The notes under the pieces were generated by a model, which was given only the letters and a program-made list of their open reading frames with translations, made no database searches and was not told the DNA's origin. Of a DNA stretch of 64,000 nucleotides, positions 1 through 64,000 are shown piece after piece (the first letter of the stretch is position 1; every line of letters begins with the position of its first letter). Source of the stretch: Pontiella agarivorans. GTDB taxonomy: Bacteria; Verrucomicrobiota; Kiritimatiellia; Kiritimatiellales; Pontiellaceae. The position numbers and the translations under genes are program-made. The stretch is taken from contig NZ_JARVCO010000012.1 in NCBI RefSeq assembly GCF_034531395.1, positions 1,116,001-1,180,000 of the forward strand. Reading direction: 5' to 3'.

Positions 1-1176
1 GCCGTTTTTAATCAGTGTGTCGACCAGTTTCTGATCGTTTCCGAGAATGGCCGAGGCGGATGAGCCGAGGGCTACGATGCAGGCCCCGGTGAGCGTGGCG
101 AGATCGACAATGGCCTGTGGTTTATAATCCGCAGCCAAGCCGAGGGCATCCATGAGAACCAGCCGGCCTTCGGCATCGGTGTTGAGTACTTCAACGGTTT
201 TTCCTTTGTAGGCGGTGAGAATATCCCCCGGACGGATGGCGTTGGAACCGGGCATGTTTTCGGCGGCACCCAGAATTCCGATGACGGGGGTTGCGGGTTT
301 TATTTTTCCGATCATCTGCATGGCGGCCAGCACAGCCATGCCGCCGCATTTATCGTAACGCATCCAGCCCATGCCTTTTCCGGGTTTCAGTGAAATACCG
401 CCGGAATCGAAGGTGAGCGTTTTGCCCACGAGCACGATGGGTTTGGCTTTCGTGTCCGTGCCCTTGTGTTCGAGTATGATCATGCGCGGTTCTTTGGCAC
501 TGCCCTGGGAAACGCCGAGGATTCCGCCACACCCTTTTTTCTCCAGCGCGGCTGTGTTCATAATCCGGCAGCCGAGGCCGGTTTCTTTGGCCATTTTCTT
601 CGCCCAGTCGGCAATGGATTCGGGGGTGGCTTGATTGCCCGGCATATTGGCGACATCTGCCGTGGAAACGAGCGCCTCGCCCTGTGCTTCAGCGGTTTTG
701 ATGGCGTTGCGCGATTTTACTTTTCCGCAGAAAGCCAGGGAGCAGGCCGGGGCTTTTTTTGCATCGGATTTATTGATGTCATAGGAGTAGGTTCCCCAGG
801 CGGCTCCGCGGCCGGCGAGAAGGTGGTAGTCGGATTCGGAAAGGCCCTTGAGCTTGATGGTGGATGCCATGGCAAAGGATTTCAGGCCGGCGGCTTTTCC
901 GGTGCGTACGGCGGCAGCGGCCGCCTGTTCGAGCAGGGCGTGATGAAACCGTCCGGGCTCTCCGATGCCGGTAACAATGATCTGTTTTCCATTCATTGGA
1001 AAAACAGCGGTCTGGCCGGCTTTTCCTTTGAAGGGCGATGTTTTTACGAGGGCGTCAACCTGTTTAGCAAGCTTGGTGTTTCCGGCGGGAAGCAGGTTTT
1101 CCAATTCCTGGAAAAAAAGAATGACGGCATCTTTTTTGATGTCGGTCAGCGGGGCTGAGGATACGGAAATTTTCAT
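1..1176 (-). CDS. pepA: Leucyl aminopeptidase (M17), 3' end beyond the window
   Basis: Cytosolic M17 leucyl aminopeptidase, a two-metal exopeptidase that removes N-terminal residues from peptides. The frame runs without a stop from the ATG at 1176 to base 1, giving 392 residues of a family that is usually 450-500 long, so the C-terminus lies outside the window. The metal and active-site motifs are visible: GKTLTFDSGGISLKP (K252, D257), MRYDKCGG (D275) and NTDAEGRLVLMDAL (D334, E336, R338). The start is supported by AGGAGT about 8 bases upstream. A lipoprotein gene ends only 2 bases before this start, so the two are probably co-transcribed. The family is clear. Confidence 0.95.
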   Translation of the reverse strand, partial: MKISVSSAPLTDIKKDAVILFFQELENLLPAGNTKLAKQVDALVKTSPFKGKAGQTAVFPMNGKQIIVTGIGEPGRFHHALLEQAAAAAVRTGKAAGLKSFAMASTIKLKGLSESDYHLLAGRGAAWGTYSYDINKSDAKKAPACSLAFCGKVKSRNAIKTAEAQGEALVSTADVANMPGNQATPESIADWAKKMAKETGLGCRIMNTAALEKKGCGGILGVSQGSAKEPRMIILEHKGTDTKAKPIVLVGKTLTFDSGGISLKPGKGMGWMRYDKCGGMAVLAAMQMIGKIKPATPVIGILGAAENMPGSNAIRPGDILTAYKGKTVEVLNTDAEGRLVLMDALGLAADYKPQAIVDLATLTGACIVALGSSASAILGNDQKLVDTLIKNG

Positions 1177-1178
1177 GG

Positions 1179-1559
1179 TTATTTGACTCCTGCAGGGATT
1201 TTAGTGTGGGGATTGGCGGGGCGGTGGTTTACCGCGAAACCGGCTAGAGCAATGGCTTCTTCAAAATTCATTTTCCGGATGGTACTGCTTTGGTATCTGA
1301 TCGTCATAGTCTGGGTTGACAGGTCATATGTGCTTCCTTCGTAGCCGGGGATGGATTTGAGGCGGTTCTGAATGTAGGAGGCTTCCGCCGGTGTTTTCAT
1401 ATCGGGAATGTGATAAGCGGCGGAGACGATTTCCTTGCGGAAGCACCAGAACATAAAGGCCGGGTCGGCCTTTTTTCCGTTGGCTTTGCTTTCCGGGTCT
1501 TTACAGCCGGAGAGCATGAGAAGCGCCAGGGCTGAAAAAATGAATGCTTTCAATTTCAT
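1179..1559 (-). CDS. Small predicted lipoprotein
   Basis: 126-residue protein with a lipoprotein signal: basic start, hydrophobic stretch and lipobox L16-S-G-C19, so the mature protein probably begins at Cys19 and is membrane-anchored outside the cytoplasm. The C-terminal ~60 residues alternate helix- and strand-like segments ending in EEAIALAGFAVN, which recalls the ferredoxin-like fold of heavy-metal-associated domains, but there is no CxxC pair; that resemblance is inference only. It lies 2 bases upstream of pepA on the same strand and probably shares its transcript. No function can be assigned. Confidence 0.75.
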   Translation of the reverse strand: MKLKAFIFSALALLMLSGCKDPESKANGKKADPAFMFWCFRKEIVSAAYHIPDMKTPAEASYIQNRLKSIPGYEGSTYDLSTQTMTIRYQSSTIRKMNFEEAIALAGFAVNHRPANPHTKIPAGVK

Positions 1560-1589
1560 GGTAGAACCTTTCTGAACAGATAATGCGCG

Positions 1590-3752
1590 TTACTCTAGTT
1601 CATGCATCAGCTGATATCCATAAATATCCCGCCATTTTGGAGGTGCCTTAAACCCCTCCGCCATCAGTTGGCGGAAGCTGTTGATCTGATCGACCAGTGA
1701 GGGGAATACTTCTTCGAAGATGTAGCAGAACTCATAATAATTCTGATCAGCTTCCTTAAAGCGGCCCTGCAGCTGATAGGCCAGGCCGAGGCCGATCATG
1801 GCTCCAGGACTGTCCGGATATTTTTTGCGGACCTTTTCGTAAAGTGCGGAGGCCTCGGTATATTGTTCCTGCAGGATGGATAGGTTGGCGGCAAGGAGCA
1901 TGGCATTGTCAGCATCATCGGGAAAATATTTTATGATGGCCATACAGCTGGACAGTGTGCCTTCAATGTCTCTTTCTACATAGGCACTGGTCATCTGGGC
2001 TTCGAGCATTTCAAGGGGCGGAGGTGCGTTCAGGACGCTGTAGATCAGGCGGACGCTGACAATGGCGAAGAGGGTGGCGGCAATAACGATCAGGTCGAAG
2101 CGGTCGGCTTTGACTTTGCGCATCATTTTGAAGAAATACCCGGTAATGGCGCCTTTGGCGTGATAGCGGTATTGCCGGATCGCCTGTACATTCATGATGA
2201 AGGCCCCGAGGACGGGATTGATTGGTAAGCATTTTTCCTGCTCGATAACCAGCCCGTGCCATTCCACAAAACCTTGTAACGTGATGCGTGAAAAATCGTT
2301 GAGCAGCTGACCGTTTGGGTCTGCTGTTTTCAGGGCCTGAAAAACCAGCAACTGCTGTAACAGCGGGAAGGAATCGTCGTCCATAGCTGATTTGCGCCAG
2401 GTCAGGACGCTGAGGCCGCCGGGGAGTTTTCCGGATTCGTGTACACGTTCGATCACATGGGTTTTATAGGTATCCGAAAGGTCGGGCCAGAGAAGCGGGG
2501 TGAATGCTGGAAATCCGCGCAGCGTTCCTTCCTTATCCCGCAACACGGCCCGGGTGAATGCATTTTCTTGCGGATTCCAGAAGCGGTTCATCAGGTTGTT
2601 TTCGAGAGCGGTTCGTTCGGTTTCAAAAAAAACAGCCTCGGATGCGTGGATGGAAGATGCCTTCCGCATCCGGTTCAGGGCATCGATTTCACAAAGCAGC
2701 AGAGTGGATAAATCGACGGTTGCCAAATCGGATTCATACAGCTTGGGGGAGAGGCTCTCGGCAGAATGCTTCCAGCAGTGAATACCGGTTCGTTTGGGGT
2801 CGAAGTGGTGCAGCAACCATTGAATATGCCGGCGGATCAGAGGGATAACGGCTTTTAGAAAATCATCATTGTTTCGGATGCTCCAAACGGTTTCGGCGGT
2901 CTGGGCTAGCAGCGGTTTGGGCGCTTCCAAAGTCGAGTGGGTCGTGTGCGGGGCATAATTCACGGCAATGGCTCCTGCGCTGGTCTGAATTTTCAGAGCA
3001 CAGAGCATAAGTTCTTCAGCCATTTCGGGATCGATCAGGGTCCAGGCGCGGGTCAATGCCGGGATTTCGTTGATATCCATCATCAGATGATCGGAGAAGG
3101 AGGCCTGACACCAGTGGAGAGGAATGCTGCCCTCGGGAGGACGCAGTGCTTTAAACATGGATTCGGCGCTGATGACGGCCAGCGCATCGTGATGCTGCAT
3201 CTCTTCGAAAAGGGCTGATGCGCCGGAGCGTTGCTGAAACTCACTCAGAATGGCGGCATCAAAATCTTCAGAAAGGTACTGCTTTGCAATACGCTCTGCT
3301 TCAGGGCGCAGATGTGATTTGGTGATCAGACAGAACTGCTGGTTTTGTACTGCCAGTAAAACAAGGTCATCTCCGATTTCAAGCCATTGGAAGCGGTCTT
3401 CCTGAGTTATCGGAAGATCGGATCGCAGAGTCGGTGATGGAATACCTTCGAAATGTCCCCAGACGACCCCCGGTTCCGGAGAAAGAATTTCGATGCCGGC
3501 TCTTTTGTTTTTCCGGTTTTGGTAAGCGCAGAATCCGTTGAACAGCAGATTGATGCGGCAGTTGTTCGGAAGATCCATGTGCAGGGTCCATTCCGGGACG
3601 TCGGTATTGGCGGTAATGCGGCCGGGGGTTTCCTGAGTTCGGAAAAAACGGCCGGAACTGCTCGAGCGGTAGCTGGCACTGCAGTCGCGCGGCTCAATCG
3701 ACCAGTTGGCAATCCAGGGGTGGGCAGGATATGATCGGAATGTGAATTTCAT
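1590..3752 (-). CDS. Glycosidase-like (alpha/alpha barrel) domain fused to a membrane segment and TPR tail
   Basis: About 720 residues from ATG 3752; a TTG at 3788 would add 12 residues, and neither start has a strong ribosome site. The first ~540 residues read like the (alpha/alpha)6 toroid of MGH1/GH63-type enzymes that act on alpha-glucans, with helices such as ETVWSIRNNDDFLKAVIPLI and a motif NRFWNPQENAF. The usual catalytic signatures are not clearly conserved. A hydrophobic segment follows at about 552-574 (FDLIVIAATLFAIVSVRLIY), then about 110 residues of TPR-like helices (YTEASALYEKVRKKYPDSPGAM and the repeat after it). The architecture suggests a membrane-tethered protein with a periplasmic or cytoplasmic TPR scaffold. 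It could be a degenerate, non-catalytic glycosidase. The gene is divergent from rpoD. Confidence 0.6.
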   Translation of the reverse strand: MKFTFRSYPAHPWIANWSIEPRDCSASYRSSSSGRFFRTQETPGRITANTDVPEWTLHMDLPNNCRINLLFNGFCAYQNRKNKRAGIEILSPEPGVVWGHFEGIPSPTLRSDLPITQEDRFQWLEIGDDLVLLAVQNQQFCLITKSHLRPEAERIAKQYLSEDFDAAILSEFQQRSGASALFEEMQHHDALAVISAESMFKALRPPEGSIPLHWCQASFSDHLMMDINEIPALTRAWTLIDPEMAEELMLCALKIQTSAGAIAVNYAPHTTHSTLEAPKPLLAQTAETVWSIRNNDDFLKAVIPLIRRHIQWLLHHFDPKRTGIHCWKHSAESLSPKLYESDLATVDLSTLLLCEIDALNRMRKASSIHASEAVFFETERTALENNLMNRFWNPQENAFTRAVLRDKEGTLRGFPAFTPLLWPDLSDTYKTHVIERVHESGKLPGGLSVLTWRKSAMDDDSFPLLQQLLVFQALKTADPNGQLLNDFSRITLQGFVEWHGLVIEQEKCLPINPVLGAFIMNVQAIRQYRYHAKGAITGYFFKMMRKVKADRFDLIVIAATLFAIVSVRLIYSVLNAPPPLEMLEAQMTSAYVERDIEGTLSSCMAIIKYFPDDADNAMLLAANLSILQEQYTEASALYEKVRKKYPDSPGAMIGLGLAYQLQGRFKEADQNYYEFCYIFEEVFPSLVDQINSFRQLMAEGFKAPPKWRDIYGYQLMHELE

Positions 3753-3855
3753 TCGGCAAATAGTGTTTGTTGCGGGGAAATTCTTCAAGCGAATAAACCG
3801 GCAGGCTCATGCTGAAAATTATGAAGGTTAACATTGACGCCGGGGTCGGTGTTGC

Positions 3856-3884
3856 TGTTAATTACTCGCTTTCTTCACTATAAT
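3856..3884 (+). promoter_or_regulatory. Candidate rpoD promoter
   Basis: A perfect -10 hexamer TATAAT lies at 3879-3884, 35 bases before the rpoD start. The matching -35 position holds only TGTTAA, a weak match. An AT-rich leader with AAGGA precedes the ATG at 3920. Confidence 0.4.
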
Positions 3885-3919
3885 AGGTGGACTGTATACT
3901 TTTATAAATAAGGATCAAC

Positions 3920-5878
<1,959 letters not shown>

Positions 5879-5896
5879 TTCAATGCCGGGAATTGA

Positions 5897-5930
5897 AAGC
5901 CGCCGCTGTTAACGCAGCGGCTTTTTTTTT
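5897..5930 (+). terminator. Intrinsic terminator of rpoD
   Basis: GC-rich hairpin (AAGCCGCCGCTG paired with CAGCGGCTT, loop about TTAACG) followed by nine T residues, 19 bases after the rpoD stop. It separates rpoD from the convergent small gene. Confidence 0.9.
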
Positions 5931-5932
5931 GT

Positions 5933-6325
5933 TCAGTCGAGACTTAGATCTCCGTGAATGCGGAGGTGGTTTTTCTCTTGATCGACAAACAGTTGGTTCT
6001 CAGGAAAAACGGACGGCAGTTTTTCCTGAAGAAGGTGCTGTACGTTGTCGCGCATCTCCTGTTTGACGGTGTCGGGTACGCGACCGAGGGTGGAAATGCG
6101 GATGCTTACCACGTAGCCGGGACCGAATTCAGAGCCGAATCCTGCGGAATAGGAGGCCCCGACATTAATAAGGCCATCCATTTCGGGATTCGAAGTTGTG
6201 CCTTCGGGGGGGCGGTTGGGATGCCGTGTAAAATATCCGCTATATTCAGTTTCAAGAATGCGGTCGATTTCATCGAAAACATGTTTTAACTTCTTTTCCC
6301 ATTCTCTGGCTTTTGCAGTACGCAT
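5933..6325 (-). CDS. Conserved-looking hypothetical protein, 130 residues
   Basis: Cytosolic protein with no signal or membrane segment. The N-terminal half is helical and charged (KAREWEKKLKHVFDEIDRIL). The centre has FTRHPNRPPEGTTSNPEMDGL and a Gly-rich stretch GASYSAGFGSEFGPGYVVSI. The C-terminal half alternates strand and helix (VKQEMRDNVQHLLQEKLPSVF) and ends acidic. Codon use and a clean frame argue for a real gene, but I do not recognise the family. It is convergent with rpoD and divergent from pckG. Confidence 0.7.
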   Translation of the reverse strand: MRTAKAREWEKKLKHVFDEIDRILETEYSGYFTRHPNRPPEGTTSNPEMDGLINVGASYSAGFGSEFGPGYVVSIRISTLGRVPDTVKQEMRDNVQHLLQEKLPSVFPENQLFVDQEKNHLRIHGDLSLD

Positions 6326-6470
6326 GAAAACAGAGAGCCAAAATTCGCTGGCTGTTTACAAGCGGTAACTGCTGAAAACCGTTATTCGGCGCGTGATTCA
6401 AACGTGAATAATATGATGGTTTTTTGTATATTATTCCTTACTCGCAATAGGTATTTTTTTACTGATTGAT

Positions 6471-6498
6471 TTGACTTTGAGCGTTGGTCGCTTATGAT
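6471..6498 (+). promoter_or_regulatory. Candidate pckG promoter
   Basis: TTGACT (6471-6476) and TATGAT (6493-6498) are separated by 16 bases, close to sigma-70 consensus, about 50 bases before the pckG start. The leader then carries a strong ribosome site AGGAGG. Confidence 0.55.
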
Positions 6499-6547
6499 TT
6501 CCGCTTTTACCGAAAATTGGGTGTAATATAACTTAGGAGGTTACAAA

Positions 6548-8359
6548 ATGAGTGCTCCCACAACGAATCAGAAGCTGCTGGACTGGGTAGCTGAAGTAGA
6601 AACCATGTGCACACCGGATCAGGTGGTATGGTGTGACGGTTCCAAAGAAGAATATGACCGCCTGATGGCCGAGATGGTTGAAACAGGAATGGCGATCAAG
6701 CTGAATGAAGAAAAACGCCCGAATTCTTATGCGTTTAACTCCGATCCTTCTGATGTTGCCCGTGTTGAAAGCCGTACTTTCATTGCTTCCGTTAAGGAAG
6801 AAGATTCCGGCCCGACCAATAACTGGGTGGACCCGAATGAGCTGAAAAAGACCATGACAGAACTCTACACCGGCTGCATGAAAGGCCGTACAATGTATGT
6901 GATTCCGTTCTCCATGGGTCCGATCGGTTCTCCGATTGCTAAGAATGCGATTGAAATCACCGATTCGCCTTATGTGGTCACGAACATGCATATCATGACG
7001 CGAGTTTCTACAGAAGTTCTGCGTTTGATTGAGAAAGAAGATTTCTTCATTCCCTGTCTGCATTCCGTAGGTTCTCCGCTGGCCGAAGGCGAAAAAGACT
7101 GCCGCTGGCCGTGCGCCCCGATCGAAGACAAATATATTGCCCATTTCCCCGACGAAAACCTGATCTGGTCCTACGGTTCTGGATACGGTGGAAACGCGCT
7201 GCTGGGTAAGAAATGCCTGGCGCTGCGTATTGCATCCGCCATGGCCGGCCGTGAAGGCTGGATGGCTGAACACATGCTCATTCTGCGCTTCATCAGCCCG
7301 GAAGGTAAAAAATATCACGTGGCTGCGGCGTTCCCGTCTGCCTGCGGTAAAACCAATCTCGCCATGCTGCAGTCCACCGTACCGGGCTGGAAAGTGGAAA
7401 CGATCGGTGATGACATCGCCTGGATGAAACAGGGTGATGACGGCCGTCTGTATGCCATCAACCCGGAAGCCGGCTTCTTTGGTGTGGCTCCGTTCACTTC
7501 CAAAGAAACCAACCCGATGGCCATGGCCTCTCTCGACAAAGACTGCATCTATACCAACGTGGTTGTGACACCGGATCTGGATGTCTGGTGGGAAGACATG
7601 AATGTGCCGATCGAAAAAGGTACGGATTGGCTGAACCGCCCGTGGACGCCGGACATGAAAGATGAAAACGGCAAGCCGCTCAAGGGTGCACACCCGAACA
7701 GCCGCTTCACGGCACCTGCAAGAAACTGTCCGTCGATCTGCCCGGACTGGGAAGATCCGGCCGGTGTTCCGATTGATATCTTCGTATTCGGTGGTAAACG
7801 TACTTCCACCGTTCCGCTGGTTCACGAAGCCTTTGACTTCGAACAGGGCGTATTCATGGGGGCAACCGCTTCCTCCGAGCCGACCGCTGCTGCGCTCGAC
7901 CTCGGTAATGTTTCCCTGCGCTTCGACCCGTTCGCCATGACGCCGTTCATCGGCTACCACGCCGGCGACTACATGCAGCATTGGTTCGATATGGGTGAAA
8001 AACTCGGAGACAAAGCTCCGAAGGTTTTCTATGTGAACTGGTTCCAGAAAGATGAAAATGGATTCATCTGGCCTGGCTTCGGTGAAAACAGCCGCGTACT
8101 GAAATGGATGTGCGACCGTGTAGACGGAAAAGTCGGTGCCCGCGAAACAGCGATCGGCCTGATGCCGGAAGATGGCGACATCAACCTCGACGGTCTGGAC
8201 CTTTCGGCTGATGCCTGGGAAAAACTGATGAAGGTCGACAAGGATGCTTACAAAGCGACCGTGGCTGACGCTCGTGCATACCTCGCCAAGTTGGGCGACA
8301 AACTGCCGGCGAAGATGACGGAACAGCTCGACAAGCTCGAAGCTCGTCTGAATGCCTAA
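6548..8359 (+). CDS. pckG: Phosphoenolpyruvate carboxykinase (GTP)
   Basis: Interconverts oxaloacetate + GTP and PEP + CO2 + GDP, the entry to gluconeogenesis or, in fermenters, CO2 fixation onto PEP. 603 residues, normal for the GTP-specific family. Visible motifs are the P-loop/active-cysteine segment [13 protein letters not shown] at ~residues 262-274, the kinase-2 region [10 protein letters not shown], and [15 protein letters not shown] followed by FVFGGKR, which are diagnostic of the GTP enzyme rather than the ATP one. AGGAGG lies 7 bases before the ATG. Strong codon bias and a strong ribosome site suggest high expression. It is monocistronic, with a hairpin and terminator directly downstream. 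Confidence 0.97.
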
Positions 8360-8371
8360 GGTAAATCCGGA

Positions 8372-8436
8372 CAGCTGATCTTCGGATCAGCTTTCTGATA
8401 AAGCGTTCTCCGTTCATTCGGAGGGCGCTTTTTTCA
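8372..8436 (+). terminator. Tandem hairpins ending pckG
   Basis: A perfect UUCG-loop hairpin (AGCTGATC/GATCAGCT, 8372-8391) is followed by a second hairpin (8401-8430, AAGCG..CTCCG with CGGAG..CGCTT) and a run of T at 8430-8435. The second has the standard form of an intrinsic terminator; the first may stabilise the 3' end. Confidence 0.85.
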
Positions 8437-9155
8437 TATTCAGCCCTGATGCATTACAAAAAGGACTTGGCGGCCTGCTTTTCAAATCTCTGCTTAAAAA
8501 TATATGCCAGTGGGGGATGGGGTTATGAGATTATTTTTATTCTTCGGAGCGGAATGCTGTTTCAGCTATTGCTGATACAGTGATTTCGGGGAAAATTGAT
8601 CGGATCGAAGATTGCGAGAGCATCGGGTTTAACGTTCATATGGCTGAAGTCTGAGCCGGACTTTCGGTTCTGTTATTTTCATAACTCTTTTACCTTCTCA
8701 TTTGAGGAGTCATGCGCCAAAACCTAAATTAACCCGTGGTCCTAAATCTTAAGTCAGTCTCTCCCTGCCCATACTGATCAGTGGATGGAGCCAGATAGAT
8801 ATCAGTACAGTTTTGGAAAATTTGTCGGGTATCACGCTTAACCAAAAGACGAAGTGTGAGCGGATCGACATTAAAATGAACATCTTCAGTGATCGATTTT
8901 TTCTGCTGTCGTCTAAACAATTCGGCTGGGCGGTAAGCGGCGCTCCGGATAAGTATCTTTGCAGTGAAATGATTTCCTCTGTGAATATAGAGGATGGCCG
9001 TTTAAGTTTGGAACTTGAGGAGTTGGTTGAATATTTGTTCTGGTACGAGGAGAAAGCCCCGTTTCCGATGATGGACTTATTTCGCTTGTAGCATCCAATT
9101 TGTGGAAGATTGCTCCATCGGTTAAACGGATGGAAATAAAGGCAGGATAGAGCTT
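8437..9155. other. 719-base gap, no convincing gene
   Basis: Between the pckG terminator and the symporter there is no recognisable gene, repeat or RNA. A short frame on the plus strand (8876-9091, 71 residues from an ATG, acidic C-terminus ELEELVEYLFWYEEKAPFP) could be a small gene or a gene remnant; it has no ribosome site and resembles nothing I know. The 3' part should contain the promoter of the symporter/sulfatase operon, but no clear -35/-10 pair stands out. Confidence 0.4.
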
Positions 9156-10880
9156 ATGTCGCTCATCGATTACATCGTTATTGTTTTATATATCCTCGGC
9201 ATCGTTGGTTCCGGAATGGTCTTTGCCGGAAAGATGAAGAACTCCAAGGATATGTTTGCCGCAGGCGGACAGTCCCCGTGGTGGGTTTCGGGGCTCTCTG
9301 GTTTCATGACCATGTTTTCAGCGGGCACCTTTGTCGTCTGGGGGGGCATTGCCTACAAGTTCGGGTTTGTGGCCGTTGCCATCAGTATGTGTTATGGCAT
9401 ATCCGCGCTGTTGGTTGGCTGGTTTCTGGCAGGATACTGGCGCAAGCTTGGAGTAAACTCCGCGGCGGAATTTCTACAGTTGCGTTTCGGAGGATCTATT
9501 GTCCAGTTCTACACTTGGTTTCAGGGAATCATCGGTATCTTCGGGATGGGGGGCGCGGTATATGCGCTGGCGAAAATTGTTTGCGCGCTCATGCCACTAC
9601 CTGAGGGGCACATCCTTGCAGATCCGGCCACGGGACAGCTGTCCGTTCCCTTCACCTCGGTCACGATCTGTGTGATGGTGATCCTGATCACTTTTTCCGG
9701 TGGACTGTGGGCGGTACTGATGACCGACGTGCTCCAATTTGTCATTTTGACCGTGTCCGTGATTTTTGTCGTTCCCCTGATCCTGGGGAAAGCCGGTGGC
9801 TGGGGGGCCTTTATTGATGCGGCACCCGAAGGCTTTACCTCACCGGTGGCCTCGGATTTCACTTGGTGGTTCCTTGTCGGTTGGGTGGTGATCCACTTCT
9901 TCAAGATTGGTGGCGAATGGGCGTTTGTACAGCGCTATACCTGTGTGCCTTCCGCCAAAGATGCCAAAAAGGCTGCGTATATTTTCGGGGTGATGTATTT
10001 GGTGAGCCCGATCTTCTGGATGATGCCCCCGCTGGTTTTCCGGATTTTGAATCCGAGCGTGGATCAGGAACAGGCCTATATTCTTGCCTGTCAGTATGTG
10101 CTTCCCGCCGGCATGATGGGCCTGATGGTTGCGGCCATGGCCTCCGCCACTGCGAGTATGGCCACCACACAGCTGAATGTCTTTGCAGGTGCCTTTACGA
10201 CTGAGGTGTATCAGCGGCTGATCAACAAATCTGCAACGGACAAGCAGCTGGTTACGACCGGACGGGTGTTCACCGTGGTTCTGGGAATGCTGGTCATTGC
10301 AGGGGCGCTGTTGATCCCGCGTTACGGATATACCCGCTTCATTCTTGATCTAACCACCTTGCTGACCGGACCCTTGGTTTTACCAACCATCTGGGGTTTG
10401 TTTTCCAAAAAGATTGGTATGAAAGCCGTGTGGGCAACGACCCTCATTGGATTTGCTGCGGCCGCACTGGTGAAATTCGGTGTCGCAAACGGAGGTTTCC
10501 TGACCGGAGTCGGCTTCCTGCAACCCTTGATTGAATTTGTGGGAGCACATATGCGGATTTCTGATCTGATGGTGGGAATTCTCGTTCCATTCATTGTGCT
10601 GGTGATTCTGGAGCTATTTGAAAAACATGAGCACCCCGGATGGGAACGCGTTATGAAGTCGAAAGCCGATTTTCATGAAGTCCCAACTCAGAAATCCTCC
10701 AATATGCCCGCCAAAATGGTCGTGGTTACCCTGGCGGTGATCGGGATCATGATGTCGGCTCTTGCTCTGTTCAACCGTGCGGAAGGGAAAGTGCTGTTCA
10801 CCTTCTCTCTGGTACTGTTTGGTATCTCCGGTCTCGTCTTTTTTCTGATCCGCAGAACCGAATCCTCCGCAACCATCTAA
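9156..10880 (+). CDS. Sodium:solute symporter (SSS family)
   Basis: Inner-membrane Na+-coupled uptake protein, 574 residues, with about a dozen or more hydrophobic segments starting at residue 5 (YIVIVLYILGIVGSGMVF). The early motif FAAGGQSPWWVSGLSGFMTMFSAG resembles the SSS signature in which sodium and substrate are bound. Members in sulfatase-rich bacteria of this group are usually encoded beside sulfatases and are thought to import desulfated sugars. The sulfatase gene starts 15 bases downstream, so the two form an operon. AGGATAG precedes the ATG. The substrate cannot be read from the sequence; a sugar or uronate is inferred from context. Confidence 0.9.
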   Translation: MSLIDYIVIVLYILGIVGSGMVFAGKMKNSKDMFAAGGQSPWWVSGLSGFMTMFSAGTFVVWGGIAYKFGFVAVAISMCYGISALLVGWFLAGYWRKLGVNSAAEFLQLRFGGSIVQFYTWFQGIIGIFGMGGAVYALAKIVCALMPLPEGHILADPATGQLSVPFTSVTICVMVILITFSGGLWAVLMTDVLQFVILTVSVIFVVPLILGKAGGWGAFIDAAPEGFTSPVASDFTWWFLVGWVVIHFFKIGGEWAFVQRYTCVPSAKDAKKAAYIFGVMYLVSPIFWMMPPLVFRILNPSVDQEQAYILACQYVLPAGMMGLMVAAMASATASMATTQLNVFAGAFTTEVYQRLINKSATDKQLVTTGRVFTVVLGMLVIAGALLIPRYGYTRFILDLTTLLTGPLVLPTIWGLFSKKIGMKAVWATTLIGFAAAALVKFGVANGGFLTGVGFLQPLIEFVGAHMRISDLMVGILVPFIVLVILELFEKHEHPGWERVMKSKADFHEVPTQKSSNMPAKMVVVTLAVIGIMMSALALFNRAEGKVLFTFSLVLFGISGLVFFLIRRTESSATI

Positions 10881-10895
10881 CCGCTGAGAAACGCT

Positions 10896-12314
10896 ATGAA
10901 AAAGTTGGTCATTCTGATTTTCCTGTCTGTTGGTTTTTTTGCTTCGAATGTCTGCGCCGAGCGCACTGATGAATCAACTGTATTGCCGAACATTATTTAT
11001 ATTCTGGCAGATGATTTGGGATATGGGGATTTGAGCTGTTACGGGCAAAAAAAGTTTCAGACGCCGAATATCGATGCGCTCGCTGAGAAGGGGATGACGT
11101 TTACGCAGCACTATTCTGGCAGTACAGTTTGTGCGCCATCTCGATGTTCTTTATTGACGGGACTGCATCAGGGGTATGCCGCAGTACGCGGTAATCTGGA
11201 GCGTCCGCCGGAAGGGCAGATGCCGATGCTGAAAGGCACGTATACCATGGCTGAGCATCTGAAGAAGGCCGGATATAGAACCGGCATATTCGGAAAGTGG
11301 GGGCTTGGATATCCGGGAAGTACAAGTGATCCATTGAACGTCGGGTTTGATCGTTTTTACGGCTATAATTGCCAGTATATGGCGCACAGCTATTATCCGG
11401 CATGGCTTTGGAGCGATACCGAGCGCGATTTCCTCTGGGGAAATGTCGGTTCGTTTCACAAGGATTATGCGCCGGACTTTATTCATAAAGAGACGTTGGA
11501 CTTCATTCGCGAAAACAAGGACCGCCCGTTTTTTGTTTATTATGCACTCGTGCAGCCGCACGCGGATATGATCGCGCCGGAAGAGTATATGAATAAATAC
11601 CGCGGGAAATATCTTCCGGAAAGTTCGTATGATGGAGGTTATTACTGCGCTCAGCCGGAAGGGCACGCCGCGTTTGTGGCCATGGTCGATATTATGGACA
11701 CGTATGTCGGCGAAGTGATGGTTGAGCTTGAAACGCTGGGCATTGCACAGCATACGCTGGTGATATTCGCGTCCGATAACGGAGCGCACAGTACAGGTGG
11801 ACACGATGCGGCCTACTTTAATTCGACTGGCGGATTTCGTGGTAAAAAGCGTGATCTCTATGAAGGCGGTGTGCGGGTGCCGATGATTGCAACTTGGCCG
11901 GGGAAAATTAAGGCCGGTTCGGAATCGGACCATATTTCCGCATTTTGGGATTTCCTGCCGACGGTAGCGGAGATCGTGAAGGTCCCGCTTACGGTTAAGA
12001 CGGATGGTATTTCCATACTGCCGACGTTGCTGGATCAACCGGGACAGCAACGTCATGATAACCTGTATTGGGAGTTTCACGCACGCGGCGGGCGCGTTGC
12101 GTTGCGCAAAGGCAAGTGGAAAGCAGTACGTTATAATGTGACTCAAGATCCTGATTCCACCTTGGAGCTGTATGATCTGTCGACCGATCCGACCGAGTCT
12201 CGCAATTTGGCGGGTCTATATCCGGAGGTTGTGGCTGAAATGGATGCAATTATCCGTAAGTCCCGCACCCCGTCACCACACCCGGAATTCAACTTTCCGT
12301 CCCTGAAAAAATAA
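10896..12314 (+). CDS. Secreted S1-family sulfatase (arylsulfatase type)
   Basis: Hydrolyses sulfate esters, probably on a polysaccharide-derived oligosaccharide. 472 residues with a signal peptide (residues 1-21, cut near VCAE). Metal-site motif NIIYILADDLGYGDL comes first, then the formylglycine-generating motif C79-A-P-S-R83 followed by SLLTG, which is the Cys type needing a maturase. Later come GKWGLG, the metal motif FASDNGAH and the region RGKKRDLYEGGVRVPM. The C-terminal subdomain is complete (WKAVRYN ... LYDLSTDPTESRNLA). It directly follows the symporter and precedes a decayed symporter piece and a XylR-type regulator. No formylglycine-generating enzyme gene lies in this window. The exact substrate is unknown. 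Confidence 0.95.
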   Translation: MKKLVILIFLSVGFFASNVCAERTDESTVLPNIIYILADDLGYGDLSCYGQKKFQTPNIDALAEKGMTFTQHYSGSTVCAPSRCSLLTGLHQGYAAVRGNLERPPEGQMPMLKGTYTMAEHLKKAGYRTGIFGKWGLGYPGSTSDPLNVGFDRFYGYNCQYMAHSYYPAWLWSDTERDFLWGNVGSFHKDYAPDFIHKETLDFIRENKDRPFFVYYALVQPHADMIAPEEYMNKYRGKYLPESSYDGGYYCAQPEGHAAFVAMVDIMDTYVGEVMVELETLGIAQHTLVIFASDNGAHSTGGHDAAYFNSTGGFRGKKRDLYEGGVRVPMIATWPGKIKAGSESDHISAFWDFLPTVAEIVKVPLTVKTDGISILPTLLDQPGQQRHDNLYWEFHARGGRVALRKGKWKAVRYNVTQDPDSTLELYDLSTDPTESRNLAGLYPEVVAEMDAIIRKSRTPSPHPEFNFPSLKK

Positions 12315-12516
12315 GGTCGCTTTGGTCGGGCTGAGGGCGACCGCGCGAGCCCTGCTCCTTACAGGAGTTGAACTGATTGCGTCATTGGTCGAAATTGTTC
12401 ATTTCCATATGCGAATCACAGACCGCATGGTGGGCATTCTGATTCCGTTTATTACAGGAGGCTTGGTGGTCTTGATGCGAAATAAAAAGGACGGTAGGAC
12501 TGGAATTAAGGTTTGA
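12315..12516 (+). pseudogene. Decayed 3' fragment of a second SSS symporter
   Basis: The frame from 12313 to the TGA at 12516 encodes a segment that matches the C-terminal part of the intact symporter upstream (its ~10500-10620 region). LTGVELIASLVEIVHFHMRI corresponds to LTGVGFLQPLIEFVGAHMRI without gaps, then TDRMVGILIPFI corresponds to SDLMVGILVPFI. Nothing of the N-terminal ~450 residues remains and there is no ribosome site. It sits exactly between the sulfatase stop and the regulator, so it is best read as the scar of a tandem duplication or of a deleted symporter gene. Confidence 0.75.
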
Positions 12517-12537
12517 TTCCTGCGAAAAGACAGATGC

Positions 12538-13710
12538 ATGGCACATAATTCAAATATTCCTAACATTGCTATTCTGGTTGATACTGCAACCGGCTGGGGG
12601 CGGCGAGTGGTTCGTGGCATTCTCTCCTATGTTCATGAACATGGGCCATGGCATGTATGGGTTAAGGCTGCTGACCGGGAAAGCATTCATGACCTGCCTC
12701 CAGGATGGAAGGGCGATGGGGTCATTGCGCGTATCTCCAATCCGGGCATTGCGAGTAAATTGAAAGACAGCAGTCTTCCGGTGGTTAATGTTTCCGGGGT
12801 GCAGATTCATGATTTTCTTTCGCCGCGCGTTACGACGGATACGAAGGCCGGGGCACGGATGGCCATGCAGCATTTTATGGATCGGGGATTTAAAAACTTT
12901 GCCTATGCAGGTCCTGTTGTTCAGCCGGTGGTTGAACGGCATCTATGTGCTTTTGAAAGGGTGCTGACAGACGAAGGGTTTCCCTGTCGGACCTGCCCGA
13001 TATCGCTTGAGGATGAAACACGTGCTTCGGATGAGATTCAGAGGGAGCTTTGGAGCTGGTTGGTGTCATTGCCGAAGCCGGTGGGCATTCTGACCTGGGG
13101 GGCAGCGATCGGGCGTAATATTATTGATGCGTGCTTGCATGAAAATATATCCGTTCCGCATGATGTGGCGGTGCTGGGTGGAGATTTTGACGAGCTGCTG
13201 TGTGAAGCATGTTATCCGGCACTTTCCGGAATCGTTACACCGGCCGAGCAGACTGGCTACAAAGCGGCGCAGCTGCTGCATGAGATGATGCAGGGGAAAA
13301 CGGTGTCGATGCAACCGATCTATATTCCGCCCAGCGGGGTGGAGAGCCGGTTGTCGACCGATACCGTGGCTGTGGCGGATCCCAGGTTGGTTGAGGTGAT
13401 GGATTTCATGCGGAAGCACGCGTATGAAGAAATTAGTGTTGCTGATGTGCTGAAGGCGGTGCCGATGGGACGTCGTGTGCTTGAGCGGAAGTTTAAGCTG
13501 GTATTCGGGCGAACTCCATTGGAGGAAATACGCCGGATGCGAATTGATAAAGCCCGAAAACTTTTGGCCGAAACAGACCTGTCTATGCAGGAAATTGCGG
13601 AAGCATGCGGGTATGCCACATATAATTATCTGACTCAGATTTTTAAGCGGGTAACCGGGGTTTCGCCTTCGGTCTATCGGAAACAGCAACGTGGCTGGAG
13701 GGATGTATAG
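12538..13710 (+). CDS. XylR-type AraC-family transcriptional regulator
   Basis: 390-residue one-component regulator. Residues ~8-265 form a LacI/periplasmic-binding-like sensor domain (NIAILVDTATGWGRRVVRGIL near the start, then GGDFDELLCEACYPALSGI), and residues ~285-385 form an AraC DNA-binding domain with two helix-turn-helix units (ISVADVLKAVPMGRRVLERK and MQEIAEACGYATYNYLTQIF). This layout is that of Escherichia coli XylR, which binds a sugar in the N-terminal domain. By position it probably controls the symporter/sulfatase pair upstream in response to a sugar. The ribosome site is weak. Confidence 0.92.
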   Translation: MAHNSNIPNIAILVDTATGWGRRVVRGILSYVHEHGPWHVWVKAADRESIHDLPPGWKGDGVIARISNPGIASKLKDSSLPVVNVSGVQIHDFLSPRVTTDTKAGARMAMQHFMDRGFKNFAYAGPVVQPVVERHLCAFERVLTDEGFPCRTCPISLEDETRASDEIQRELWSWLVSLPKPVGILTWGAAIGRNIIDACLHENISVPHDVAVLGGDFDELLCEACYPALSGIVTPAEQTGYKAAQLLHEMMQGKTVSMQPIYIPPSGVESRLSTDTVAVADPRLVEVMDFMRKHAYEEISVADVLKAVPMGRRVLERKFKLVFGRTPLEEIRRMRIDKARKLLAETDLSMQEIAEACGYATYNYLTQIFKRVTGVSPSVYRKQQRGWRDV

Positions 13711-13876
13711 GCTGGCAGAATGATGCGGTTTATGGTTAGCAATGTGATTCTCGGAGCTGTGGTTCCGTATTTTCGAACGCCAATGTGTCGACAGAAATTC
13801 AGACGTTATGTTCGGAAAATCCGGAAAATTTAATTTTCTGATACATTCTACGCAGAACGGATTGGGGTTTTCCGGT

Positions 13877-13921
13877 AAAAGCAAAAGGCGCCGCCGCTTT
13901 TGCGGGACGCCTTTTGCTTTT
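13877..13921 (-). terminator. Strong hairpin terminator between regulator and purM
   Basis: A 14-base inverted repeat (AAAAGCAAAAGGCG / CGCCTTTTGCTTTT) flanks a GC-rich loop. It has T-runs on both strands, so it can end both the minus-strand purM transcript and any plus-strand read-through from the regulator. Confidence 0.85.
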
Positions 13922-13935
13922 TCCAGAGATTGGAA
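13921..13935. repeat. TTCCA-N5-TGGAA palindrome, purM 3' end
   Basis: TTCCAGAGATTGGAA, between the purM stop codon and its terminator. One of 16 copies of this spaced palindrome in the window (see findings). Confidence 0.7.
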
Positions 13936-13938
13936 GAA

Positions 13939-14976
13939 TCAGTTGATCAATACCGATTTTCCGGAGCCTGGAACAACTTCGCCGATGATGAGGGCTTCCT
14001 GATTGCTGGCTTTCAGGATTTCGAGGGTGGAATCGACATCGTCTTTAGCAACCATGATGACGTAGCCGATGCCCATGTTGAAGACGCGGAACATTTCTTC
14101 GTGATCCACATCGCCTTCTTCTTCGATGAATTTGTAGATGGCCGGAACTTCCCAGGTGGAGCGGTCAAACCGGGCATCGAGTGTTTCGGGCAGTACCCGC
14201 GGTACGTTGTCGTAAAGCCCGCCGCCGGTAATATGCGCCATGCCGTGCACATCCACCTTTTCGAGCAACGCCATAACGGGATGCAAAAAAGAGGAATGGA
14301 TGGCCAGCAGCGCATCCTGGAAGGTGACGTCCGTGCCCGGAACCATATCATCCAGCTTTTTGCCGGCTTTTTCAAAAATCACTTTGCGGGCCAGGGAGTA
14401 GCCGTTGGTCTGCAATCCAGTGGAGGGCAGACCGATCAAAACATCGCCTTCGGTAATTTTTTCGCCGGTAATCACTTTATCGCGCTCGACGGTACCGACG
14501 ATGGTGCCGACAAGGTCGTATTCACCTTCCGGATAGAGGCCGGGCATTTCAGCAGTTTCTCCGCCGAGCAGGGCGGCGCCGTTTTCGCGGCAGGCTTTGC
14601 AGAAGCCGCTGACGACTGCTTCGAAAACTTCCGGAGCCAATGAGGCGGTGCCGAGGTAATCGAGGAAGAAGAGGGGTTTGGCGCCCTGAACGAGAATGTC
14701 GTTGGTGCAGTGATTCACCAGATCCTGACCGACTGTGTTGTGAATGCCGGCCATATTGGCGACTTTCAGTTTGGTGCCGACACCATCGACGGAGCTGACG
14801 ATCAGGCTGCCTTCGCCCGGCGATTTAAACAGGCCGCCAAAGGAGCCGATTTCGCTGACGACACCCTCGGTATTGGTGGAGGCCACGTCTTTTTTGATGT
14901 TCTGCAGCGAGCCCATCATGACATCGATATCTACACCGGCTTCGGCGTAAGCTGATTTTTTCTTGTCTTCACTCAT
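13939..14976 (-). CDS. purM: Phosphoribosylformylglycinamidine cyclo-ligase (AIR synthetase)
   Basis: Fifth step of purine synthesis: ATP-dependent closure of FGAM to aminoimidazole ribotide, in the cytosol. 345 residues, normal length. Motifs of the PurM/AIRS fold are present: YAEAGVDID at the start, SSVDGVGTKLKVA (substrate/ATP loop), NHCTNDILVQGAKPLFFLDY, GGETAEMPG and, later, HITGGGLYDNVPR. AAGGGAT precedes the ATG. No other pur gene adjoins it. Confidence 0.97.
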   Translation of the reverse strand: MSEDKKKSAYAEAGVDIDVMMGSLQNIKKDVASTNTEGVVSEIGSFGGLFKSPGEGSLIVSSVDGVGTKLKVANMAGIHNTVGQDLVNHCTNDILVQGAKPLFFLDYLGTASLAPEVFEAVVSGFCKACRENGAALLGGETAEMPGLYPEGEYDLVGTIVGTVERDKVITGEKITEGDVLIGLPSTGLQTNGYSLARKVIFEKAGKKLDDMVPGTDVTFQDALLAIHSSFLHPVMALLEKVDVHGMAHITGGGLYDNVPRVLPETLDARFDRSTWEVPAIYKFIEEEGDVDHEEMFRVFNMGIGYVIMVAKDDVDSTLEILKASNQEALIIGEVVPGSGKSVLIN

Positions 14977-15065
14977 TAAAGCATCCCTTTCTGAAAAATA
15001 ATGCGCGGATTAAACCCTCATACGCCTTTTCAAACAAGCCTCTTGGAGCAATTATTGGTAATAAA

Positions 15066-15135
15066 TTGCGCAAAGGCGCAGAGGTGCAAAGCTTGTTGGA
15101 TTGGATACTTGGCGACTTAGCGTCTTTGCGCGAGA
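15066..15135. repeat. Intergenic 'gcgcaaaggcgcagagg' type repeat
   Basis: A 70-base stretch with GCGCAAAGGCGCAGAGGTGC at one end and CGTCTTTGCGCGAGATTA at the other, imperfect inverted arms around an AT-richer centre. A related copy lies at 43650-43716 and a weaker one near 46460. Its form matches the short non-coding inverted repeats often found between genes in environmental bacteria. Confidence 0.55.
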
Positions 15136-15918
15136 TTATCCAATGATTATGGGATCGGCGTCAATTTCCGAGCATTGGATGTCCACGCCGGCTTCCAGTG
15201 CCTTTTTGAGGATTTTTCCAAAGGTTGGAAGATAGCCCCGTTCGGTGTTGGTGTGTTCGCACAGAATCACATGAGAGCCGCCCAGCGTGGCGGCCAGCAC
15301 GTTATGGTGGCTCATTTCCCCGGTGAGGTAGCAGTCGGCTTTGACGCCTTTGAAGGCTTCGGTCCCGGCCCCGGCGCAGAGGGCAACGGTTGAAATCGGG
15401 GTGTCTTCAGCGGCAGAGGCGATCCGGACCGATTTGAGCCCGAGGTGTTTTTTGATCCGCGCGGTCAGCGTTTTCAGTTTCACCGGTTTTTTAAGCTCCA
15501 CCAGACGCCCTTGGCCCGCATCGGAGTTTTCCAAGGGGTGGAGAACCGAAACGTCGCCGTCGCCTACGCCATCGGCCAGCCAGTCATTTACACCGCCGAT
15601 TACGGCATCCAGTGCGGTGTGGGGAGAATAAACCGCGATGTTTTTCTGAATCAGCTTCATGACGGTGCGGTCGTAGGCATTTCCGGCAGAGAGCCGTTTT
15701 GCACCGTGAAAGAGAATCGGGTGATAAGCGATGATCAGGTCTGTTTTTCCTGCAATCGCTTCATCCGCGACGGCTTCGGTCAGGTCGATCGTCAGCAGGA
15801 TTTTTTTCACGTTCCGCGGTTTGAGCGGATGGATCAGCAGTCCGACGTTATCCCACTCTTCCGCCAGATTCAGCGGGGCGATATTTTCCAAGATCTGTAT
15901 GACGGTTTGTAATTTCAT
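15136..15918 (-). CDS. NIF3/YbgI-family dinuclear metal protein
   Basis: Cytosolic member of the NIF3 (DUF34) family, which binds two metal ions in a toroidal hexamer; annotated elsewhere as GTP cyclohydrolase I type 2-like, but the physiological role is unsettled. About 260 residues from ATG 15918 (MKLQTVIQILENIAP); an upstream ATG at 15936 would add six residues that the family lacks. Start motif LAEEWDNVGLL and metal ligands YHPILFH, PHTALD and CEHTNTE are all visible. It precedes purM on the same strand, with a repeat between them. Confidence 0.92.
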   Translation of the reverse strand: MKLQTVIQILENIAPLNLAEEWDNVGLLIHPLKPRNVKKILLTIDLTEAVADEAIAGKTDLIIAYHPILFHGAKRLSAGNAYDRTVMKLIQKNIAVYSPHTALDAVIGGVNDWLADGVGDGDVSVLHPLENSDAGQGRLVELKKPVKLKTLTARIKKHLGLKSVRIASAAEDTPISTVALCAGAGTEAFKGVKADCYLTGEMSHHNVLAATLGGSHVILCEHTNTERGYLPTFGKILKKALEAGVDIQCSEIDADPIIIG

Positions 15919-16029
15919 GAGCCGAGTATTGCACATGAGATTTTGTCTTAAAAAGTGAAATGTGCCGGTGGTACCTTGTAAATTTTTCTGTTCGTTTTAG
16001 GATTTCCGCACACTAACCAAGGAGACGTA

Positions 16030-16365
16030 ATGAAAAAATGGAAGTGCGAAGTATGCGGTTACATTCATGATGGGGATGAAGTCTGCGATACCTGCCCGAA
16101 ATGCGGGGCTCCGGCTGAAAAATTCACCGCACTGGATGAAAAGGCGGCGGGATTGATTGAGCGTTCGCGTCATACGAATGCCCTGCATGCGCAACTGATT
16201 GATCTCGCGCGCCAGATTGAACGGGTCTGTGAAGACGGTATCGAAGATGCGCTGGATCCGGGATGCGTTAACGTGTTCGAGCAGTGCCTGAAAATGTCCT
16301 ACCTGCAGATGAAGCTGGCGATGACCGAAATGCAGGGCCACATGGGCAAAGGGAAGTGGGGATAG
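16030..16365 (+). CDS. Rubredoxin-like iron-binding protein with helical tail
   Basis: 111 residues. Residues 1-32 form a rubrerythrin-type rubredoxin domain with C6-x2-C9 and C22-P-K-C25-G-A-P, which should bind one iron (or zinc); C19 is extra. The rest (residues ~40-105) is helical, rich in Met near the end, and matches no enzyme I know. AAGGAGA lies directly before the ATG. In anaerobes such small proteins usually act in electron transfer or oxidative-stress defence; that role is inferred here. Confidence 0.85.
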   Translation: MKKWKCEVCGYIHDGDEVCDTCPKCGAPAEKFTALDEKAAGLIERSRHTNALHAQLIDLARQIERVCEDGIEDALDPGCVNVFEQCLKMSYLQMKLAMTEMQGHMGKGKWG

Positions 16366-16377
16366 CATAAAATAGAG

Positions 16378-16397
16378 GGGCATCGGCTTCGATGCCC
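16378..16397 (-). terminator. Hairpin ending the beta-helix gene
   Basis: Perfect 8-base stem GGGCATCG/CGATGCCC with a 4-base loop between two convergent genes. On the minus strand it is followed by a T-rich stretch, so it probably terminates the large minus-strand gene. Confidence 0.65.
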
Positions 16398-16410
16398 GAC
16401 TTCACCGTCT

Positions 16411-19400
16411 CTACGGGCCGGGTGGTTCGGAACCGTAGACTTCGTAGAAACGGGCATCGGCATTCGGGGCCGTGAATTCGATGTCAATCCGGCCATCGCC
16501 GGGATAGGGGGTGGCGGTGAATCCGGTGAGGTTGGTGAACGGTGAGCTGATGAGGTCCGGGGTTTTCAGAATGCCGATGGAGAGCGTGAAGGAGTTGCTT
16601 GCGGCGTTATAGGTCAGGAAGGGCCGGTCGAGCGCCAGTGCCTGAAATGCAGCTTCGGTATATAGCCCGTAAACTTCCGGGCTATCCGTGACATTGGATT
16701 CCCCCTGGGCAATTAGATTTTGCCGGCCGGAAGGTGACAGTATGGTCTGCATGCCGGCGGCGATGGGATCAAAGCCGACAGGAAAGACGGTTGCAGCATC
16801 ATAGATACTGCCCGGCAGTAAATATGCGGGGTCGGTCAGGGAAAGATCTTCACCGACCAGCCAGCCATTGAATTCGACCGCGCCAATATCGAGTCGCGGT
16901 GTAACGGCCATGCCGCTTCGCATCACACGCGGCATACCCCGCTGATCCTCGTTGGGGGTATTTTCATCGGCAACTCCAGTGTCGATGGCGGAGGAACCCA
17001 TCAGCGGGGGCATCGTTTCGGTGAGACCGCCATAGTTTCCAAGCGGAGCCAGCAGGGCCGGTCCGTCGATAATATTATGAGTGCCTGAATAGCTTCCGGT
17101 AATCCCGACGGTGGTATTGCTGCTGTTCAAGTTTCCGACGGCCAGAACATGATTCAGTTCAGTTGTGCCGGCCAGATTGTAGATGCCGCCATAACCCTGA
17201 TAAGCCCGGTTTGTGGCAATGGTGGTGTGCTGAGCGCGGAGGACTGCGTTTGAATTATAGATCGCCCCGCCGTGCCTGACGGCAATGTTATCCGCTATCG
17301 TGACATGATCCAACTCCAGCGTATCGGTATGTAAATAAAAACCTCCGCCGTCCATTGTGGCCCGATTATGCGCGACCGTACTGCTGCTGATGTCTGAAGC
17401 ACCTGCGTTCAAGTAGAGCGCACCGCCTTTGCGTGAGGCGTGGTTTCCGGCTAAGGTGCTTTGGGTCAAGTTGAGTGAGCCCGGGGATGCATTCAGGTAG
17501 ATTCCACCGCCTGCTCCGGCGGTAAAATTCTGCGAGACGGTGGAGGTTGCGATGGTGAAGGCGGCGGAGTCGCTGTATATACCACCGCCTGCGCCTGAAC
17601 TGCTTGAGATCCGGTTGCCATTAACGCTTGAATTCCGGACAGACACGGAACCCGCTGCTGCATATATGCCGCCGCCATTTCCCAACGTGGCGGTGTTTAC
17701 ATGGATGGCTGTATTGCTGATGGCGTGGTTGCCTGCCGCAAGATAAAGCCCGCCGCCATTGCGCGCGGCGTTGTTTTCAACCTCCGAATCAGAAATGTCG
17801 AGCGAACCATCCGCAAGATAGAGGCCTCCTCCGCCTGTTACGGCGGCATTATTTTCCAGCTGCAGGGCCTGCAGGTTGTGGCTGCCTTCGCGGATGAATA
17901 CACCTCCGCCGCCGCGGATATCGATTGCATTATTTGCACTGTTGTCTGAAATGACCGTGTTGGTGAGGGTTGAATCGCCGCTGTAGATATAAAGGCCGCC
18001 GCCTATGGTATAGGCATAATTGTTGGTGAACAGAGAATCCTGAATGAGCAGGGAGGCCGTGTTGGTCGGCCCATAATGAGCCAGGCCGGCTCCGGAAGAA
18101 GCCGAATTGTTCTTAAAAATAGAGTTGTTGATTATGAGGTCACCCTGATTTAAGAGGGCTCCACCCAGGCTGCCCCAGTTTCCGGTGAGCGTTGAGTTGT
18201 TGAGGGTGAGGGCGGCATTTGGGAGGATGGAAATTGCACCGCCACCGTTACCTACGCCCTGAGCCCAACCGTTGCTCAGAATGAGTGAATCGAACCGGTT
18301 CGTTGTATTGCTGTATATACCGAAAATACGATTGCTGTTCAGTACTCCATTTCCATCGATGATCATGCCGCCGGGAAGGGCGGAGGCATCAATCGTGACG
18401 CTTTCAGTTACATCGAGCCGTCCGTTCGTCAGCAGAATAGTTTGATTCTGCAACGCTGGATCGAACGTGATTTTTGAAAAGGCGACCGCAGAGTTATAGT
18501 CGACGGCATCGCGCAGGGAAACGTTGGAGGTTGCAATACCATCGTTTTCATCGGTAGTAGTATTCACCACCAGTTGCTGGATTTCCACCGCTCCTATATC
18601 GATATGGGTTCCAGATATCCGCGGAGCATCGCGTTGATCGACAGCAAGGGTATTTGCACGGCTATATCCGCCATCAATGGCCGGCGAACCCGGCAGCGGT
18701 GGCATCGTGATCGTTTCACTACCGTAGAAGCTCGGAGCCGCGAGCATGGGGGCTCCATTAATTAAATTATGCGTTCCAATCACAACACTGGGCGAGTTGT
18801 TATAGTTGGCGCTTGCTCCGCCATACCCAATGTTATTCGCAATGATGGAATTATAGGCTGTGATAAATCCTTGATTGTAAACGCCCACGGAATTAGCCCC
18901 ATAACCGACATTTTCAGCGATCGTGCAACTATACAATTTGAGCCCGCCATCGATCGCTGATATCGCACTTCCATAGCCACCCGATGTATTCAAGGCAAAG
19001 GTTACGTTGCTCATGATGGAAGGGGAAGAGTCGAGCGATAAGTATCCTCCGCCGGCAGCATCGGCATCATTATTGATGACGGCCGAATTCACCAACGTAA
19101 AATCTCCTCCTCCGATGGCGATGCCTCCGTCGCCACTGGTTTCTGCTGTATTCTCTTCAATCAGCAACTGCTTGCCGACGATGGCTCCACTGGCAGAAAA
19201 TATGCCTCCTCCGCGATATTGCGCGCTATTAGCACGTAGGTGGGTCTTATTCAGTTCAACAGAACCGCCCACGTTATAAATTCCGCCTCCGATGCCATAT
19301 GCATCCGTTATATAATTCCCATCGATAAGGCAGTCGTTCAGATTCAGCGTGCCGTACCCATTGTAAATGCCGCCGCCCGCTTCCCGCGCCCGGTTCGAAG

Positions 19401-19584
19401 ATAGCGAGCAGTTTGTTAAATTAAGGATGCCTTGTTTATTATAAATGGCTCCGCCGTTTATCGCGACATTTCCATTTAGGTTACAATTATTAAGCTTGAG
19501 GGTTGCGTATTGTAATAAGATGGCACCTCCCTGCGTGTCTAAGGCTCGATTTCGGCCACGCAAGATCAGCGAGTCAATCGTCAC
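16411..19584 (-). CDS. Right-handed beta-helix protein, downstream part of an interrupted gene
   Basis: 1057 residues from a GTG, without its own signal peptide or ribosome site. It is in the same frame as the 653-residue reading frame upstream and separated from it by one TGA (19636-19638), so it is the C-terminal portion of one ~1730-codon gene. It holds many parallel beta-helix turns of the form GGGIYNxxGxLxLxxxxxxxN, in two arrays separated by a segment ending SLRDAVDYNSAVAFSKITFD, each closed by SPAIDGG/SSAIDTG ... DQRGMPRV ... DIGAVE (choice-of-anchor Q type). The C-terminus (FTAPNADARFYEVYGSEPPGP) is a short beta-sandwich. An extracellular adhesin, or a polysaccharide-binding or -lyase scaffold, is likely; no catalytic motif is visible. 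Confidence 0.75.
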   Translation of the reverse strand: MTIDSLILRGRNRALDTQGGAILLQYATLKLNNCNLNGNVAINGGAIYNKQGILNLTNCSLSSNRAREAGGGIYNGYGTLNLNDCLIDGNYITDAYGIGGGIYNVGGSVELNKTHLRANSAQYRGGGIFSASGAIVGKQLLIEENTAETSGDGGIAIGGGDFTLVNSAVINNDADAAGGGYLSLDSSPSIMSNVTFALNTSGGYGSAISAIDGGLKLYSCTIAENVGYGANSVGVYNQGFITAYNSIIANNIGYGGASANYNNSPSVVIGTHNLINGAPMLAAPSFYGSETITMPPLPGSPAIDGGYSRANTLAVDQRDAPRISGTHIDIGAVEIQQLVVNTTTDENDGIATSNVSLRDAVDYNSAVAFSKITFDPALQNQTILLTNGRLDVTESVTIDASALPGGMIIDGNGVLNSNRIFGIYSNTTNRFDSLILSNGWAQGVGNGGGAISILPNAALTLNNSTLTGNWGSLGGALLNQGDLIINNSIFKNNSASSGAGLAHYGPTNTASLLIQDSLFTNNYAYTIGGGLYIYSGDSTLTNTVISDNSANNAIDIRGGGGVFIREGSHNLQALQLENNAAVTGGGGLYLADGSLDISDSEVENNAARNGGGLYLAAGNHAISNTAIHVNTATLGNGGGIYAAAGSVSVRNSSVNGNRISSSSGAGGGIYSDSAAFTIATSTVSQNFTAGAGGGIYLNASPGSLNLTQSTLAGNHASRKGGALYLNAGASDISSSTVAHNRATMDGGGFYLHTDTLELDHVTIADNIAVRHGGAIYNSNAVLRAQHTTIATNRAYQGYGGIYNLAGTTELNHVLAVGNLNSSNTTVGITGSYSGTHNIIDGPALLAPLGNYGGLTETMPPLMGSSAIDTGVADENTPNEDQRGMPRVMRSGMAVTPRLDIGAVEFNGWLVGEDLSLTDPAYLLPGSIYDAATVFPVGFDPIAAGMQTILSPSGRQNLIAQGESNVTDSPEVYGLYTEAAFQALALDRPFLTYNAASNSFTLSIGILKTPDLISSPFTNLTGFTATPYPGDGRIDIEFTAPNADARFYEVYGSEPPGP

Positions 19585-19635
19585 TTCTGTGGATGAACCA
19601 TTGATCGTGAAAAAGGTAGATCGTGATGGATTTGT

Positions 19636-21597
19636 TCAGTACAGCTGGATCTTGTTAGGGAGGTTGGATGCATCAATCGTTAAATTTTGGTTGATGGTGA
19701 ACTGGCTGTTCGTTTGGGCCAAGATCTGTCCGTTCAGCGCCGGATCAAATCCGATGCTGCAGCCGCCTCCAATTGAACGGTTGTACTGAATCGCTTCGCG
19801 CAAAGAGATGCCGTTTGTGAAAATAGTGTCTACAACATCATCGAGAATCGTGACCCAAATCGGATCCTCTAGCGGGGTCCACTCCGCCGCTCCAATATCC
19901 TGCCTTCCGACGGTGACGCGGATTTCATCAATACGTTGTTCGGAAAAACCGCTGGCGGTACGCGCACCAAATGTAAAGCGGTCGCCGGGGGTGGGACTAT
20001 AATCGGTTTGAATATTTTCCAGTACATTCGATCCGTTAAACCAAACATTCAGTATGCCTTCAGGATCGAGTTGAATCTCGATATCGTGCCATTTGTTCGC
20101 GTCAGTGAACCGACCGAATGGAATCGGGGAGGTAAATGTTAGCGGATCGTCGGTGGTGCGAATATACCGGAACGCGGCATCCGTTGGATGGTTCCCGTTG
20201 TACAGGTTAAAGCTGACGGCATGTCCATCGGTGGTGATACCGTTTTCTCCAACAGGAACAGTCGGGGCCGGACCAAAAGAAAAACTCATGCCGTCTGCTG
20301 GATTATATACGCTATTGGAAGGTGCCGTATAACGATATTTAAAGGAGGCAGAAAAACCAGCCATCAGGCCAAGGTCCGGAAGAATCAGCGATGATTTCTG
20401 CCACTCGGTTTCCGGCGTGAGAAGAAAACTATTATTGGTGATGGTTCCGGTTTCAGGAGCACTGCCTTCTGTCACAATCATGACTCCGACTAAATTGGTA
20501 TTAGAGAAAGAATAATTAGCTTTAGCTTCACCATATATGCGGGAGTATCCACGTTGATCGGTCGAAAAGTGAAGCGATGTTCCGGTATCAATGGCCGGGC
20601 TTCCCGGTTGAGGCGGCATGGATGGAGTCGGGCCACCATAATCACCAAGCGGGGTGAGAAGAGCATCGATATCAATTAAATTATTGTGACTCGAATTCAG
20701 GGTTCCATCGATGTTGGGCGACACCGGAGCGCTATTTCCGCATACGATCGAGTTGGTGATATTGAATGTTCCGCTGTTAAAATAAATCGCACCGCCTGAA
20801 TTGCTCGATGCATTCGAGGAAAATGTTGATTGAAGAATGGTCAGGTCGCCGGAAGTGATCGATAGCGCGCCGCCTGAATTGGTTGAAAAATTATCTGCGA
20901 AGGTGGATTGGGTAATCTTGATAGGACCGGTGATGCTTTTCAGTCCGCCACCCGATGATGATGTATTCCGTGCAACGGTTGATTGATCGATGGCAATCGT
21001 GCCTGTTTCGTTAAATATTCCACCGTCTGGATTATCAGAGATTTCCGTTTGGAAGGTGTTAATGATCCCGTTGTAATTGTACATGCCGAGATCTGAATTT
21101 CCGGAAATGGTCGAGCGAACCAGAGAGACTTCGCCGTAGGACGTGTAAATGCCTCTGTCATTGGACTGGACGGTGCAGTCCGTCAGCTCGACATACCCAT
21201 AACAGAAGATACCGCCGGCCCCTCTGCTCTGCGAATTGTAAGTGCCATTTTGAATCGTCAATCCATGTAGGTGATTGCTCGACGAATTTGAAATCACGAA
21301 AATCCGTGACAAATGTGCTGCATCCAAAATGATCCCCTCCGCCAGAGCGGAGGCATCAATTGTTTCATTTTTTCCAAGAGTCAGCTCACCGCCGGTGAGA
21401 TGAATGGTTTGGCCTGAAAGATTGGTGGAGAAGGTGATGACTTCATCCAGGGCTGCATCAAGAATGGCCTGCCGCAGGCTTCCTGGTCCGGCATCTTCCG
21501 TATTCAAAACCACAAGAGCCAGAGCCGGAGTGTGGACCAGCAGGAGGCCGGCCGAAAAGAGCAGGCGTATGAAAAAGCTGAAAAAATTAGAATTCAT
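19636..21597 (-). CDS. Secreted beta-helix/lectin-like protein, upstream part of an interrupted gene
   Basis: 653 residues with a signal peptide (residues ~1-27, LLLVHTPALAL). The mature start VVLNTEDAGPGSLRQAILDA is the typical opening of PVC-group beta-helix proteins. Helix turns run to ~residue 320, followed by SPAIDTG ... DQRGYSRI, then a concanavalin-like (L-type lectin/LamG) domain at ~350-560 (GMSFSFGPAPTVP, KWHDIEIQLDPEG), and the start of a second helix (GISLREAIQYNRSIGGG). It stops at a TGA exactly where the other helix units have Gly in IIDGNG/ILDAAH. The reading frame continues beyond the stop for another 1074 codons, so this is an interrupted gene or a read-through site. Confidence 0.75.
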   Translation of the reverse strand: MNSNFFSFFIRLLFSAGLLLVHTPALALVVLNTEDAGPGSLRQAILDAALDEVITFSTNLSGQTIHLTGGELTLGKNETIDASALAEGIILDAAHLSRIFVISNSSSNHLHGLTIQNGTYNSQSRGAGGIFCYGYVELTDCTVQSNDRGIYTSYGEVSLVRSTISGNSDLGMYNYNGIINTFQTEISDNPDGGIFNETGTIAIDQSTVARNTSSSGGGLKSITGPIKITQSTFADNFSTNSGGALSITSGDLTILQSTFSSNASSNSGGAIYFNSGTFNITNSIVCGNSAPVSPNIDGTLNSSHNNLIDIDALLTPLGDYGGPTPSMPPQPGSPAIDTGTSLHFSTDQRGYSRIYGEAKANYSFSNTNLVGVMIVTEGSAPETGTITNNSFLLTPETEWQKSSLILPDLGLMAGFSASFKYRYTAPSNSVYNPADGMSFSFGPAPTVPVGENGITTDGHAVSFNLYNGNHPTDAAFRYIRTTDDPLTFTSPIPFGRFTDANKWHDIEIQLDPEGILNVWFNGSNVLENIQTDYSPTPGDRFTFGARTASGFSEQRIDEIRVTVGRQDIGAAEWTPLEDPIWVTILDDVVDTIFTNGISLREAIQYNRSIGGGCSIGFDPALNGQILAQTNSQFTINQNLTIDASNLPNKIQLY

Positions 21598-21710
21598 TAT
21601 GAGGCCTTTCGGATTGTAGAAAGGACCATAATGACCGTGTATTATGTTTAGAAGATTATATTCGGTCTAAATATTGATTTGGCAGGTCCCGTAACACGGG
21701 ATAAAAACGA

Positions 21711-21744
21711 AAAAACGCCCGGTCGCGGAAGCGACGGGCGTTTT
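21711..21744 (-). terminator. Terminator of the V-ATPase operon
   Basis: Stem AACGCCCGGTCGC / GCGACGGGCGTT with a GGAA loop. On the minus strand it is followed by TTTTTTCGTTTTT. It lies about 20 bases after the atpK stop. Confidence 0.88.
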
Positions 21745-21748
21745 CTGT

Positions 21749-21763
21749 TTCCAATCATTGGAA
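21749..21763. repeat. TTCCA-N5-TGGAA palindrome, atpK 3' end
   Basis: TTCCAATCATTGGAA, between the atpK stop and the operon terminator, the same placement as the copy after purM. Confidence 0.7.
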
Positions 21764-21766
21764 AAT

Positions 21767-22210
21767 TTAGAGGGCTTTCTGGATGAAAATCATCACGAAG
21801 AGGGCCACGGTTTCCACGATACCGAGAACGGTGAGGTAGTTACCGAATCCCTGTCCGGTTTCGGCAAGAGCGTCAGAACCTGCCGCACCGGCTTTACCCT
21901 GATACCAAGCAGAGAAGCCCATGGCAATACCGCCGATAATGCCGGCATAAAGATGGGCATTGCTCGGTTCAGCGGCATTCAGAATGAAGTTCATGAGCAG
22001 CATGCCGTATATGGTCTGCGACAGCGGAGCACCAATGAATACGAGCAGGATGAAGGGAGCGGCTTTGCCCTGCAGGTAGCATTTTTTCCATGCGCCGATA
22101 CCGGCCATCCCTGCGGTTCCTGTACCCAGTGCTGATCCGATTGCGCCGAATCCGAGTGCCATTGCAGCTCCGATTTTTGTTGCTTCTGCTGCTGTGATTG
22201 CGATGTCCAT
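21767..22210 (-). CDS. atpK: V-type ATP synthase subunit K (c ring, proteolipid)
   Basis: 147 residues forming two fused hairpins, four membrane helices. Rotor-ring subunit that carries the coupling ion. The ion-site residues match the Na+ type known from Enterococcus hirae NtpK: S64-Q65 and Y68 in APLSQTIYG (Thr-Gln in NtpK), Q104 in WYQGKAGAAG and the carboxylate E133 in GIVETVALF. Conserved Gly-rich packing GFGAIGSALGTG is also present. Last gene of the operon, 24 bases after atpI. Na+ specificity is inferred from these residues. Confidence 0.93.
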   Translation of the reverse strand: MDIAITAAEATKIGAAMALGFGAIGSALGTGTAGMAGIGAWKKCYLQGKAAPFILLVFIGAPLSQTIYGMLLMNFILNAAEPSNAHLYAGIIGGIAMGFSAWYQGKAGAAGSDALAETGQGFGNYLTVLGIVETVALFVMIFIQKAL

Positions 22211-22233
22211 TGTATTACCTCCTATTGTCGATT

Positions 22234-24051
22234 CTAATTATTTAAAGTTTCGTTTTTCTTCTTAAACGGGTTGTAGTGAATACCGCCCCATTCCACACCG
22301 GCGTGTCCCGAGAATTCCAAAGTGTTCAGGCGAATGCCGTGTACCAGGATACCCATTGCACAAAGAATGATGTTCAGTCCGTGACCGAGAAACAGGATGA
22401 GGGCGGCACCGAGCGATGCGAGCCCTTTGAAGCCCATACCCAGAGCCATTTCATTGAACGCAACGGCGATGGCGAGCGAAGCCGCACCCACTGCATAGAG
22501 ACGTACATATGAAATGATGTCCACGAAGTTGTTGATCAGATCGAGCGCCAGTGTAACCAGGCCGAAGAACTCTTTTTTGGCCAGCAGACTGATCAGGATC
22601 AGGAGTGCGCCGGAACCGACCATTCCGCCGAGGATATTTTTCGACATCATAGGAATCGGAATGGCATCAGCGCCGATCACCATTTCCAGGACCAGGAAGA
22701 ACAGTCCCCAGGTGGAGAGAATCCAGCCGAGATCTGAGAGGCAGGAAACACTGTTTATTTTTCGGATAAAGTTCCAGACGTGAGCAATGGTGATGTGGAC
22801 AGCACCGATGACAAAACAGATGAACATGATGTTGTTTGCTGCCACATCCGGATCGCGGAGTCCGGTCTCTGTAGAGAGTCCGGTCATGAAGTCATTGGTG
22901 ATTGCCTGAAGCGGCGCCGGAAGGCTTTCGGTTGGAATGCCGAAATAGTTTCCGGTAAGTCCTCCGAAGATCACGCAACAGGTACTCATGATCAGCAGCA
23001 GGTTCAGCCCCGGCTGAGCGGCTTCATTACCTTTCGTCTTCACCTTGCCAAACAGTGTGAGTCCGATGAACAGCAGACCGTAGCCGGCATCGCCGATGAG
23101 GAAGGCGAAGAAGATGCTGAGGAAAATCAGAAAGATGGCACTGACGTCCAGCTCTTTGTATCCGGGGACAACGCCGATTACATCCAGTACGGCCTGAATC
23201 GGTTTGACCCACTTCGGGTTGCGCAGGAGGGTGGGGGCTTCATCTTCGTCGGTAACATCCTCAAAGGTCAGACCCCAGCCATACTCGGCAGCCGCTGTTT
23301 CGATCTCGCTCTCGCGGTCTGCTGGATAAAACCCTTTAAGATAAACGATGGCCGAGTCGGTGCCCATACCGGCCTGCGTTTCCAGATAGGTCACTTTGTC
23401 GGCGGCGGCGTCTGCAATTTTATCGACGAGGGCTTTATCGCCCGCATAGCTCTGCAATTCGGCTTCCGTTTCTTCGAGGCCTTTTTCCGTTTTTTCGAGA
23501 TGACGCTGAAGGCGGCTCAGGGAACGGTCGGGCAGCCGGATTTCGTGAGCCGGAAGGGTGAACATTTCGCGGGATACCGCAAAAACATACCGGTCTGTTT
23601 TGTCGCGGCTGATTTCTTCAATGGCGACGCTGTCCGGGATTTCGCAGGGTTCTTTGAGCGACAGCTTATAAAGCTTTGCATAAACCCCTTCGGCCTGCAG
23701 CTTTTTGAGGTCGCGCGGATCAAATTCTCCAAACGGGGAAATACGCTCAATTTCATGTTTGAGGCCCTGCAGCTGTTCCTGCAGCTGTTTCTCTGTTTCG
23801 AGAAGCTTCCATACGGCATCAACCAGCTGGTCGGCATCTTTGCCGGTCGGATCGGTGTCGGGACGGGCGCGCAGTACTTCCTGGGCACGCTGTACATACA
23901 GCAGGTGGTTGCGGGCTTCTTCCAGTTTTCCGCTGGAAGGTGCCTGTACGTGTTCAATGTGCACGACTTTGAGGGCGCGCAGTTTTTCCAGCGTAGCGTC
24001 CTGTTGCGAACGGGTGCACAGGAGCGTAAGTTTCTTCATTTTTACGATCAT
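22234..24051 (-). CDS. atpI: V-type ATP synthase subunit I (a subunit)
   Basis: 605 residues: a cytosolic coiled N-terminal half (starting MIVKMKKLTLLC and VVHIEHVQAP, standard for the family) and a membrane C-terminal half with about seven or eight helices (ISAIFLIFLSIFFAFLIGDAGYGLLFIG). It holds the stator half-channels for ion entry. The first ATG overlaps the atpD stop by 4 bases (ATGA), which suggests translational coupling. The YVRLYAVGAASLAIAVAFN segment contains the essential Arg. Confidence 0.94.
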   Translation of the reverse strand: MIVKMKKLTLLCTRSQQDATLEKLRALKVVHIEHVQAPSSGKLEEARNHLLYVQRAQEVLRARPDTDPTGKDADQLVDAVWKLLETEKQLQEQLQGLKHEIERISPFGEFDPRDLKKLQAEGVYAKLYKLSLKEPCEIPDSVAIEEISRDKTDRYVFAVSREMFTLPAHEIRLPDRSLSRLQRHLEKTEKGLEETEAELQSYAGDKALVDKIADAAADKVTYLETQAGMGTDSAIVYLKGFYPADRESEIETAAAEYGWGLTFEDVTDEDEAPTLLRNPKWVKPIQAVLDVIGVVPGYKELDVSAIFLIFLSIFFAFLIGDAGYGLLFIGLTLFGKVKTKGNEAAQPGLNLLLIMSTCCVIFGGLTGNYFGIPTESLPAPLQAITNDFMTGLSTETGLRDPDVAANNIMFICFVIGAVHITIAHVWNFIRKINSVSCLSDLGWILSTWGLFFLVLEMVIGADAIPIPMMSKNILGGMVGSGALLILISLLAKKEFFGLVTLALDLINNFVDIISYVRLYAVGAASLAIAVAFNEMALGMGFKGLASLGAALILFLGHGLNIILCAMGILVHGIRLNTLEFSGHAGVEWGGIHYNPFKKKNETLNN

Positions 24052-24635
24052 GCGTTTTTCCCCTTCGCGATTTTGGATCGGGCCACGGCGGCAGTCTGCT
24101 GATCCCCCATGAAAATACGGATGACGCGGATATTTTCCTTCGCTTCCGGAATCTTGACTTTTTCGAAGAGGTTCACGCGCTGGGTGGTGGTCCGCAGTTC
24201 CTCACCAAGCAGACGGTGCTGTTCTTCCAGAATCTGGCGTTCCACCCGCAGACGGGTCAACTGTTTGAGGGTGTTGACCCCTTCATCGGTCCAGGCTTCG
24301 GTTTCGAAGAGGTTCATTGGGATCTCTTTGAAAACCAGATCGTCCAGAATCGGAATATTTACCCCGGCAATATTGCCATGAGACGTCTTCAGCGTTTCCA
24401 GTTCAGCATAAGGACCCAGATCAATCGGTTCGGAATAGAGCTGAATCCATGAGCTGAGCTGCGCGCGGGCTTCCTGCTCTTCGTCGCGTTTTTCCTCAAT
24501 TTCCTGATCGAGGCGGCGCATCTCCATCTGAAGCTGCTGCTTTTTGAGCTGGAGCGTCGGCAGGTAGCGCTGGAACCGCTTAAGCGAATCGCGCTGCGTC
24601 TTGAGCTCGTTTTTGGTTAATTTAATTTTTGCCAT
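24048..24635 (-). CDS. atpD: V-type ATP synthase subunit D (central stalk)
   Basis: 195 residues, almost all helical, forming the rotor shaft between the A3B3 head and the ring. Family start KIKLTKNELKTQRDSLKRFQ and closing segment KVKIPEAKENIRVIRIFMGD are typical. The gap before it (to atpB) is the only long one in the operon and holds an inverted repeat. Confidence 0.93.
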   Translation of the reverse strand: MAKIKLTKNELKTQRDSLKRFQRYLPTLQLKKQQLQMEMRRLDQEIEEKRDEEQEARAQLSSWIQLYSEPIDLGPYAELETLKTSHGNIAGVNIPILDDLVFKEIPMNLFETEAWTDEGVNTLKQLTRLRVERQILEEQHRLLGEELRTTTQRVNLFEKVKIPEAKENIRVIRIFMGDQQTAAVARSKIAKGKNA

Positions 24636-24645
24636 GATTTCCTAT

Positions 24646-24704
24646 CCACAGATTACGCAGATTTCCCTGATTATTAAATCCGTGCTAATCAGTGAAATCT
24701 GTGG
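24646..24704. repeat. Inverted repeat 'CCACAGATTACGCAGATTTC'
   Basis: 59 bases with arms CCACAGATT..ATTTC and GAAATCTGTGG and an inner CTGATTA/TAATCAG pair, able to form a long imperfect hairpin. It lies inside the V-ATPase operon between atpB and atpD. Elements with this sequence type recur between genes of many unrelated environmental bacteria, from general knowledge; no second copy is seen in this window. Confidence 0.6.
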
Positions 24705-24715
24705 ATTCATCCTCA

Positions 24716-26014
24716 TTAACCCTTCGGCCAGAATTGGTCAGTGTACTTGGATTGAATACCGGTTTCTGAAGGTTCAAAACAGTCGGCCAGGATTTTCCAG
24801 CCGTTGTCGAGGGCTTCTTCGAGCGGGGTGTTGACGGTGATATCCATCATGCTGGTTTCAAATTTTTCACCGTATTTAAGCAGCTTGGTATCCCAGTCGG
24901 ACATTCGGAATCCCATCGACTGTTTTTCGAGGGTTTCTTTATAGTTTGCGTAGAGCTGAATCATGGTGTCCATGATAACCCGGTGGTCTTCGCGGGTCCG
25001 GTCGTTCACCTGCTGTTTCAGACGGGAGAGCGAGCCGAAGGGTTCAATACGTCCGTTCTTGAGATAGAACTGACCTTCGGTGATGTAACCGGTGTTATCC
25101 GGAACCGGATGGGTCACGTCATCGCCCGGCATCGTCGTCACTGCGAGCAGGGTGATGGAGCCGCTGCCTTCAAAGTCCACGGCTTTTTCGTAACGGGCCG
25201 CGAGCTGGGAGTATAAATCGCCGGGATAGCCGCGGTTCGATGGAATCTGTTCCATGGTAATCGCCACTTCCTTCATGGAGTCGGCAAAGTTGGTCATGTC
25301 GGTCAGCAGCACAAGTACCCGTTTGTCTTCCTGGGCGTACTGTTCGGCCACCGCCAGCGAAACATCGGGAACAAGCAGACATTCAACCGTCGGGTCGGAT
25401 GCCGTGTGGACGAACATCACGGTGCGGGAAAGGGCGCCGCTTTCGTCCAGCTTGTCACGGAAGAAAAGATAATCGTCGTATTTGAGGCCCATGCCGCCGA
25501 GGATAATCACATCCACTTCGGCCTGCAGGGCGATCTGCGCAAGCAGGTCGTTATAGGGCTCGCCGGCCACCGAGAAAATCGGCAGCTTCTGCGATTCGAC
25601 GAGGGTGTTGAACACATCGATCATCGGAATGCCGGTACGCACCATATTCCGCGGAATGATACGTTTTGCCGGGTTAACAGAAGGACCGCCGATTTCGATC
25701 ATGTTTTCTTCGATTTCCGGGCCGTTGTCACGCGGTTCGCCGGAACCGGAGAATACACGGCCGAGCAGATTGTCAGAAAACGGAATCTGCATGGTTCGGC
25801 CCAGGAAACGGACCTTGGAGTCGGTGCCGACACCTCGACCGCCGGAGAACACCTGCAGATATACGTCTTCTCTGTCGAGGCGGATGACCTGAGCCATTGA
25901 CACGCCGTGATTGGAATCAACCAGAGCAAGCTCGCCGTTGATGACGCCGTCAGCTTTAACCACGATCACGTTACCGGTGATCTGTTCAATACGGTGATAC
26001 ACTTTATTCTGCAT
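24716..26014 (-). CDS. atpB: V-type ATP synthase subunit B (non-catalytic)
   Basis: 432 residues, regulatory nucleotide-site subunit of the A3B3 head. Family motifs are visible: [40 protein letters not shown] (degenerate P-loop region), [15 protein letters not shown], and [20 protein letters not shown]. The start overlaps the atpA stop by 11 bases. Confidence 0.96.
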
Positions 26015-27746
26015 AGTCAGAAACCTCCGCGAGCGCTTTACTCATTTCCTCTTCAATTCTCTTAAAGTCATCGGACTGGAATTCACTGTTGTTCCAGTCG
26101 CGGCAGGTCTGCGTGAGCTGCTGGAAGAACGAACGGGCTTCCCCTTTGTCCTTAAATTTCATTTTGGTATCCAGCAGTTTAAGCAACCGGTCAAAAACAT
26201 ATTCCTGACGTTCGACCGAGTTGGCCGCATCGGTTTCGTTGAAAGCGTTCTGCTGGAGATAGGTGGCATCGATATATTCTGATTTCAAGTACAGCACGAA
26301 GTCATCTATTGAGGTGCCTTCTTCACCGACCACTTTCATCATCTGGCCGACTTCTGAACCGTCGCGCAGGATTTTCCGGGCTTTGGAAACCTTATCCAGT
26401 GGAACGACAGAAGGATATTTGCTCCAGGAATCGAGCGGGTCGATTGCCGGGTAGCGGCGGGCATCGGAACGGGCACGCGAAAGACCGTGGAAAGCGCCGA
26501 CCACTTTCAGGGTGGCCTGCGTTACCGGTTCTTCGAAGTTACCGCCGGCCGGTGAAACGGTTCCGCCAATGGTGACCGAGCCGGTTTCGCCATTGTTGAG
26601 TTTCACCACTCCGCCACGTTCATAGAATGAGGCAATCACGGATTCCAGATAAGCCGGGAAGGCTTCCTCGCCGGGAATTTCTTCCAGACGACCGGACATT
26701 TCGCGCAGAGCCTGCGCCCAGCGGGAGGTAGAGTCAGCCAGCAACAGAACGTCGAGTCCCATTTGGCGGTAGTATTCGGCCAGCGTTACGCCGGTGTAGA
26801 CGGATGCTTCACGGGCCGCTACCGGCATGGATGAGGTGTTACAAATGATGAGCGTACGTTCCATCAGCGATTTTCCTGTACGCGGGTCGGTCAGTTCCGG
26901 GAATTCTCGGAGTGTTTCGACCACCTCTCCGGCACGTTCGCCGCAGGCTGCAATGATCACAATATCCACATCGGCATTACGTGATATAATCTGCTGCAGT
27001 ACGGTTTTACCTGCACCGAACGGACCCGGAACACAGAAGGTGCCGCCTTTGGCAACCGGGAAAAAGGTATCGATGGTCCGCATGCCGGAAGCCATGGATT
27101 CGGTTGGACGGAGCCGTTCCGAGTAACATTTGATCGGCATTTTCACCGGCCAGATCTGCATGATTTTGCAATCGCGGGTGTTGCCTTTATCGTCTTCGAG
27201 CGTTGCGATAACCTGCTCAACGGTATATTCGCCGGCCGGAGCGGCTTCTTTCACTTTCCACTTACCGCGGAGGTTGAACGGGGTCATGATCTTGTGATCA
27301 TAGAGCCCTTCCGGAACCGTTCCCAGCGTGTCGCCGGCAATTACGGTGTCGCCGACGTTTACGACAGGGGTGTAATTCCATTTTTTATCGCGAGGAAGCG
27401 GATCGAGGTATTTGCCGCGCTGCAGGAAGAATCCCGATTCTTCAGCCAGACGGGGGAGAGGATTCTGAAGGCCGTCAAAAACCTGTGTCAGCAGGCCGGG
27501 ACCGAGTTCCACAGAAAGCAGGTCGCCGGTGAATTCAACCGGGTCGCCGACTTTCAGGCCGATCGTATCTTCAAATACCTGCAGTTCGGCGCTGTTGCCT
27601 CGCACACGGATAACCTCCGCTTTCAGCTTAAGGTCGCCGGAGCCGACACAGGCGTAGGCCACTTCGTTCTGGATCACGGGTTTATCAAACTCAACCTTCA
27701 GCAGGTTGCCGTTTACCCCGATTACTTTACCGATGTTTTCGCTCAT
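26004..27746 (-). CDS. atpA: V-type ATP synthase subunit A (catalytic)
   Basis: 580 residues, catalytic subunit of the head. Walker [13 protein letters not shown] lies near residue 230, followed by [44 protein letters not shown] (the last is split here by normal family insert positions) and the non-homologous insert region [15 protein letters not shown]. Length and order are typical. It makes or hydrolyses ATP coupled to rotor movement. Confidence 0.97.
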
Positions 27747-27786
27747 AATCTTTTTCCTCTATCCCAATAAAAGCAACAGCCGCGGA

Positions 27787-28338
27787 TTATTCGGTTTCCG
27801 CGACCTCTTCTTTTTCAGTGTTTGCTGTAATGACGGCCTCGATGTTTCCCTTGCCGACCGAAACGTCCATACTGTTCCAGCGTTCAACAATTTTAAGCTG
27901 GATCCCGTAAGCCAGCACCTTGCTGAATCCGAAGGTGTCTTCGCCGATTAATTCTTCGGCCAGCTGCCATCGTGCACGGTCGAGCTCCTGCTCGAGTTCA
28001 AGTGGATCGCTGCGGGTGAAGGCATCTTTCACCAGCACCTCTACTGTTCCGCTGAACCCTTCGTGCGGCTGGATGTATTCCTTGAAATCGACGCCGAGTT
28101 TCTGGCCGCGGTGGCGGGCCACGGCGTTGCGCAGCTGTGTTTCCAGATTATGCCAGGCTTTGCAGAGCGGGCAGGGGGCGGCAACGGGCTCATTGAGCAG
28201 GACCGCTTTCAGAATGCCTGTTTCGCGTTCAGTTATCCATTGCGAACAGTTTTCAATATACTGTTCAACGGATACCGGAGGCTCGTCCCCGATCTGGAGA
28301 CTCGGCAGACTGGCTACAAGTGAGTAGTAGGCCATCAT
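27787..28338 (-). CDS. DUF2764-type V-ATPase-associated protein
   Basis: 183 residues. It begins AYYSLVASLPSLQIGDEPPVS, the opening typical of DUF2764 proteins, which sit between subunits E and A in V-ATPase operons of spirochaetes and Bacteroidetes and are thought to replace subunit C. The body is helical with Trp-rich charged segments (RARWQLAEELIGED). It is 9 bases downstream of atpE and about 40 upstream of atpA. A stalk role is inferred from position. Confidence 0.8.
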   Translation of the reverse strand: MMAYYSLVASLPSLQIGDEPPVSVEQYIENCSQWITERETGILKAVLLNEPVAAPCPLCKAWHNLETQLRNAVARHRGQKLGVDFKEYIQPHEGFSGTVEVLVKDAFTRSDPLELEQELDRARWQLAEELIGEDTFGFSKVLAYGIQLKIVERWNSMDVSVGKGNIEAVITANTEKEEVAETE

Positions 28339-28347
28339 CCGCTACCG

Positions 28348-28956
28348 TTAGTTGGAAATCTGTTCACGGGCGATGCCGCTCACAATTTTTGCAAGTTCAG
28401 GACGAAGATAGGCCGCAAGAGCATCGGCCACCGCTTCGCCGGTGTAGTCGAGAGAAACGCTCTTACCTTCGAAAACCACTTTGAAACCGCTGAGCACTTC
28501 ATTGTCGGAAACGAGCTCAACGCTTTTTCCGGATGAGGAGGCCAAGCTTGAACAATAGGTGGCGAGGGCGGACTTATCGGCTTCGCTGACGGTTACCGTG
28601 GCATTGTTTCCGCTCTGGGTGATCACATCGGCAATCATCTTTTGAAGCAGGTCGCCGCTGAGTGCAGTGTCGACTTCTTTGCCCAGCGTTTCGGTTACCA
28701 CTTTTTCGCATCCCTGGCCGACAGTGATCAGCAGATCACGTGCAGCCTGCTCGAGGGTTTTCACGGACCGGTCGGCAAATGCGGCAGATTCGATTTCGGC
28801 CTGCTTCAGGCTTTCCTGCGCTTTCGCTTCCGCGTCGGCGACAATTTTTGCGGCCTTCTCTTTGGCCAGAGAGATAATGGAATCCGCCTCGGTGTTGGCT
28901 TTTTCTATCCCTTCTTTCTGAATCTGCTCGATCAGGTGCTTCATTTCTTCTGCCAT
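28348..28956 (-). CDS. atpE: V-type ATP synthase subunit E (peripheral stalk)
   Basis: 202 residues from ATG 28956, chosen because GGAGAG lies 6 bases upstream and the family begins at MAEEMKHLIEQIQKEG; the longer in-frame extension is not conserved. Long N-terminal helix rich in Ala/Glu/Lys (AKEKAAKIVADAEAKAQESL) of the peripheral stalk, then a globular C-terminal part. First gene of the V-ATPase operon. Confidence 0.9.
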   Translation of the reverse strand: MAEEMKHLIEQIQKEGIEKANTEADSIISLAKEKAAKIVADAEAKAQESLKQAEIESAAFADRSVKTLEQAARDLLITVGQGCEKVVTETLGKEVDTALSGDLLQKMIADVITQSGNNATVTVSEADKSALATYCSSLASSSGKSVELVSDNEVLSGFKVVFEGKSVSLDYTGEAVADALAAYLRPELAKIVSGIAREQISN

Positions 28957-29062
28957 GGTACTCTCCGTCTCCGATTTTTTTGGTAAAAGAGCTATCGATA
29001 TAAATGGTTTGATTGGGTCTGACAAGCCCCTTCATTAATAAAATATTTAAATGATGATGCGA

Positions 29063-30040
29063 TTACTCCCTGTTTTGCTCAAATGCAATCTGTTTAAACA
29101 ATTGTAGGGTGATGTTGCCCGTGATTTCAAGGCTCTCTGCACTAATGTTTTGCAGATTATCGGCCTCGGTATGCCAGAGGTCGTTCAGTCCGGGCTCGGA
29201 GCCGAACTTGAAATCAATGAGGTCAATCGCCGGAATGCCGATATCCAGAAACGGCACATGGTCGTCGGTGATAATCGATCTTGAAAGAGTGAATCGGTCG
29301 CGACAGCCCAGAGTATGGGCTGCTTTGAACGTTTCCTGCACCAGATCTCTGGAGCTGTTGTAGGGCAGGGTGAATTTCAGGTCATGGTCTCCGACCATAT
29401 CCAGCAGGATCATGGCGCGGATTTTCAGGTGATCACCTCGCTGCACCAGCTGGCGGGCCATATGGCGGCTGCCGTGGAGTCCGTCGCCGGGAATGTAGTC
29501 GGAGATGCCTTCTTCTCCATCAAAAAAGGCAAAGATCAGGCCGATATCCGGTTGGACCTTTGAGGTTTGGATCATGCGGGCAAGCTCCAGCAGGACGCCG
29601 GTACTTGACCCCGAATCGTTGGCACCTTGGAAGTTGTCAATGCCGGGCATGGTGTCGAAATGAGAGCCGAGAATGATCCATTCTTTTTGTTTCCCGGGAA
29701 TCATGCCGATGACGTTGATCATCGTTTTTTCACCCTCCGGGGTGATATCGGTAAATTCATCCATTTCGGCATCAATACCGAAATTTTCCAGCCGTTGGAA
29801 AATATGTTTTGCCGCCTTCCAGCCTCCGGAAGTCCCCGCATCGCGGGGGGAGAACTGCACCAGCGCCTCGACCTCGGCATAGGCCTTCTGTCCGTCAAAC
29901 GCCGGGAGATCGGCGGCGGAGGTCTTTTCCGTATCGCATCCTGAGAGGAAAATCACCGCAGCGGTGCACAGAGCGCGAGCCGGAACCGCAAAGCTCACTG
30001 CAGTGTTTGTAGTGGCTTTGGGGTTTGGAACAGCATGCAT
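29063..30040 (-). CDS. M28-type lipoprotein, glutaminyl-cyclase-like
   Basis: 325 residues with a lipobox L32-S-G-C35, so probably a lipid-anchored periplasmic zinc enzyme. The order of motifs fits glutaminyl-peptide cyclotransferases of the M28 fold: LGSHFDT, GANDSGSSTGVLLELAR, FAFFDGEE, DGLHGSRHMARQL, TDDHVPFLDIGIPAIDLID and DLWHTEADN. Such enzymes convert N-terminal Gln to pyroglutamate; an aminopeptidase role cannot be excluded. It begins 3 bases after recA ends, so it shares the recA transcript, which is unusual. Confidence 0.85.
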   Translation of the reverse strand: MHAVPNPKATTNTAVSFAVPARALCTAAVIFLSGCDTEKTSAADLPAFDGQKAYAEVEALVQFSPRDAGTSGGWKAAKHIFQRLENFGIDAEMDEFTDITPEGEKTMINVIGMIPGKQKEWIILGSHFDTMPGIDNFQGANDSGSSTGVLLELARMIQTSKVQPDIGLIFAFFDGEEGISDYIPGDGLHGSRHMARQLVQRGDHLKIRAMILLDMVGDHDLKFTLPYNSSRDLVQETFKAAHTLGCRDRFTLSRSIITDDHVPFLDIGIPAIDLIDFKFGSEPGLNDLWHTEADNLQNISAESLEITGNITLQLFKQIAFEQNRE

Positions 30041-30043
30041 GGT

Positions 30044-31066
30044 TTATTTCTCGGCAGTTTCTTCGCGGGTTTTATGAATTCGTTCAATAACCGAATCACA
30101 GAGTTCCTTGTCTTCCTTCAGCGCCCTTACGGCGGCATCGCGGCCTTGCCCCAGCTGCGTACCGTCCATGGAAAGCCAGGAGCCTTTTTTGTCAATAATA
30201 CCGGCGTCAATCGCTGCATCAATCACCGAGCCGGTGTAGGAGATGCCTTCAGCATAAAGGATGTCAAACTCCGCCTGCGTGAAGGGGGCGGCCACCTTGT
30301 TTTTCACCACTTTTACGCGGGTGCGGTTGCCGTAGACATTGCCGGAGGAATCTTTCAGTTGGCCGATACGGCGGATATCGAGGCGGACCGAGGAGTAGAA
30401 TTTCAGTGCGCGGCCGCCGGGGGTGGTTTCCGGACTGCCGAACATGACGCCCACTTTTTCACGGATCTGGTTGGTGAAAATACAGATGCAGCGGGAGTGG
30501 TTGATGGCGGAAACGAGTTTGCGCAGCGCCTGCGACATCAGGCGGGCCTGCAGGCCGACGTGGGACTGGCCCATTTCGCCATCGAGTTCAGCGCGCGGGG
30601 CGAGGGCGGCCACTGAGTCGACCACCACCACGTCGAGTGAATTACTCTTCACGAGTGCTTCACAAATGTTGAGTGCTTCTTCTCCGGAATCCGGCTGGGA
30701 AACCAGCAGGTTATCAATGTCTACACCGATTTTTTTGGCATAGCCCGGGTCGAGCGCATGCTCGGTGTCAATGAACGCTGCGGAGCCTCCGGCCTTCTGC
30801 GCGTTGGCAATCACGTGGGAAACCAGGGTGGTTTTACCGGAGGATTCCGGACCGTAGATCTCGACGATGCGGCCGCGCGGGAGACCGCCGATGCCCAAGG
30901 CCAGGTCAACGGTTAACGCGCCGGTGGAAATCGATTCAATGTGCTGATTGGCTGAGGCATCTCCGAGTTTGACGATGGCACCCTCCCCGTACTGTTTCTG
31001 AATCTGTGAAACGACTGCGCTGAGTGCAGAGGCGGGATCTTTCGGAGTATCTTTTTTTGCGGCCAT
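30044..31066 (-). CDS. recA: Recombinase RecA
   Basis: 340 residues from ATG 31066, which has AAGGAGA 8 bases upstream; an in-frame extension to 31159 is not part of the family. Walker [11 protein letters not shown], the DNA-binding loops and MAW-like segment ([22 protein letters not shown]), and [20 protein letters not shown] are all present. It catalyses strand exchange and co-proteolysis of LexA. A TTCCA-N5-TGGAA palindrome lies about 90 bases upstream. The downstream partner is the M28 lipoprotein. Confidence 0.98.
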
Positions 31067-31153
31067 GGTGGAGTCTCCTTCGTCTTGTGCTTCGGGTTCG
31101 CAAGTAAAGGGCGCAATGTATTCAAACGGTCCGAAGGTGTCAACGCCACCGGC

Positions 31154-31168
31154 TTCCAATCCTTGGAA
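31154..31168. repeat. TTCCA-N5-TGGAA palindrome, recA/sulP intergenic
   Basis: TTCCAATCCTTGGAA in the gap between the divergent recA and SulP genes. It could be mistaken for an SOS operator, but identical copies elsewhere lie inside unrelated genes. Confidence 0.7.
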
Positions 31169-31285
31169 AAATGCAAAACCTGCGGGCGGAAAAGTCGGTT
31201 AAAAAACTCGCCATGGCTTTTTATTCTGGGATAGTCGCGCGCTTTTATGGGGCAGGAATACATCAACCACAAAACGGAAAATTTC

Positions 31286-32899
31286 ATGACCAAAACCAAC
31301 ACGCTGTTCAAACTGAAGATCGAACGTCCGCGGAATGTAAAAAACGACCTGCTTTCCGGTCTGACTGTGGCTCTGGCTCTCGTACCCGAAGCAGTGGCCT
31401 TTTCGTTTGTGGCAAAGGTGGATCCGGTCATTGGTCTTTATGCCGCTTTTATGATGGGACTGATTACGGCGATCTTCGGCGGACGTCCGGGAATGATCTC
31501 CGGGGCGACCGGTGCGGTTGCCGTCATTTTCGCTCCGCTGATGATCGAGCTGGCTCAGCCGGGGATCCTGCCCGAAGGAGTGACCAAAGAGGGCTATCTT
31601 TTTGCCGCAGTGATCCTGATGGGGATATTTCAGATGCTGTTCGGAATATTTAAACTGGGTAAATTTATTCGTATGGTACCGCATCCGGTGATGCTGGGAT
31701 TTGTAAACGGCCTGGCTATCATTATCTTTAAATCGCAGTTTGAAATGTTTTATGTCGGCCATGGTGAAGACGCACATCTGCTCCCGGGGGCCGATCTGGC
31801 CTTTATGGGCGGTATGATTGCTCTGACGATGGCCATCAGCTTTTTTCTGCCGAAACTCACCAAAGCCGTTCCGGCGACGCTGGCCGGCATTGTTGTGGTG
31901 ACGGTTCTCTCTCTGGTCTTTGATAAAATGGGAATTCATACTTCACGCAATGTACTTGATTTTGTGCAGGGTATGGATCCGACCAAAGAAACCATTGCCG
32001 CCGGTTTTCCAACCTTCGGAATTCCGGAAGTTTCTTTTTCGTGGGAAAATCTTAAGCTGATTTTACCGTATTCCGCATTGGCGGCGGCTGTCGGTCTCAT
32101 TGAATCGCTGATGACATTGACGCTGGTGGATGAAATTACCGAAACCCGCGGGCGGGGAAACAAAGAGTGTATCGGTCAGGGCCTCGCCAATCTGGTGAAT
32201 GGATTTTTCGGGGGCATGGGCGGCTGCGCCATGATCGGCCAGAGTATGATCAATATCCGCGGTGGCGGCCGCGGGCGTCTTTCCGGTATTTCCGCGGCAA
32301 TGTTTCTGCTGCTGATTCTGCTGGTAGCCGCACCGCTGGTGGAAATCATCCCGCTGGCTGCGCTGGTCGGCGTTATGTTCATGGTGGTTATCGGTACCTT
32401 CGAATGGTCGAGCCTGCGTCTGTTCGGCAGTGTGCCGAAAATGGACATTTTTATTATTATTCTCGTTTCCGTTGTCACCGTGCTGCACGACCTTGCGATT
32501 GCTGTACTCGTGGGCATCATTGTTTCCGCATTGGCATTTGCGTGGGAGCACGGGAAGAAAATCCATGCGAAAATCGACAAAGCGGAAAACGGGGCAAAAA
32601 TCTATAAACTCGAAAGTGCACTGTTTTTCGGTTCGGCCCAGTCCTTTAAAGATCTGTTTGATCCGCTGAATGATCCGCAGGATGTGGTGATCGACTTTGA
32701 AAAAGCACGGGTGTACGACCATTCCGCCATCGAAGCGATCAATAATATTACTGAGCGTTATGCGGATCAGGGCAAATTTCTGCATCTGCTCAATCTGAGT
32801 CCGGAGTGTCAGGAACTGTTGGATAAAGCAGAAAACATTGTTGAACTCAGTGTCATCGAAGATCTCGATTGGCATATTGCCGACGACCGACTCGCCTAA
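31286..32899 (+). CDS. SulP-family inorganic anion transporter with STAS domain
   Basis: 537 residues from ATG 31286 (MTKTNTLFKLKIERP); an ATG at 31247 would add 13 residues. Membrane part of about 10-14 segments with the SulP motif LSGLTVALALVPEAVAFSF and GISGATGAVAV-like GMISGATGAVAV. A C-terminal STAS domain follows (ALFFGSAQSFKDLF, then DFEKARVYDHSAIEAI). The family carries sulfate, bicarbonate or other anions. In a sulfatase-bearing organism sulfate handling is possible, but nothing in the sequence fixes the substrate. Confidence 0.92.
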   Translation: MTKTNTLFKLKIERPRNVKNDLLSGLTVALALVPEAVAFSFVAKVDPVIGLYAAFMMGLITAIFGGRPGMISGATGAVAVIFAPLMIELAQPGILPEGVTKEGYLFAAVILMGIFQMLFGIFKLGKFIRMVPHPVMLGFVNGLAIIIFKSQFEMFYVGHGEDAHLLPGADLAFMGGMIALTMAISFFLPKLTKAVPATLAGIVVVTVLSLVFDKMGIHTSRNVLDFVQGMDPTKETIAAGFPTFGIPEVSFSWENLKLILPYSALAAAVGLIESLMTLTLVDEITETRGRGNKECIGQGLANLVNGFFGGMGGCAMIGQSMINIRGGGRGRLSGISAAMFLLLILLVAAPLVEIIPLAALVGVMFMVVIGTFEWSSLRLFGSVPKMDIFIIILVSVVTVLHDLAIAVLVGIIVSALAFAWEHGKKIHAKIDKAENGAKIYKLESALFFGSAQSFKDLFDPLNDPQDVVIDFEKARVYDHSAIEAINNITERYADQGKFLHLLNLSPECQELLDKAENIVELSVIEDLDWHIADDRLA

Positions 32900-32970
32900 C
32901 GAAGCCGTTGAAAATTCAAGGTGATCCGGAGCTGAAGTCCATGGACTTCGGACGGACTGGCTTTTGAAAA

Positions 32971-33789
32971 TTAATAGATGTGGGGAATGAAGTTCTGTTG
33001 GGAATGAGGCGGCCGTTTGTAGTCGCCGTAATCCTGCCGAGGAGGAAGTTCGATCTGTTCCGGGGTGATATCCTCGTAGGGAATCTGGCTGAGCAGGTGG
33101 GATATGCAGTTCAGTCGTGCTTTCTTTTTATCATCAGCTTCCACCACCCACCACGGGCATTCGGGAATATCGGTTTTTTCGAACATCTCATCTTTGGCCT
33201 TGGAATATTCCACCCATTTCCGGCGTGATTTCATATCGATGGGGCTGATTTTCCAACGTTTGGTGGGATCCTCCATCCGGTCTTTAAAGCGGCGCTCCTG
33301 TTCCTCGTCACTGACCGAAAACCAGTATTTGACAAGATAGGTATTGGCGCGGATGAGCATGGTTTCAAATTGAGGGCAGGCAATGAAAAATTCCTTTACC
33401 TCCTCTTCGGTCACAAAACCCATCACGCGGTCGACCACAGGACAGTTGTACCATGAGCGGTCGAAAAGGACCATTTCGCCTTCGGCGGGCAGGTGGGGAA
33501 CGTAGCGCTGGAAATACCATTGTTTTTCTTCGCGTTCGGTCGGCTTCCCTTTTGCAACCACATTGCAGACGCGGGGATTCAGGCATTCGGTAATACGTTT
33601 GATGGTGCCGCCTTTTCCTGCGGCATCGCGGCCTTCGAACAGAACCACGACTTTAAGGCCTTTATGTTTGATCCATTCCTGCATTTTGACCAGCTCAACC
33701 TGAAGACGCCGAAGTTCAGTTTCATAGTATTCTCGTTCAAGCTTTCCGTTTTTCTTATAGCCTTTTTTCCGTTTTTTATGATCAGACAC
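32971..33789 (-). CDS. ppk2: Polyphosphate kinase 2 family
   Basis: 272 residues, cytosolic, phosphorylates nucleotides with polyphosphate (or the reverse). Walker A FEGRDAAGKGGTIKRI, lid-region R-rich helix and Walker B FDRSWYN are clear, with RFKDRMEDPTKRWKISPID and Lys-rich N-terminus typical of short, single-domain class I PPK2. The residues after DRSWYN read CPVVDRVMGF. The C-terminus is long and basic. It is convergent with the SulP gene. Confidence 0.94.
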   Translation of the reverse strand: MSDHKKRKKGYKKNGKLEREYYETELRRLQVELVKMQEWIKHKGLKVVVLFEGRDAAGKGGTIKRITECLNPRVCNVVAKGKPTEREEKQWYFQRYVPHLPAEGEMVLFDRSWYNCPVVDRVMGFVTEEEVKEFFIACPQFETMLIRANTYLVKYWFSVSDEEQERRFKDRMEDPTKRWKISPIDMKSRRKWVEYSKAKDEMFEKTDIPECPWWVVEADDKKKARLNCISHLLSQIPYEDITPEQIELPPRQDYGDYKRPPHSQQNFIPHIY

Positions 33790-33883
33790 CGTTGCCTCCA
33801 GTTGATGGCCTTATTTATACCGGCCACTTTATGTCGTGAACAAGGGGAGGTCAAACCAAACCATGACGGCCCACGGCCACGAA

Positions 33884-33919
33884 AAAAGCCCGCCTGAATT
33901 TCAGGGCGGGCTTCTTTTT
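33884..33919 (-). terminator. Terminator of the nqr operon
   Basis: Stem AAGCCCGCCTGA / TCAGGGCGGGCTT (one bulged G), with runs of T on the minus strand (GCTTTTTTCG) and on the plus strand, so it can act in both directions between nqrF and ppk2. Confidence 0.85.
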
Positions 33920-33949
33920 CCATTGGCTGAATCTTTCAGCCGCAGGAAC

Positions 33950-35182
33950 TTAAATGCCGAAGTCGTCGGCCAGAATCATCTCGGGTTCAACACCGAGGTC
34001 GTGGCACATATCCTTCACGCATTTGAGCATGATCGGCGGTCCGCAGAGGTAGTATTCAATCTCGGTCGGATCCTCATGCTGGTCGAGGTAGTTATCGAGC
34101 ACAACCTGATGGATGAATCCGGTCGGTCCGTCCCAGTTATCTTCAGGGAGCGGATCACTGAGCGCGATGTGGAATTCGAAGTTAGGGAATTGTTTTTCAA
34201 GTTCCCGGAATTCTTCCACATAGAACAGCTCGGTCAGCGAACGGCCCCCGTACCAGAAGGTGAGCTTACGGTCGGTACCGATGCGTTTGAGCTGATCGTA
34301 GATGTGGGAACGCATTGGTGCCATACCGGCACCGCCGCCGATGAAGCACATTTCGCGATCCGTTTCCTGCGCGAAGAACTCACCGTACGGACCCGAGATC
34401 GTGATCTTGTCTCCGGGTTTCAGGTCAAACACATAGCTGGAGCAGATGCCTGGCGGATAGCTCGAGCCCGGAGGCGGAGACGCGATACGGATGTTGAGCA
34501 TGATGATGTCATCTTCCAGCGGGAAGTTGGCCATCGAATAGGCCCGGAAGCAGGGCTCGTCGTTCGAGGCGACATTGTCCCATACATTGAATTTATCCCA
34601 ATCGCTGCGATATTCGTCAGCGATATCAAAATTCTTGTATGAAAGATCTTTGTAAGCCGGGACATCGATCTGAATGTAGCCCCCCGCACGGAAGTCGAGT
34701 TTTTCTCCTTTCGGCAGTTCCACGACGAGCTCTTTAATAAAGGTAGCCACATTGTCGTTGGAGCGAACGGTGCACTCGTACTTCTTAATGTCGAGGATGG
34801 ACGGCTCAATATCGAGCTTCATGTCTTCCTTGACCTTGAGCTGGCAGGCGAGGCGAACCCCTTCTTTGGCTTCGGCTTTGGTGACCTGACCGGCTTCCGT
34901 CGGCAGCAGGTCTCCGCCGCCTTCGAGCACCTTGCATTTACACATGGCGCAGGTTCCGCCGCCGCCGCAGGCGGACGGAAGGAAGATTTTGTCGGTGGCC
35001 AGAGCCGACAGCAGGGACGACCCCGGCTTGACTTCCACCTCGCGGTTGCCTTCGTTGATGTTGAGCTTAACCAGACCCTGCGGAACCAGCTTCTTCGCCG
35101 CAATCATCAACAGGGCGACCAGCGTCATGATCACCAATGTGAAGACGACGACACTTGAAATAATATACGTTACGTTTTCCAT
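33950..35182 (-). CDS. nqrF: Na+-NQR subunit F (NADH dehydrogenase, 2Fe-2S/FAD)
   Basis: 410 residues. One N-terminal membrane helix (~residues 5-28), then a plant-ferredoxin-type 2Fe-2S domain with C72-x5-C78-x2-C81 and C113, then an FAD/NADH ferredoxin-reductase module (RAYSMANFP, ISGPYGEFF, FIGGGAGMAPMRSHI, YYLCGPP). It oxidises NADH and passes electrons into the sodium-pumping complex. Last gene of nqrABCDEF. Confidence 0.97.
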   Translation of the reverse strand: MENVTYIISSVVVFTLVIMTLVALLMIAAKKLVPQGLVKLNINEGNREVEVKPGSSLLSALATDKIFLPSACGGGGTCAMCKCKVLEGGGDLLPTEAGQVTKAEAKEGVRLACQLKVKEDMKLDIEPSILDIKKYECTVRSNDNVATFIKELVVELPKGEKLDFRAGGYIQIDVPAYKDLSYKNFDIADEYRSDWDKFNVWDNVASNDEPCFRAYSMANFPLEDDIIMLNIRIASPPPGSSYPPGICSSYVFDLKPGDKITISGPYGEFFAQETDREMCFIGGGAGMAPMRSHIYDQLKRIGTDRKLTFWYGGRSLTELFYVEEFRELEKQFPNFEFHIALSDPLPEDNWDGPTGFIHQVVLDNYLDQHEDPTEIEYYLCGPPIMLKCVKDMCHDLGVEPEMILADDFGI

Positions 35183-35197
35183 AATTCCTGTTCCCGG

Positions 35198-35803
35198 TTA
35201 AAGGCTGATCCCCGCGAAGCACATAAATGCCATCGCCATCAGGCCGGTCATGATCATGGTGATCCCCAGTCCCTTGAGGCCGTCCGGCAGATGGGAGTAG
35301 CGCAGTTTTTTACGAATGGCTGCCATAGCCGCAATAGCCAGCAACCAGCCGGTGCCGGAGCTTGCGCCGTAGACGACGGATTCCGCAAACCCGTAGCTGC
35401 GTTCCACCATAAAGAGCGAACCCCCGAGGATGGCGCAGTTTACCGTAATCAGCGGCAGGAAGATGCCCAGTGCGTGGTAGAGCGCCGGGAAAAACTTATC
35501 CAGAATCATCTCAACGAGCTGTACCATGGAGGCGATCGTTGCAATGAAGCAGATGAAGTTCAGGAAGCTCAGGTCCAGATCCGGAAGCCCCGCCCAGGCA
35601 AGTGCGCCCGGCTTCAGCAGGAAGGTATAGATGGCCCAGTTGGCCGGTACGGTAATCGTCAGAACGAAAATTACCGCGAAACCGAGACCGATGGCCGTAT
35701 CGACCTTCTTCGAACACGCGAGGAAGGAACACATCCCCAGGAACGATGCCAACAGGATGTTTTGAATGAAGATTGATTCAACAGCTAAACTGATCAGATC
35801 CAT
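35198..35803 (-). CDS. nqrE: Na+-NQR subunit E
   Basis: 201 residues, about six membrane helices, starting [20 protein letters not shown] with the conserved Cys that with NqrD binds an intramembrane iron centre. Core motif [18 protein letters not shown] is typical. It shares the NqrDE/RnfAE fold with its neighbour. Confidence 0.96.
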
Positions 35804-35806
35804 GGC

Positions 35807-36409
35807 TTACTCCTCCACATATTTGGTAATGGTGCGCTGCAGCCAGATGAGCAGGCCCAGGATGATAAATGCTCCCGGTGCCAGCAGCACCAGGCCGTTG
35901 CCCATGTAATTTTCCGGAAGAACCGGGAAATTATACAGGGTACCGAAGCCGATAAATTCGCGAATAGCCGCAACCGCGATCAGGATGATGCCGTAGCCGA
36001 TGCCGTTGCCGAGACCGTCGAGCAATGACTCTTTCGGTCCATTCTGCAGGGCGAAGGCTTCGGCGCGTCCCATCACGATACAGTTCGTGATAATCAGGCC
36101 CACAAAAACCGAAAGCTGTTTCGAGATATCAAAGAGAAACGCTTTCAGCAACTGGTCGGCAATAATAACCAGAGATGCAATCACCGCCATTTCGACAATC
36201 ATTCGAATGCCGGCGGGGATAACGTTTCGCAGCAACGAGATCACCAGGTTGGAGAGCGTCACAACCGAGGTCAATGCCAGCGTCATCACGATGGCGGTGT
36301 CGAGCTTGACGGTTACCGCGAGTGCGGAGCAGATGCCGAGTACCTGAACGGTAATCGGGTTGTTATCCGAAAACGGATCCAGCAACATTTTTTTAGCAGC
36401 GGAAGCCAT
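35807..36409 (-). CDS. nqrD: Na+-NQR subunit D
   Basis: 200 residues, about six membrane helices, with [20 protein letters not shown] holding the conserved Cys of the iron site and [19 protein letters not shown] as the pseudo-symmetric partner of the NqrE motif. Its start overlaps the nqrC stop by a single base. Confidence 0.96.
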
Positions 36410-37050
36410 TAGTCGTCCTCCTTAAGCGATTTGAAATATTCTGCATACGTGGCGGCATCCTTTCGAATGAAAGCCTGTACACCTTTTCCGGTCAGCGTTG
36501 CGCCCGAGATGCCGTCCACCGCGGACTCGTCTTTTTCGGCGCCGGGCTTAACCACTCTGAATTCAGTCGGGGTTCCGTTGTCTTCATAGAGCTTTTTGCC
36601 CTTGAAGTCGTTCTGGAACCACGGCTTCTCAATTTCAGCACCGAGACCGGGGGTCTCGACGTGTTTGTAGAAACTGATACCGGCGATCGTTTCCAGGTCA
36701 TCCTGCAGAGCAAGGTACCCATAAATATCGCCCCAGAGCCCTTTGCCCGAAATCGGGAAGGCATATTTGGAAGGGGCCTCTGCGCCTTCGTCCGTCCAGG
36801 TGTAGACCAGCAGGTCGTCGGAAGAGGCATCAGCAATGAAGGTTGCGAAGGTTTCTTCAATCTTCTCCGGTGTCCATTCCGCTTTATCGGAAATATCAAT
36901 GCCGAATGCTTTGATGATGTTTTTCTTCACATCCAGCTTTTCATTTGCAACCTGCGCCGGCTTGAGTGCTGCGGCCGTCACGGAGAGCAACAGGCTCACA
37001 ACCAGGCAGGTGCCCGCTGCAAAAACCAAGGTTCTAGTATCTTCACGCAT
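36409..37050 (-). CDS. nqrC: Na+-NQR subunit C (FMN-binding)
   Basis: 213 residues, shorter than the ~255 of the Vibrio protein. One N-terminal helix ([20 protein letters not shown]) and a periplasmic domain ending in the flavinylation motif SGATLT (~residues 184-189), whose Thr carries covalent FMN by phosphoester. A matching ApbE flavin transferase is needed but not seen in this window. The start overlaps the nqrB stop by 8 bases. Confidence 0.95.
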
Positions 37051-38278
37051 TGTTCAAAGCCCTCGCATAAGCAGTACGTTTTTTGATGTGTCCCTGAACC
37101 ACAAAGTGGTCCACCAGCGGAGCCATCACGTTCATGAACAGGATAGCCAGCATGGCCCCTTCCGGATAGGCCGGATTGGCCACGCGGATCAGTACGGTCA
37201 GGGCTCCGATCAGGAAGCCGTAGATGAACTTGCCGGTATTGGTCGCTGACGCCGAAACCGGGTCAGTGGCCATGAATACGATGCCGAAGAGGAAGCCGCC
37301 CATGGCAATATGGTAATAGTAGGGCAGGGCCGCAAACTCGTTATCGAGCGGCAGTACATTGAAAAGCAGGCCCATCAGACCGCATCCCAGAATGCCGCTG
37401 AGCATAACGCGCCAGGAGGCAATACCGGTCAGGATCAGGAAGCCCATACCGATCAGAACGGCAATCGCCGACGTGGAGCCGATTGAGCCCGGAATGTTGC
37501 CGACGGTGAGGTTCTGAATGGTGTATCCCGCATGGTTCAAAGCATCGACCGCCGCCATTCCGCTCCCTTTTGCTGCTGCAGCAACTGCCAGCGGAGTGGC
37601 CTGGGTTACCCCATCAACATATTCACCGGAGTGACCGAGGATGGAGTTGACGATGGAAGGGGATTCTGCGAGTGAGCCGACCCAGACCTTGTCGCCCGAT
37701 ATCTGCGCCGGATAGGCGAAGAACAGGAACGCACGGGCGGTCAGGGCCGGGTTCAGGATATTGTATCCCACGCCGCCGAATATTTCCTTGCCGATTACGA
37801 TGCCGAACGAGATACCCACAGCAACCTGCCAGAGTGGAATCGTCGGGGCCAGTGTCAGCGGGAACAGCATGCCGGTGACCAGGAAGCCTTCGTTGATCTC
37901 GTGTCGTCGTATAACCGCGAAGAGCACTTCCCAGATGCCGCCGACTGCGTACGAAACAAAGATGATCGGAAGAACCATCAGTGCACCGCGGGCCATATCA
38001 GCTCCGAATGTTGCCTCAATGCCGTTGGCCAGATTGAACTGGTTGCCCGCGTTCCAGATTCCGAAAAGAATACACGGAATCAGGGCATAGATGACGAAGA
38101 TCATCAGCCGTTTCTGATCGATGGAGTCACGAACGTGCGGAGCACTCGGGGTAACATCGCCAGGCGTGCGGTTAAAGGTGTCGCCCGCTTCCCACAGGGG
38201 ATAGAGGCGCTCGAACTTGCCGCCTTTTTCAAAAAGCGGAGCAATGTTCTTATCCATAAAGTCGAATAGGGCTTTCAT
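37043..38278 (-). CDS. nqrB: Na+-NQR subunit B
   Basis: 411 residues with about ten membrane helices, start helix and GDTFNRTPGDVTPSAPHVRD before the membrane part. A covalent-FMN Thr should be in GVTQATPLA. This subunit forms the main sodium channel and ubiquinone site of the complex. The start overlaps the nqrA stop by 1 base. Confidence 0.96.
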   Translation of the reverse strand: MKALFDFMDKNIAPLFEKGGKFERLYPLWEAGDTFNRTPGDVTPSAPHVRDSIDQKRLMIFVIYALIPCILFGIWNAGNQFNLANGIEATFGADMARGALMVLPIIFVSYAVGGIWEVLFAVIRRHEINEGFLVTGMLFPLTLAPTIPLWQVAVGISFGIVIGKEIFGGVGYNILNPALTARAFLFFAYPAQISGDKVWVGSLAESPSIVNSILGHSGEYVDGVTQATPLAVAAAAKGSGMAAVDALNHAGYTIQNLTVGNIPGSIGSTSAIAVLIGMGFLILTGIASWRVMLSGILGCGLMGLLFNVLPLDNEFAALPYYYHIAMGGFLFGIVFMATDPVSASATNTGKFIYGFLIGALTVLIRVANPAYPEGAMLAILFMNVMAPLVDHFVVQGHIKKRTAYARALNNA

Positions 38279-39636
38279 TAAATTCCTTCCTCCTCGATCT
38301 CTTCCAGGCCGCGCTTGATGATACCGCAGATGTCGGTCTTGTGCGGGTCAACAAAGGAAGCCAGTGCAAAATCTTCCGGATCGGTTTCAAGGATACCGAG
38401 CTGAATCATTTCATCGGTGTCATGAGCCAGAGCGGCACGCATCAGAAAGTCGGTCATGATGTTCAGCGGCTGGAATTTATCCAGCCAGCCGGTAACCACC
38501 ATGGCGCGGTGCGAACCGTGCAGGCTGGTGCCGAGTTTCCAGTCATGGGAAAATCCGAAGAACGAAGAAACATTCACCCGGTGTGCGCTGTACTGAAACA
38601 AGCCGGGCATCGTCCAGCCCATCAGGTGGCGCGAACGGTCTTCTTCGAGCGCGAAAATTTCCGAACCGTAGAACGGCACGCACGTATCGGCCTTCAGTTT
38701 GTCTCCCCAGAGAATATTTCCGTTGATCAGGCGGACTTCATCCCCCTCAATGGCTTTATTCAGCAAGGATTCCAGCGATGCAGCAATCTCCACCTTATAA
38801 TATTTGCGGAACTCTTCCTTAACCGCAGGGCCCGCAAGCGCGATAATCTTGGTTTTCGGAAGCTCCCCGGTCAGCAGGGTTTTACCGATCAGGATTACAT
38901 CCTGAGCTGAAACGGTATAAACCGTGTCATGCGGCAGAATCGGGCTGATCCGGTTGATGTGTACGCTGGTGTTGCCGGAGGGATGTTTGCCGGCAAACGT
39001 GTGGCTTTCCGCATTTTTAAAGTCCGGTACGTCGGAGCCGGCCGATTTACAAAGGTGAACTTTGCCTTCGGTCAGCTTTGCCAACGCATTAATGCCGGTT
39101 TGGAACGCCTCTTCGTCTCCTTTAAGGACAACGCTGAAATCCGCTTGGAACGGTGCGGAGTTGCAGGCATTGATGAAGACCGCCTTCGGCGCTGTGTCCG
39201 GATCGGCCATCTTGTTGAAGGGACGCTGCTTGATCAACGGCCAGACGCCGGTGTTCAGCAGATGATCCGCCACTTGTTCGCGGGAGAGCTGTCCCACACT
39301 GTCGCGGGTATAGGTCTCGAACGTAACACGGTCCTGGCTCTGCGGATCCTTTTCGATCTGGATTTCAACCGGAAAGCGCCGTGCGCCCAGATTGATTGCC
39401 TTGACCGTGCCGGCGCAGGGTGAACGAAAAACCATCTTTTCGTTTTTCTTGTTTTCGAACAATACGTCGCCGCGCTTCACAGTGTCGCCTGCCTTAACCT
39501 TAAGGCGAAGCTTCAGCCCTTCAAATTCGGAAGGGTAGACCGTGAAAAGCTGCTGGCTCGCATATTCTTCGATGTTGGCGGACGGTTTTCCGACCACTTT
39601 GACATCGAAGCCTTTTTTAATTTTGAAGTTAGCCAC
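38278..39636 (-). CDS. nqrA: Na+-NQR subunit A
   Basis: 452 residues, cytosolic peripheral subunit linked to quinone binding. Family features are FKIKKGFDVKVVGKP at the start, a lipoyl-like beta segment KVKAGDTVKRGDVLFENKKN, and HVNRISPILPHDTVYTVSAQD. First gene of a complete nqrABCDEF operon; a 259-base AT-rich leader with no clear hexamer pair precedes it. Confidence 0.96.
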   Translation of the reverse strand: MANFKIKKGFDVKVVGKPSANIEEYASQQLFTVYPSEFEGLKLRLKVKAGDTVKRGDVLFENKKNEKMVFRSPCAGTVKAINLGARRFPVEIQIEKDPQSQDRVTFETYTRDSVGQLSREQVADHLLNTGVWPLIKQRPFNKMADPDTAPKAVFINACNSAPFQADFSVVLKGDEEAFQTGINALAKLTEGKVHLCKSAGSDVPDFKNAESHTFAGKHPSGNTSVHINRISPILPHDTVYTVSAQDVILIGKTLLTGELPKTKIIALAGPAVKEEFRKYYKVEIAASLESLLNKAIEGDEVRLINGNILWGDKLKADTCVPFYGSEIFALEEDRSRHLMGWTMPGLFQYSAHRVNVSSFFGFSHDWKLGTSLHGSHRAMVVTGWLDKFQPLNIMTDFLMRAALAHDTDEMIQLGILETDPEDFALASFVDPHKTDICGIIKRGLEEIEEEGI

Positions 39637-39895
39637 GCTATTTTCACTCCTCGGATTTCTTGTACAAAATCTTACCTTGTTGCTGAAAAGCGCAGAAACC
39701 TATCGCTATTCAGTCAAAATGTCATGAGACAAATTAGATAAAAATACATCGAATGCTATTTCTGCCCTTGGAAGTTCTCCCTTGAAAAAAGAAAAAACGG
39801 TTTAATGGGTATCTCTATACCGATTTGACTGTATTGCGGAAAGTCAAAATTATTACAAATACGCTCACGATTCGTTTGGAAATCGTTAACCGTTG

Positions 39896-40768
39896 CTAAT
39901 CAACGGATGCGTTGACGTGTTTTTCCAATACAGGGACCATGGTCATCTTTAAAAACCTATCCCATGCCCCATGTATTTCAGGCCATTTTTTCAGCAGATT
40001 TAAGGCATTTTCCAAGAGCTGGAAGAGATAGGCAACCGGATCTTCCGGAGCGTTTTTCGTGGCCGTAATCGCCGTGGTTTTGCCGCGTTTATCATCCGTT
40101 CCGAGCGTTTTTCCCGAAATTTCCTCGTTTCCGGAGGCATCCAGAACATCGTCGGCCAGCTGATAGGCTGTACCCAGAATATAGCCCGCCTCGCGCAGCG
40201 CATCCGTCTGTTCTTTTTCCCGGTTTCCGCCGGCCACCGCCGCAAACGCAAAAAGGGAGCCGGTTTTATAACGGCCGACCAGTTCGCATTCTTCCCAGGT
40301 GCCCGGTGAGCCGCGCAGGATCAGTTCCTGTTCGACTTCGGAACGGCAGACTTCGCCCGTGCGGTCGATCAGCTCGCTCAGCAGATCCACACGGTTTACA
40401 GCCACCAGAAGCGACAACGCTTTAAACATCAGGACATCGCCGAACAGAATTGCACCGTTGACCCCGTATTTTTTCCAGAAGGTCGGGGCACCCCGGCGGA
40501 TAATGCCGCCGTCAATCACATCGTCATGCAGCAGGCTGGCCCCATGGATCATGTCTACAGCGGCCGCCGCGTTGATCAGTTCCTTTTCCGGAATCCCGTT
40601 GGCCGCACCCAGCGCCAGCACCAGCTGCGATCGGAGCATTTTGCCGCTGCCGAGAATATTCTTGTTATCCGGAATCAGGCGGTTCAGATTGGTGTCCTTC
40701 AGGCAGTGCAGCATGGCAGCCTGAACCTGTTTTAATTGCAATTCGATCTGGTTTTTCTCTGTAGACAT
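39896..40768 (-). CDS. Polyprenyl diphosphate synthase
   Basis: 290 residues, trans-prenyl chain-elongating enzyme for quinone side chains. First Asp-rich motif LLHDDVIDGGIIRRG (DDxxD) and second QLADDVLDASG are both intact. The chain-length residues upstream of the first motif (VDMIHGASL) are small, which fits long (C35-C45) products. It lies upstream of the nqr operon on the same strand but 260 bases from it; the pairing with a quinone-using complex is suggestive. Confidence 0.92.
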   Translation of the reverse strand: MSTEKNQIELQLKQVQAAMLHCLKDTNLNRLIPDNKNILGSGKMLRSQLVLALGAANGIPEKELINAAAAVDMIHGASLLHDDVIDGGIIRRGAPTFWKKYGVNGAILFGDVLMFKALSLLVAVNRVDLLSELIDRTGEVCRSEVEQELILRGSPGTWEECELVGRYKTGSLFAFAAVAGGNREKEQTDALREAGYILGTAYQLADDVLDASGNEEISGKTLGTDDKRGKTTAITATKNAPEDPVAYLFQLLENALNLLKKWPEIHGAWDRFLKMTMVPVLEKHVNASVD

Positions 40769-40905
40769 CCGCCTATAATGCCGACCGTTTTTATCATGTC
40801 AACCGTCCGCAACATGAAAGGTATTCTGACTGGATCAACAAGATTAACCGGATTTTAAAAGCACCTAATCCCGCACGTCCTGTTAATTCGGTCTAAATAG
40901 AAAAC

Positions 40906-41967
40906 ATGAGCAGTAAAATTTTTTCCAACGATTGGAAATGGCAGATCGCCAACCGCATCGCCTCCCGGGCACAGCTCGAGGAATATATCAACCTCACCGC
41001 CGGCGAGCGCGCCGCGTTCGAGGGTGAAATCCCGCTCTCTTTTGCTGTCACCCCGCACTACGCCGGGTTAATCCGCAAGAGCGAGGCCCTGAGAAAAACC
41101 GTTATACCCACTGCCGCCGAAAACCGGGTCGGTACCGGCGAGCTGGCCGATCCGCTGGGCGAGGAGAATCACCGCGCCACGCCGCACCTGATTCACACGT
41201 ATCCTGATAAAGTGCTTTTTCTTGCCACCACGTTCTGTTCCACCTACTGCCGCTACTGCACCCGTTCCCGCATGGTCGGCAAACCTTTGGCATTTGATGT
41301 TTCCACCTTTGATGAAACCTTCCGGTATATTGAAGAGCACACCGAAATCCGCGATGTTCTGATTTCGGGCGGCGATCCGCTCACGATGACTGACTCGGTG
41401 CTTGAAGAACTGCTTTCCAGAGTTCGGAACATTCCGCATGTCCGGATGGTACGCATCGGCTCCAAAGTGCCCGTCGTTCTGCCGCAACGCATCACCGACG
41501 AACTTTGTTCCGTGCTTCGGAAACACCGTGTCTGGCTCAGCCTGCACTTTATTCATGCTGACGAGCTTTCGCCTGAAACACAGTCCGCCTGCCGAAAACT
41601 GTCCGACCACGGGATCGGAATGGTCAGTCAGACCGTTCTCTTAAAAGGGGTGAATGACGATACGCCATCGCTTGTTAATCTGTTTTACGGCCTGCTTGAA
41701 ATCAACGTGAAACCCTATTACCTGTTGCAGTGCGACCCCGTCCAGGGTTCAGAGCATTTCCGCACCACGGTGGAAAAGGGGATCCAGCTCATCCAATCCC
41801 TGCACGGCCATATCTGCGGCCTAGCCGTCCCGCAATATGTCATTGATGCTCCCGGCGGCGGCGGAAAAGTTCCAATCCTTGGAAAAGAGCAGATCCGTCG
41901 CGAAGGGGACGATGTGGTATTCCTCAATTATCTCGGAAAAGAATACCGCTATCCTGACCCGCTGTAG
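40906..41967 (+). CDS. KamA-family radical SAM aminomutase-like protein
   Basis: 353 residues, Fe-S enzyme. Radical SAM triad C111-x3-C115-x2-C118 in FCSTYCRYCTRSR, then LISGGDPLT, and the PLP-lysine motif APGGGGKVP near residue 322. Length is close to EpmB (which makes beta-lysine for elongation factor P) and shorter than classic lysine 2,3-aminomutase. Which of the two it is cannot be settled here; no efp or epmA gene adjoins it. It is divergent from the prenyl synthase. Confidence 0.88.
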   Translation: MSSKIFSNDWKWQIANRIASRAQLEEYINLTAGERAAFEGEIPLSFAVTPHYAGLIRKSEALRKTVIPTAAENRVGTGELADPLGEENHRATPHLIHTYPDKVLFLATTFCSTYCRYCTRSRMVGKPLAFDVSTFDETFRYIEEHTEIRDVLISGGDPLTMTDSVLEELLSRVRNIPHVRMVRIGSKVPVVLPQRITDELCSVLRKHRVWLSLHFIHADELSPETQSACRKLSDHGIGMVSQTVLLKGVNDDTPSLVNLFYGLLEINVKPYYLLQCDPVQGSEHFRTTVEKGIQLIQSLHGHICGLAVPQYVIDAPGGGGKVPILGKEQIRREGDDVVFLNYLGKEYRYPDPL

Positions 41968-42013
41968 CGCACGCCACTGTTAGAAGTTTGCGATCCGAAA
42001 ATGTATCGCCGGC

Positions 42014-42065
42014 ATCCTGCCCGCCCTGTTGTATCGCGTCGATGCCCGCCGGAATCGGGCAGGAT
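42014..42065. repeat. Long imperfect hairpin with 10-base perfect arms
   Basis: ATCCTGCCCG at 42014-42023 and CGGGCAGGAT at 42056-42065 flank an internal GATGCCCGCCGGAAT/GCC-rich segment. Convergent genes lie on both sides. It may act as a terminator or be a repeat unit; no T-run follows directly. Confidence 0.5.
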
Positions 42066-42156
42066 AAAACTTCCGCGCTAAGGTGCAAGAGCAGGCTCAC
42101 GGCATTTTCTGCGGGAGATAAAAATACCCGGAAACTCTGTGGGCAATGATTGGCCG

Positions 42157-43599
42157 CTATGTCCCGCAGAAGGTCTGATGTACGATTTCGTCCGGCTTGG
42201 GAGCCCGTTCGTATGCGGCATATTCCGCGCGGTCTTCATACGGTTTGGCCAGTGCATCCACCAGTTGATGGAAGGGGGCGAAGTCATTTTGATACGCTGC
42301 CTGGATCGCCTGCTCAATACGATGATTACGCGGGATCAGAATCGGGTTGGCTTTTTTCATGGCCTCAATATCCGGATTCGATTTCGTGGCTGCATTCCAG
42401 GATGCATACCAGGCGTCGAACGGCGCGGGGTCGCTGAACAGGCCATGTAAAGCATCGTGGTTCCCGGAAGTTAAATGGCGGAAAAAAAGGGTGAAATCGA
42501 TCTGCTGTTTCGTGAGTAATGAAAAGCCGCTTCGAACAACGTCCAGAGGGGCATCGGCGGTCAGGCCAAACTTTGCACGGAACCGGTTGTCGTATTCTTT
42601 ACGGAAAATTCCAGCGAAGGCATCGAGGGCATGTTTGGCTTTTTCCAGCGCGGCCTCGCTGTCCCCTGAAATCAGGGAAAGCAAGGTTTCCGCAAAACGG
42701 TTTAAATTCCACCGCGCCATATCCGGCTGACTGCCCCAGGCATAGCGTCTATCGCGATCGATGGAACTGAATACACACTGCGGATGAAAATCATCCATAA
42801 AAGCGCATGGGCCGTAATCGATCGTTTCCCCCGATATCGCCGTGTTGTCGGTATTCATTACACCATGAATAAAGCCGAGCGACATCCAATGCGGAATCAG
42901 TTTGGCCTGAGCCGCAATTACGTGCTCCAGCAGCGAAAGATAGGGATCTTCGGCATCCGCCGCATCCGGGTAGTGGCGGGCTATGGTGTAGTCCGCCAGT
43001 TCGCGCAGTGCCTCTTCATCGTTGCGGCCATAAAAATATTGGAATGTGCCGACACGGATATGGCTGGATGCCACACGCGTGAAAATGCCGCCGGGTTCCG
43101 GACCTTCCTGACGCAGTACGGATTCACCGGTCGCTACCGCCGCCAGCGCACGCGTAGTCGGTACACCGAGCGCATGCATCGCCTCGCTCACGATATATTC
43201 GCGCAGCACCGGCCCCAGCGCCGATTTTCCGTCGCCACCGCGCGAGAACGGTGTGCGGCCGGAACCCTTTAGCTGAATATCCCGCCGGCCGCCGTTTTGA
43301 TCGATCACTTCGCCGAGCAGAAGCGCCCGGCCATCGCCGAGTTGCGGGGAAAACCCGCCAAACTGGTGCCCGGCATACGCCTGCGCCAGCGGCTCGGATC
43401 CTTCCGCCGTGCCATTCCCCGAAAACACATTCAACGCTTCCGGAGTTTCCAGCCAGGCGGGATCAATCCCCAGTTCTTCCGCCAATTCAGCATTGGCACG
43501 CAGCAACACGGGTGACGGAACTGCGGCGGCATTTTGTTTAACGTAAAAACGCTCCGGCAACCGGGCGTAGGTATTATCAAAAGGGATCGGATTCGGCAT
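42157..43599 (-). CDS. selO: SelO/YdiU-family protein adenylyltransferase
   Basis: 480 residues, pseudokinase fold that transfers AMP to Ser/Thr/Tyr of target proteins and responds to redox state. Diagnostic motifs are AGHQFGGFSPQLGDGRALLLGE, RDIQLKGSGRTPFSRGGDGK and, later, NTDNTAISGETIDYGPCAFMDDF. The C-terminus is HQTFCGT before a TAG stop, so this is the Cys form rather than a selenoprotein. Confidence 0.95.
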   Translation of the reverse strand: MPNPIPFDNTYARLPERFYVKQNAAAVPSPVLLRANAELAEELGIDPAWLETPEALNVFSGNGTAEGSEPLAQAYAGHQFGGFSPQLGDGRALLLGEVIDQNGGRRDIQLKGSGRTPFSRGGDGKSALGPVLREYIVSEAMHALGVPTTRALAAVATGESVLRQEGPEPGGIFTRVASSHIRVGTFQYFYGRNDEEALRELADYTIARHYPDAADAEDPYLSLLEHVIAAQAKLIPHWMSLGFIHGVMNTDNTAISGETIDYGPCAFMDDFHPQCVFSSIDRDRRYAWGSQPDMARWNLNRFAETLLSLISGDSEAALEKAKHALDAFAGIFRKEYDNRFRAKFGLTADAPLDVVRSGFSLLTKQQIDFTLFFRHLTSGNHDALHGLFSDPAPFDAWYASWNAATKSNPDIEAMKKANPILIPRNHRIEQAIQAAYQNDFAPFHQLVDALAKPYEDRAEYAAYERAPKPDEIVHQTFCGT

Positions 43600-43649
43600 A
43601 ATATTCCTTAGCAGCAGTGCGCGTTCATGGTTGCTTAATATATATAAAA

Positions 43650-43716
43650 TTCTTCGCAGAGAGACTGGGCGCGCAGAGGTGCTGCACGAATGCTCCGTGA
43701 TCTTTGCGCGGGATAA
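43650..43716. repeat. Second 'cgcagag...tctttgcgcg' repeat
   Basis: TTCGCAGAGAGACTGGGCGC at the left and GATCTTTGCGCGGGATAA at the right, the same plan as the element at 15066-15135 (shared TCTTTGCGCG-GATWA end). It lies upstream of selO and downstream of the esterase. Confidence 0.5.
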
Positions 43717-43737
43717 AAATGTCGTTGTGCGAGAACC

Positions 43738-44409
43738 TCAGAGGAGCGCATCGATGAAGGCCGCGATGTCATCAATCTCCTCCGGGCAGACCGAATGCTC
43801 CATCGGGTAGGTTTTAAATGAACAGGGAAATCCCTGTTCTTTTAAATGCTCCAGCGCCTGATCGGCCAGCACGGGCGGAACAACCGGGTCGAGTGTCCCG
43901 TGAGCAATCAGAATCGGTATGGCTTTATTGGTCTCCGGATAATCACTGCCATCTTCGCTTGGCACCGGGATATAGCCGGATAGGGCGATGATGCCGGCGA
44001 GCGGTGCGGCATAGCGCAGGCCGGTATGGAAGGCGACAGCCGCGCCCTGGGAAAATCCGACGAGAAGAATCTGATCCGGCCGCATGCCGTTTTTGAGTTC
44101 CGCATCGATAAAGGCTTCAATCTGTTGGCGGCTCTCCTCCAGATCATCTTCCGAAAAATCGCGGGGTGTTCCGATGCCTTTAATGTCATACCACGCCGGC
44201 ATCGGCATGCCGCCGTTCAGCGTAACCGGCCGCACCGGCGCATGCGGAAAGATAAATTTTACCGGCGCGCTCAGCTGACGTTTCAGCTCCGGAACAATCG
44301 GCGAAAAATCATGTCCGTCAGCACCGAGCCCATGCATCCAGACAATAGTGAGTTTCGGGTTTTCGGTTTGGCCGGCGACAACATGCGGTAAGCGAGGGGA
44401 TGTGCTCAT
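43738..44409 (-). CDS. Alpha/beta-hydrolase carboxylesterase (phospholipase/carboxylesterase family)
   Basis: 223 residues, cytosolic serine esterase of the EstB/acyl-protein-thioesterase group. Oxyanion region MHGLGADGHDF, nucleophile elbow G-F-S120-Q-G, acid D174 in GTLDPVVP and H205 in MEHSV form the triad. FPHAPVRPVTLNGGMPMPAWYD is typical of the family. Confidence 0.93.
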   Translation of the reverse strand: MSTSPRLPHVVAGQTENPKLTIVWMHGLGADGHDFSPIVPELKRQLSAPVKFIFPHAPVRPVTLNGGMPMPAWYDIKGIGTPRDFSEDDLEESRQQIEAFIDAELKNGMRPDQILLVGFSQGAAVAFHTGLRYAAPLAGIIALSGYIPVPSEDGSDYPETNKAIPILIAHGTLDPVVPPVLADQALEHLKEQGFPCSFKTYPMEHSVCPEEIDDIAAFIDALL

Positions 44410-44740
44410 AAAAATCCTTTAAATATATTTTGTCTCAAGAAGAGTGATCCTTACACAAAACGGTATTCGGGAAAAGAGCCCTTTCATACCAAGAGGATGG
44501 GGGGGCGGGACATCATCAGCATACCGATGCGGTGCTATAGATCGCATTTAACCACCCGCTTCGCTAGAGGCACGGAGGAAATCAGAGAAGTTCCAATCCT
44601 TGGAAAAGGTAGTTTGGCGGGCAACGCCAGTGGGAATATTAAAATATCGGACTGACCCGAGTGGCACTGATTTAAAGGTGAAATAGAGGATGATTTGCAT
44701 AGTAAATCCTCCAACTTCCGGGGCGGTTCTGATAAACTTT
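44410..44740. other. Gene-poor stretch beside the IS4 remnant
   Basis: About 330 bases with no convincing gene. It contains one TTCCA-N5-TGGAA copy (44591-44605) and a short minus-strand frame (44548-44751) that looks fortuitous. Together with the following ~750 bases it forms a 1.1-kb decayed zone. Confidence 0.5.
44591..44605. repeat. TTCCA-N5-TGGAA palindrome, intergenic
   Basis: TTCCAATCCTTGGAA, identical to the copies upstream of recA and inside the KamA-like gene. Confidence 0.7.
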
Positions 44741-45181
44741 CGCATGCACAATCAGACTCCCTTTTTCAACGGTTTTCACAGGGGCACTTTGGGTAAAAAG
44801 AGCCGGGGTGAAGCCGACAGGCTTGCGCAGCAATTACGTGCGCTGAAAGAAAAAAGCCTCTCCCAGCTTGCGGTGTGTTTCAGAAAGTGTGTACCGGAGC
44901 AAAGGCTACGGCCATCGAAAGGCAGGCACCATTCGAGGCAAAGGATCTTCAGTAAGGAAAGCACCTTTTGGGCGTTCTTTTGCCAGGTGATCGATGCCGA
45001 CGGTGGCTGTATGGAAGTGGTAAGAAAGACACAGGCATTGGCCGCGGTATGCGGGATGAAGGTTCCTGCTTTATCCTCCTCTGCGTATTGTCAGGCGCGG
45101 CGAAAACTGGAAGAATCCACACTGATGAATATTTTCAAACATACGGCAGAACGGATCGACAGTATACCGGAGCGCGGCTAA
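44741..45181 (+). pseudogene. Truncated IS4-family transposase
   Basis: 147 codons from ATG 44741 encode only the N-terminal domain of an IS4-type transposase: SLSQLAVCFRKCVPEQRLRP, SRQRIFSKESTFWAFFCQVI, ADGGCMEVVRKTQALAA and SSSAYCQARRKLEES. The DDE catalytic core (another ~300 residues) is absent; a TAA follows at 45179. No terminal inverted repeats could be recognised. It is an old, inactivated insertion. Confidence 0.75.
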
Positions 45182-45496
45182 CCGTGCCAAAAATCAATGA
45201 GGCGTGTTGTTCAAATAATAAAGGGGTTGCAAAAGTTGCAGCAATATTACTTGCAGCATCTGACGCGATATCCATGGAAGTTTCCCGTTCTATCCGGACT
45301 GATCTGAATTCTTTTATTTAACAGGGGAAAAGGTCGGAAAAAAAGAAGGTGTAAGCCCGAGATTCTAATGTTTTCTCGCTGCACAAGGTTCATGAAGAAG
45401 CGCGGCCCTTTTTACTTAAATCTATCCAAGTTCCAAGGTTAGGAACTCAGTGCCCTTTGTGTTTTCAGTAGTTAAAAAAATCGGCGCGGCCGAACT
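45182..45496. other. Non-coding tail of the decayed zone
   Basis: After the transposase fragment a short frame (to 45321, ending VSRSIRTDLNSFI) and an AT-rich stretch precede the exonuclease gene. I see no gene, RNA or terminal repeat. A near-match to the palindrome (TTCCAAGGTTAGGAA, 45431) is present. Confidence 0.4.
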
Positions 45497-46270
45497 CTAC
45501 CCAAGGTCGGTGATGAGTTCGATGGGGCAGTGGTCGGAGCCGGTGACATCGCAGTGGATGTCGGCCGACTGAATGCGGGGCTGCAGGTTTTGGCTGGCGA
45601 GGAAATAGTCGATCCGCCATCCCACGTTGTTGGCGCGGGCCTGGCCGCGATAGCTCCACCAGGAGTAACGCACGGTTTCGGGGTTCAGGGAGCGGAAGGT
45701 GTCGATCAGTCCGGCCTGAATATAGTCGGTCATGCCGGCGCGTTCTTCGTCGGTATAGCCGGCTTTGCCTTCGTTGGGCTTGGGGCGTGCGAGATCGATG
45801 GGCTGATGGGCCACATTCATATCGCCGCAGAGTACAACCGGTTTGGCGGCTTCCAGTTCCTGGATTTTATCGCGCATCAGCGCATCGAATTCCTGACGTT
45901 CGGCGAGGCGGGAGAGGTCGCTCTTCACATTGGGCACATAGGTGTTGATGAGGAAGAACTCCTGAAATTCCAGACATTGGAAACGGCCTTCCAGGTCAAA
46001 GCGGTCATCGCCCATACGGGTCTCGTAGGATAGGGGTTCCGTTTTAGAGAGGGTGGCAGTACCGCTGTAGCCTTTTCGATCGGCGCCGTTCCAGAAGCCG
46101 GTATAGCCGCGGTCGGTGGCAGTGCTCTGAATTTCCCCGGGCAGATCATCGTTATGCACTTTGATTTCCTGCAGACACAGGACGTCGGGGGCATGGGCGT
46201 CTAAAAAATCGGGAAATCCCTTTTTCATGACGGCGCGGATTCCATTCACATTCCAGGATATACATTTCAT
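45497..46270 (-). CDS. xth: Exodeoxyribonuclease III / AP endonuclease
   Basis: 257 residues from ATG 46270 (MKCISWNVNGIRA), the family start; an in-frame extension to 46324 is not conserved. Base-excision repair enzyme that cuts at abasic sites. Motifs are LCLQEIK (metal-binding Glu), GDMNVAHQPIDLARP, the DTFRSL helix, YSWWSYRGQARANNVGWRIDYFL and GSDHCPI. GGAG precedes the start at some distance. Confidence 0.95.
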   Translation of the reverse strand: MKCISWNVNGIRAVMKKGFPDFLDAHAPDVLCLQEIKVHNDDLPGEIQSTATDRGYTGFWNGADRKGYSGTATLSKTEPLSYETRMGDDRFDLEGRFQCLEFQEFFLINTYVPNVKSDLSRLAERQEFDALMRDKIQELEAAKPVVLCGDMNVAHQPIDLARPKPNEGKAGYTDEERAGMTDYIQAGLIDTFRSLNPETVRYSWWSYRGQARANNVGWRIDYFLASQNLQPRIQSADIHCDVTGSDHCPIELITDLG

Positions 46271-46459
46271 AACCAAAGGGCTCCATAGGTAAATTGAGGG
46301 CTCGTTTTGTACCTTGTTCTGCATGCCCTGTCAGGCCTTTTCAGCGAAGAGCCGGCTGCAGCGTTCAGGGGGAATGGATTTTATCGCAGGAGGGGACGGA
46401 GACGTTCCAATCGTTGAAAAAGACCTTTCGTTTAAATATTCCTGATCCCGATTGAAAAC

Positions 46460-46502
46460 ATCTGCGCCGCTGCCTTTGTGTTCTTTGCTTCTTTGTGGTT
46501 TG
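46460..46502. repeat. Possible third copy of the ctttg-type intergenic repeat
   Basis: TCTGCGCCGCTGCCTTTGTGTTCTTTGCTTCTTTGTGG directly upstream of the MYG1 gene resembles one arm of the elements at 15066 and 43650. Only one arm is recognisable. Confidence 0.35.
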
Positions 46503-46534
46503 ATGCGCGCCCTGATTTAAAAGGGAGACGAATT

Positions 46535-47419
46535 TTGAAAACGATACTTGGAACTCACAGCGGAAATTTTCATGCGGACGATGTATTTGCCGTGGCGGCT
46601 TTATCGATACTTCACCCGGAGTATGAAATCCGGCGTTCCCGCGATCCGGAGGTTTGGGCTCAGTGCGACTATCTCGTGGATGTGGGTGGAACGTATGATC
46701 ATGCTGAAAAAAAGTATGACCATCATTTTAAGAACGGTCCGACCTATGATGACGGGTTGAAGATGTCATCCATCGGTTTGATCTGGAAGCACTATGGCGC
46801 AGAAATCTGCGGCGATTCAAAACTTGCGGAGCAAGTGTGCAAAACCCTGATCCGTCAATTTGACGCCATCGATAACGGGGTAAAGCTCTCCGCGCCGCTG
46901 GACGATTTTTCCGATGTGCGGGAAGTGTCATTAACGACGTCCATTTCAATGATGAATCCGGACAATCCGTTTAAGGCCGATGACGTATTTGAAGGGGAAG
47001 TGGTGCGGGCGCGCCAGCTGCTGCTGGCGGCGATTAGCCGGGCTAAACGATGGATTCACAGTCGCGCGGGGTTGGCGTTGGCATTAAACGAGGCTTTGGC
47101 CGAAAAACGGGCGTATATTATTGTTCCGGAAAACTGCAAGTGGCAGGAACATCTGTTTAACAGCGAAGGCAACGAGTCCATTCTGTATGCCGTTTTTTCC
47201 AAAGGCAAAAAGACCTTCGCACAGGCTGTGCCGTCAGCTCTCGGGGAATACAGTAACCGCAAAGATTTTCCGCAGGCCTGGGCGGGTTTGATGGATGATG
47301 ACTTTAACCAGGCGGCGGGGATATCCGACGGCATCTTCTGCCATCAGGGAGCTTTTCTTCTGGCCACCTACTCCTTCGACTCCACCCTCAAACTTGTCGA
47401 AGAAGCGATTAAGGCATGA
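46535..47419 (+). CDS. MYG1-family protein (DHH-like nuclease)
   Basis: 294 residues. The start is a TTG at 46535, chosen because AAGGGAG lies 9 bases upstream and the family begins just before GTHSGNFHADD; the longer frame to 46478 reads into a repeat. Metal-binding motifs GTHSGNFHADDVFAVA, DVGGTYDHAEKKYDHHF and the GLIWKHYG helix are visible. MYG1 homologues are 3'-5' RNA exonucleases in eukaryotes; the bacterial role is not settled. Confidence 0.88.
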   Translation: MKTILGTHSGNFHADDVFAVAALSILHPEYEIRRSRDPEVWAQCDYLVDVGGTYDHAEKKYDHHFKNGPTYDDGLKMSSIGLIWKHYGAEICGDSKLAEQVCKTLIRQFDAIDNGVKLSAPLDDFSDVREVSLTTSISMMNPDNPFKADDVFEGEVVRARQLLLAAISRAKRWIHSRAGLALALNEALAEKRAYIIVPENCKWQEHLFNSEGNESILYAVFSKGKKTFAQAVPSALGEYSNRKDFPQAWAGLMDDDFNQAAGISDGIFCHQGAFLLATYSFDSTLKLVEEAIKA

Positions 47420-47499
47420 TGCGGGGTGGAGATGTATCTCCACGCACGGAGGGAGGCCAGGGATTATCGGGCGGAATCCTAACTGCCGCCCGGCTCGAT

Positions 47500-48096
47500 C
47501 TACATAAGTAGACGTCTGACAAAGAGTGCGCCGCCTCCAAAGATCCCGATCAGGGCCAGTGAAACGGGTTCAGGAATGTTGTTTACTGCAATCTCTGTAA
47601 ATCCAAATCCACTGTTCTCCACGTCGTGGGGAAGGTTGGCGCGAATCCGCAAGGCCCAGCTGGCCACACCGCTTTCGGCGTAGGCGGATGCATTAATAAG
47701 GTCGGCCAGAACCACCGTTTGGGTTTCGGTGTCCTGCGTATCGGTGATCCAGGCCTGTTCAGCGATATAATCGCCCAGCGCATCATAGAGGAGGATGTTT
47801 ACATTATAATATCCGCCGTTGACCGGTCCCTCCGGAGTGATGCTGGCACTCGTATAGGCATTGATATCCATGCTTCCGCCGGATGCGCCTCCCAGCTGCC
47901 AGTCCATGCCGGTATCCACATAATTCGTACTCGTTTTCTGCAGGGTTACAATACCGCTTCCGCCATTGTCCGAAACTGATGCCGCGCCGAACGTATATGA
48001 AATATTATCCGTATTATCCAGGCTGTCCACAATCACGCCTGCCTGCAGGGTTCCGGACGCCAGAAGCGCCGCCAATAGGAAAATTACTTTCTTCAT
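47500..48096 (-). CDS. PEP-CTERM surface protein
   Basis: 198 residues with a signal peptide (~1-19, LLAALLASGTLQA), a beta-rich body (TSTNYVDTGMDWQLGGASGG) and a C-terminal sorting signal: PEP at the start of NIPEPVSLALIGIFGGG, a hydrophobic helix and basic RR end. Such proteins are processed by an exosortase and anchored or released at the cell surface. No exosortase gene lies in this window. The ligand is unknown. Confidence 0.88.
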   Translation of the reverse strand: MKKVIFLLAALLASGTLQAGVIVDSLDNTDNISYTFGAASVSDNGGSGIVTLQKTSTNYVDTGMDWQLGGASGGSMDINAYTSASITPEGPVNGGYYNVNILLYDALGDYIAEQAWITDTQDTETQTVVLADLINASAYAESGVASWALRIRANLPHDVENSGFGFTEIAVNNIPEPVSLALIGIFGGGALFVRRLLM

Positions 48097-48262
48097 ATCT
48101 TTTTACTCTCAGTATCGGGTGTTTTATTTTGTAGAGCATACTCTGTAAATCCGTTGCAGTGTAGGCCTTGTTCTCGTTGGACTTTAGGGTAAGGTGAAAC
48201 CTGATTAAATTGTGCATTTTTGATGCCGACATCGGACTTATTATAAAAACAGAGGAAAATGG

Positions 48263-49261
48263 ATGACCGGTTTTCGAACGTTCGGCCCGTGCAGGGGCGT
48301 TACGGGCCGTCTGCTCAGATACCTGACGGCGTCGCTTTTCTTCTGGTTATTCATCGGCGGTGCTCCGAATGCAGTGGCACAGGTGAGAATTACCGGATTT
48401 AATGGCAATGGTTCTCTCAATTGGACGAATCGTCTAAGCAATGCGGTAGGGACGGTGCAGTGGTCGCCCAGCCTGACTGCCGGCGACTGGCGTTCAGACT
48501 GGGGGACGCTCCGCCAGATTCCGATCACCAACGAAACGATGTCGGTTCCGGTGCCGATGTTCTATAGGGTACTGGTGTCCACGAACCGACATTCCGGGGT
48601 AAACCTTGCCGGGTGGACGACTGCGCTCGGAGATGGAATCTACGCGCCGGACGGAGTGTCTGCTGTAACGACCAACGATATTGAAACCACGCATTTTGCT
48701 GAATACAGCGAACTGGAGGCCAACGGCAGCCAGCGCCGAATTATGGCTCACCACATTCTGCTTAACCGCATTTACGATGACACCGCCGCCAATTTTGTTC
48801 ATGACTGCGGATATTCTTTCCGACTGCCGTATCTTCCGGCAACCACCAATCCGGTTCTCAATGCGCAAACCCTGGAAGGCGGGCTCTTCATCTGGAACGG
48901 AGAGGAACAGCTGGATTATGGCGGGGCATTTCAATGGATCCTGAATCCATGGACCGATGAATTCGGTGATGTGCAGGTGTGGACCGGGTTCGGGACGAAC
49001 GAATGGGTGACGGTGGGGTTCCTTGAGCCGGATACCGATTGGCACGACGTCCGGATGCAGATTGATTTTCAGACACAGAGGGCCAGCCTTTCTATAGACG
49101 GAAATCTTTTTCCGTTCGTTTTCACGGCCACGCCCAAAAAAGGGTGGGATCCGGAAAGTGCGGCGCGCCTTCAGGTGGAGATTGTCAGCACCTATCCCGG
49201 AGCCAGCGGCTTCGTGCACAGGGCACAGGTTAAAGACTGGTTCTGGAACTGGAATCCCTGA
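48263..49261 (+). CDS. Secreted LamG-like (concanavalin-fold) protein
   Basis: 332 residues with a signal segment (~residues 18-40, YLTASLFFWLFIGGAPNAVA). Residues ~45-105 (VQWSPSLTAGDWRSDWGTLR, then FYRVLV) are a copy of the small sandwich domain that ends many secreted proteins of this group. The rest (DYGGAFQWILNPW, DWHDVRMQIDFQTQRASLSI) is a jelly-roll lectin-like domain of the type found in the 653-residue beta-helix protein here. AGAGGA lies 6 bases before the ATG. A glycan-binding role is inferred. Confidence 0.7.
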   Translation: MTGFRTFGPCRGVTGRLLRYLTASLFFWLFIGGAPNAVAQVRITGFNGNGSLNWTNRLSNAVGTVQWSPSLTAGDWRSDWGTLRQIPITNETMSVPVPMFYRVLVSTNRHSGVNLAGWTTALGDGIYAPDGVSAVTTNDIETTHFAEYSELEANGSQRRIMAHHILLNRIYDDTAANFVHDCGYSFRLPYLPATTNPVLNAQTLEGGLFIWNGEEQLDYGGAFQWILNPWTDEFGDVQVWTGFGTNEWVTVGFLEPDTDWHDVRMQIDFQTQRASLSIDGNLFPFVFTATPKKGWDPESAARLQVEIVSTYPGASGFVHRAQVKDWFWNWNP

Positions 49262-49296
49262 TCTGGTCGGCCAAAAAATCCGGATGGTTTGAAATC

Positions 49297-50892
49297 ATGA
49301 TTATGCGTGTAATAACTGTAAGCGTTTTTTTTCTGTTTTCATGGGGAGTTGTTTTTTTCGATTTTCCCGGGCGTGCACTTTGGCCGAGTGTGGTGGCGCT
49401 GGTGTCGGTATTTTTGCTGAACCGGACGATTACGGGGCTGCTGTTGGGGACCGGGGCGGGGCTGATTCTGCTGAATGACGGTCATCCGGTTCAGGCGTCC
49501 GTTTCTCTTTTTACGGATCATCTTTTTCCAGTGCTTGGAAGTGTGTGGAATCTGAGCGTGCTGGCATTTACACTTTTGCTGGGCGGGTTTGCGGCGCTGA
49601 TTGAAAAAGGCGGCGGACTGCAGGCGCTGACGGAACGGCGGCTGGCTTCCGGAAAACAGTCGGACCGGTGTGTGCAGTGGAGTGCGTATTTTTTGGGGCT
49701 GGTTTGTTTCTTCGACGGGTTGGCGAACAGTATGCTGGTGGGCAAATCCATCAGTCCGATGGCGGAACGGGCCGGAGTTTCAAAGCAGCGCCTGGCGTAT
49801 ATCGTCGATTCGACCAGCTCTGCAGTGGCGTGCGTGGCGGTGATCTCAACCTGGATCGCCTATCAGCTGGCAATGATTAAAGAAGGGCTGGCGCAGGCCG
49901 GGCTCGATGCCCAGCCGTTCGGCCTGTTTTTAAAATCGATCCCGTTTAATTTTTACTGCTGGTTTACGCTGATCCTTCTGGTCGTAGTGATTTCCAGGGA
50001 TTGGAAGATCGGAAAAATAAAGAATGATCACCATGCGGTTCAAAAAGACCAAAGACCAAACGATCCCGATTTTTCTGTTTCGTCGCGGAAAAAAATAAGG
50101 TCGGCCCTGATCCCGCTGTTTTTTTTAATTATGGGTCTTTTGGGCGGTTTATATATCGAAGGGGTTGAAGGCGGCATCTGGCCGTTGACACTGGCAAAGG
50201 TTTCGGCGGCGTACGGCAATGCCGATGCGGCGCGGGTGCTGGTGATGGTGAGTGTGCTGGCGTGCGGGATTGCATTGGCGATGAATGCAAAGAGGATCAA
50301 AGCCGGCGGCTCCCATGCGGCCCTGGTTTTCGGGCAGGGCGTGGGGCATCTGTTTAAACCGGTGCTGATTCTGATTGCGGCTTGGCTGCTGAGCAGTGTG
50401 CTGAAGGCGCTGAATGCCCATGAGGTGTTGACAGCCCTGCTGAAGGGGAATGTCCCTCCGGCTGTTTTTCCAATGCTGGTCTTTATCACAGGTGCTTTAA
50501 TCTCGTTCATCACGGGAACGTCGTGGGGCACCATGGGGATTCTGATGCCGCTGGCGCTGCCATCGGCGATCGGACTGGCGGACGGCGAGATTACACCGTT
50601 AATCTATGCAACCATCGCCGCCGTTTTCAGCGGTGCTGTTTTCGGTGATCACTGTTCGCCGTTCAGCGACACGACGATTGTCTCCTCCATTTCCTGCGAC
50701 ATTGAGCCGATGGAGCATGTGAAGACGCAGATGCCGTATGCGCTGATCGCCGCCGCCGCGGCCGGCGCAATCGGATTCCTGCCGGCCGGATTGGGGTTTA
50801 ATCCGTATTTCCTGCTGGTGCTCGGCACGCTGGTGCTGTTTGCTCTGCCTGCTGTTCACAACAAGGCCGGAAGAATGCCGACGGTACGCTGA
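49297..50892 (+). CDS. nhaC: Na+/H+ antiporter, NhaC family
   Basis: 531 residues, about twelve or more membrane segments. Conserved NhaC regions are YFLGLVCFFDGLANSMLVGK, AYIVDSTSSAVACVAVISTW, LISFITGTSWGTMGILMPLA and GDHCSPFSDTTIVSSI, the last holding ion-site residues. It exports Na+ in exchange for H+ (some relatives exchange malate/lactate with ions). It follows the secreted LamG protein by 35 bases. Confidence 0.92.
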   Translation: MIMRVITVSVFFLFSWGVVFFDFPGRALWPSVVALVSVFLLNRTITGLLLGTGAGLILLNDGHPVQASVSLFTDHLFPVLGSVWNLSVLAFTLLLGGFAALIEKGGGLQALTERRLASGKQSDRCVQWSAYFLGLVCFFDGLANSMLVGKSISPMAERAGVSKQRLAYIVDSTSSAVACVAVISTWIAYQLAMIKEGLAQAGLDAQPFGLFLKSIPFNFYCWFTLILLVVVISRDWKIGKIKNDHHAVQKDQRPNDPDFSVSSRKKIRSALIPLFFLIMGLLGGLYIEGVEGGIWPLTLAKVSAAYGNADAARVLVMVSVLACGIALAMNAKRIKAGGSHAALVFGQGVGHLFKPVLILIAAWLLSSVLKALNAHEVLTALLKGNVPPAVFPMLVFITGALISFITGTSWGTMGILMPLALPSAIGLADGEITPLIYATIAAVFSGAVFGDHCSPFSDTTIVSSISCDIEPMEHVKTQMPYALIAAAAAGAIGFLPAGLGFNPYFLLVLGTLVLFALPAVHNKAGRMPTVR

Positions 50893-50920
50893 GGTATCGC
50901 TGCGATTCAGGCGGCCTCCC

Positions 50921-52255
50921 ATGAATAAAAATATGGTCAGGGATTTACAGAGTATTGCAAAAAATAATGTTCGGCGTTTTATTACGTTCCGACTGCTGTT
51001 CAACGCGCGTTTTTATTATCCGGTCTTTGCGGTAATTTTTCTGGATTTCGGGATGACGCTGGATCAGTTTGCGATGCTGAATGCAATCTGGGCGGCCACA
51101 ATTATTCTGGCGGAGGTGCCGTCGGGGGCGTTATCGGATTTGATGGGACGGAAAAAGCTGCTGATTCTAACTTCCGGCCTGATGGTTGCCGAAATGGCGG
51201 TTTGGGCTTTTGCGCCGCGGGGAAATCCCGCGTTGCTGTTTTGGTTGCTGGCGCTGAACCGGGTGCTGAGCGGGCTGGGCGAGGCGGCGGCGAGCGGATC
51301 GGACGAAGCGCTGGTGTATGAAAGCCTTGAAGATGCGGGCATGCAGGACCAGTGGTCGCGAGTTCTTGAATCGGTTACCAAATGGCGCTCAGCAGCCTTT
51401 ATGTTTGCCATGATTATTGGCGGGCTGGTGTATGATCCAACGCTTCTTTCTGCATGGACGGGGCTTGAGATCAGTAAGGAATTTACGGTGCGGCTGCCGT
51501 TGTTTCTGACATTTATCACTTCGATTCTCTGCTGGATCAACTGTCTGGGATTTCACGAATCGGCAAGGCCGGATAAAGAGGAGCAGCTTGCCGTGGGCGA
51601 TGCATTTCGCCAGACCGTTCAGGCCGGCCGGTGGATCTTTCAGACGCCGTTTGCACTTGTCGTGATTTTGGCCGGCGCCTTTCTGGACAGTGTGATCCGG
51701 ATGTTTATTACGCTGAATTCCGAATATTACCGGTTGATTCATTATCCCGAATTTGCACTGGGATTGATCGGTGCGGGGATGTCGCTGCTGAATTTTGTGA
51801 TCGCTCCATTGGCGAGGAAGCTGGTCGACCACAAAACGCCGGGTCGGGTTTTTGTGATTGCGCTGCTGCTGGGTATTGCCGGATTTACGGGTGCGTCTTT
51901 TTTTATACCGTTTCTGGGGGTAGTTTTTATGATTCTGCTTTCCGCGGCTTTTTCAATTACCGCATTTGCCATCTCATTTTATCTTAATCGCATCACCACG
52001 AATTCCATTCGTGCCACCGTGCTGAGTTTCAAGGGCATGGCGCTGAACCTCGGTTACGGTTTCATCGGGATCGTCTATGCCCAACTGCTTAAATTTCTGG
52101 AAAACAACCGGTCGATTGAAGCGGGCTCCGACGAAATGTTTATTGCCGGGGCCCAGTATTTTCCGCCCTATTTTCTGATCGGCGCTGTGGGCGTAATTCT
52201 CGTTGCACGATTGTACTGTCCTGAGATACATCGCTTCCGGGTTCCGGAAGAATAG
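50921..52255 (+). CDS. Major facilitator superfamily transporter
   Basis: 444 residues from ATG 50921; a longer frame to 50840 would overlap nhaC. Twelve-helix MFS pattern with the loop 2-3 signature GALSDLMGRKKLLILTSGL near residue 70 and FLDSVIRMFITLNSEYYRLI in the second half. The substrate is unknown. It is 28 bases downstream of nhaC, so possibly co-transcribed. Confidence 0.85.
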   Translation: MNKNMVRDLQSIAKNNVRRFITFRLLFNARFYYPVFAVIFLDFGMTLDQFAMLNAIWAATIILAEVPSGALSDLMGRKKLLILTSGLMVAEMAVWAFAPRGNPALLFWLLALNRVLSGLGEAAASGSDEALVYESLEDAGMQDQWSRVLESVTKWRSAAFMFAMIIGGLVYDPTLLSAWTGLEISKEFTVRLPLFLTFITSILCWINCLGFHESARPDKEEQLAVGDAFRQTVQAGRWIFQTPFALVVILAGAFLDSVIRMFITLNSEYYRLIHYPEFALGLIGAGMSLLNFVIAPLARKLVDHKTPGRVFVIALLLGIAGFTGASFFIPFLGVVFMILLSAAFSITAFAISFYLNRITTNSIRATVLSFKGMALNLGYGFIGIVYAQLLKFLENNRSIEAGSDEMFIAGAQYFPPYFLIGAVGVILVARLYCPEIHRFRVPEE

Positions 52256-52373
52256 TTTTCAGGGATGTCGCCGGATCGTTGAATCCGGATAAATATGAAA
52301 TTTGATCATATTATCCGGATTTTATTTTGCTGCGCATTTGGGTATAACGGCTCGCATTAACAGGAGTTTATTC

Positions 52374-53186
52374 ATGAAAATCAGTTATTTCTGTCCGCTC
52401 TGGGGCAGTGTTGAAATGCCGTTTGAAGCATTTTGCGACCAAGTGCTGGAGGCCGGGTATGACGGTATCGAACTTTCGTATGACAGGGGCGATGAAACGC
52501 AGCGCAAGCAACGGGTTGAAGCCATGAAAAGCCGTGGTATTGCGCATGTCGGCCAGCACTGGCAAACCGTCAATCCCGATGTGGAGGCCCACATCGAAGA
52601 ATATAAACAGCAGCTGGAGTGGATCATCGGGACAGAGCCGCTTTATATTAATTCACAGACCGGTCGTGACTGGTTCAGTTTTGAAGATAATCAGCGCATC
52701 ATCGCCGCAGCGAAAGAGATGAGCGAGGTCTCCGGCGTTAATATTATCCATGAAACGCACCGCGGAAAATTCTCATATTCCGCCGCTGTTATGCACCGTT
52801 TTCTGGAAGCTGACCCGGAACTGCGGATCACCTTTGATGCCTCACACTGGTGCTGTGTTTCGGAAACGCTGCTGGAGGATCAGCAGGACAGCGTGGCGCT
52901 GGCGATCAGCCGGGCGGACCATATTCATGCCCGTGTCGGATTCCAGGAAGGTCCGCAGGTTTCCGATCCGCGTGCGCCGGAATTTTCCGATGCCTTGAAT
53001 GCGCATCTCGGCTGGTGGGATCAGATTGTGGAATGTAAAAAAGCCGCGAATGAAGATCTTATTATTTGCCCGGAATTCGGACCGTGGCCCTATATTCCGT
53101 CGGTGCCGTACACATTGCAACCGTTGTGCGATCAATGGGATACCAATGTTTACATGATGAACCTGCTTCGGGAAAGCTACCGCTGA
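52374..53186 (+). CDS. Sugar phosphate isomerase/epimerase-like TIM barrel
   Basis: 270 residues from ATG 52374, which has AGGAG 8 bases upstream (an earlier frame start at 52302 lacks one). Xylose-isomerase-like AP-endonuclease-2 fold: YDGIELSYDRGD, HVGQHWQTVNP, IIHETHRGKFSYS (metal Glu/His), ITFDASHWCCVSE (Asp/His), DHIHARVGF and ICPEFGPWPY (last metal Glu). Probably a sugar or inositol isomerase/epimerase. The substrate is unknown; nearby secreted carrageenase-like enzymes suggest a sugar catabolic role. Confidence 0.85.
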   Translation: MKISYFCPLWGSVEMPFEAFCDQVLEAGYDGIELSYDRGDETQRKQRVEAMKSRGIAHVGQHWQTVNPDVEAHIEEYKQQLEWIIGTEPLYINSQTGRDWFSFEDNQRIIAAAKEMSEVSGVNIIHETHRGKFSYSAAVMHRFLEADPELRITFDASHWCCVSETLLEDQQDSVALAISRADHIHARVGFQEGPQVSDPRAPEFSDALNAHLGWWDQIVECKKAANEDLIICPEFGPWPYIPSVPYTLQPLCDQWDTNVYMMNLLRESYR

Positions 53187-53266
53187 AACGTTTGATCCTG
53201 CGCCTGAACTGCCGGCGGATAGGCTGACTCCGGAGAAGTTTTCAGGGGGTGAAAAAAACAAAGAGA

Positions 53267-53304
53267 TCGCCCCGAAGCCGTTTGGATTACGGCTGTCGGG
53301 GCGA
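53267..53304 (-). terminator. Terminator downstream of the shorter carrageenase-like gene
   Basis: Stem TCGCCCCGAAGCCG / CGGCTGTCGGGGCGA (one bulge). On the minus strand it is followed by TCTCTTTGTTTTTTTC. It lies between two convergent genes. Confidence 0.75.
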
Positions 53305-53337
53305 CGCTGTTCCAGTGTGCGGATATTTGTTTCTTAA

Positions 53338-56145
53338 TTATTTAGCGAGGGGTTTTTTCAGTTCCACATCAATGAAGCGGAACATGCCGACAGGTATGTC
53401 GATCTTGACCGTCGATGAATCGGCCGGATCAAATATTTCCCCGCTGAGCAGGTCGGTCATTTTTGCAATTTCCAATCCCTGGATATGTACGACGGCCGTT
53501 TTGGCCGAGGGATTGATGTAGCCGCTGTCGAGCAGCGTGAGGCGGATGTGGTTCGGAGCGGACTGTGCCGCCACCCAGGCGACGTCACCACCGACTGTAA
53601 GCGGCAGTTTTTCGGCGGCTTCACGGATGTCGGCTTCGATGGTTTTATAATATTCGTCAGCCTTGAAGGTCCGGGTTCCATCGGCGGAATAGTAGTTCCG
53701 TCCGTCGGTAATATATTCTTTCAGAAGTCCTTTATATATCGGATGCAGATGATCTTCCATTTTTCCGCGCGGCGCATCCGGATCGGCAAAAACTCCGGAT
53801 TGGGGCGGAGTGATCATGACCACGCCGTTTTCAAAGGTTGGAAGAAAGTTGAGGCGCCGCTCATGGGCTCCGGCGGCATAGCGGGAATAATCCCATTCCA
53901 CGACAGGAGCTCCCGGCCATGAGCCATTCAGGCGCTGGAAGACCATGGGGTTGGCGTCCTCGTCGGCCTGATTGAAAAAGGTCATCCATTTGACATTGTT
54001 TCCATAGTTGATGAATCGTTCATCAGGTTTTTTCATGCTGAGGTGCACCGGGTTGAGACTGAGGAGTTCGTCGCGTTCCGGGACATAAAGAGCCCCTTTG
54101 GCAATGAGTTCCCAGAGAATCGACATGTAATCCTGATCGACCGCGAAGTTGTTGAGGTAGGTTGCACCGCAGGAAATGTTGTAGATCATCTGCCGCAGAA
54201 AATGGTTGGGCAGCATCTGGTGCGAATGCTGGCGGGTTCGATCAAAGCTGGTGTTATCCCGGGCGCAACGGGCTCCCCATTGGTCGACCGAACCGGCCGT
54301 CCAGATGCCCAGGCGGGAAGCAACGCTCTGCTCCATGGTTTTATCGGTGGTTTCCTCCAGAGCCGGGATAAATACATCGGCATATTCCCCGGAAATCAGT
54401 CCGGCCCAGAAGGGCATATAGACGATGCCGTTCCAGAAGGCATGCTTGGTGCGGACAAAGATTTTTGCCGCGCCTGTTTTTTGGGCATAGGCGGCCATCG
54501 GATAAAAATGATGCTCCATAACCCATGCAAAGGCGGCATCGTGCTGTTCGAGTTCCGGATAAATGGTTACCACTTTTTTGTTCTGTTTCTTCGCATAATC
54601 GAAGACGTTTTTCTGCGTTTGCAGACTGGTCTGGAACGGATCATTTCCATGGCCGCCCCAATAGGCAATGCCGGGAATGCCGGCGAAACAGTCCGTCAGC
54701 TCTTTGGTCATTTCTTTTTCGCTGAGGACATATTTTTTGCGGCGGTCACGTTTCGTCTGATAGTCCGGATGGAAGTCCGAACGGTCGACATTTTCAACAC
54801 GCGGCAGATGTTTCCCGCCCAGAAAGACCGGGCTGGGGTATCCCGATTTTTCGATGGCTTCAATATAGGGGCCGCCACTGCCTTTTCGACTTTCCGTCAT
54901 GAAGGTGACCACAGGGCGGTCAGTTTCCCATTCGGGTTTGGTGTAGCTCTTCAGCTGTTCGCGGGCCTGCGCGGTTTGTTCAAGTATTTCGGTGATGTTA
55001 CCGGGGGGAACCAGATTTTCGTATGCGGTTTTCCAGTATTTGGAATCGAGGTTGATGATGTGGATGCAGCTGCCGCCGCTCTGTGCACTGGCGAGAATGA
55101 TGAGATTTTTGTCATCCGGTTTCCACAGATCGTTATAGGCAAAGCGGTTGCTCAGCACTTCGGTTTTTTTCGGGTCCGCATTGAGGTCGGTCGGCATCAG
55201 CAGAATGCGGGAGCCGAAAAGAACAAAGAGTTTATCTTCACCGTTCTCGCGGATGAGTTCGGGCTGGGCAACGCGATAACCGAATCCGTCGATCTCACGA
55301 CGGAGTGAACTGATTTTGAAGGTATGATTTTTCGCTTTATCGATATCGAAGGAGCTGACGTGAGCATCCTGAATCATGGACGTGGCACCGTAGAGAATCT
55401 CCTCATTGCCATCGCCGTCAAGATCGGCCGTTTTAAGATCGCCAACGCCGCCGGCCGATTTTTTCAGTTGGTTGAACGGCTTCTCTTCCAGCGGTTCAAA
55501 GCAGTAAAAGTGTCCCCCCGCGCTGTTGCTCCAGATGACGCCGTGCACCAGCAGCACTTCAGAGCCGTCCTGGCGTTTCAGCGGGCGGATAAAGTTGGCG
55601 ACGTGTTTAAAGTCCTCCGGTCGGGATTTATAGGATTTTCCCCATGGCTTTTCTTTGGAATAGACCTTGGAATCAATGGTTTTGATGAGTTTGCCGTCGA
55701 CTGTAAGATAATAGAGGTTCATATCGAACCCGCCGCAGACCACGTAGGGGGTCCGGTCTTTATGAATCACGGTCACGGCATTCATCGGCGCATCGGACGG
55801 TTTGAACGACCAGAGCAGTTTTCCATCGGAGTCCAGGCAGTAGATAGAACCATCCGCGTTGGCGGCAAGAATTTCATCGGATGCATCGCCCGTGATGTCG
55901 GCGCACCATACGTCGCGGTTCATAAAGCCCGAGAGTTTGTTTTTCCAGCCGATGGAACCGTTCGGGGAAATGGCCATGATGGTGCCGTTGTAGTCGCTCC
56001 CGACGATATAGGTTGTCCCGTTTTTCCGAGCGGTCCGGACTTTGGACATGGTGTGCCCGGTTTCAATGCTGGTGATGGCGGAGGCCAATGCCGCACCTGT
56101 TGTAATCACCAGTGCCGTTGTTAAAACGCATTTCTTGTTGATCAT
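53338..56145 (-). CDS. Probable lambda-carrageenase-type glycoside hydrolase (GH150-like)
   Basis: 935 residues from ATG 56145, which has GAGG 11 bases upstream and starts a signal peptide (residues ~1-22, VITTGAALASA); the frame extends to 56262 but that part overlaps a terminator. Residues ~25-430 look like a beta-propeller with blade repeats (ITGDASDEILAANADGSIYC, DLDGDGNEEILYG). The C-terminal ~500 residues hold WGGHGNDPF, ETTDKTMEQSVASRLGIW, WGARCARDNTSFDRTRQHSH and ALYVPERDELLSLNPVHLSM. Length, propeller and these motifs fit the lambda-carrageenase CglA of Pseudoalteromonas (about 942 residues). It is paralogous to the larger protein at 57253-61086 over its whole length. The substrate remains an inference. 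Confidence 0.7.
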   Translation of the reverse strand: MINKKCVLTTALVITTGAALASAITSIETGHTMSKVRTARKNGTTYIVGSDYNGTIMAISPNGSIGWKNKLSGFMNRDVWCADITGDASDEILAANADGSIYCLDSDGKLLWSFKPSDAPMNAVTVIHKDRTPYVVCGGFDMNLYYLTVDGKLIKTIDSKVYSKEKPWGKSYKSRPEDFKHVANFIRPLKRQDGSEVLLVHGVIWSNSAGGHFYCFEPLEEKPFNQLKKSAGGVGDLKTADLDGDGNEEILYGATSMIQDAHVSSFDIDKAKNHTFKISSLRREIDGFGYRVAQPELIRENGEDKLFVLFGSRILLMPTDLNADPKKTEVLSNRFAYNDLWKPDDKNLIILASAQSGGSCIHIINLDSKYWKTAYENLVPPGNITEILEQTAQAREQLKSYTKPEWETDRPVVTFMTESRKGSGGPYIEAIEKSGYPSPVFLGGKHLPRVENVDRSDFHPDYQTKRDRRKKYVLSEKEMTKELTDCFAGIPGIAYWGGHGNDPFQTSLQTQKNVFDYAKKQNKKVVTIYPELEQHDAAFAWVMEHHFYPMAAYAQKTGAAKIFVRTKHAFWNGIVYMPFWAGLISGEYADVFIPALEETTDKTMEQSVASRLGIWTAGSVDQWGARCARDNTSFDRTRQHSHQMLPNHFLRQMIYNISCGATYLNNFAVDQDYMSILWELIAKGALYVPERDELLSLNPVHLSMKKPDERFINYGNNVKWMTFFNQADEDANPMVFQRLNGSWPGAPVVEWDYSRYAAGAHERRLNFLPTFENGVVMITPPQSGVFADPDAPRGKMEDHLHPIYKGLLKEYITDGRNYYSADGTRTFKADEYYKTIEADIREAAEKLPLTVGGDVAWVAAQSAPNHIRLTLLDSGYINPSAKTAVVHIQGLEIAKMTDLLSGEIFDPADSSTVKIDIPVGMFRFIDVELKKPLAK

Positions 56146-56252
56146 TAAATGAATCCTCGTTGTTTTGCGAAAGGAACGCGATGCAACAGGGGATTTGGAC
56201 GCAAATAACATGCACTCTTGCGTTTGGTTTATATGATATTTTGCCACAAAAA

Positions 56253-56279
56253 AAAGACGCAACTCAGTGTTGCGCCTTT
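56253..56279 (-). terminator. Terminator of the PEP-CTERM gene
   Basis: Stem AAAGACGCAAC / GTTGCGCCTTT (one wobble) with a T-run on the minus strand (TCTTTTTTTTG). It lies upstream of the carrageenase-like start, which supports the shorter start for that gene. Confidence 0.85.
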
Positions 56280-56301
56280 CCTGTGAAAATGAGCTTTCAG
56301 T

Positions 56302-57117
56302 TTACATCATGAATCTGCGACGGATAAACAGGATGCCGATTCCGATAGCGGAAATCATTCCCAGTGTGGCCGGTTCCGGAACGGCTGCGACTTCAAAGGA
56401 GGTTATTACGCGATCTGTCAGACCGTGGGTCGATTCGTTACGCGACGAGCTGAATCCGCCATACAGGTTGCCTGCGGTAAAGAGAGCCTCGGACGTTGTG
56501 ATTTCGCTGTCGGAGATCACTCCGATATCACTGGCAGTGGTCTCATTATAAAGAGAGATCGTGTAGGACCAGTCATTTGAGGAGGCTCCCGCAACCAGGT
56601 TAAAGGAAAATTTAATGGAATCACTGGTTGTGTCGCCGAGGTCATCCAGACCAAACAAAGTCTCGGAAAACGTAGAGCCGCCCAGGTCTTCGCCGAGGTC
56701 GGTTTTAATGCCGAGTTTGTAGCTGTCGGTACCCGATCGGTTCAGATAAGCACGCATTGTGCTGGTTCCATTTAGCGTATCGTTAAAGAGCAGACTGAAC
56801 GCATCATTGTTTCCGGTTTCGGCATTTTCAGTCCACGAAATGGTCTGAGATACCGTGAAATCGTTGTTGCCTGAATCGGCCCGAAGGTTTTCGCGGAATA
56901 CACCGTATTTCCAGGTGTCCGTTCCCGTGGCTAATACGACCGATCCGCCGCCGGTTGGGTCGACGGTGTTTCCGCTGGCATTCCAGGTGCTGCCTCCGGT
57001 GGCTCCCTGCTCGTCCAGCGCACCGGCGGTGTAGCCGGCTTCGTCAAAGCTCACTACTGTTGCCTGTGCGCTGAAAACAGCGGCAGCAACTGAGAGCCCG
57101 AGTATCAATTTTTTCAT
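56302..57117 (-). CDS. PEP-CTERM surface protein with shared jelly-roll domain
   Basis: 271 residues from ATG 57117 (AGGGG 7 bases upstream; the extension to 57213 is not coding). Signal peptide ~1-19. The body VVSFDEAGYTAGALDEQGAT ... SDSIKFSFNLVAGASSNDWS ... LYGGFSSSRNESTHGLTDR is homologous to the N-terminal domain of the 814-residue protein at 61422. C-terminal sorting signal VPEPATLGMISAIGIGILF followed by RRR. It lies between the two carrageenase-like genes on the same strand. Confidence 0.88.
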   Translation of the reverse strand: MKKLILGLSVAAAVFSAQATVVSFDEAGYTAGALDEQGATGGSTWNASGNTVDPTGGGSVVLATGTDTWKYGVFRENLRADSGNNDFTVSQTISWTENAETGNNDAFSLLFNDTLNGTSTMRAYLNRSGTDSYKLGIKTDLGEDLGGSTFSETLFGLDDLGDTTSDSIKFSFNLVAGASSNDWSYTISLYNETTASDIGVISDSEITTSEALFTAGNLYGGFSSSRNESTHGLTDRVITSFEVAAVPEPATLGMISAIGIGILFIRRRFMM

Positions 57118-57252
57118 ATTATGCCCCTTATTTATTTTTGCTTCATTATACCTGACTTCAACACGGTCATACTGACGGAAGCCACAGGGTTGATAAATAT
57201 GCATGGTTGCCAATTATATATGTTTTTCCGTCAGCGTTCGTTTTTGAGCGGA

Positions 57253-60200
57253 TTAGGGCTGCGTGATTTGAAGTCGGAAAAAAAGTTTTTCTTTGGCTGA
57301 ACCGTCGAGAGTCTGTTCGGCAAGGTTATAAGCAGGATTGGTAGTGGCTGCGCTCGAATAGGACGACCAGTTGGTGAGCCAGGGGCCTGAAACGAGGTTT
57401 GTGGTCCATTCCTGAATATAGCCGATGCCGGGGTTGCTGTGGACCAGCTGAGGATGCGCGAAGCCGACGGAGCTGTCCGGATAAAAATTAATCCGGGGGG
57501 AGAGCGGCATGGAGCCGGCATCTTTCGGATCGCCGTTGAGGGCATATTCGATTTGATCCGCTGCGCCGTCGCCGTCGGTGTCGGCCCAGGAGTTTCCGGG
57601 GAGTCCGTTTGTGCTGGAAAATTCGCCCCATCCGTTGTCCGGAAAAAAAGGTTCGCTCAGCTCGAGGTCGATAAAGCGCCAGAGTCCGAGCGGGACATTG
57701 ATTGTGGCGGAGTTCCCGGACACCGGGAAAACGGTGCCGTCCAGGACATCGGTCACGGCAATCGGCGAAACGGTATTGAAACGGACGGTTGCGGTGCGGC
57801 TTTTCGGATTGAGGTATCCGCTGTCGACCAGGGTGAGACGCAGATGGGTGGGGGAGGTCTGCGCTACGATCCAGGCAATATCGCCGCTGACGGTGACGGG
57901 CAGGCGGGATGCGCTGTTGGTGATGGCGTTGGCCACAGTGGTGTAGAACGTATCCGCAGCGTTGGTTGCGGTGCCGTCGCTGGAAATATAATACCGCCCG
58001 TTGCTGATAAACTCCTGCATAATGTTTTTATACATGGGATGAAGATGATCAGTCATGCGGCCGCGGGCGGCATTGGTGTTGGCAAATACGCCGTCCTGCA
58101 CCGGGGTCACCAGTACGGTGCCGTTCGGATAGGGCGGAATAAAATTCTGACGGCGGTCTTTCACGCCGGCGGCATAGCGCGAGAAATCCCATGCGGTGTT
58201 CGGGGCGGCCGGCCAGGTTCCGTTCATGCGGCTGAATACAAACGGGTTGTTCTGTTCGAAGGACTGATCGTAGAAGGTGGTCCATTTGTTGTTTTCACCG
58301 TCCTCGAGATAGTGTTCATCCGGATCATGCATGCTGAGATGAACCGGGTTGAAACTGACAATTTCTTCACGTTTCGGCACAAACAGCGCACCTTTGGCGA
58401 CGAGTTCCCAGGCGAGGCTTTGGTAGTCGGCATCCACATATGTAACGTTCAGCATGGTTGCTCCGCCGGCCAGATTGTAAACCATATTACGCAGAAAATG
58501 GTTCGGAAGGCGCTGGTAGGAGTGTTGGCGCGCGCGGTCGAAGCTGGGGTTGTCGCGGGAGCAGCGCATACCCCAGCTGTCGAGTGCCCCGCTGGCCCAC
58601 AGGCCCATACGTCCAACCACACTCAACTCGCAGGTTTTGTCTGTAGTTTCTTCCAGCAGCGAAGTGAATACTTCTGAAAATTCGCCGTTGCGTATGCGCT
58701 CCCAGGCCGGGAGGTAAACCGCGCCCTGCCAGAAGATATTTTTGTTACGGATGAAAATATTGGCGTTGTTGGTCCGGGCGTATTCTGCCAACGGATAAAA
58801 ACGGTCTTCCATAACCTTTGCGAAGGCTTCGGATGATCCGTTCATTTCCGGCCAGATGAGGCAGGTTTTTTCGCCGTTCTGCAGATCAATGATGCCTTTA
58901 AGCGTATCCAGACTGTAATAGTAGGGATCGTTGCCGTGACCGCCCCACATGGCGATGCCTTCGCCGCCGTCATCCTCGGCCCCTACCTGAGAAAGAATCC
59001 ATGCTTCGGTTTTGGTGTAGCTGCGACGGCTGTCGCGTTTGTCACGGTACTCGGGATTGGTTGCTAGCACGGTATCGCGGTTCCAATCGTCGGGATCCTG
59101 TGCAAAGCTGTCCCAGTAATAGTTCATGAAAACCGGCGTGTCCGAATAGGATATGACATCCTGGGCGACGGGATGAGTCGGGCTGGCGGCCGTCAGAATG
59201 ACTTCCACCGGATCGCGCTCCCATGCCGGTTTGGTGAAGGTGCTGAGCTGCGCTTTCGTCTGAGCCGTATTGGCGATAATGGCGGCAATTTTTCCGGGAG
59301 GATTCAGCGCTTCAAAGGCGGGCAGCCAGTTGGAATGCCGGGTGTCGATGATGTGGATACAGCTGCCGCCGCTTTGGGCCGAGGCAAGTACGATTTTTCC
59401 GGAATCCGGATCCTGCCAGAGATCGTTGAAGGCATAGGAGCACTGATAGTTTGCGGCTGAGCTGACGATGTTGCTGTCGCCGCTGGGTGTGGCGATGGAG
59501 AGGGTGGCGCCGCAGAGTACAAAATATTTAAAACTGTCGCCGTCGGGATAGCTGGCCACCTGTGTTACACGGTAGCCCGCAGAGCCTTTGTTGCCGGTGA
59601 TTACCCACTCATTCTGTTCGCCGGAGCGCGGATCAAAATGCACGATCGAGTCTCCGTTGAGGGCGGAGGAGCCGATGATGAGCTCGTCGTTTCCGTCGCC
59701 GTCGGGATCCATCACACGCAGGTCGCCGGAAACTTTCGGGCCGTTCACATCCACCGTTAGATACGGCATATCGGCGAGCGGATCAAAGAGGTAGAAAACA
59801 CCATTATCCTGCATGTGGCTCATGCTGCCGAGCAGAGCCAGCTTTTCGACGCCGTTGGTTATGAACGGGCGCAGGAAGTTGGCATTATGATATTTATCCG
59901 GCGGCGCGGTATTCCCCCAGGTGTTGGCAATGGAGTAGGGATGAGAATCCACCGATTTAACCGGAGCTCCCGCCGCATCGATATAGTGAATGAATTTGTC
60001 GAAAGCGCCGCAGACGACATAAGGCGTCCCATTGGAATGCACCGTGCAGACGGCATACATCGGCGGAAGATGTCCGCCGTCATTCGGCACATAATTCCAG
60101 ACATTGGAACCGGTGGAGCTGTCGACGCAGTAGACCCGTCCGTCGGCATTGGCAACGAGAATTTCGTCGGTGCCGTCGCCGGTGAGATCGTCGCACCAGA

Positions 60201-61086
60201 GATCATGATTCATGTAGCCCGAGAGGTGGTTGGTCCAGAGGGCGGTGCCGTCCCAGGTCATGCCGATCAGGGCCCCTTCGTAGCTGCTTCCGATGAGCAG
60301 GGTATTTGTATCGACGGCGGCTGTACGTACTTTCTGGATGGTCCAGCCGGTATCGATAGAGGTCAACGGTTGCGGCATATTATGATCGATGCCGGTTGAA
60401 AGCATGACATTGTCCACTATACCGCCACTGCCGTTTTCTGTGGCCAAGCGGATTCCGATATAGTCATATTCGCTGATATCATCCAGCCCGCTGCTGAAAG
60501 AGGATAACGGCAGATCAACCGAAAAGGTCTGGTTCAGGCCGGCTGTTCCGGTGAATGTTCCGCGCGATTGATTGGCTTCGGTGGTGCTGTAGGTGCCGTT
60601 CAGCAGGTCGGTGTAGGCCGTTGTGCCGTCCAGTGTGCCGATTTTTGGTGAGGCGTAATTGATGCCGACAAAAAATTTGCCGCTTTCCGGTGTACCCGTT
60701 TTTTTCCAGGCAATGACCTGATAAGTCAGATTAAGCTGTGTGCCGGTGGCGTCGGATGGAGGCATCCAGTCGATGGATAAGTGCACAACATTTCCAGAGG
60801 CGGATCCGATGGAAACCACCTGAGCCAGTCCAGCCTGCGAGCGGGTTGCGGTGTTCGATGCACTTCCGTTGCTGAGATCCCAGCTGCCTTTATGGTCCCA
60901 GCCGGCATCGAGTTCATCGAAGGAGGTTTCATTACTTCCGGTGTTCGCTTCGGTGATGCCGGATGAGAAGGGACCGTCGACGAGAAAATCGCCATAGACT
61001 TTTCCAATCATTGGAAGCAGCATCACCGTTGCAAGGCTGCAGAGCTTTCTGCTGGATATCCGAATTTTCCTCTTTGACTTGTGCAT
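57253..61086 (-). CDS. Large lambda-carrageenase-type glycoside hydrolase (GH150-like) with added domains
   Basis: 1277 residues from the second ATG (61086), which has AAGGAGG 7 bases upstream; the first ATG (61092) overlaps the ribosome site. Signal peptide, then an extra N-terminal jelly-roll domain (residues ~35-240, DELDAGWDHKGSWDLSNGSA), a propeller (LTGDGTDEILVANADGRVYC) and the hydrolase-like region with WGGHGNDPYYYSLDT, ETTDKTCELSVVGRMGLW, WGMRCSRDNPSFDRARQHSY and ALFVPKREEIVSFNPVHLSM, matching the neighbour at 53338 throughout. The C-terminus has a calcium-binding repeat (DTDGDGAADQIEYALNGDP) and a small sandwich ending EKLFFRLQITQP. Secreted; the substrate is inferred. Confidence 0.7.
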   Translation of the reverse strand: MHKSKRKIRISSRKLCSLATVMLLPMIGKVYGDFLVDGPFSSGITEANTGSNETSFDELDAGWDHKGSWDLSNGSASNTATRSQAGLAQVVSIGSASGNVVHLSIDWMPPSDATGTQLNLTYQVIAWKKTGTPESGKFFVGINYASPKIGTLDGTTAYTDLLNGTYSTTEANQSRGTFTGTAGLNQTFSVDLPLSSFSSGLDDISEYDYIGIRLATENGSGGIVDNVMLSTGIDHNMPQPLTSIDTGWTIQKVRTAAVDTNTLLIGSSYEGALIGMTWDGTALWTNHLSGYMNHDLWCDDLTGDGTDEILVANADGRVYCVDSSTGSNVWNYVPNDGGHLPPMYAVCTVHSNGTPYVVCGAFDKFIHYIDAAGAPVKSVDSHPYSIANTWGNTAPPDKYHNANFLRPFITNGVEKLALLGSMSHMQDNGVFYLFDPLADMPYLTVDVNGPKVSGDLRVMDPDGDGNDELIIGSSALNGDSIVHFDPRSGEQNEWVITGNKGSAGYRVTQVASYPDGDSFKYFVLCGATLSIATPSGDSNIVSSAANYQCSYAFNDLWQDPDSGKIVLASAQSGGSCIHIIDTRHSNWLPAFEALNPPGKIAAIIANTAQTKAQLSTFTKPAWERDPVEVILTAASPTHPVAQDVISYSDTPVFMNYYWDSFAQDPDDWNRDTVLATNPEYRDKRDSRRSYTKTEAWILSQVGAEDDGGEGIAMWGGHGNDPYYYSLDTLKGIIDLQNGEKTCLIWPEMNGSSEAFAKVMEDRFYPLAEYARTNNANIFIRNKNIFWQGAVYLPAWERIRNGEFSEVFTSLLEETTDKTCELSVVGRMGLWASGALDSWGMRCSRDNPSFDRARQHSYQRLPNHFLRNMVYNLAGGATMLNVTYVDADYQSLAWELVAKGALFVPKREEIVSFNPVHLSMHDPDEHYLEDGENNKWTTFYDQSFEQNNPFVFSRMNGTWPAAPNTAWDFSRYAAGVKDRRQNFIPPYPNGTVLVTPVQDGVFANTNAARGRMTDHLHPMYKNIMQEFISNGRYYISSDGTATNAADTFYTTVANAITNSASRLPVTVSGDIAWIVAQTSPTHLRLTLVDSGYLNPKSRTATVRFNTVSPIAVTDVLDGTVFPVSGNSATINVPLGLWRFIDLELSEPFFPDNGWGEFSSTNGLPGNSWADTDGDGAADQIEYALNGDPKDAGSMPLSPRINFYPDSSVGFAHPQLVHSNPGIGYIQEWTTNLVSGPWLTNWSSYSSAATTNPAYNLAEQTLDGSAKEKLFFRLQITQP

Positions 61087-61421
61087 GGTCATCCCTCCTT
61101 AATTAAAATCTTTTATGACAGATTGATTGAAGATAACGGGTTTTTTAGAGGGTTAGCTATAGGTTAAAACGTATTGTTTATGCGGATAACCGCCATATAT
61201 ACCTCGCTGGAGGCGGGGTGGTGGTGCTGCGACAGAACGGGACATAGGCGGGGATTTTGTCTGGCTGGCAAGATTTCGCATCTTTCTTGCAATATGCCGT
61301 ATAGCCTGATCGCTCAGAATACGCTCTTATTTCCTTTTTTAGGCAATCTGCATTAGCAGAAACGCTCCTTCCATATGATAAACGGATGCGAATCCGTATA
61401 ACTCCAAAAGGAAATATCAGG
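61087..61421. other. Divergent promoter region
   Basis: 335 bases between the divergent carrageenase-like gene and the 814-residue gene, without a gene. It must hold promoters for both. A GNRA-loop hairpin (ACGGAT GCGA ATCCGT, 61382-61397) lies about 25 bases before the plus-strand start and could shape its leader. No clear -35/-10 pair or operator stands out. Confidence 0.5.
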
Positions 61422-63863
61422 ATGAAAATTAGAACACGATATGCTTTCGCATTGGGCCTGGGTCTGGTGCAGGCTGCAGCGGTACAGGCCGCTACCGTCA
61501 ATTTTACTGCCGCCGAGGGGTATGTGACCGGGCCCCTGGATAACAACAGCAACTGGAGTGCGGCCCAATGGACTGTTGATGCCGTTGCCGGCAGCTGTAC
61601 CGAAGATGGCTATAACAATGCGGTGTATACGGCCGAACAGGGTGTGTTTACTGAGGGCAAGGCGTACAGGGTGTCCGCCACATTCACTTTTCAGGATTCT
61701 TTCAATGTAACGAATGCACTCCGGAAGCCATTCTTTAATACCGGTTTTGCCGATACCAATGAGGTGGACAGTCTGAATAATCAGCTCGTGCTTTCATTTG
61801 ATCGCAATGGAACAGGGTTTGACATCGACCTGCAGACCGACTGGGGTTCTGGTGGAGGTGACAATGTGACCGGAGCGTCCGGCAGTGCCAGTGACACCTT
61901 TTCAACTGCGGATGTGGGTATTGTGCGTGGAGATGATGAGGGCAGCTCGGATCTGGTAAGCGATCGTATTCAGCTGACTTTTCAGCTGATCGCCGGTGAA
62001 ACAACGAATGACTGGACGGGGACCGCTGTGGTAACCAACCTGGATACCGGAGTTGAAATTGGCGGCTTTACGGAAAGCGGACTGAGTTTTGATGCTTCTG
62101 AGCTTTACGGTTCTATCGGAGTAGGACAAAGCGACAGTAATGCAGCTGTCACTAACCGTACGGTCCATTCTTTCTCGTTTAATACGTTTGTTCCCCCGGA
62201 ACCTCCGCCGGTGATTGTGCAGTGGGGGAATATCGGCGGCGATGCGGGCATCGTTACCAATGATACTTCCAACGGAAAACCTTATCCCACGACGTACACC
62301 GCAGGTGCTGTTCACAGCCCGACCAATGTGGCTTATTACACCAACAGCACAGACCGTACTCCGGATTACAATCTTGCGGTATCTGAAGCGTACGGAACGG
62401 CTTTTGTGAAAAACGGAGGCGATTACATACAGCTGGGTAAAAATAAAGAGTTCTATGAAGGCATGGTGGTCTGGGAAAACTTTCTGACGAACAACACATT
62501 CGTTAAAACGCTGGCCGCTGAGGTTCAGGGAACCGGCGCGGGCTTCATTGCAGAAAGTAATTCCACATACCGTTTCGTGATCCAGAAAGGAACCGGCGAA
62601 TGGTACGCCAGTGAGCCGACCGTTTTTGATAAGGGATTCACTTCCGGTGCCGATGTGGAGGCGGATGCGCTGAGCTGGTATGATTTTACTCCGATTACCG
62701 CAGGATCAGCAACCGTCGGTACGACGATTGAAGACATCGATATGACCGATGTTAAGGCTGTTGGTGTTTACGGTCTGATGGGTGGAATCACGAATGGCAA
62801 GTTCCAGGCGTTCAATGTGCGCTACTTCAAAGCAACGGCGGTTCCGGGACCGACTTCAACGACGCTGCTGCAGTGGGGGGCACCGGGCGGAGAGCTCGAT
62901 ATTGTTACGGCAAATGTCACCCTCGGCGAGGCGCCTTATCCGACAACTTATGTGGATGGCGAAACCAACAGTCCGGTCGTCGGTGCGGATTATTATCCCA
63001 ACAACACGGATCGTTCGCCGCTCTTTAACTATGCCTGCGGTGCGGCATATGGCGGGGCACAGGTCTATGATATTGAAGACGGTGATGCCATTCATTTCGG
63101 CAAAGGAGTGGAAGAATATGAAGCTATGGTGACCTGGGAAGACTTCCTGCAGGAACCGACGCTGGTTCAGAACCTCGAGCTGGATATCCGCACTCAGAAC
63201 AGTGCCACAAACGGTGCGGTACGCTTCCTGGTGAAAAGTGCCTCCAGCGGAAACTGGTATGCCAGTGAAGCTTTTGAGGTGGTTAAAGCATATGCCACGC
63301 TAAACGGATCGCTCTCCAGTCTGTCCTGGTATGAATTCACGCCGCACGATGGCGGAACGGCGTCCGTCGGTGCTGCTGCGGTAATTGATACGGAAGATAT
63401 TGCGGCGGTAGGTTATTACGCTGTTGTTCAGGGTTCTGGCGGATATCTGGCCGTACAGGTTCGTTCCTTCAAGGCGGTCGGAATTACCGGTTCGCTGCCG
63501 ACCGCGTACGATCTCTGGGCCGCAGGTCAGGGGGTTACGGGAGCTGATAGCGATGATGATGATGGAGACGGTCTCAGCAACTTCGGCGAATATGTATTCG
63601 GCGGCAATCCGGTTCTTCCGTCCGGAGCGAATGATCAGGGAGCACAGCCCGAATTCGATGCAGCGACCGGCGTATATACCGTCTCACTGGTAGGCGACAG
63701 CTCGATCGAAGCCTATGTTGTGTCGACTACGGATCTGCTTCTCGGAGAGTGGACGACCAATGAAACCATTACAGTAACGGTGGATGATGGTGAGCTGAGT
63801 GAATACACCACAAACCTCGGAACTGGAGAGAACAAGAAGTTTATTAAGCTCGAAGTAAAATAA
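61422..63863 (+). CDS. Secreted multidomain beta-sandwich protein
   Basis: 814 residues from ATG 61422 (MKIRTRYAFALGLG). Signal peptide ~1-24. Residues ~25-260 are a domain homologous to the PEP-CTERM protein at 56302 (NFTAAEGYVTGPLDNNSNW, LIAGETTNDWTG, ELYGSIGVGQSDSNAAVTNR). Two tandem ~205-residue repeats follow, opening VQWGNIGGDAGIVTNDTSNG and LQWGAPGGELDIVTANVTLG, each with YPTTY, NSTDRTPDYN/NNTDRSPLFN and WYASE. Then a calcium-binding linker (DSDDDDGDGLSNFGEYVFG) and a terminal sandwich (FIKLEVK). No catalytic motif is visible; carbohydrate binding is inferred. It is divergent from the large carrageenase-like gene. Confidence 0.75.
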   Translation: MKIRTRYAFALGLGLVQAAAVQAATVNFTAAEGYVTGPLDNNSNWSAAQWTVDAVAGSCTEDGYNNAVYTAEQGVFTEGKAYRVSATFTFQDSFNVTNALRKPFFNTGFADTNEVDSLNNQLVLSFDRNGTGFDIDLQTDWGSGGGDNVTGASGSASDTFSTADVGIVRGDDEGSSDLVSDRIQLTFQLIAGETTNDWTGTAVVTNLDTGVEIGGFTESGLSFDASELYGSIGVGQSDSNAAVTNRTVHSFSFNTFVPPEPPPVIVQWGNIGGDAGIVTNDTSNGKPYPTTYTAGAVHSPTNVAYYTNSTDRTPDYNLAVSEAYGTAFVKNGGDYIQLGKNKEFYEGMVVWENFLTNNTFVKTLAAEVQGTGAGFIAESNSTYRFVIQKGTGEWYASEPTVFDKGFTSGADVEADALSWYDFTPITAGSATVGTTIEDIDMTDVKAVGVYGLMGGITNGKFQAFNVRYFKATAVPGPTSTTLLQWGAPGGELDIVTANVTLGEAPYPTTYVDGETNSPVVGADYYPNNTDRSPLFNYACGAAYGGAQVYDIEDGDAIHFGKGVEEYEAMVTWEDFLQEPTLVQNLELDIRTQNSATNGAVRFLVKSASSGNWYASEAFEVVKAYATLNGSLSSLSWYEFTPHDGGTASVGAAAVIDTEDIAAVGYYAVVQGSGGYLAVQVRSFKAVGITGSLPTAYDLWAAGQGVTGADSDDDDGDGLSNFGEYVFGGNPVLPSGANDQGAQPEFDAATGVYTVSLVGDSSIEAYVVSTTDLLLGEWTTNETITVTVDDGELSEYTTNLGTGENKKFIKLEVK

Positions 63864-63883
63864 ACTATTAGTGGAGTGTATCG

Positions 63884-63913
63884 AAAAAGGCGTCCTTCGG
63901 GGCGCCTTTTTTT
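63884..63913 (+). terminator. Terminator of the multidomain secreted protein
   Basis: Stem AAAGGCGTCC / GGGCGCCTTT with a TTCG loop and seven or more T, 20 bases after the stop codon. The remaining 87 bases of the window hold nothing recognisable. Confidence 0.88.
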
Positions 63914-64000
63914 ATGACGGAATAACGAATGTCTTTTACGGCAAACCATATAGTGTTATTGCTCTCAAAACCGCACCATAGACGATATGAATGGAACGGC

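Follow-up and report, generated by a model that had tools for sequence, protein, structure and literature searches.

A pair of GH150 genes in Pontiella agarivorans points to a remote relationship between lambda-carrageenases and GH98 endo-beta-1,4-galactosidases

We analyzed a 64,000-nucleotide stretch of DNA (the window) from the seafloor-dwelling Kiritimatiellota bacterium Pontiella agarivorans NLcol2T, whose assembly comprises 4,436,865 bp in 12 contigs, one of them of 1,265,434 bp. The window carries two GH150 genes whose products are probably secreted endo-lambda-carrageenases that would act by inversion with a GH98-type acid/base pair, be held at the cell surface, and feed a linked pathway of sulfatases, GH110, and GH2 enzymes. 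The pair is a fresh example of an established family, in a strain where GH150 was not described. A predicted structure and profile comparisons indicate distant kinship between the GH150 catalytic barrel and the GH98 endo-beta-1,4-galactosidases, a result that specialists would not expect and that makes the GH150 catalytic machinery testable. The features of the window are listed here; residue numbers of the small copy follow a 974-aa frame that is open from a TTG at 56262.

53338..56145, minus strand: small putative GH150 lambda-carrageenase, CglA-type, 935 aa, ATG at 56145 (Pfam and identity to CglA)
55054..56010, minus strand: beta-propeller domain of the small copy, aa 85-403 (PF25292; AlphaFold2 model with WD40-type propeller matches at Z about 28)
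53677..54789, minus strand: catalytic (beta/alpha) barrel CGLA_M of the small copy, aa 492-862 (PF25290; core model with pLDDT 86, GH98 best in PDB)
54553..54555, minus strand: codon of Glu570 (CglA Glu533), proposed general acid (invariant in 114/114 GH150 sequences; aligned with the GH98 catalytic Glu)
54256..54258, minus strand: codon of Asp669 (CglA Asp631), candidate general base, with less certainty than for the acid (invariant in 114/114; beside the position of BoGH98 Asp467)
53362..53598, minus strand: CGLA_C beta domain of the small copy, aa 889-967 (PF25291)
56302..57213, minus strand: PEP-CTERM protein between the enzymes, with one M1 module and a PEP-CTERM anchor (TIGR02595, 19.9 bits, cut-off 16)
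57253..61086, minus strand: large putative GH150 lambda-carrageenase, CglA-type, 1277 aa, extended by further modules at both termini (Pfam and identity to CglA)
57973..59088, minus strand: catalytic barrel CGLA_M of the large copy, in which Glu749 and Asp847 correspond to small-copy Glu570 and Asp669 (Pfam and alignment)
57256..57657, minus strand: C-terminal module of about 130 aa with a DxDxDG loop, large copy (no Pfam family; matches elsewhere in the genome)
60397..60990, minus strand: M2 module, which extends the large copy at its N terminus, aa 35-232 (present seven times in the genome)
61386..63863, plus strand: divergent 825-aa protein with an M1-like domain, two M3 modules, and a C-terminal module (module matches; orthologue in genome G380)

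Both genes are intact. The small copy lies in a minus-strand open reading frame at 53338-56262 and probably starts at 56145 (MINKKC); for the large copy, the minus-strand frame is 57253-61092, and its ATG at 61086 is preceded by GGAGG. Beta-prop_CGLA, CGLA_M, and CGLA_C matched both products in that order and above the curated Pfam cut-offs (E 1.8e-136, 6.5e-185, and 1.5e-32 for the small copy; 2.4e-114, 9.5e-187, and 5e-33 for the large copy). The two are 44% identical across their common part. CglA of Pseudoalteromonas carrageenovora, the founding GH150 enzyme (plasmid NZ_CP027525, locus L060 5345-8173), shares 49% identity with the small copy over 933 columns and 46% with the large copy over 917 columns. 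The initial annotation had described two proteins of 935 and 1277 residues with a common propeller-plus-hydrolase layout and had called both GH150-like; the domain matches, at E 1e-32 to 1e-187, and the identity to CglA confirm both statements. It had also listed motifs common to the copies, and WGGHGNDP, EETTDK, and FDRxRQHS are indeed common to both; LSxNPVHLSM is exact in the small copy only and reads VSFNPVHLSM in the large one. The profile search that it proposed, with rival families included, agreed as well: the C-terminal half matched nothing but GH150 families at E values up to 10, and the other Pfam matches of the two proteins were to weak propeller-repeat families. Judged by eye, both N termini have a basic stretch followed by a hydrophobic segment ending in small residues, as would suit secreted proteins. 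Promoter and terminator scans returned sites no more numerous than in shuffled sequences.

Relatives of the pair occur well beyond the founding genus. A scan of GTDB genomes found 76 GH150 loci, seven of them contributed by P. sulfatireligans, in Bacteroidota, Planctomycetota, Verrucomicrobiota, Kiritimatiellota, Lentisphaerota, and Pseudomonadota. This wide spread over six phyla rules out a restriction to Pseudoalteromonas and displaces the initial picture of a small family best known from that genus. The pair was also thought to extend the reach of GH150 to a PVC bacterium; PVC members had already been recorded (Rhodopirellula sp. SWK7, PMC6262041). The small copy shares 54% identity with a GH150 (locus L067) of Maribacter vaceletii, the source species of the characterized OUC-CglA (PMC11202985). 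The P. agarivorans genome itself holds eight GH150 genes, six of the CglA type and two of the GH150B type; the latter (contigs C2 and C12) are 44-46% identical over their full length to GH150B, the second Pseudoalteromonas enzyme (P. carrageenovora and P. distincta U2A). Identity of the window pair to GH150B, which forms a separate clade, is merely 22-24%.

The tree was built with FastTree from 115 sequences, and its joins deep among long branches are unsure (FastTree warning). The small copy groups with other Pontiellaceae orthologues within a branch that also contains CglA, and the large copy falls in a separate Kiritimatiellota clade of mostly large copies. Both have orthologues in the sister genome G380 at 81-87% identity, compared with 44% to each other; with the different clades, this excludes a recent tandem duplication. 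Sequence comparison thus indicates that the two are ancient paralogues, so that the proposed tandem stands as an adjacent paralogous pair and falls as a recent duplication. The whole block is kept in G380, in the form of the small copy, the PEP-CTERM gene, the large copy, and a divergent 816-aa gene, and small and large copies adjoin in G084 too. In G172, a small and a large copy occur together with GH2 and GH110, and this large copy sits in another clade; large copies therefore probably arose more than once, via module addition. G380 also holds a CglA-type GH150 in two overlapping frames (L059 8183-10953; 478 and 452 aa), likely a frameshift or pseudogene.

We also observed a third deep GH150-like clade (L119, L121, L123-L127, L022-L024), here called C-type, at about 26-29% identity to both known types. 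Its sources are metagenome-assembled genomes named Paludibacter, Opitutaceae, Verrucomicrobia, and Draconibacterium, among others. GH110 was absent from the tested genomes of this clade, whose substrate is probably other than lambda-carrageenan.

Genes for the later steps of lambda-carrageenan breakdown are present in the genome. GH110 is encoded at C12:1193840-1195696, 14 kb past the end of the window, by a gene whose product is 53% identical to a Pseudoalteromonas alpha-galactosidase. Its neighbors encode sulfatases, a galactose mutarotase-type aldose epimerase, a melibiase-type alpha-galactosidase, a GH42-like protein, and AraC-type regulators. On contig C6, a GH2 gene (41.5% identity) and a sulfatase gene lie between two GH150 genes, and C12:851676-861744 holds a GH150B-type gene, a sulfatase, GH2, and GH110 together. 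Among the 387 genomes of the phylum set, GH110 (PF23763) is present in 7/7 with a CglA- or GH150B-type GH150 versus 68/387 overall, with a p value of 4e-6 that is generous because the seven genomes are partly dependent; it is present in 0/4 with other or weak GH150-like matches. Within the genus, the corresponding counts are 4/4 versus 0/6, and in all seven genomes GH110 is on the same contig as a GH150 and within about 30 kb of it. Two paralogues of about 630 aa (L040 11832-13733 and L041 9909-11786) were also seen near GH110 and sulfatase genes; they have one N-terminal membrane segment (KGAPSGFxISIxIHA), and the member scanned gave a weak SHD1 match and otherwise no family.

The published description of P. 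agarivorans NLcol2T reports 165 sulfatases, with S1_8 and S1_15 among the abundant subfamilies, and growth on agar and a carrageenan; the growth tests covered agar, one carrageenan type, and fucoidan. The words "GH150" and "lambda" are both absent from its main text. We counted about 150 S1 sulfatase matches in the 4.4-Mb genome, in dense clusters on C2, C6, C8, C10, and C12. From its eight GH150 genes and the accompanying GH110, GH2, and sulfatases, P. agarivorans is predicted to grow on lambda-carrageenan, which goes unmentioned in that description.

The two enzymes may be GH150 by descent and yet act mainly on a related sulfated galactan, such as another beta-1,4-linked galactan or a lambda-type carrageenan that is hybrid or incompletely sulfated, with the eight copies having diverged by sulfation pattern. 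Specialization is suggested by the number of copies in one genome and by the different clades of the window genes, and the GH150B of P. distincta yields incompletely sulfated products (PMC12549532). However, the small copy lies within the CglA branch at 49% identity to CglA, and relatives of the linked GH110 take off the alpha-1,3-galactose of lambda-carrageenan itself. We regard a related galactan as a possible but rather unlikely main substrate and favor lambda-carrageenan.

We modeled the small copy with AlphaFold2 (pLDDT 92.5), in which a propeller is followed by a (beta/alpha) barrel and finally by a beta domain. Compared with the PDB over its full length, this model matched GH98 best. 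A full-length VIA run returned WD40-type propellers only and was silent on the barrel; the core was therefore modeled alone (pLDDT 86). With this predicted core, the first 16 Foldseek rows were all GH98, as were the first 21 VIA rows, with Z of 13.9-17.3 over 375-404 residues. Independently of structure, comparing a profile of 104 GH150 sequences with one of 8 GH98 sequences, the latter all above the Pfam GH98 cut-off, gave a probability of 95.5% and E 1.6e-8. The C-type clade alone gave the strongest link to GH98, at 98.1% and E 1e-13; the CglA type alone was weak, at 67% with eight GH98 sequences and 11% with four. Controls (reversed, GH2, GH110, and sulfatase) reached <= 1.2%, and 15 block-shuffled profiles at most 19%. 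The signal needs diverse alignments and was lost with one or two GH98 sequences.

A search of PDB chains by sequence with the core profile found nothing significant (best E 0.11), so the GH98 link rests on fold and on profile-profile comparison. PF08306, the GH98 catalytic domain, had no match from the core by hmmscan at E up to 10, where only CGLA_M and CGLA_C were listed; given the profile and fold link, this makes GH150 a remote relative of GH98 and not a member. Convergence within the common TIM barrel fold would also give such a likeness, in which case the catalytic residues would not be transferable. That fold is very common, the next VIA match after GH98, to GH42 (Z 13.0), and the alpha-agarase match (Z 12.7) come near the lowest GH98 row, and small GH98 profiles yield no signal. 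Against convergence, the top rows of both structure aligners are all GH98, sequence profiles by themselves detect the relation, most strongly in the C-type clade, and glutamates of GH150 and GH98 share one column in three different alignments. We consider convergence improbable.

Common descent of the barrels is the reading that we prefer. Taken further, GH150 and GH98 likely form one endo-beta-1,4-galactosidase superfamily with a common ancestor and general acid, of which the C-type clade, with its probably different substrate, would be the closest surviving link. If so, algal lambda-carrageenases and enzymes that cut human blood-group antigens descend from one ancestor. In the literature covered, no paper named GH98 and GH150 together. 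Separately, P. agarivorans carries a divergent GH98-like gene (1005 aa; C2:912670-913377, L191 and L195) near sulfatase genes.

Seven residues, His538, Glu570, Lys606, Glu636, Arg665, Asp669, and Asp791 (small-copy numbers), are invariant in 114/114 GH150 sequences, including all eight of this genome. The column shared in the three alignments pairs Glu570 (CglA Glu533) with the GH98 general acid, which is Glu411 in RgGH98 (PMC8730463) and Glu361 in BoGH98, where Asp467 is the other key residue (PMC4491172). Asp467 falls in or beside a gap, and the nearest invariant GH150 acid is Asp669 (CglA Asp631); Asp669 as base is therefore less certain than Glu570 as acid. From the alignments, Asp669 is most likely the base, with Glu636 and Asp791 as possible alternatives. 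OUC-CglA without its PQQ-like region keeps reduced lambda-carrageenase activity (PMC11202985), and catalysis is therefore in the rest of the protein. A partial literature search found no assignment of GH150 catalytic residues, and a 2025 pathway study could not crystallize GH150 (PMC12549532). The GH98 link thus names one acid, CglA Glu533, and a few candidate bases as targets for mutagenesis.

GH98 enzymes are inverting, and the founding CglA paper reportedly found inversion of anomeric configuration. We propose that both window enzymes begin lambda-carrageenan breakdown outside the cell. The barrel would cleave beta-1,4 linkages in the sulfated galactan by an inverting mechanism, in a cleft formed with the propeller, and by homology to GH98 Glu570 would be the general acid and Asp669 most likely the general base. 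At the cell surface, both enzyme and substrate would be retained by the PEP-CTERM module protein together with the extra modules on the large copy. The oligosaccharides would then be trimmed to galactose by the linked sulfatases, GH110 alpha-galactosidase, and GH2 beta-galactosidase. We found no reported activity of any Kiritimatiellota GH150 in the literature covered.

The protein between the enzymes had been called a PEP-CTERM protein, and this holds: it is over the cut-off of NCBIfam TIGR02595, with a PF07589 score slightly under that family's own cut-off, and the genome has one exosortase gene (PF09721), on contig C2. Its orthologue is at the same place in G380 (L049 12361-13227). Its M1 module is also fused to the N terminus of another GH150 of this genome (C12:1241008; L043 aa 65-278). 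The large copy had been credited with a gained N-terminal jelly roll; the extension, M2, is indeed a separate module, of putative jelly-roll fold. In G084, M2 forms a PEP-CTERM protein of its own next to a GH150 (L055 1984-2757), and elsewhere in P. agarivorans it accompanies a pectate-lyase-like domain and CBM96. In G225 and other genomes, large GH150s have M3 as their N-domain; four of the six M3 copies in P. agarivorans are in the window cluster, and one is on a GH42-like protein. The 825-aa protein with two M3 modules had no Pfam match and no catalytic domain that we recognized, and its orthologue adjoins the same pair in G380 (L049 17496-19946). No mutual relation of M1, M2, and M3 was detectable with hhalign (all under 1%).

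Carbohydrate-binding modules typically show such swapping between enzymes and free-standing surface proteins. M1-M3 are probably interchangeable modules, GH150-fused or standalone, with a putative glycan-binding role, and their shuffling between GH150 and PEP-CTERM proteins is a possible way of holding polysaccharide at the cell surface. At the C terminus of the large copy, a calcium-repeat region had been suggested; what we found is one DxDxDG loop and a beta-rich stretch, with no repeat. This module has 25 matches genome-wide (L160-L184), nearly all at the extreme C terminus, and is possibly a sorting or anchoring domain. The matches often end in xLFFRLxITQP or KFIKLxVE and are unknown to Pfam and NCBIfam. 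The additions had been read as divergence in anchoring or substrate; as mobile modules common to other secreted proteins, they tell of binding or anchoring more than of a new substrate. Least likely of the alternatives is that one enzyme has little activity and serves chiefly in binding or anchoring. The large copy would be the first candidate, given its putative binding modules at both ends (a feature of large copies in other genomes too), but it keeps every GH150-invariant residue, and its CGLA_M score is no lower than the small copy's.

The window proteins share with CglA of P. carrageenovora the succession of propeller, barrel, and C-terminal domain as well as all invariant residues. Unlike CglA, the large copy adds the N-terminal module and the C-terminal DxDxDG module, and the Kiritimatiellota copies are clustered with PEP-CTERM module proteins. 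The lambda-carrageenan cascade of P. distincta U2A (PMC12549532) likewise has GH150 of both types, GH110, and GH2, and the order of steps proposed here is consistent with it; in contrast, the P. agarivorans pathway genes are scattered over several loci, and surface capture may use the PEP-CTERM and module proteins. GH98 shares the barrel arrangement of the GH150 core and its aligned catalytic glutamate, and many GH98 enzymes act on beta-1,4-linked galactose, but identity is about 10%, GH98 is without the CGLA propeller, and the second catalytic residue is unaligned.
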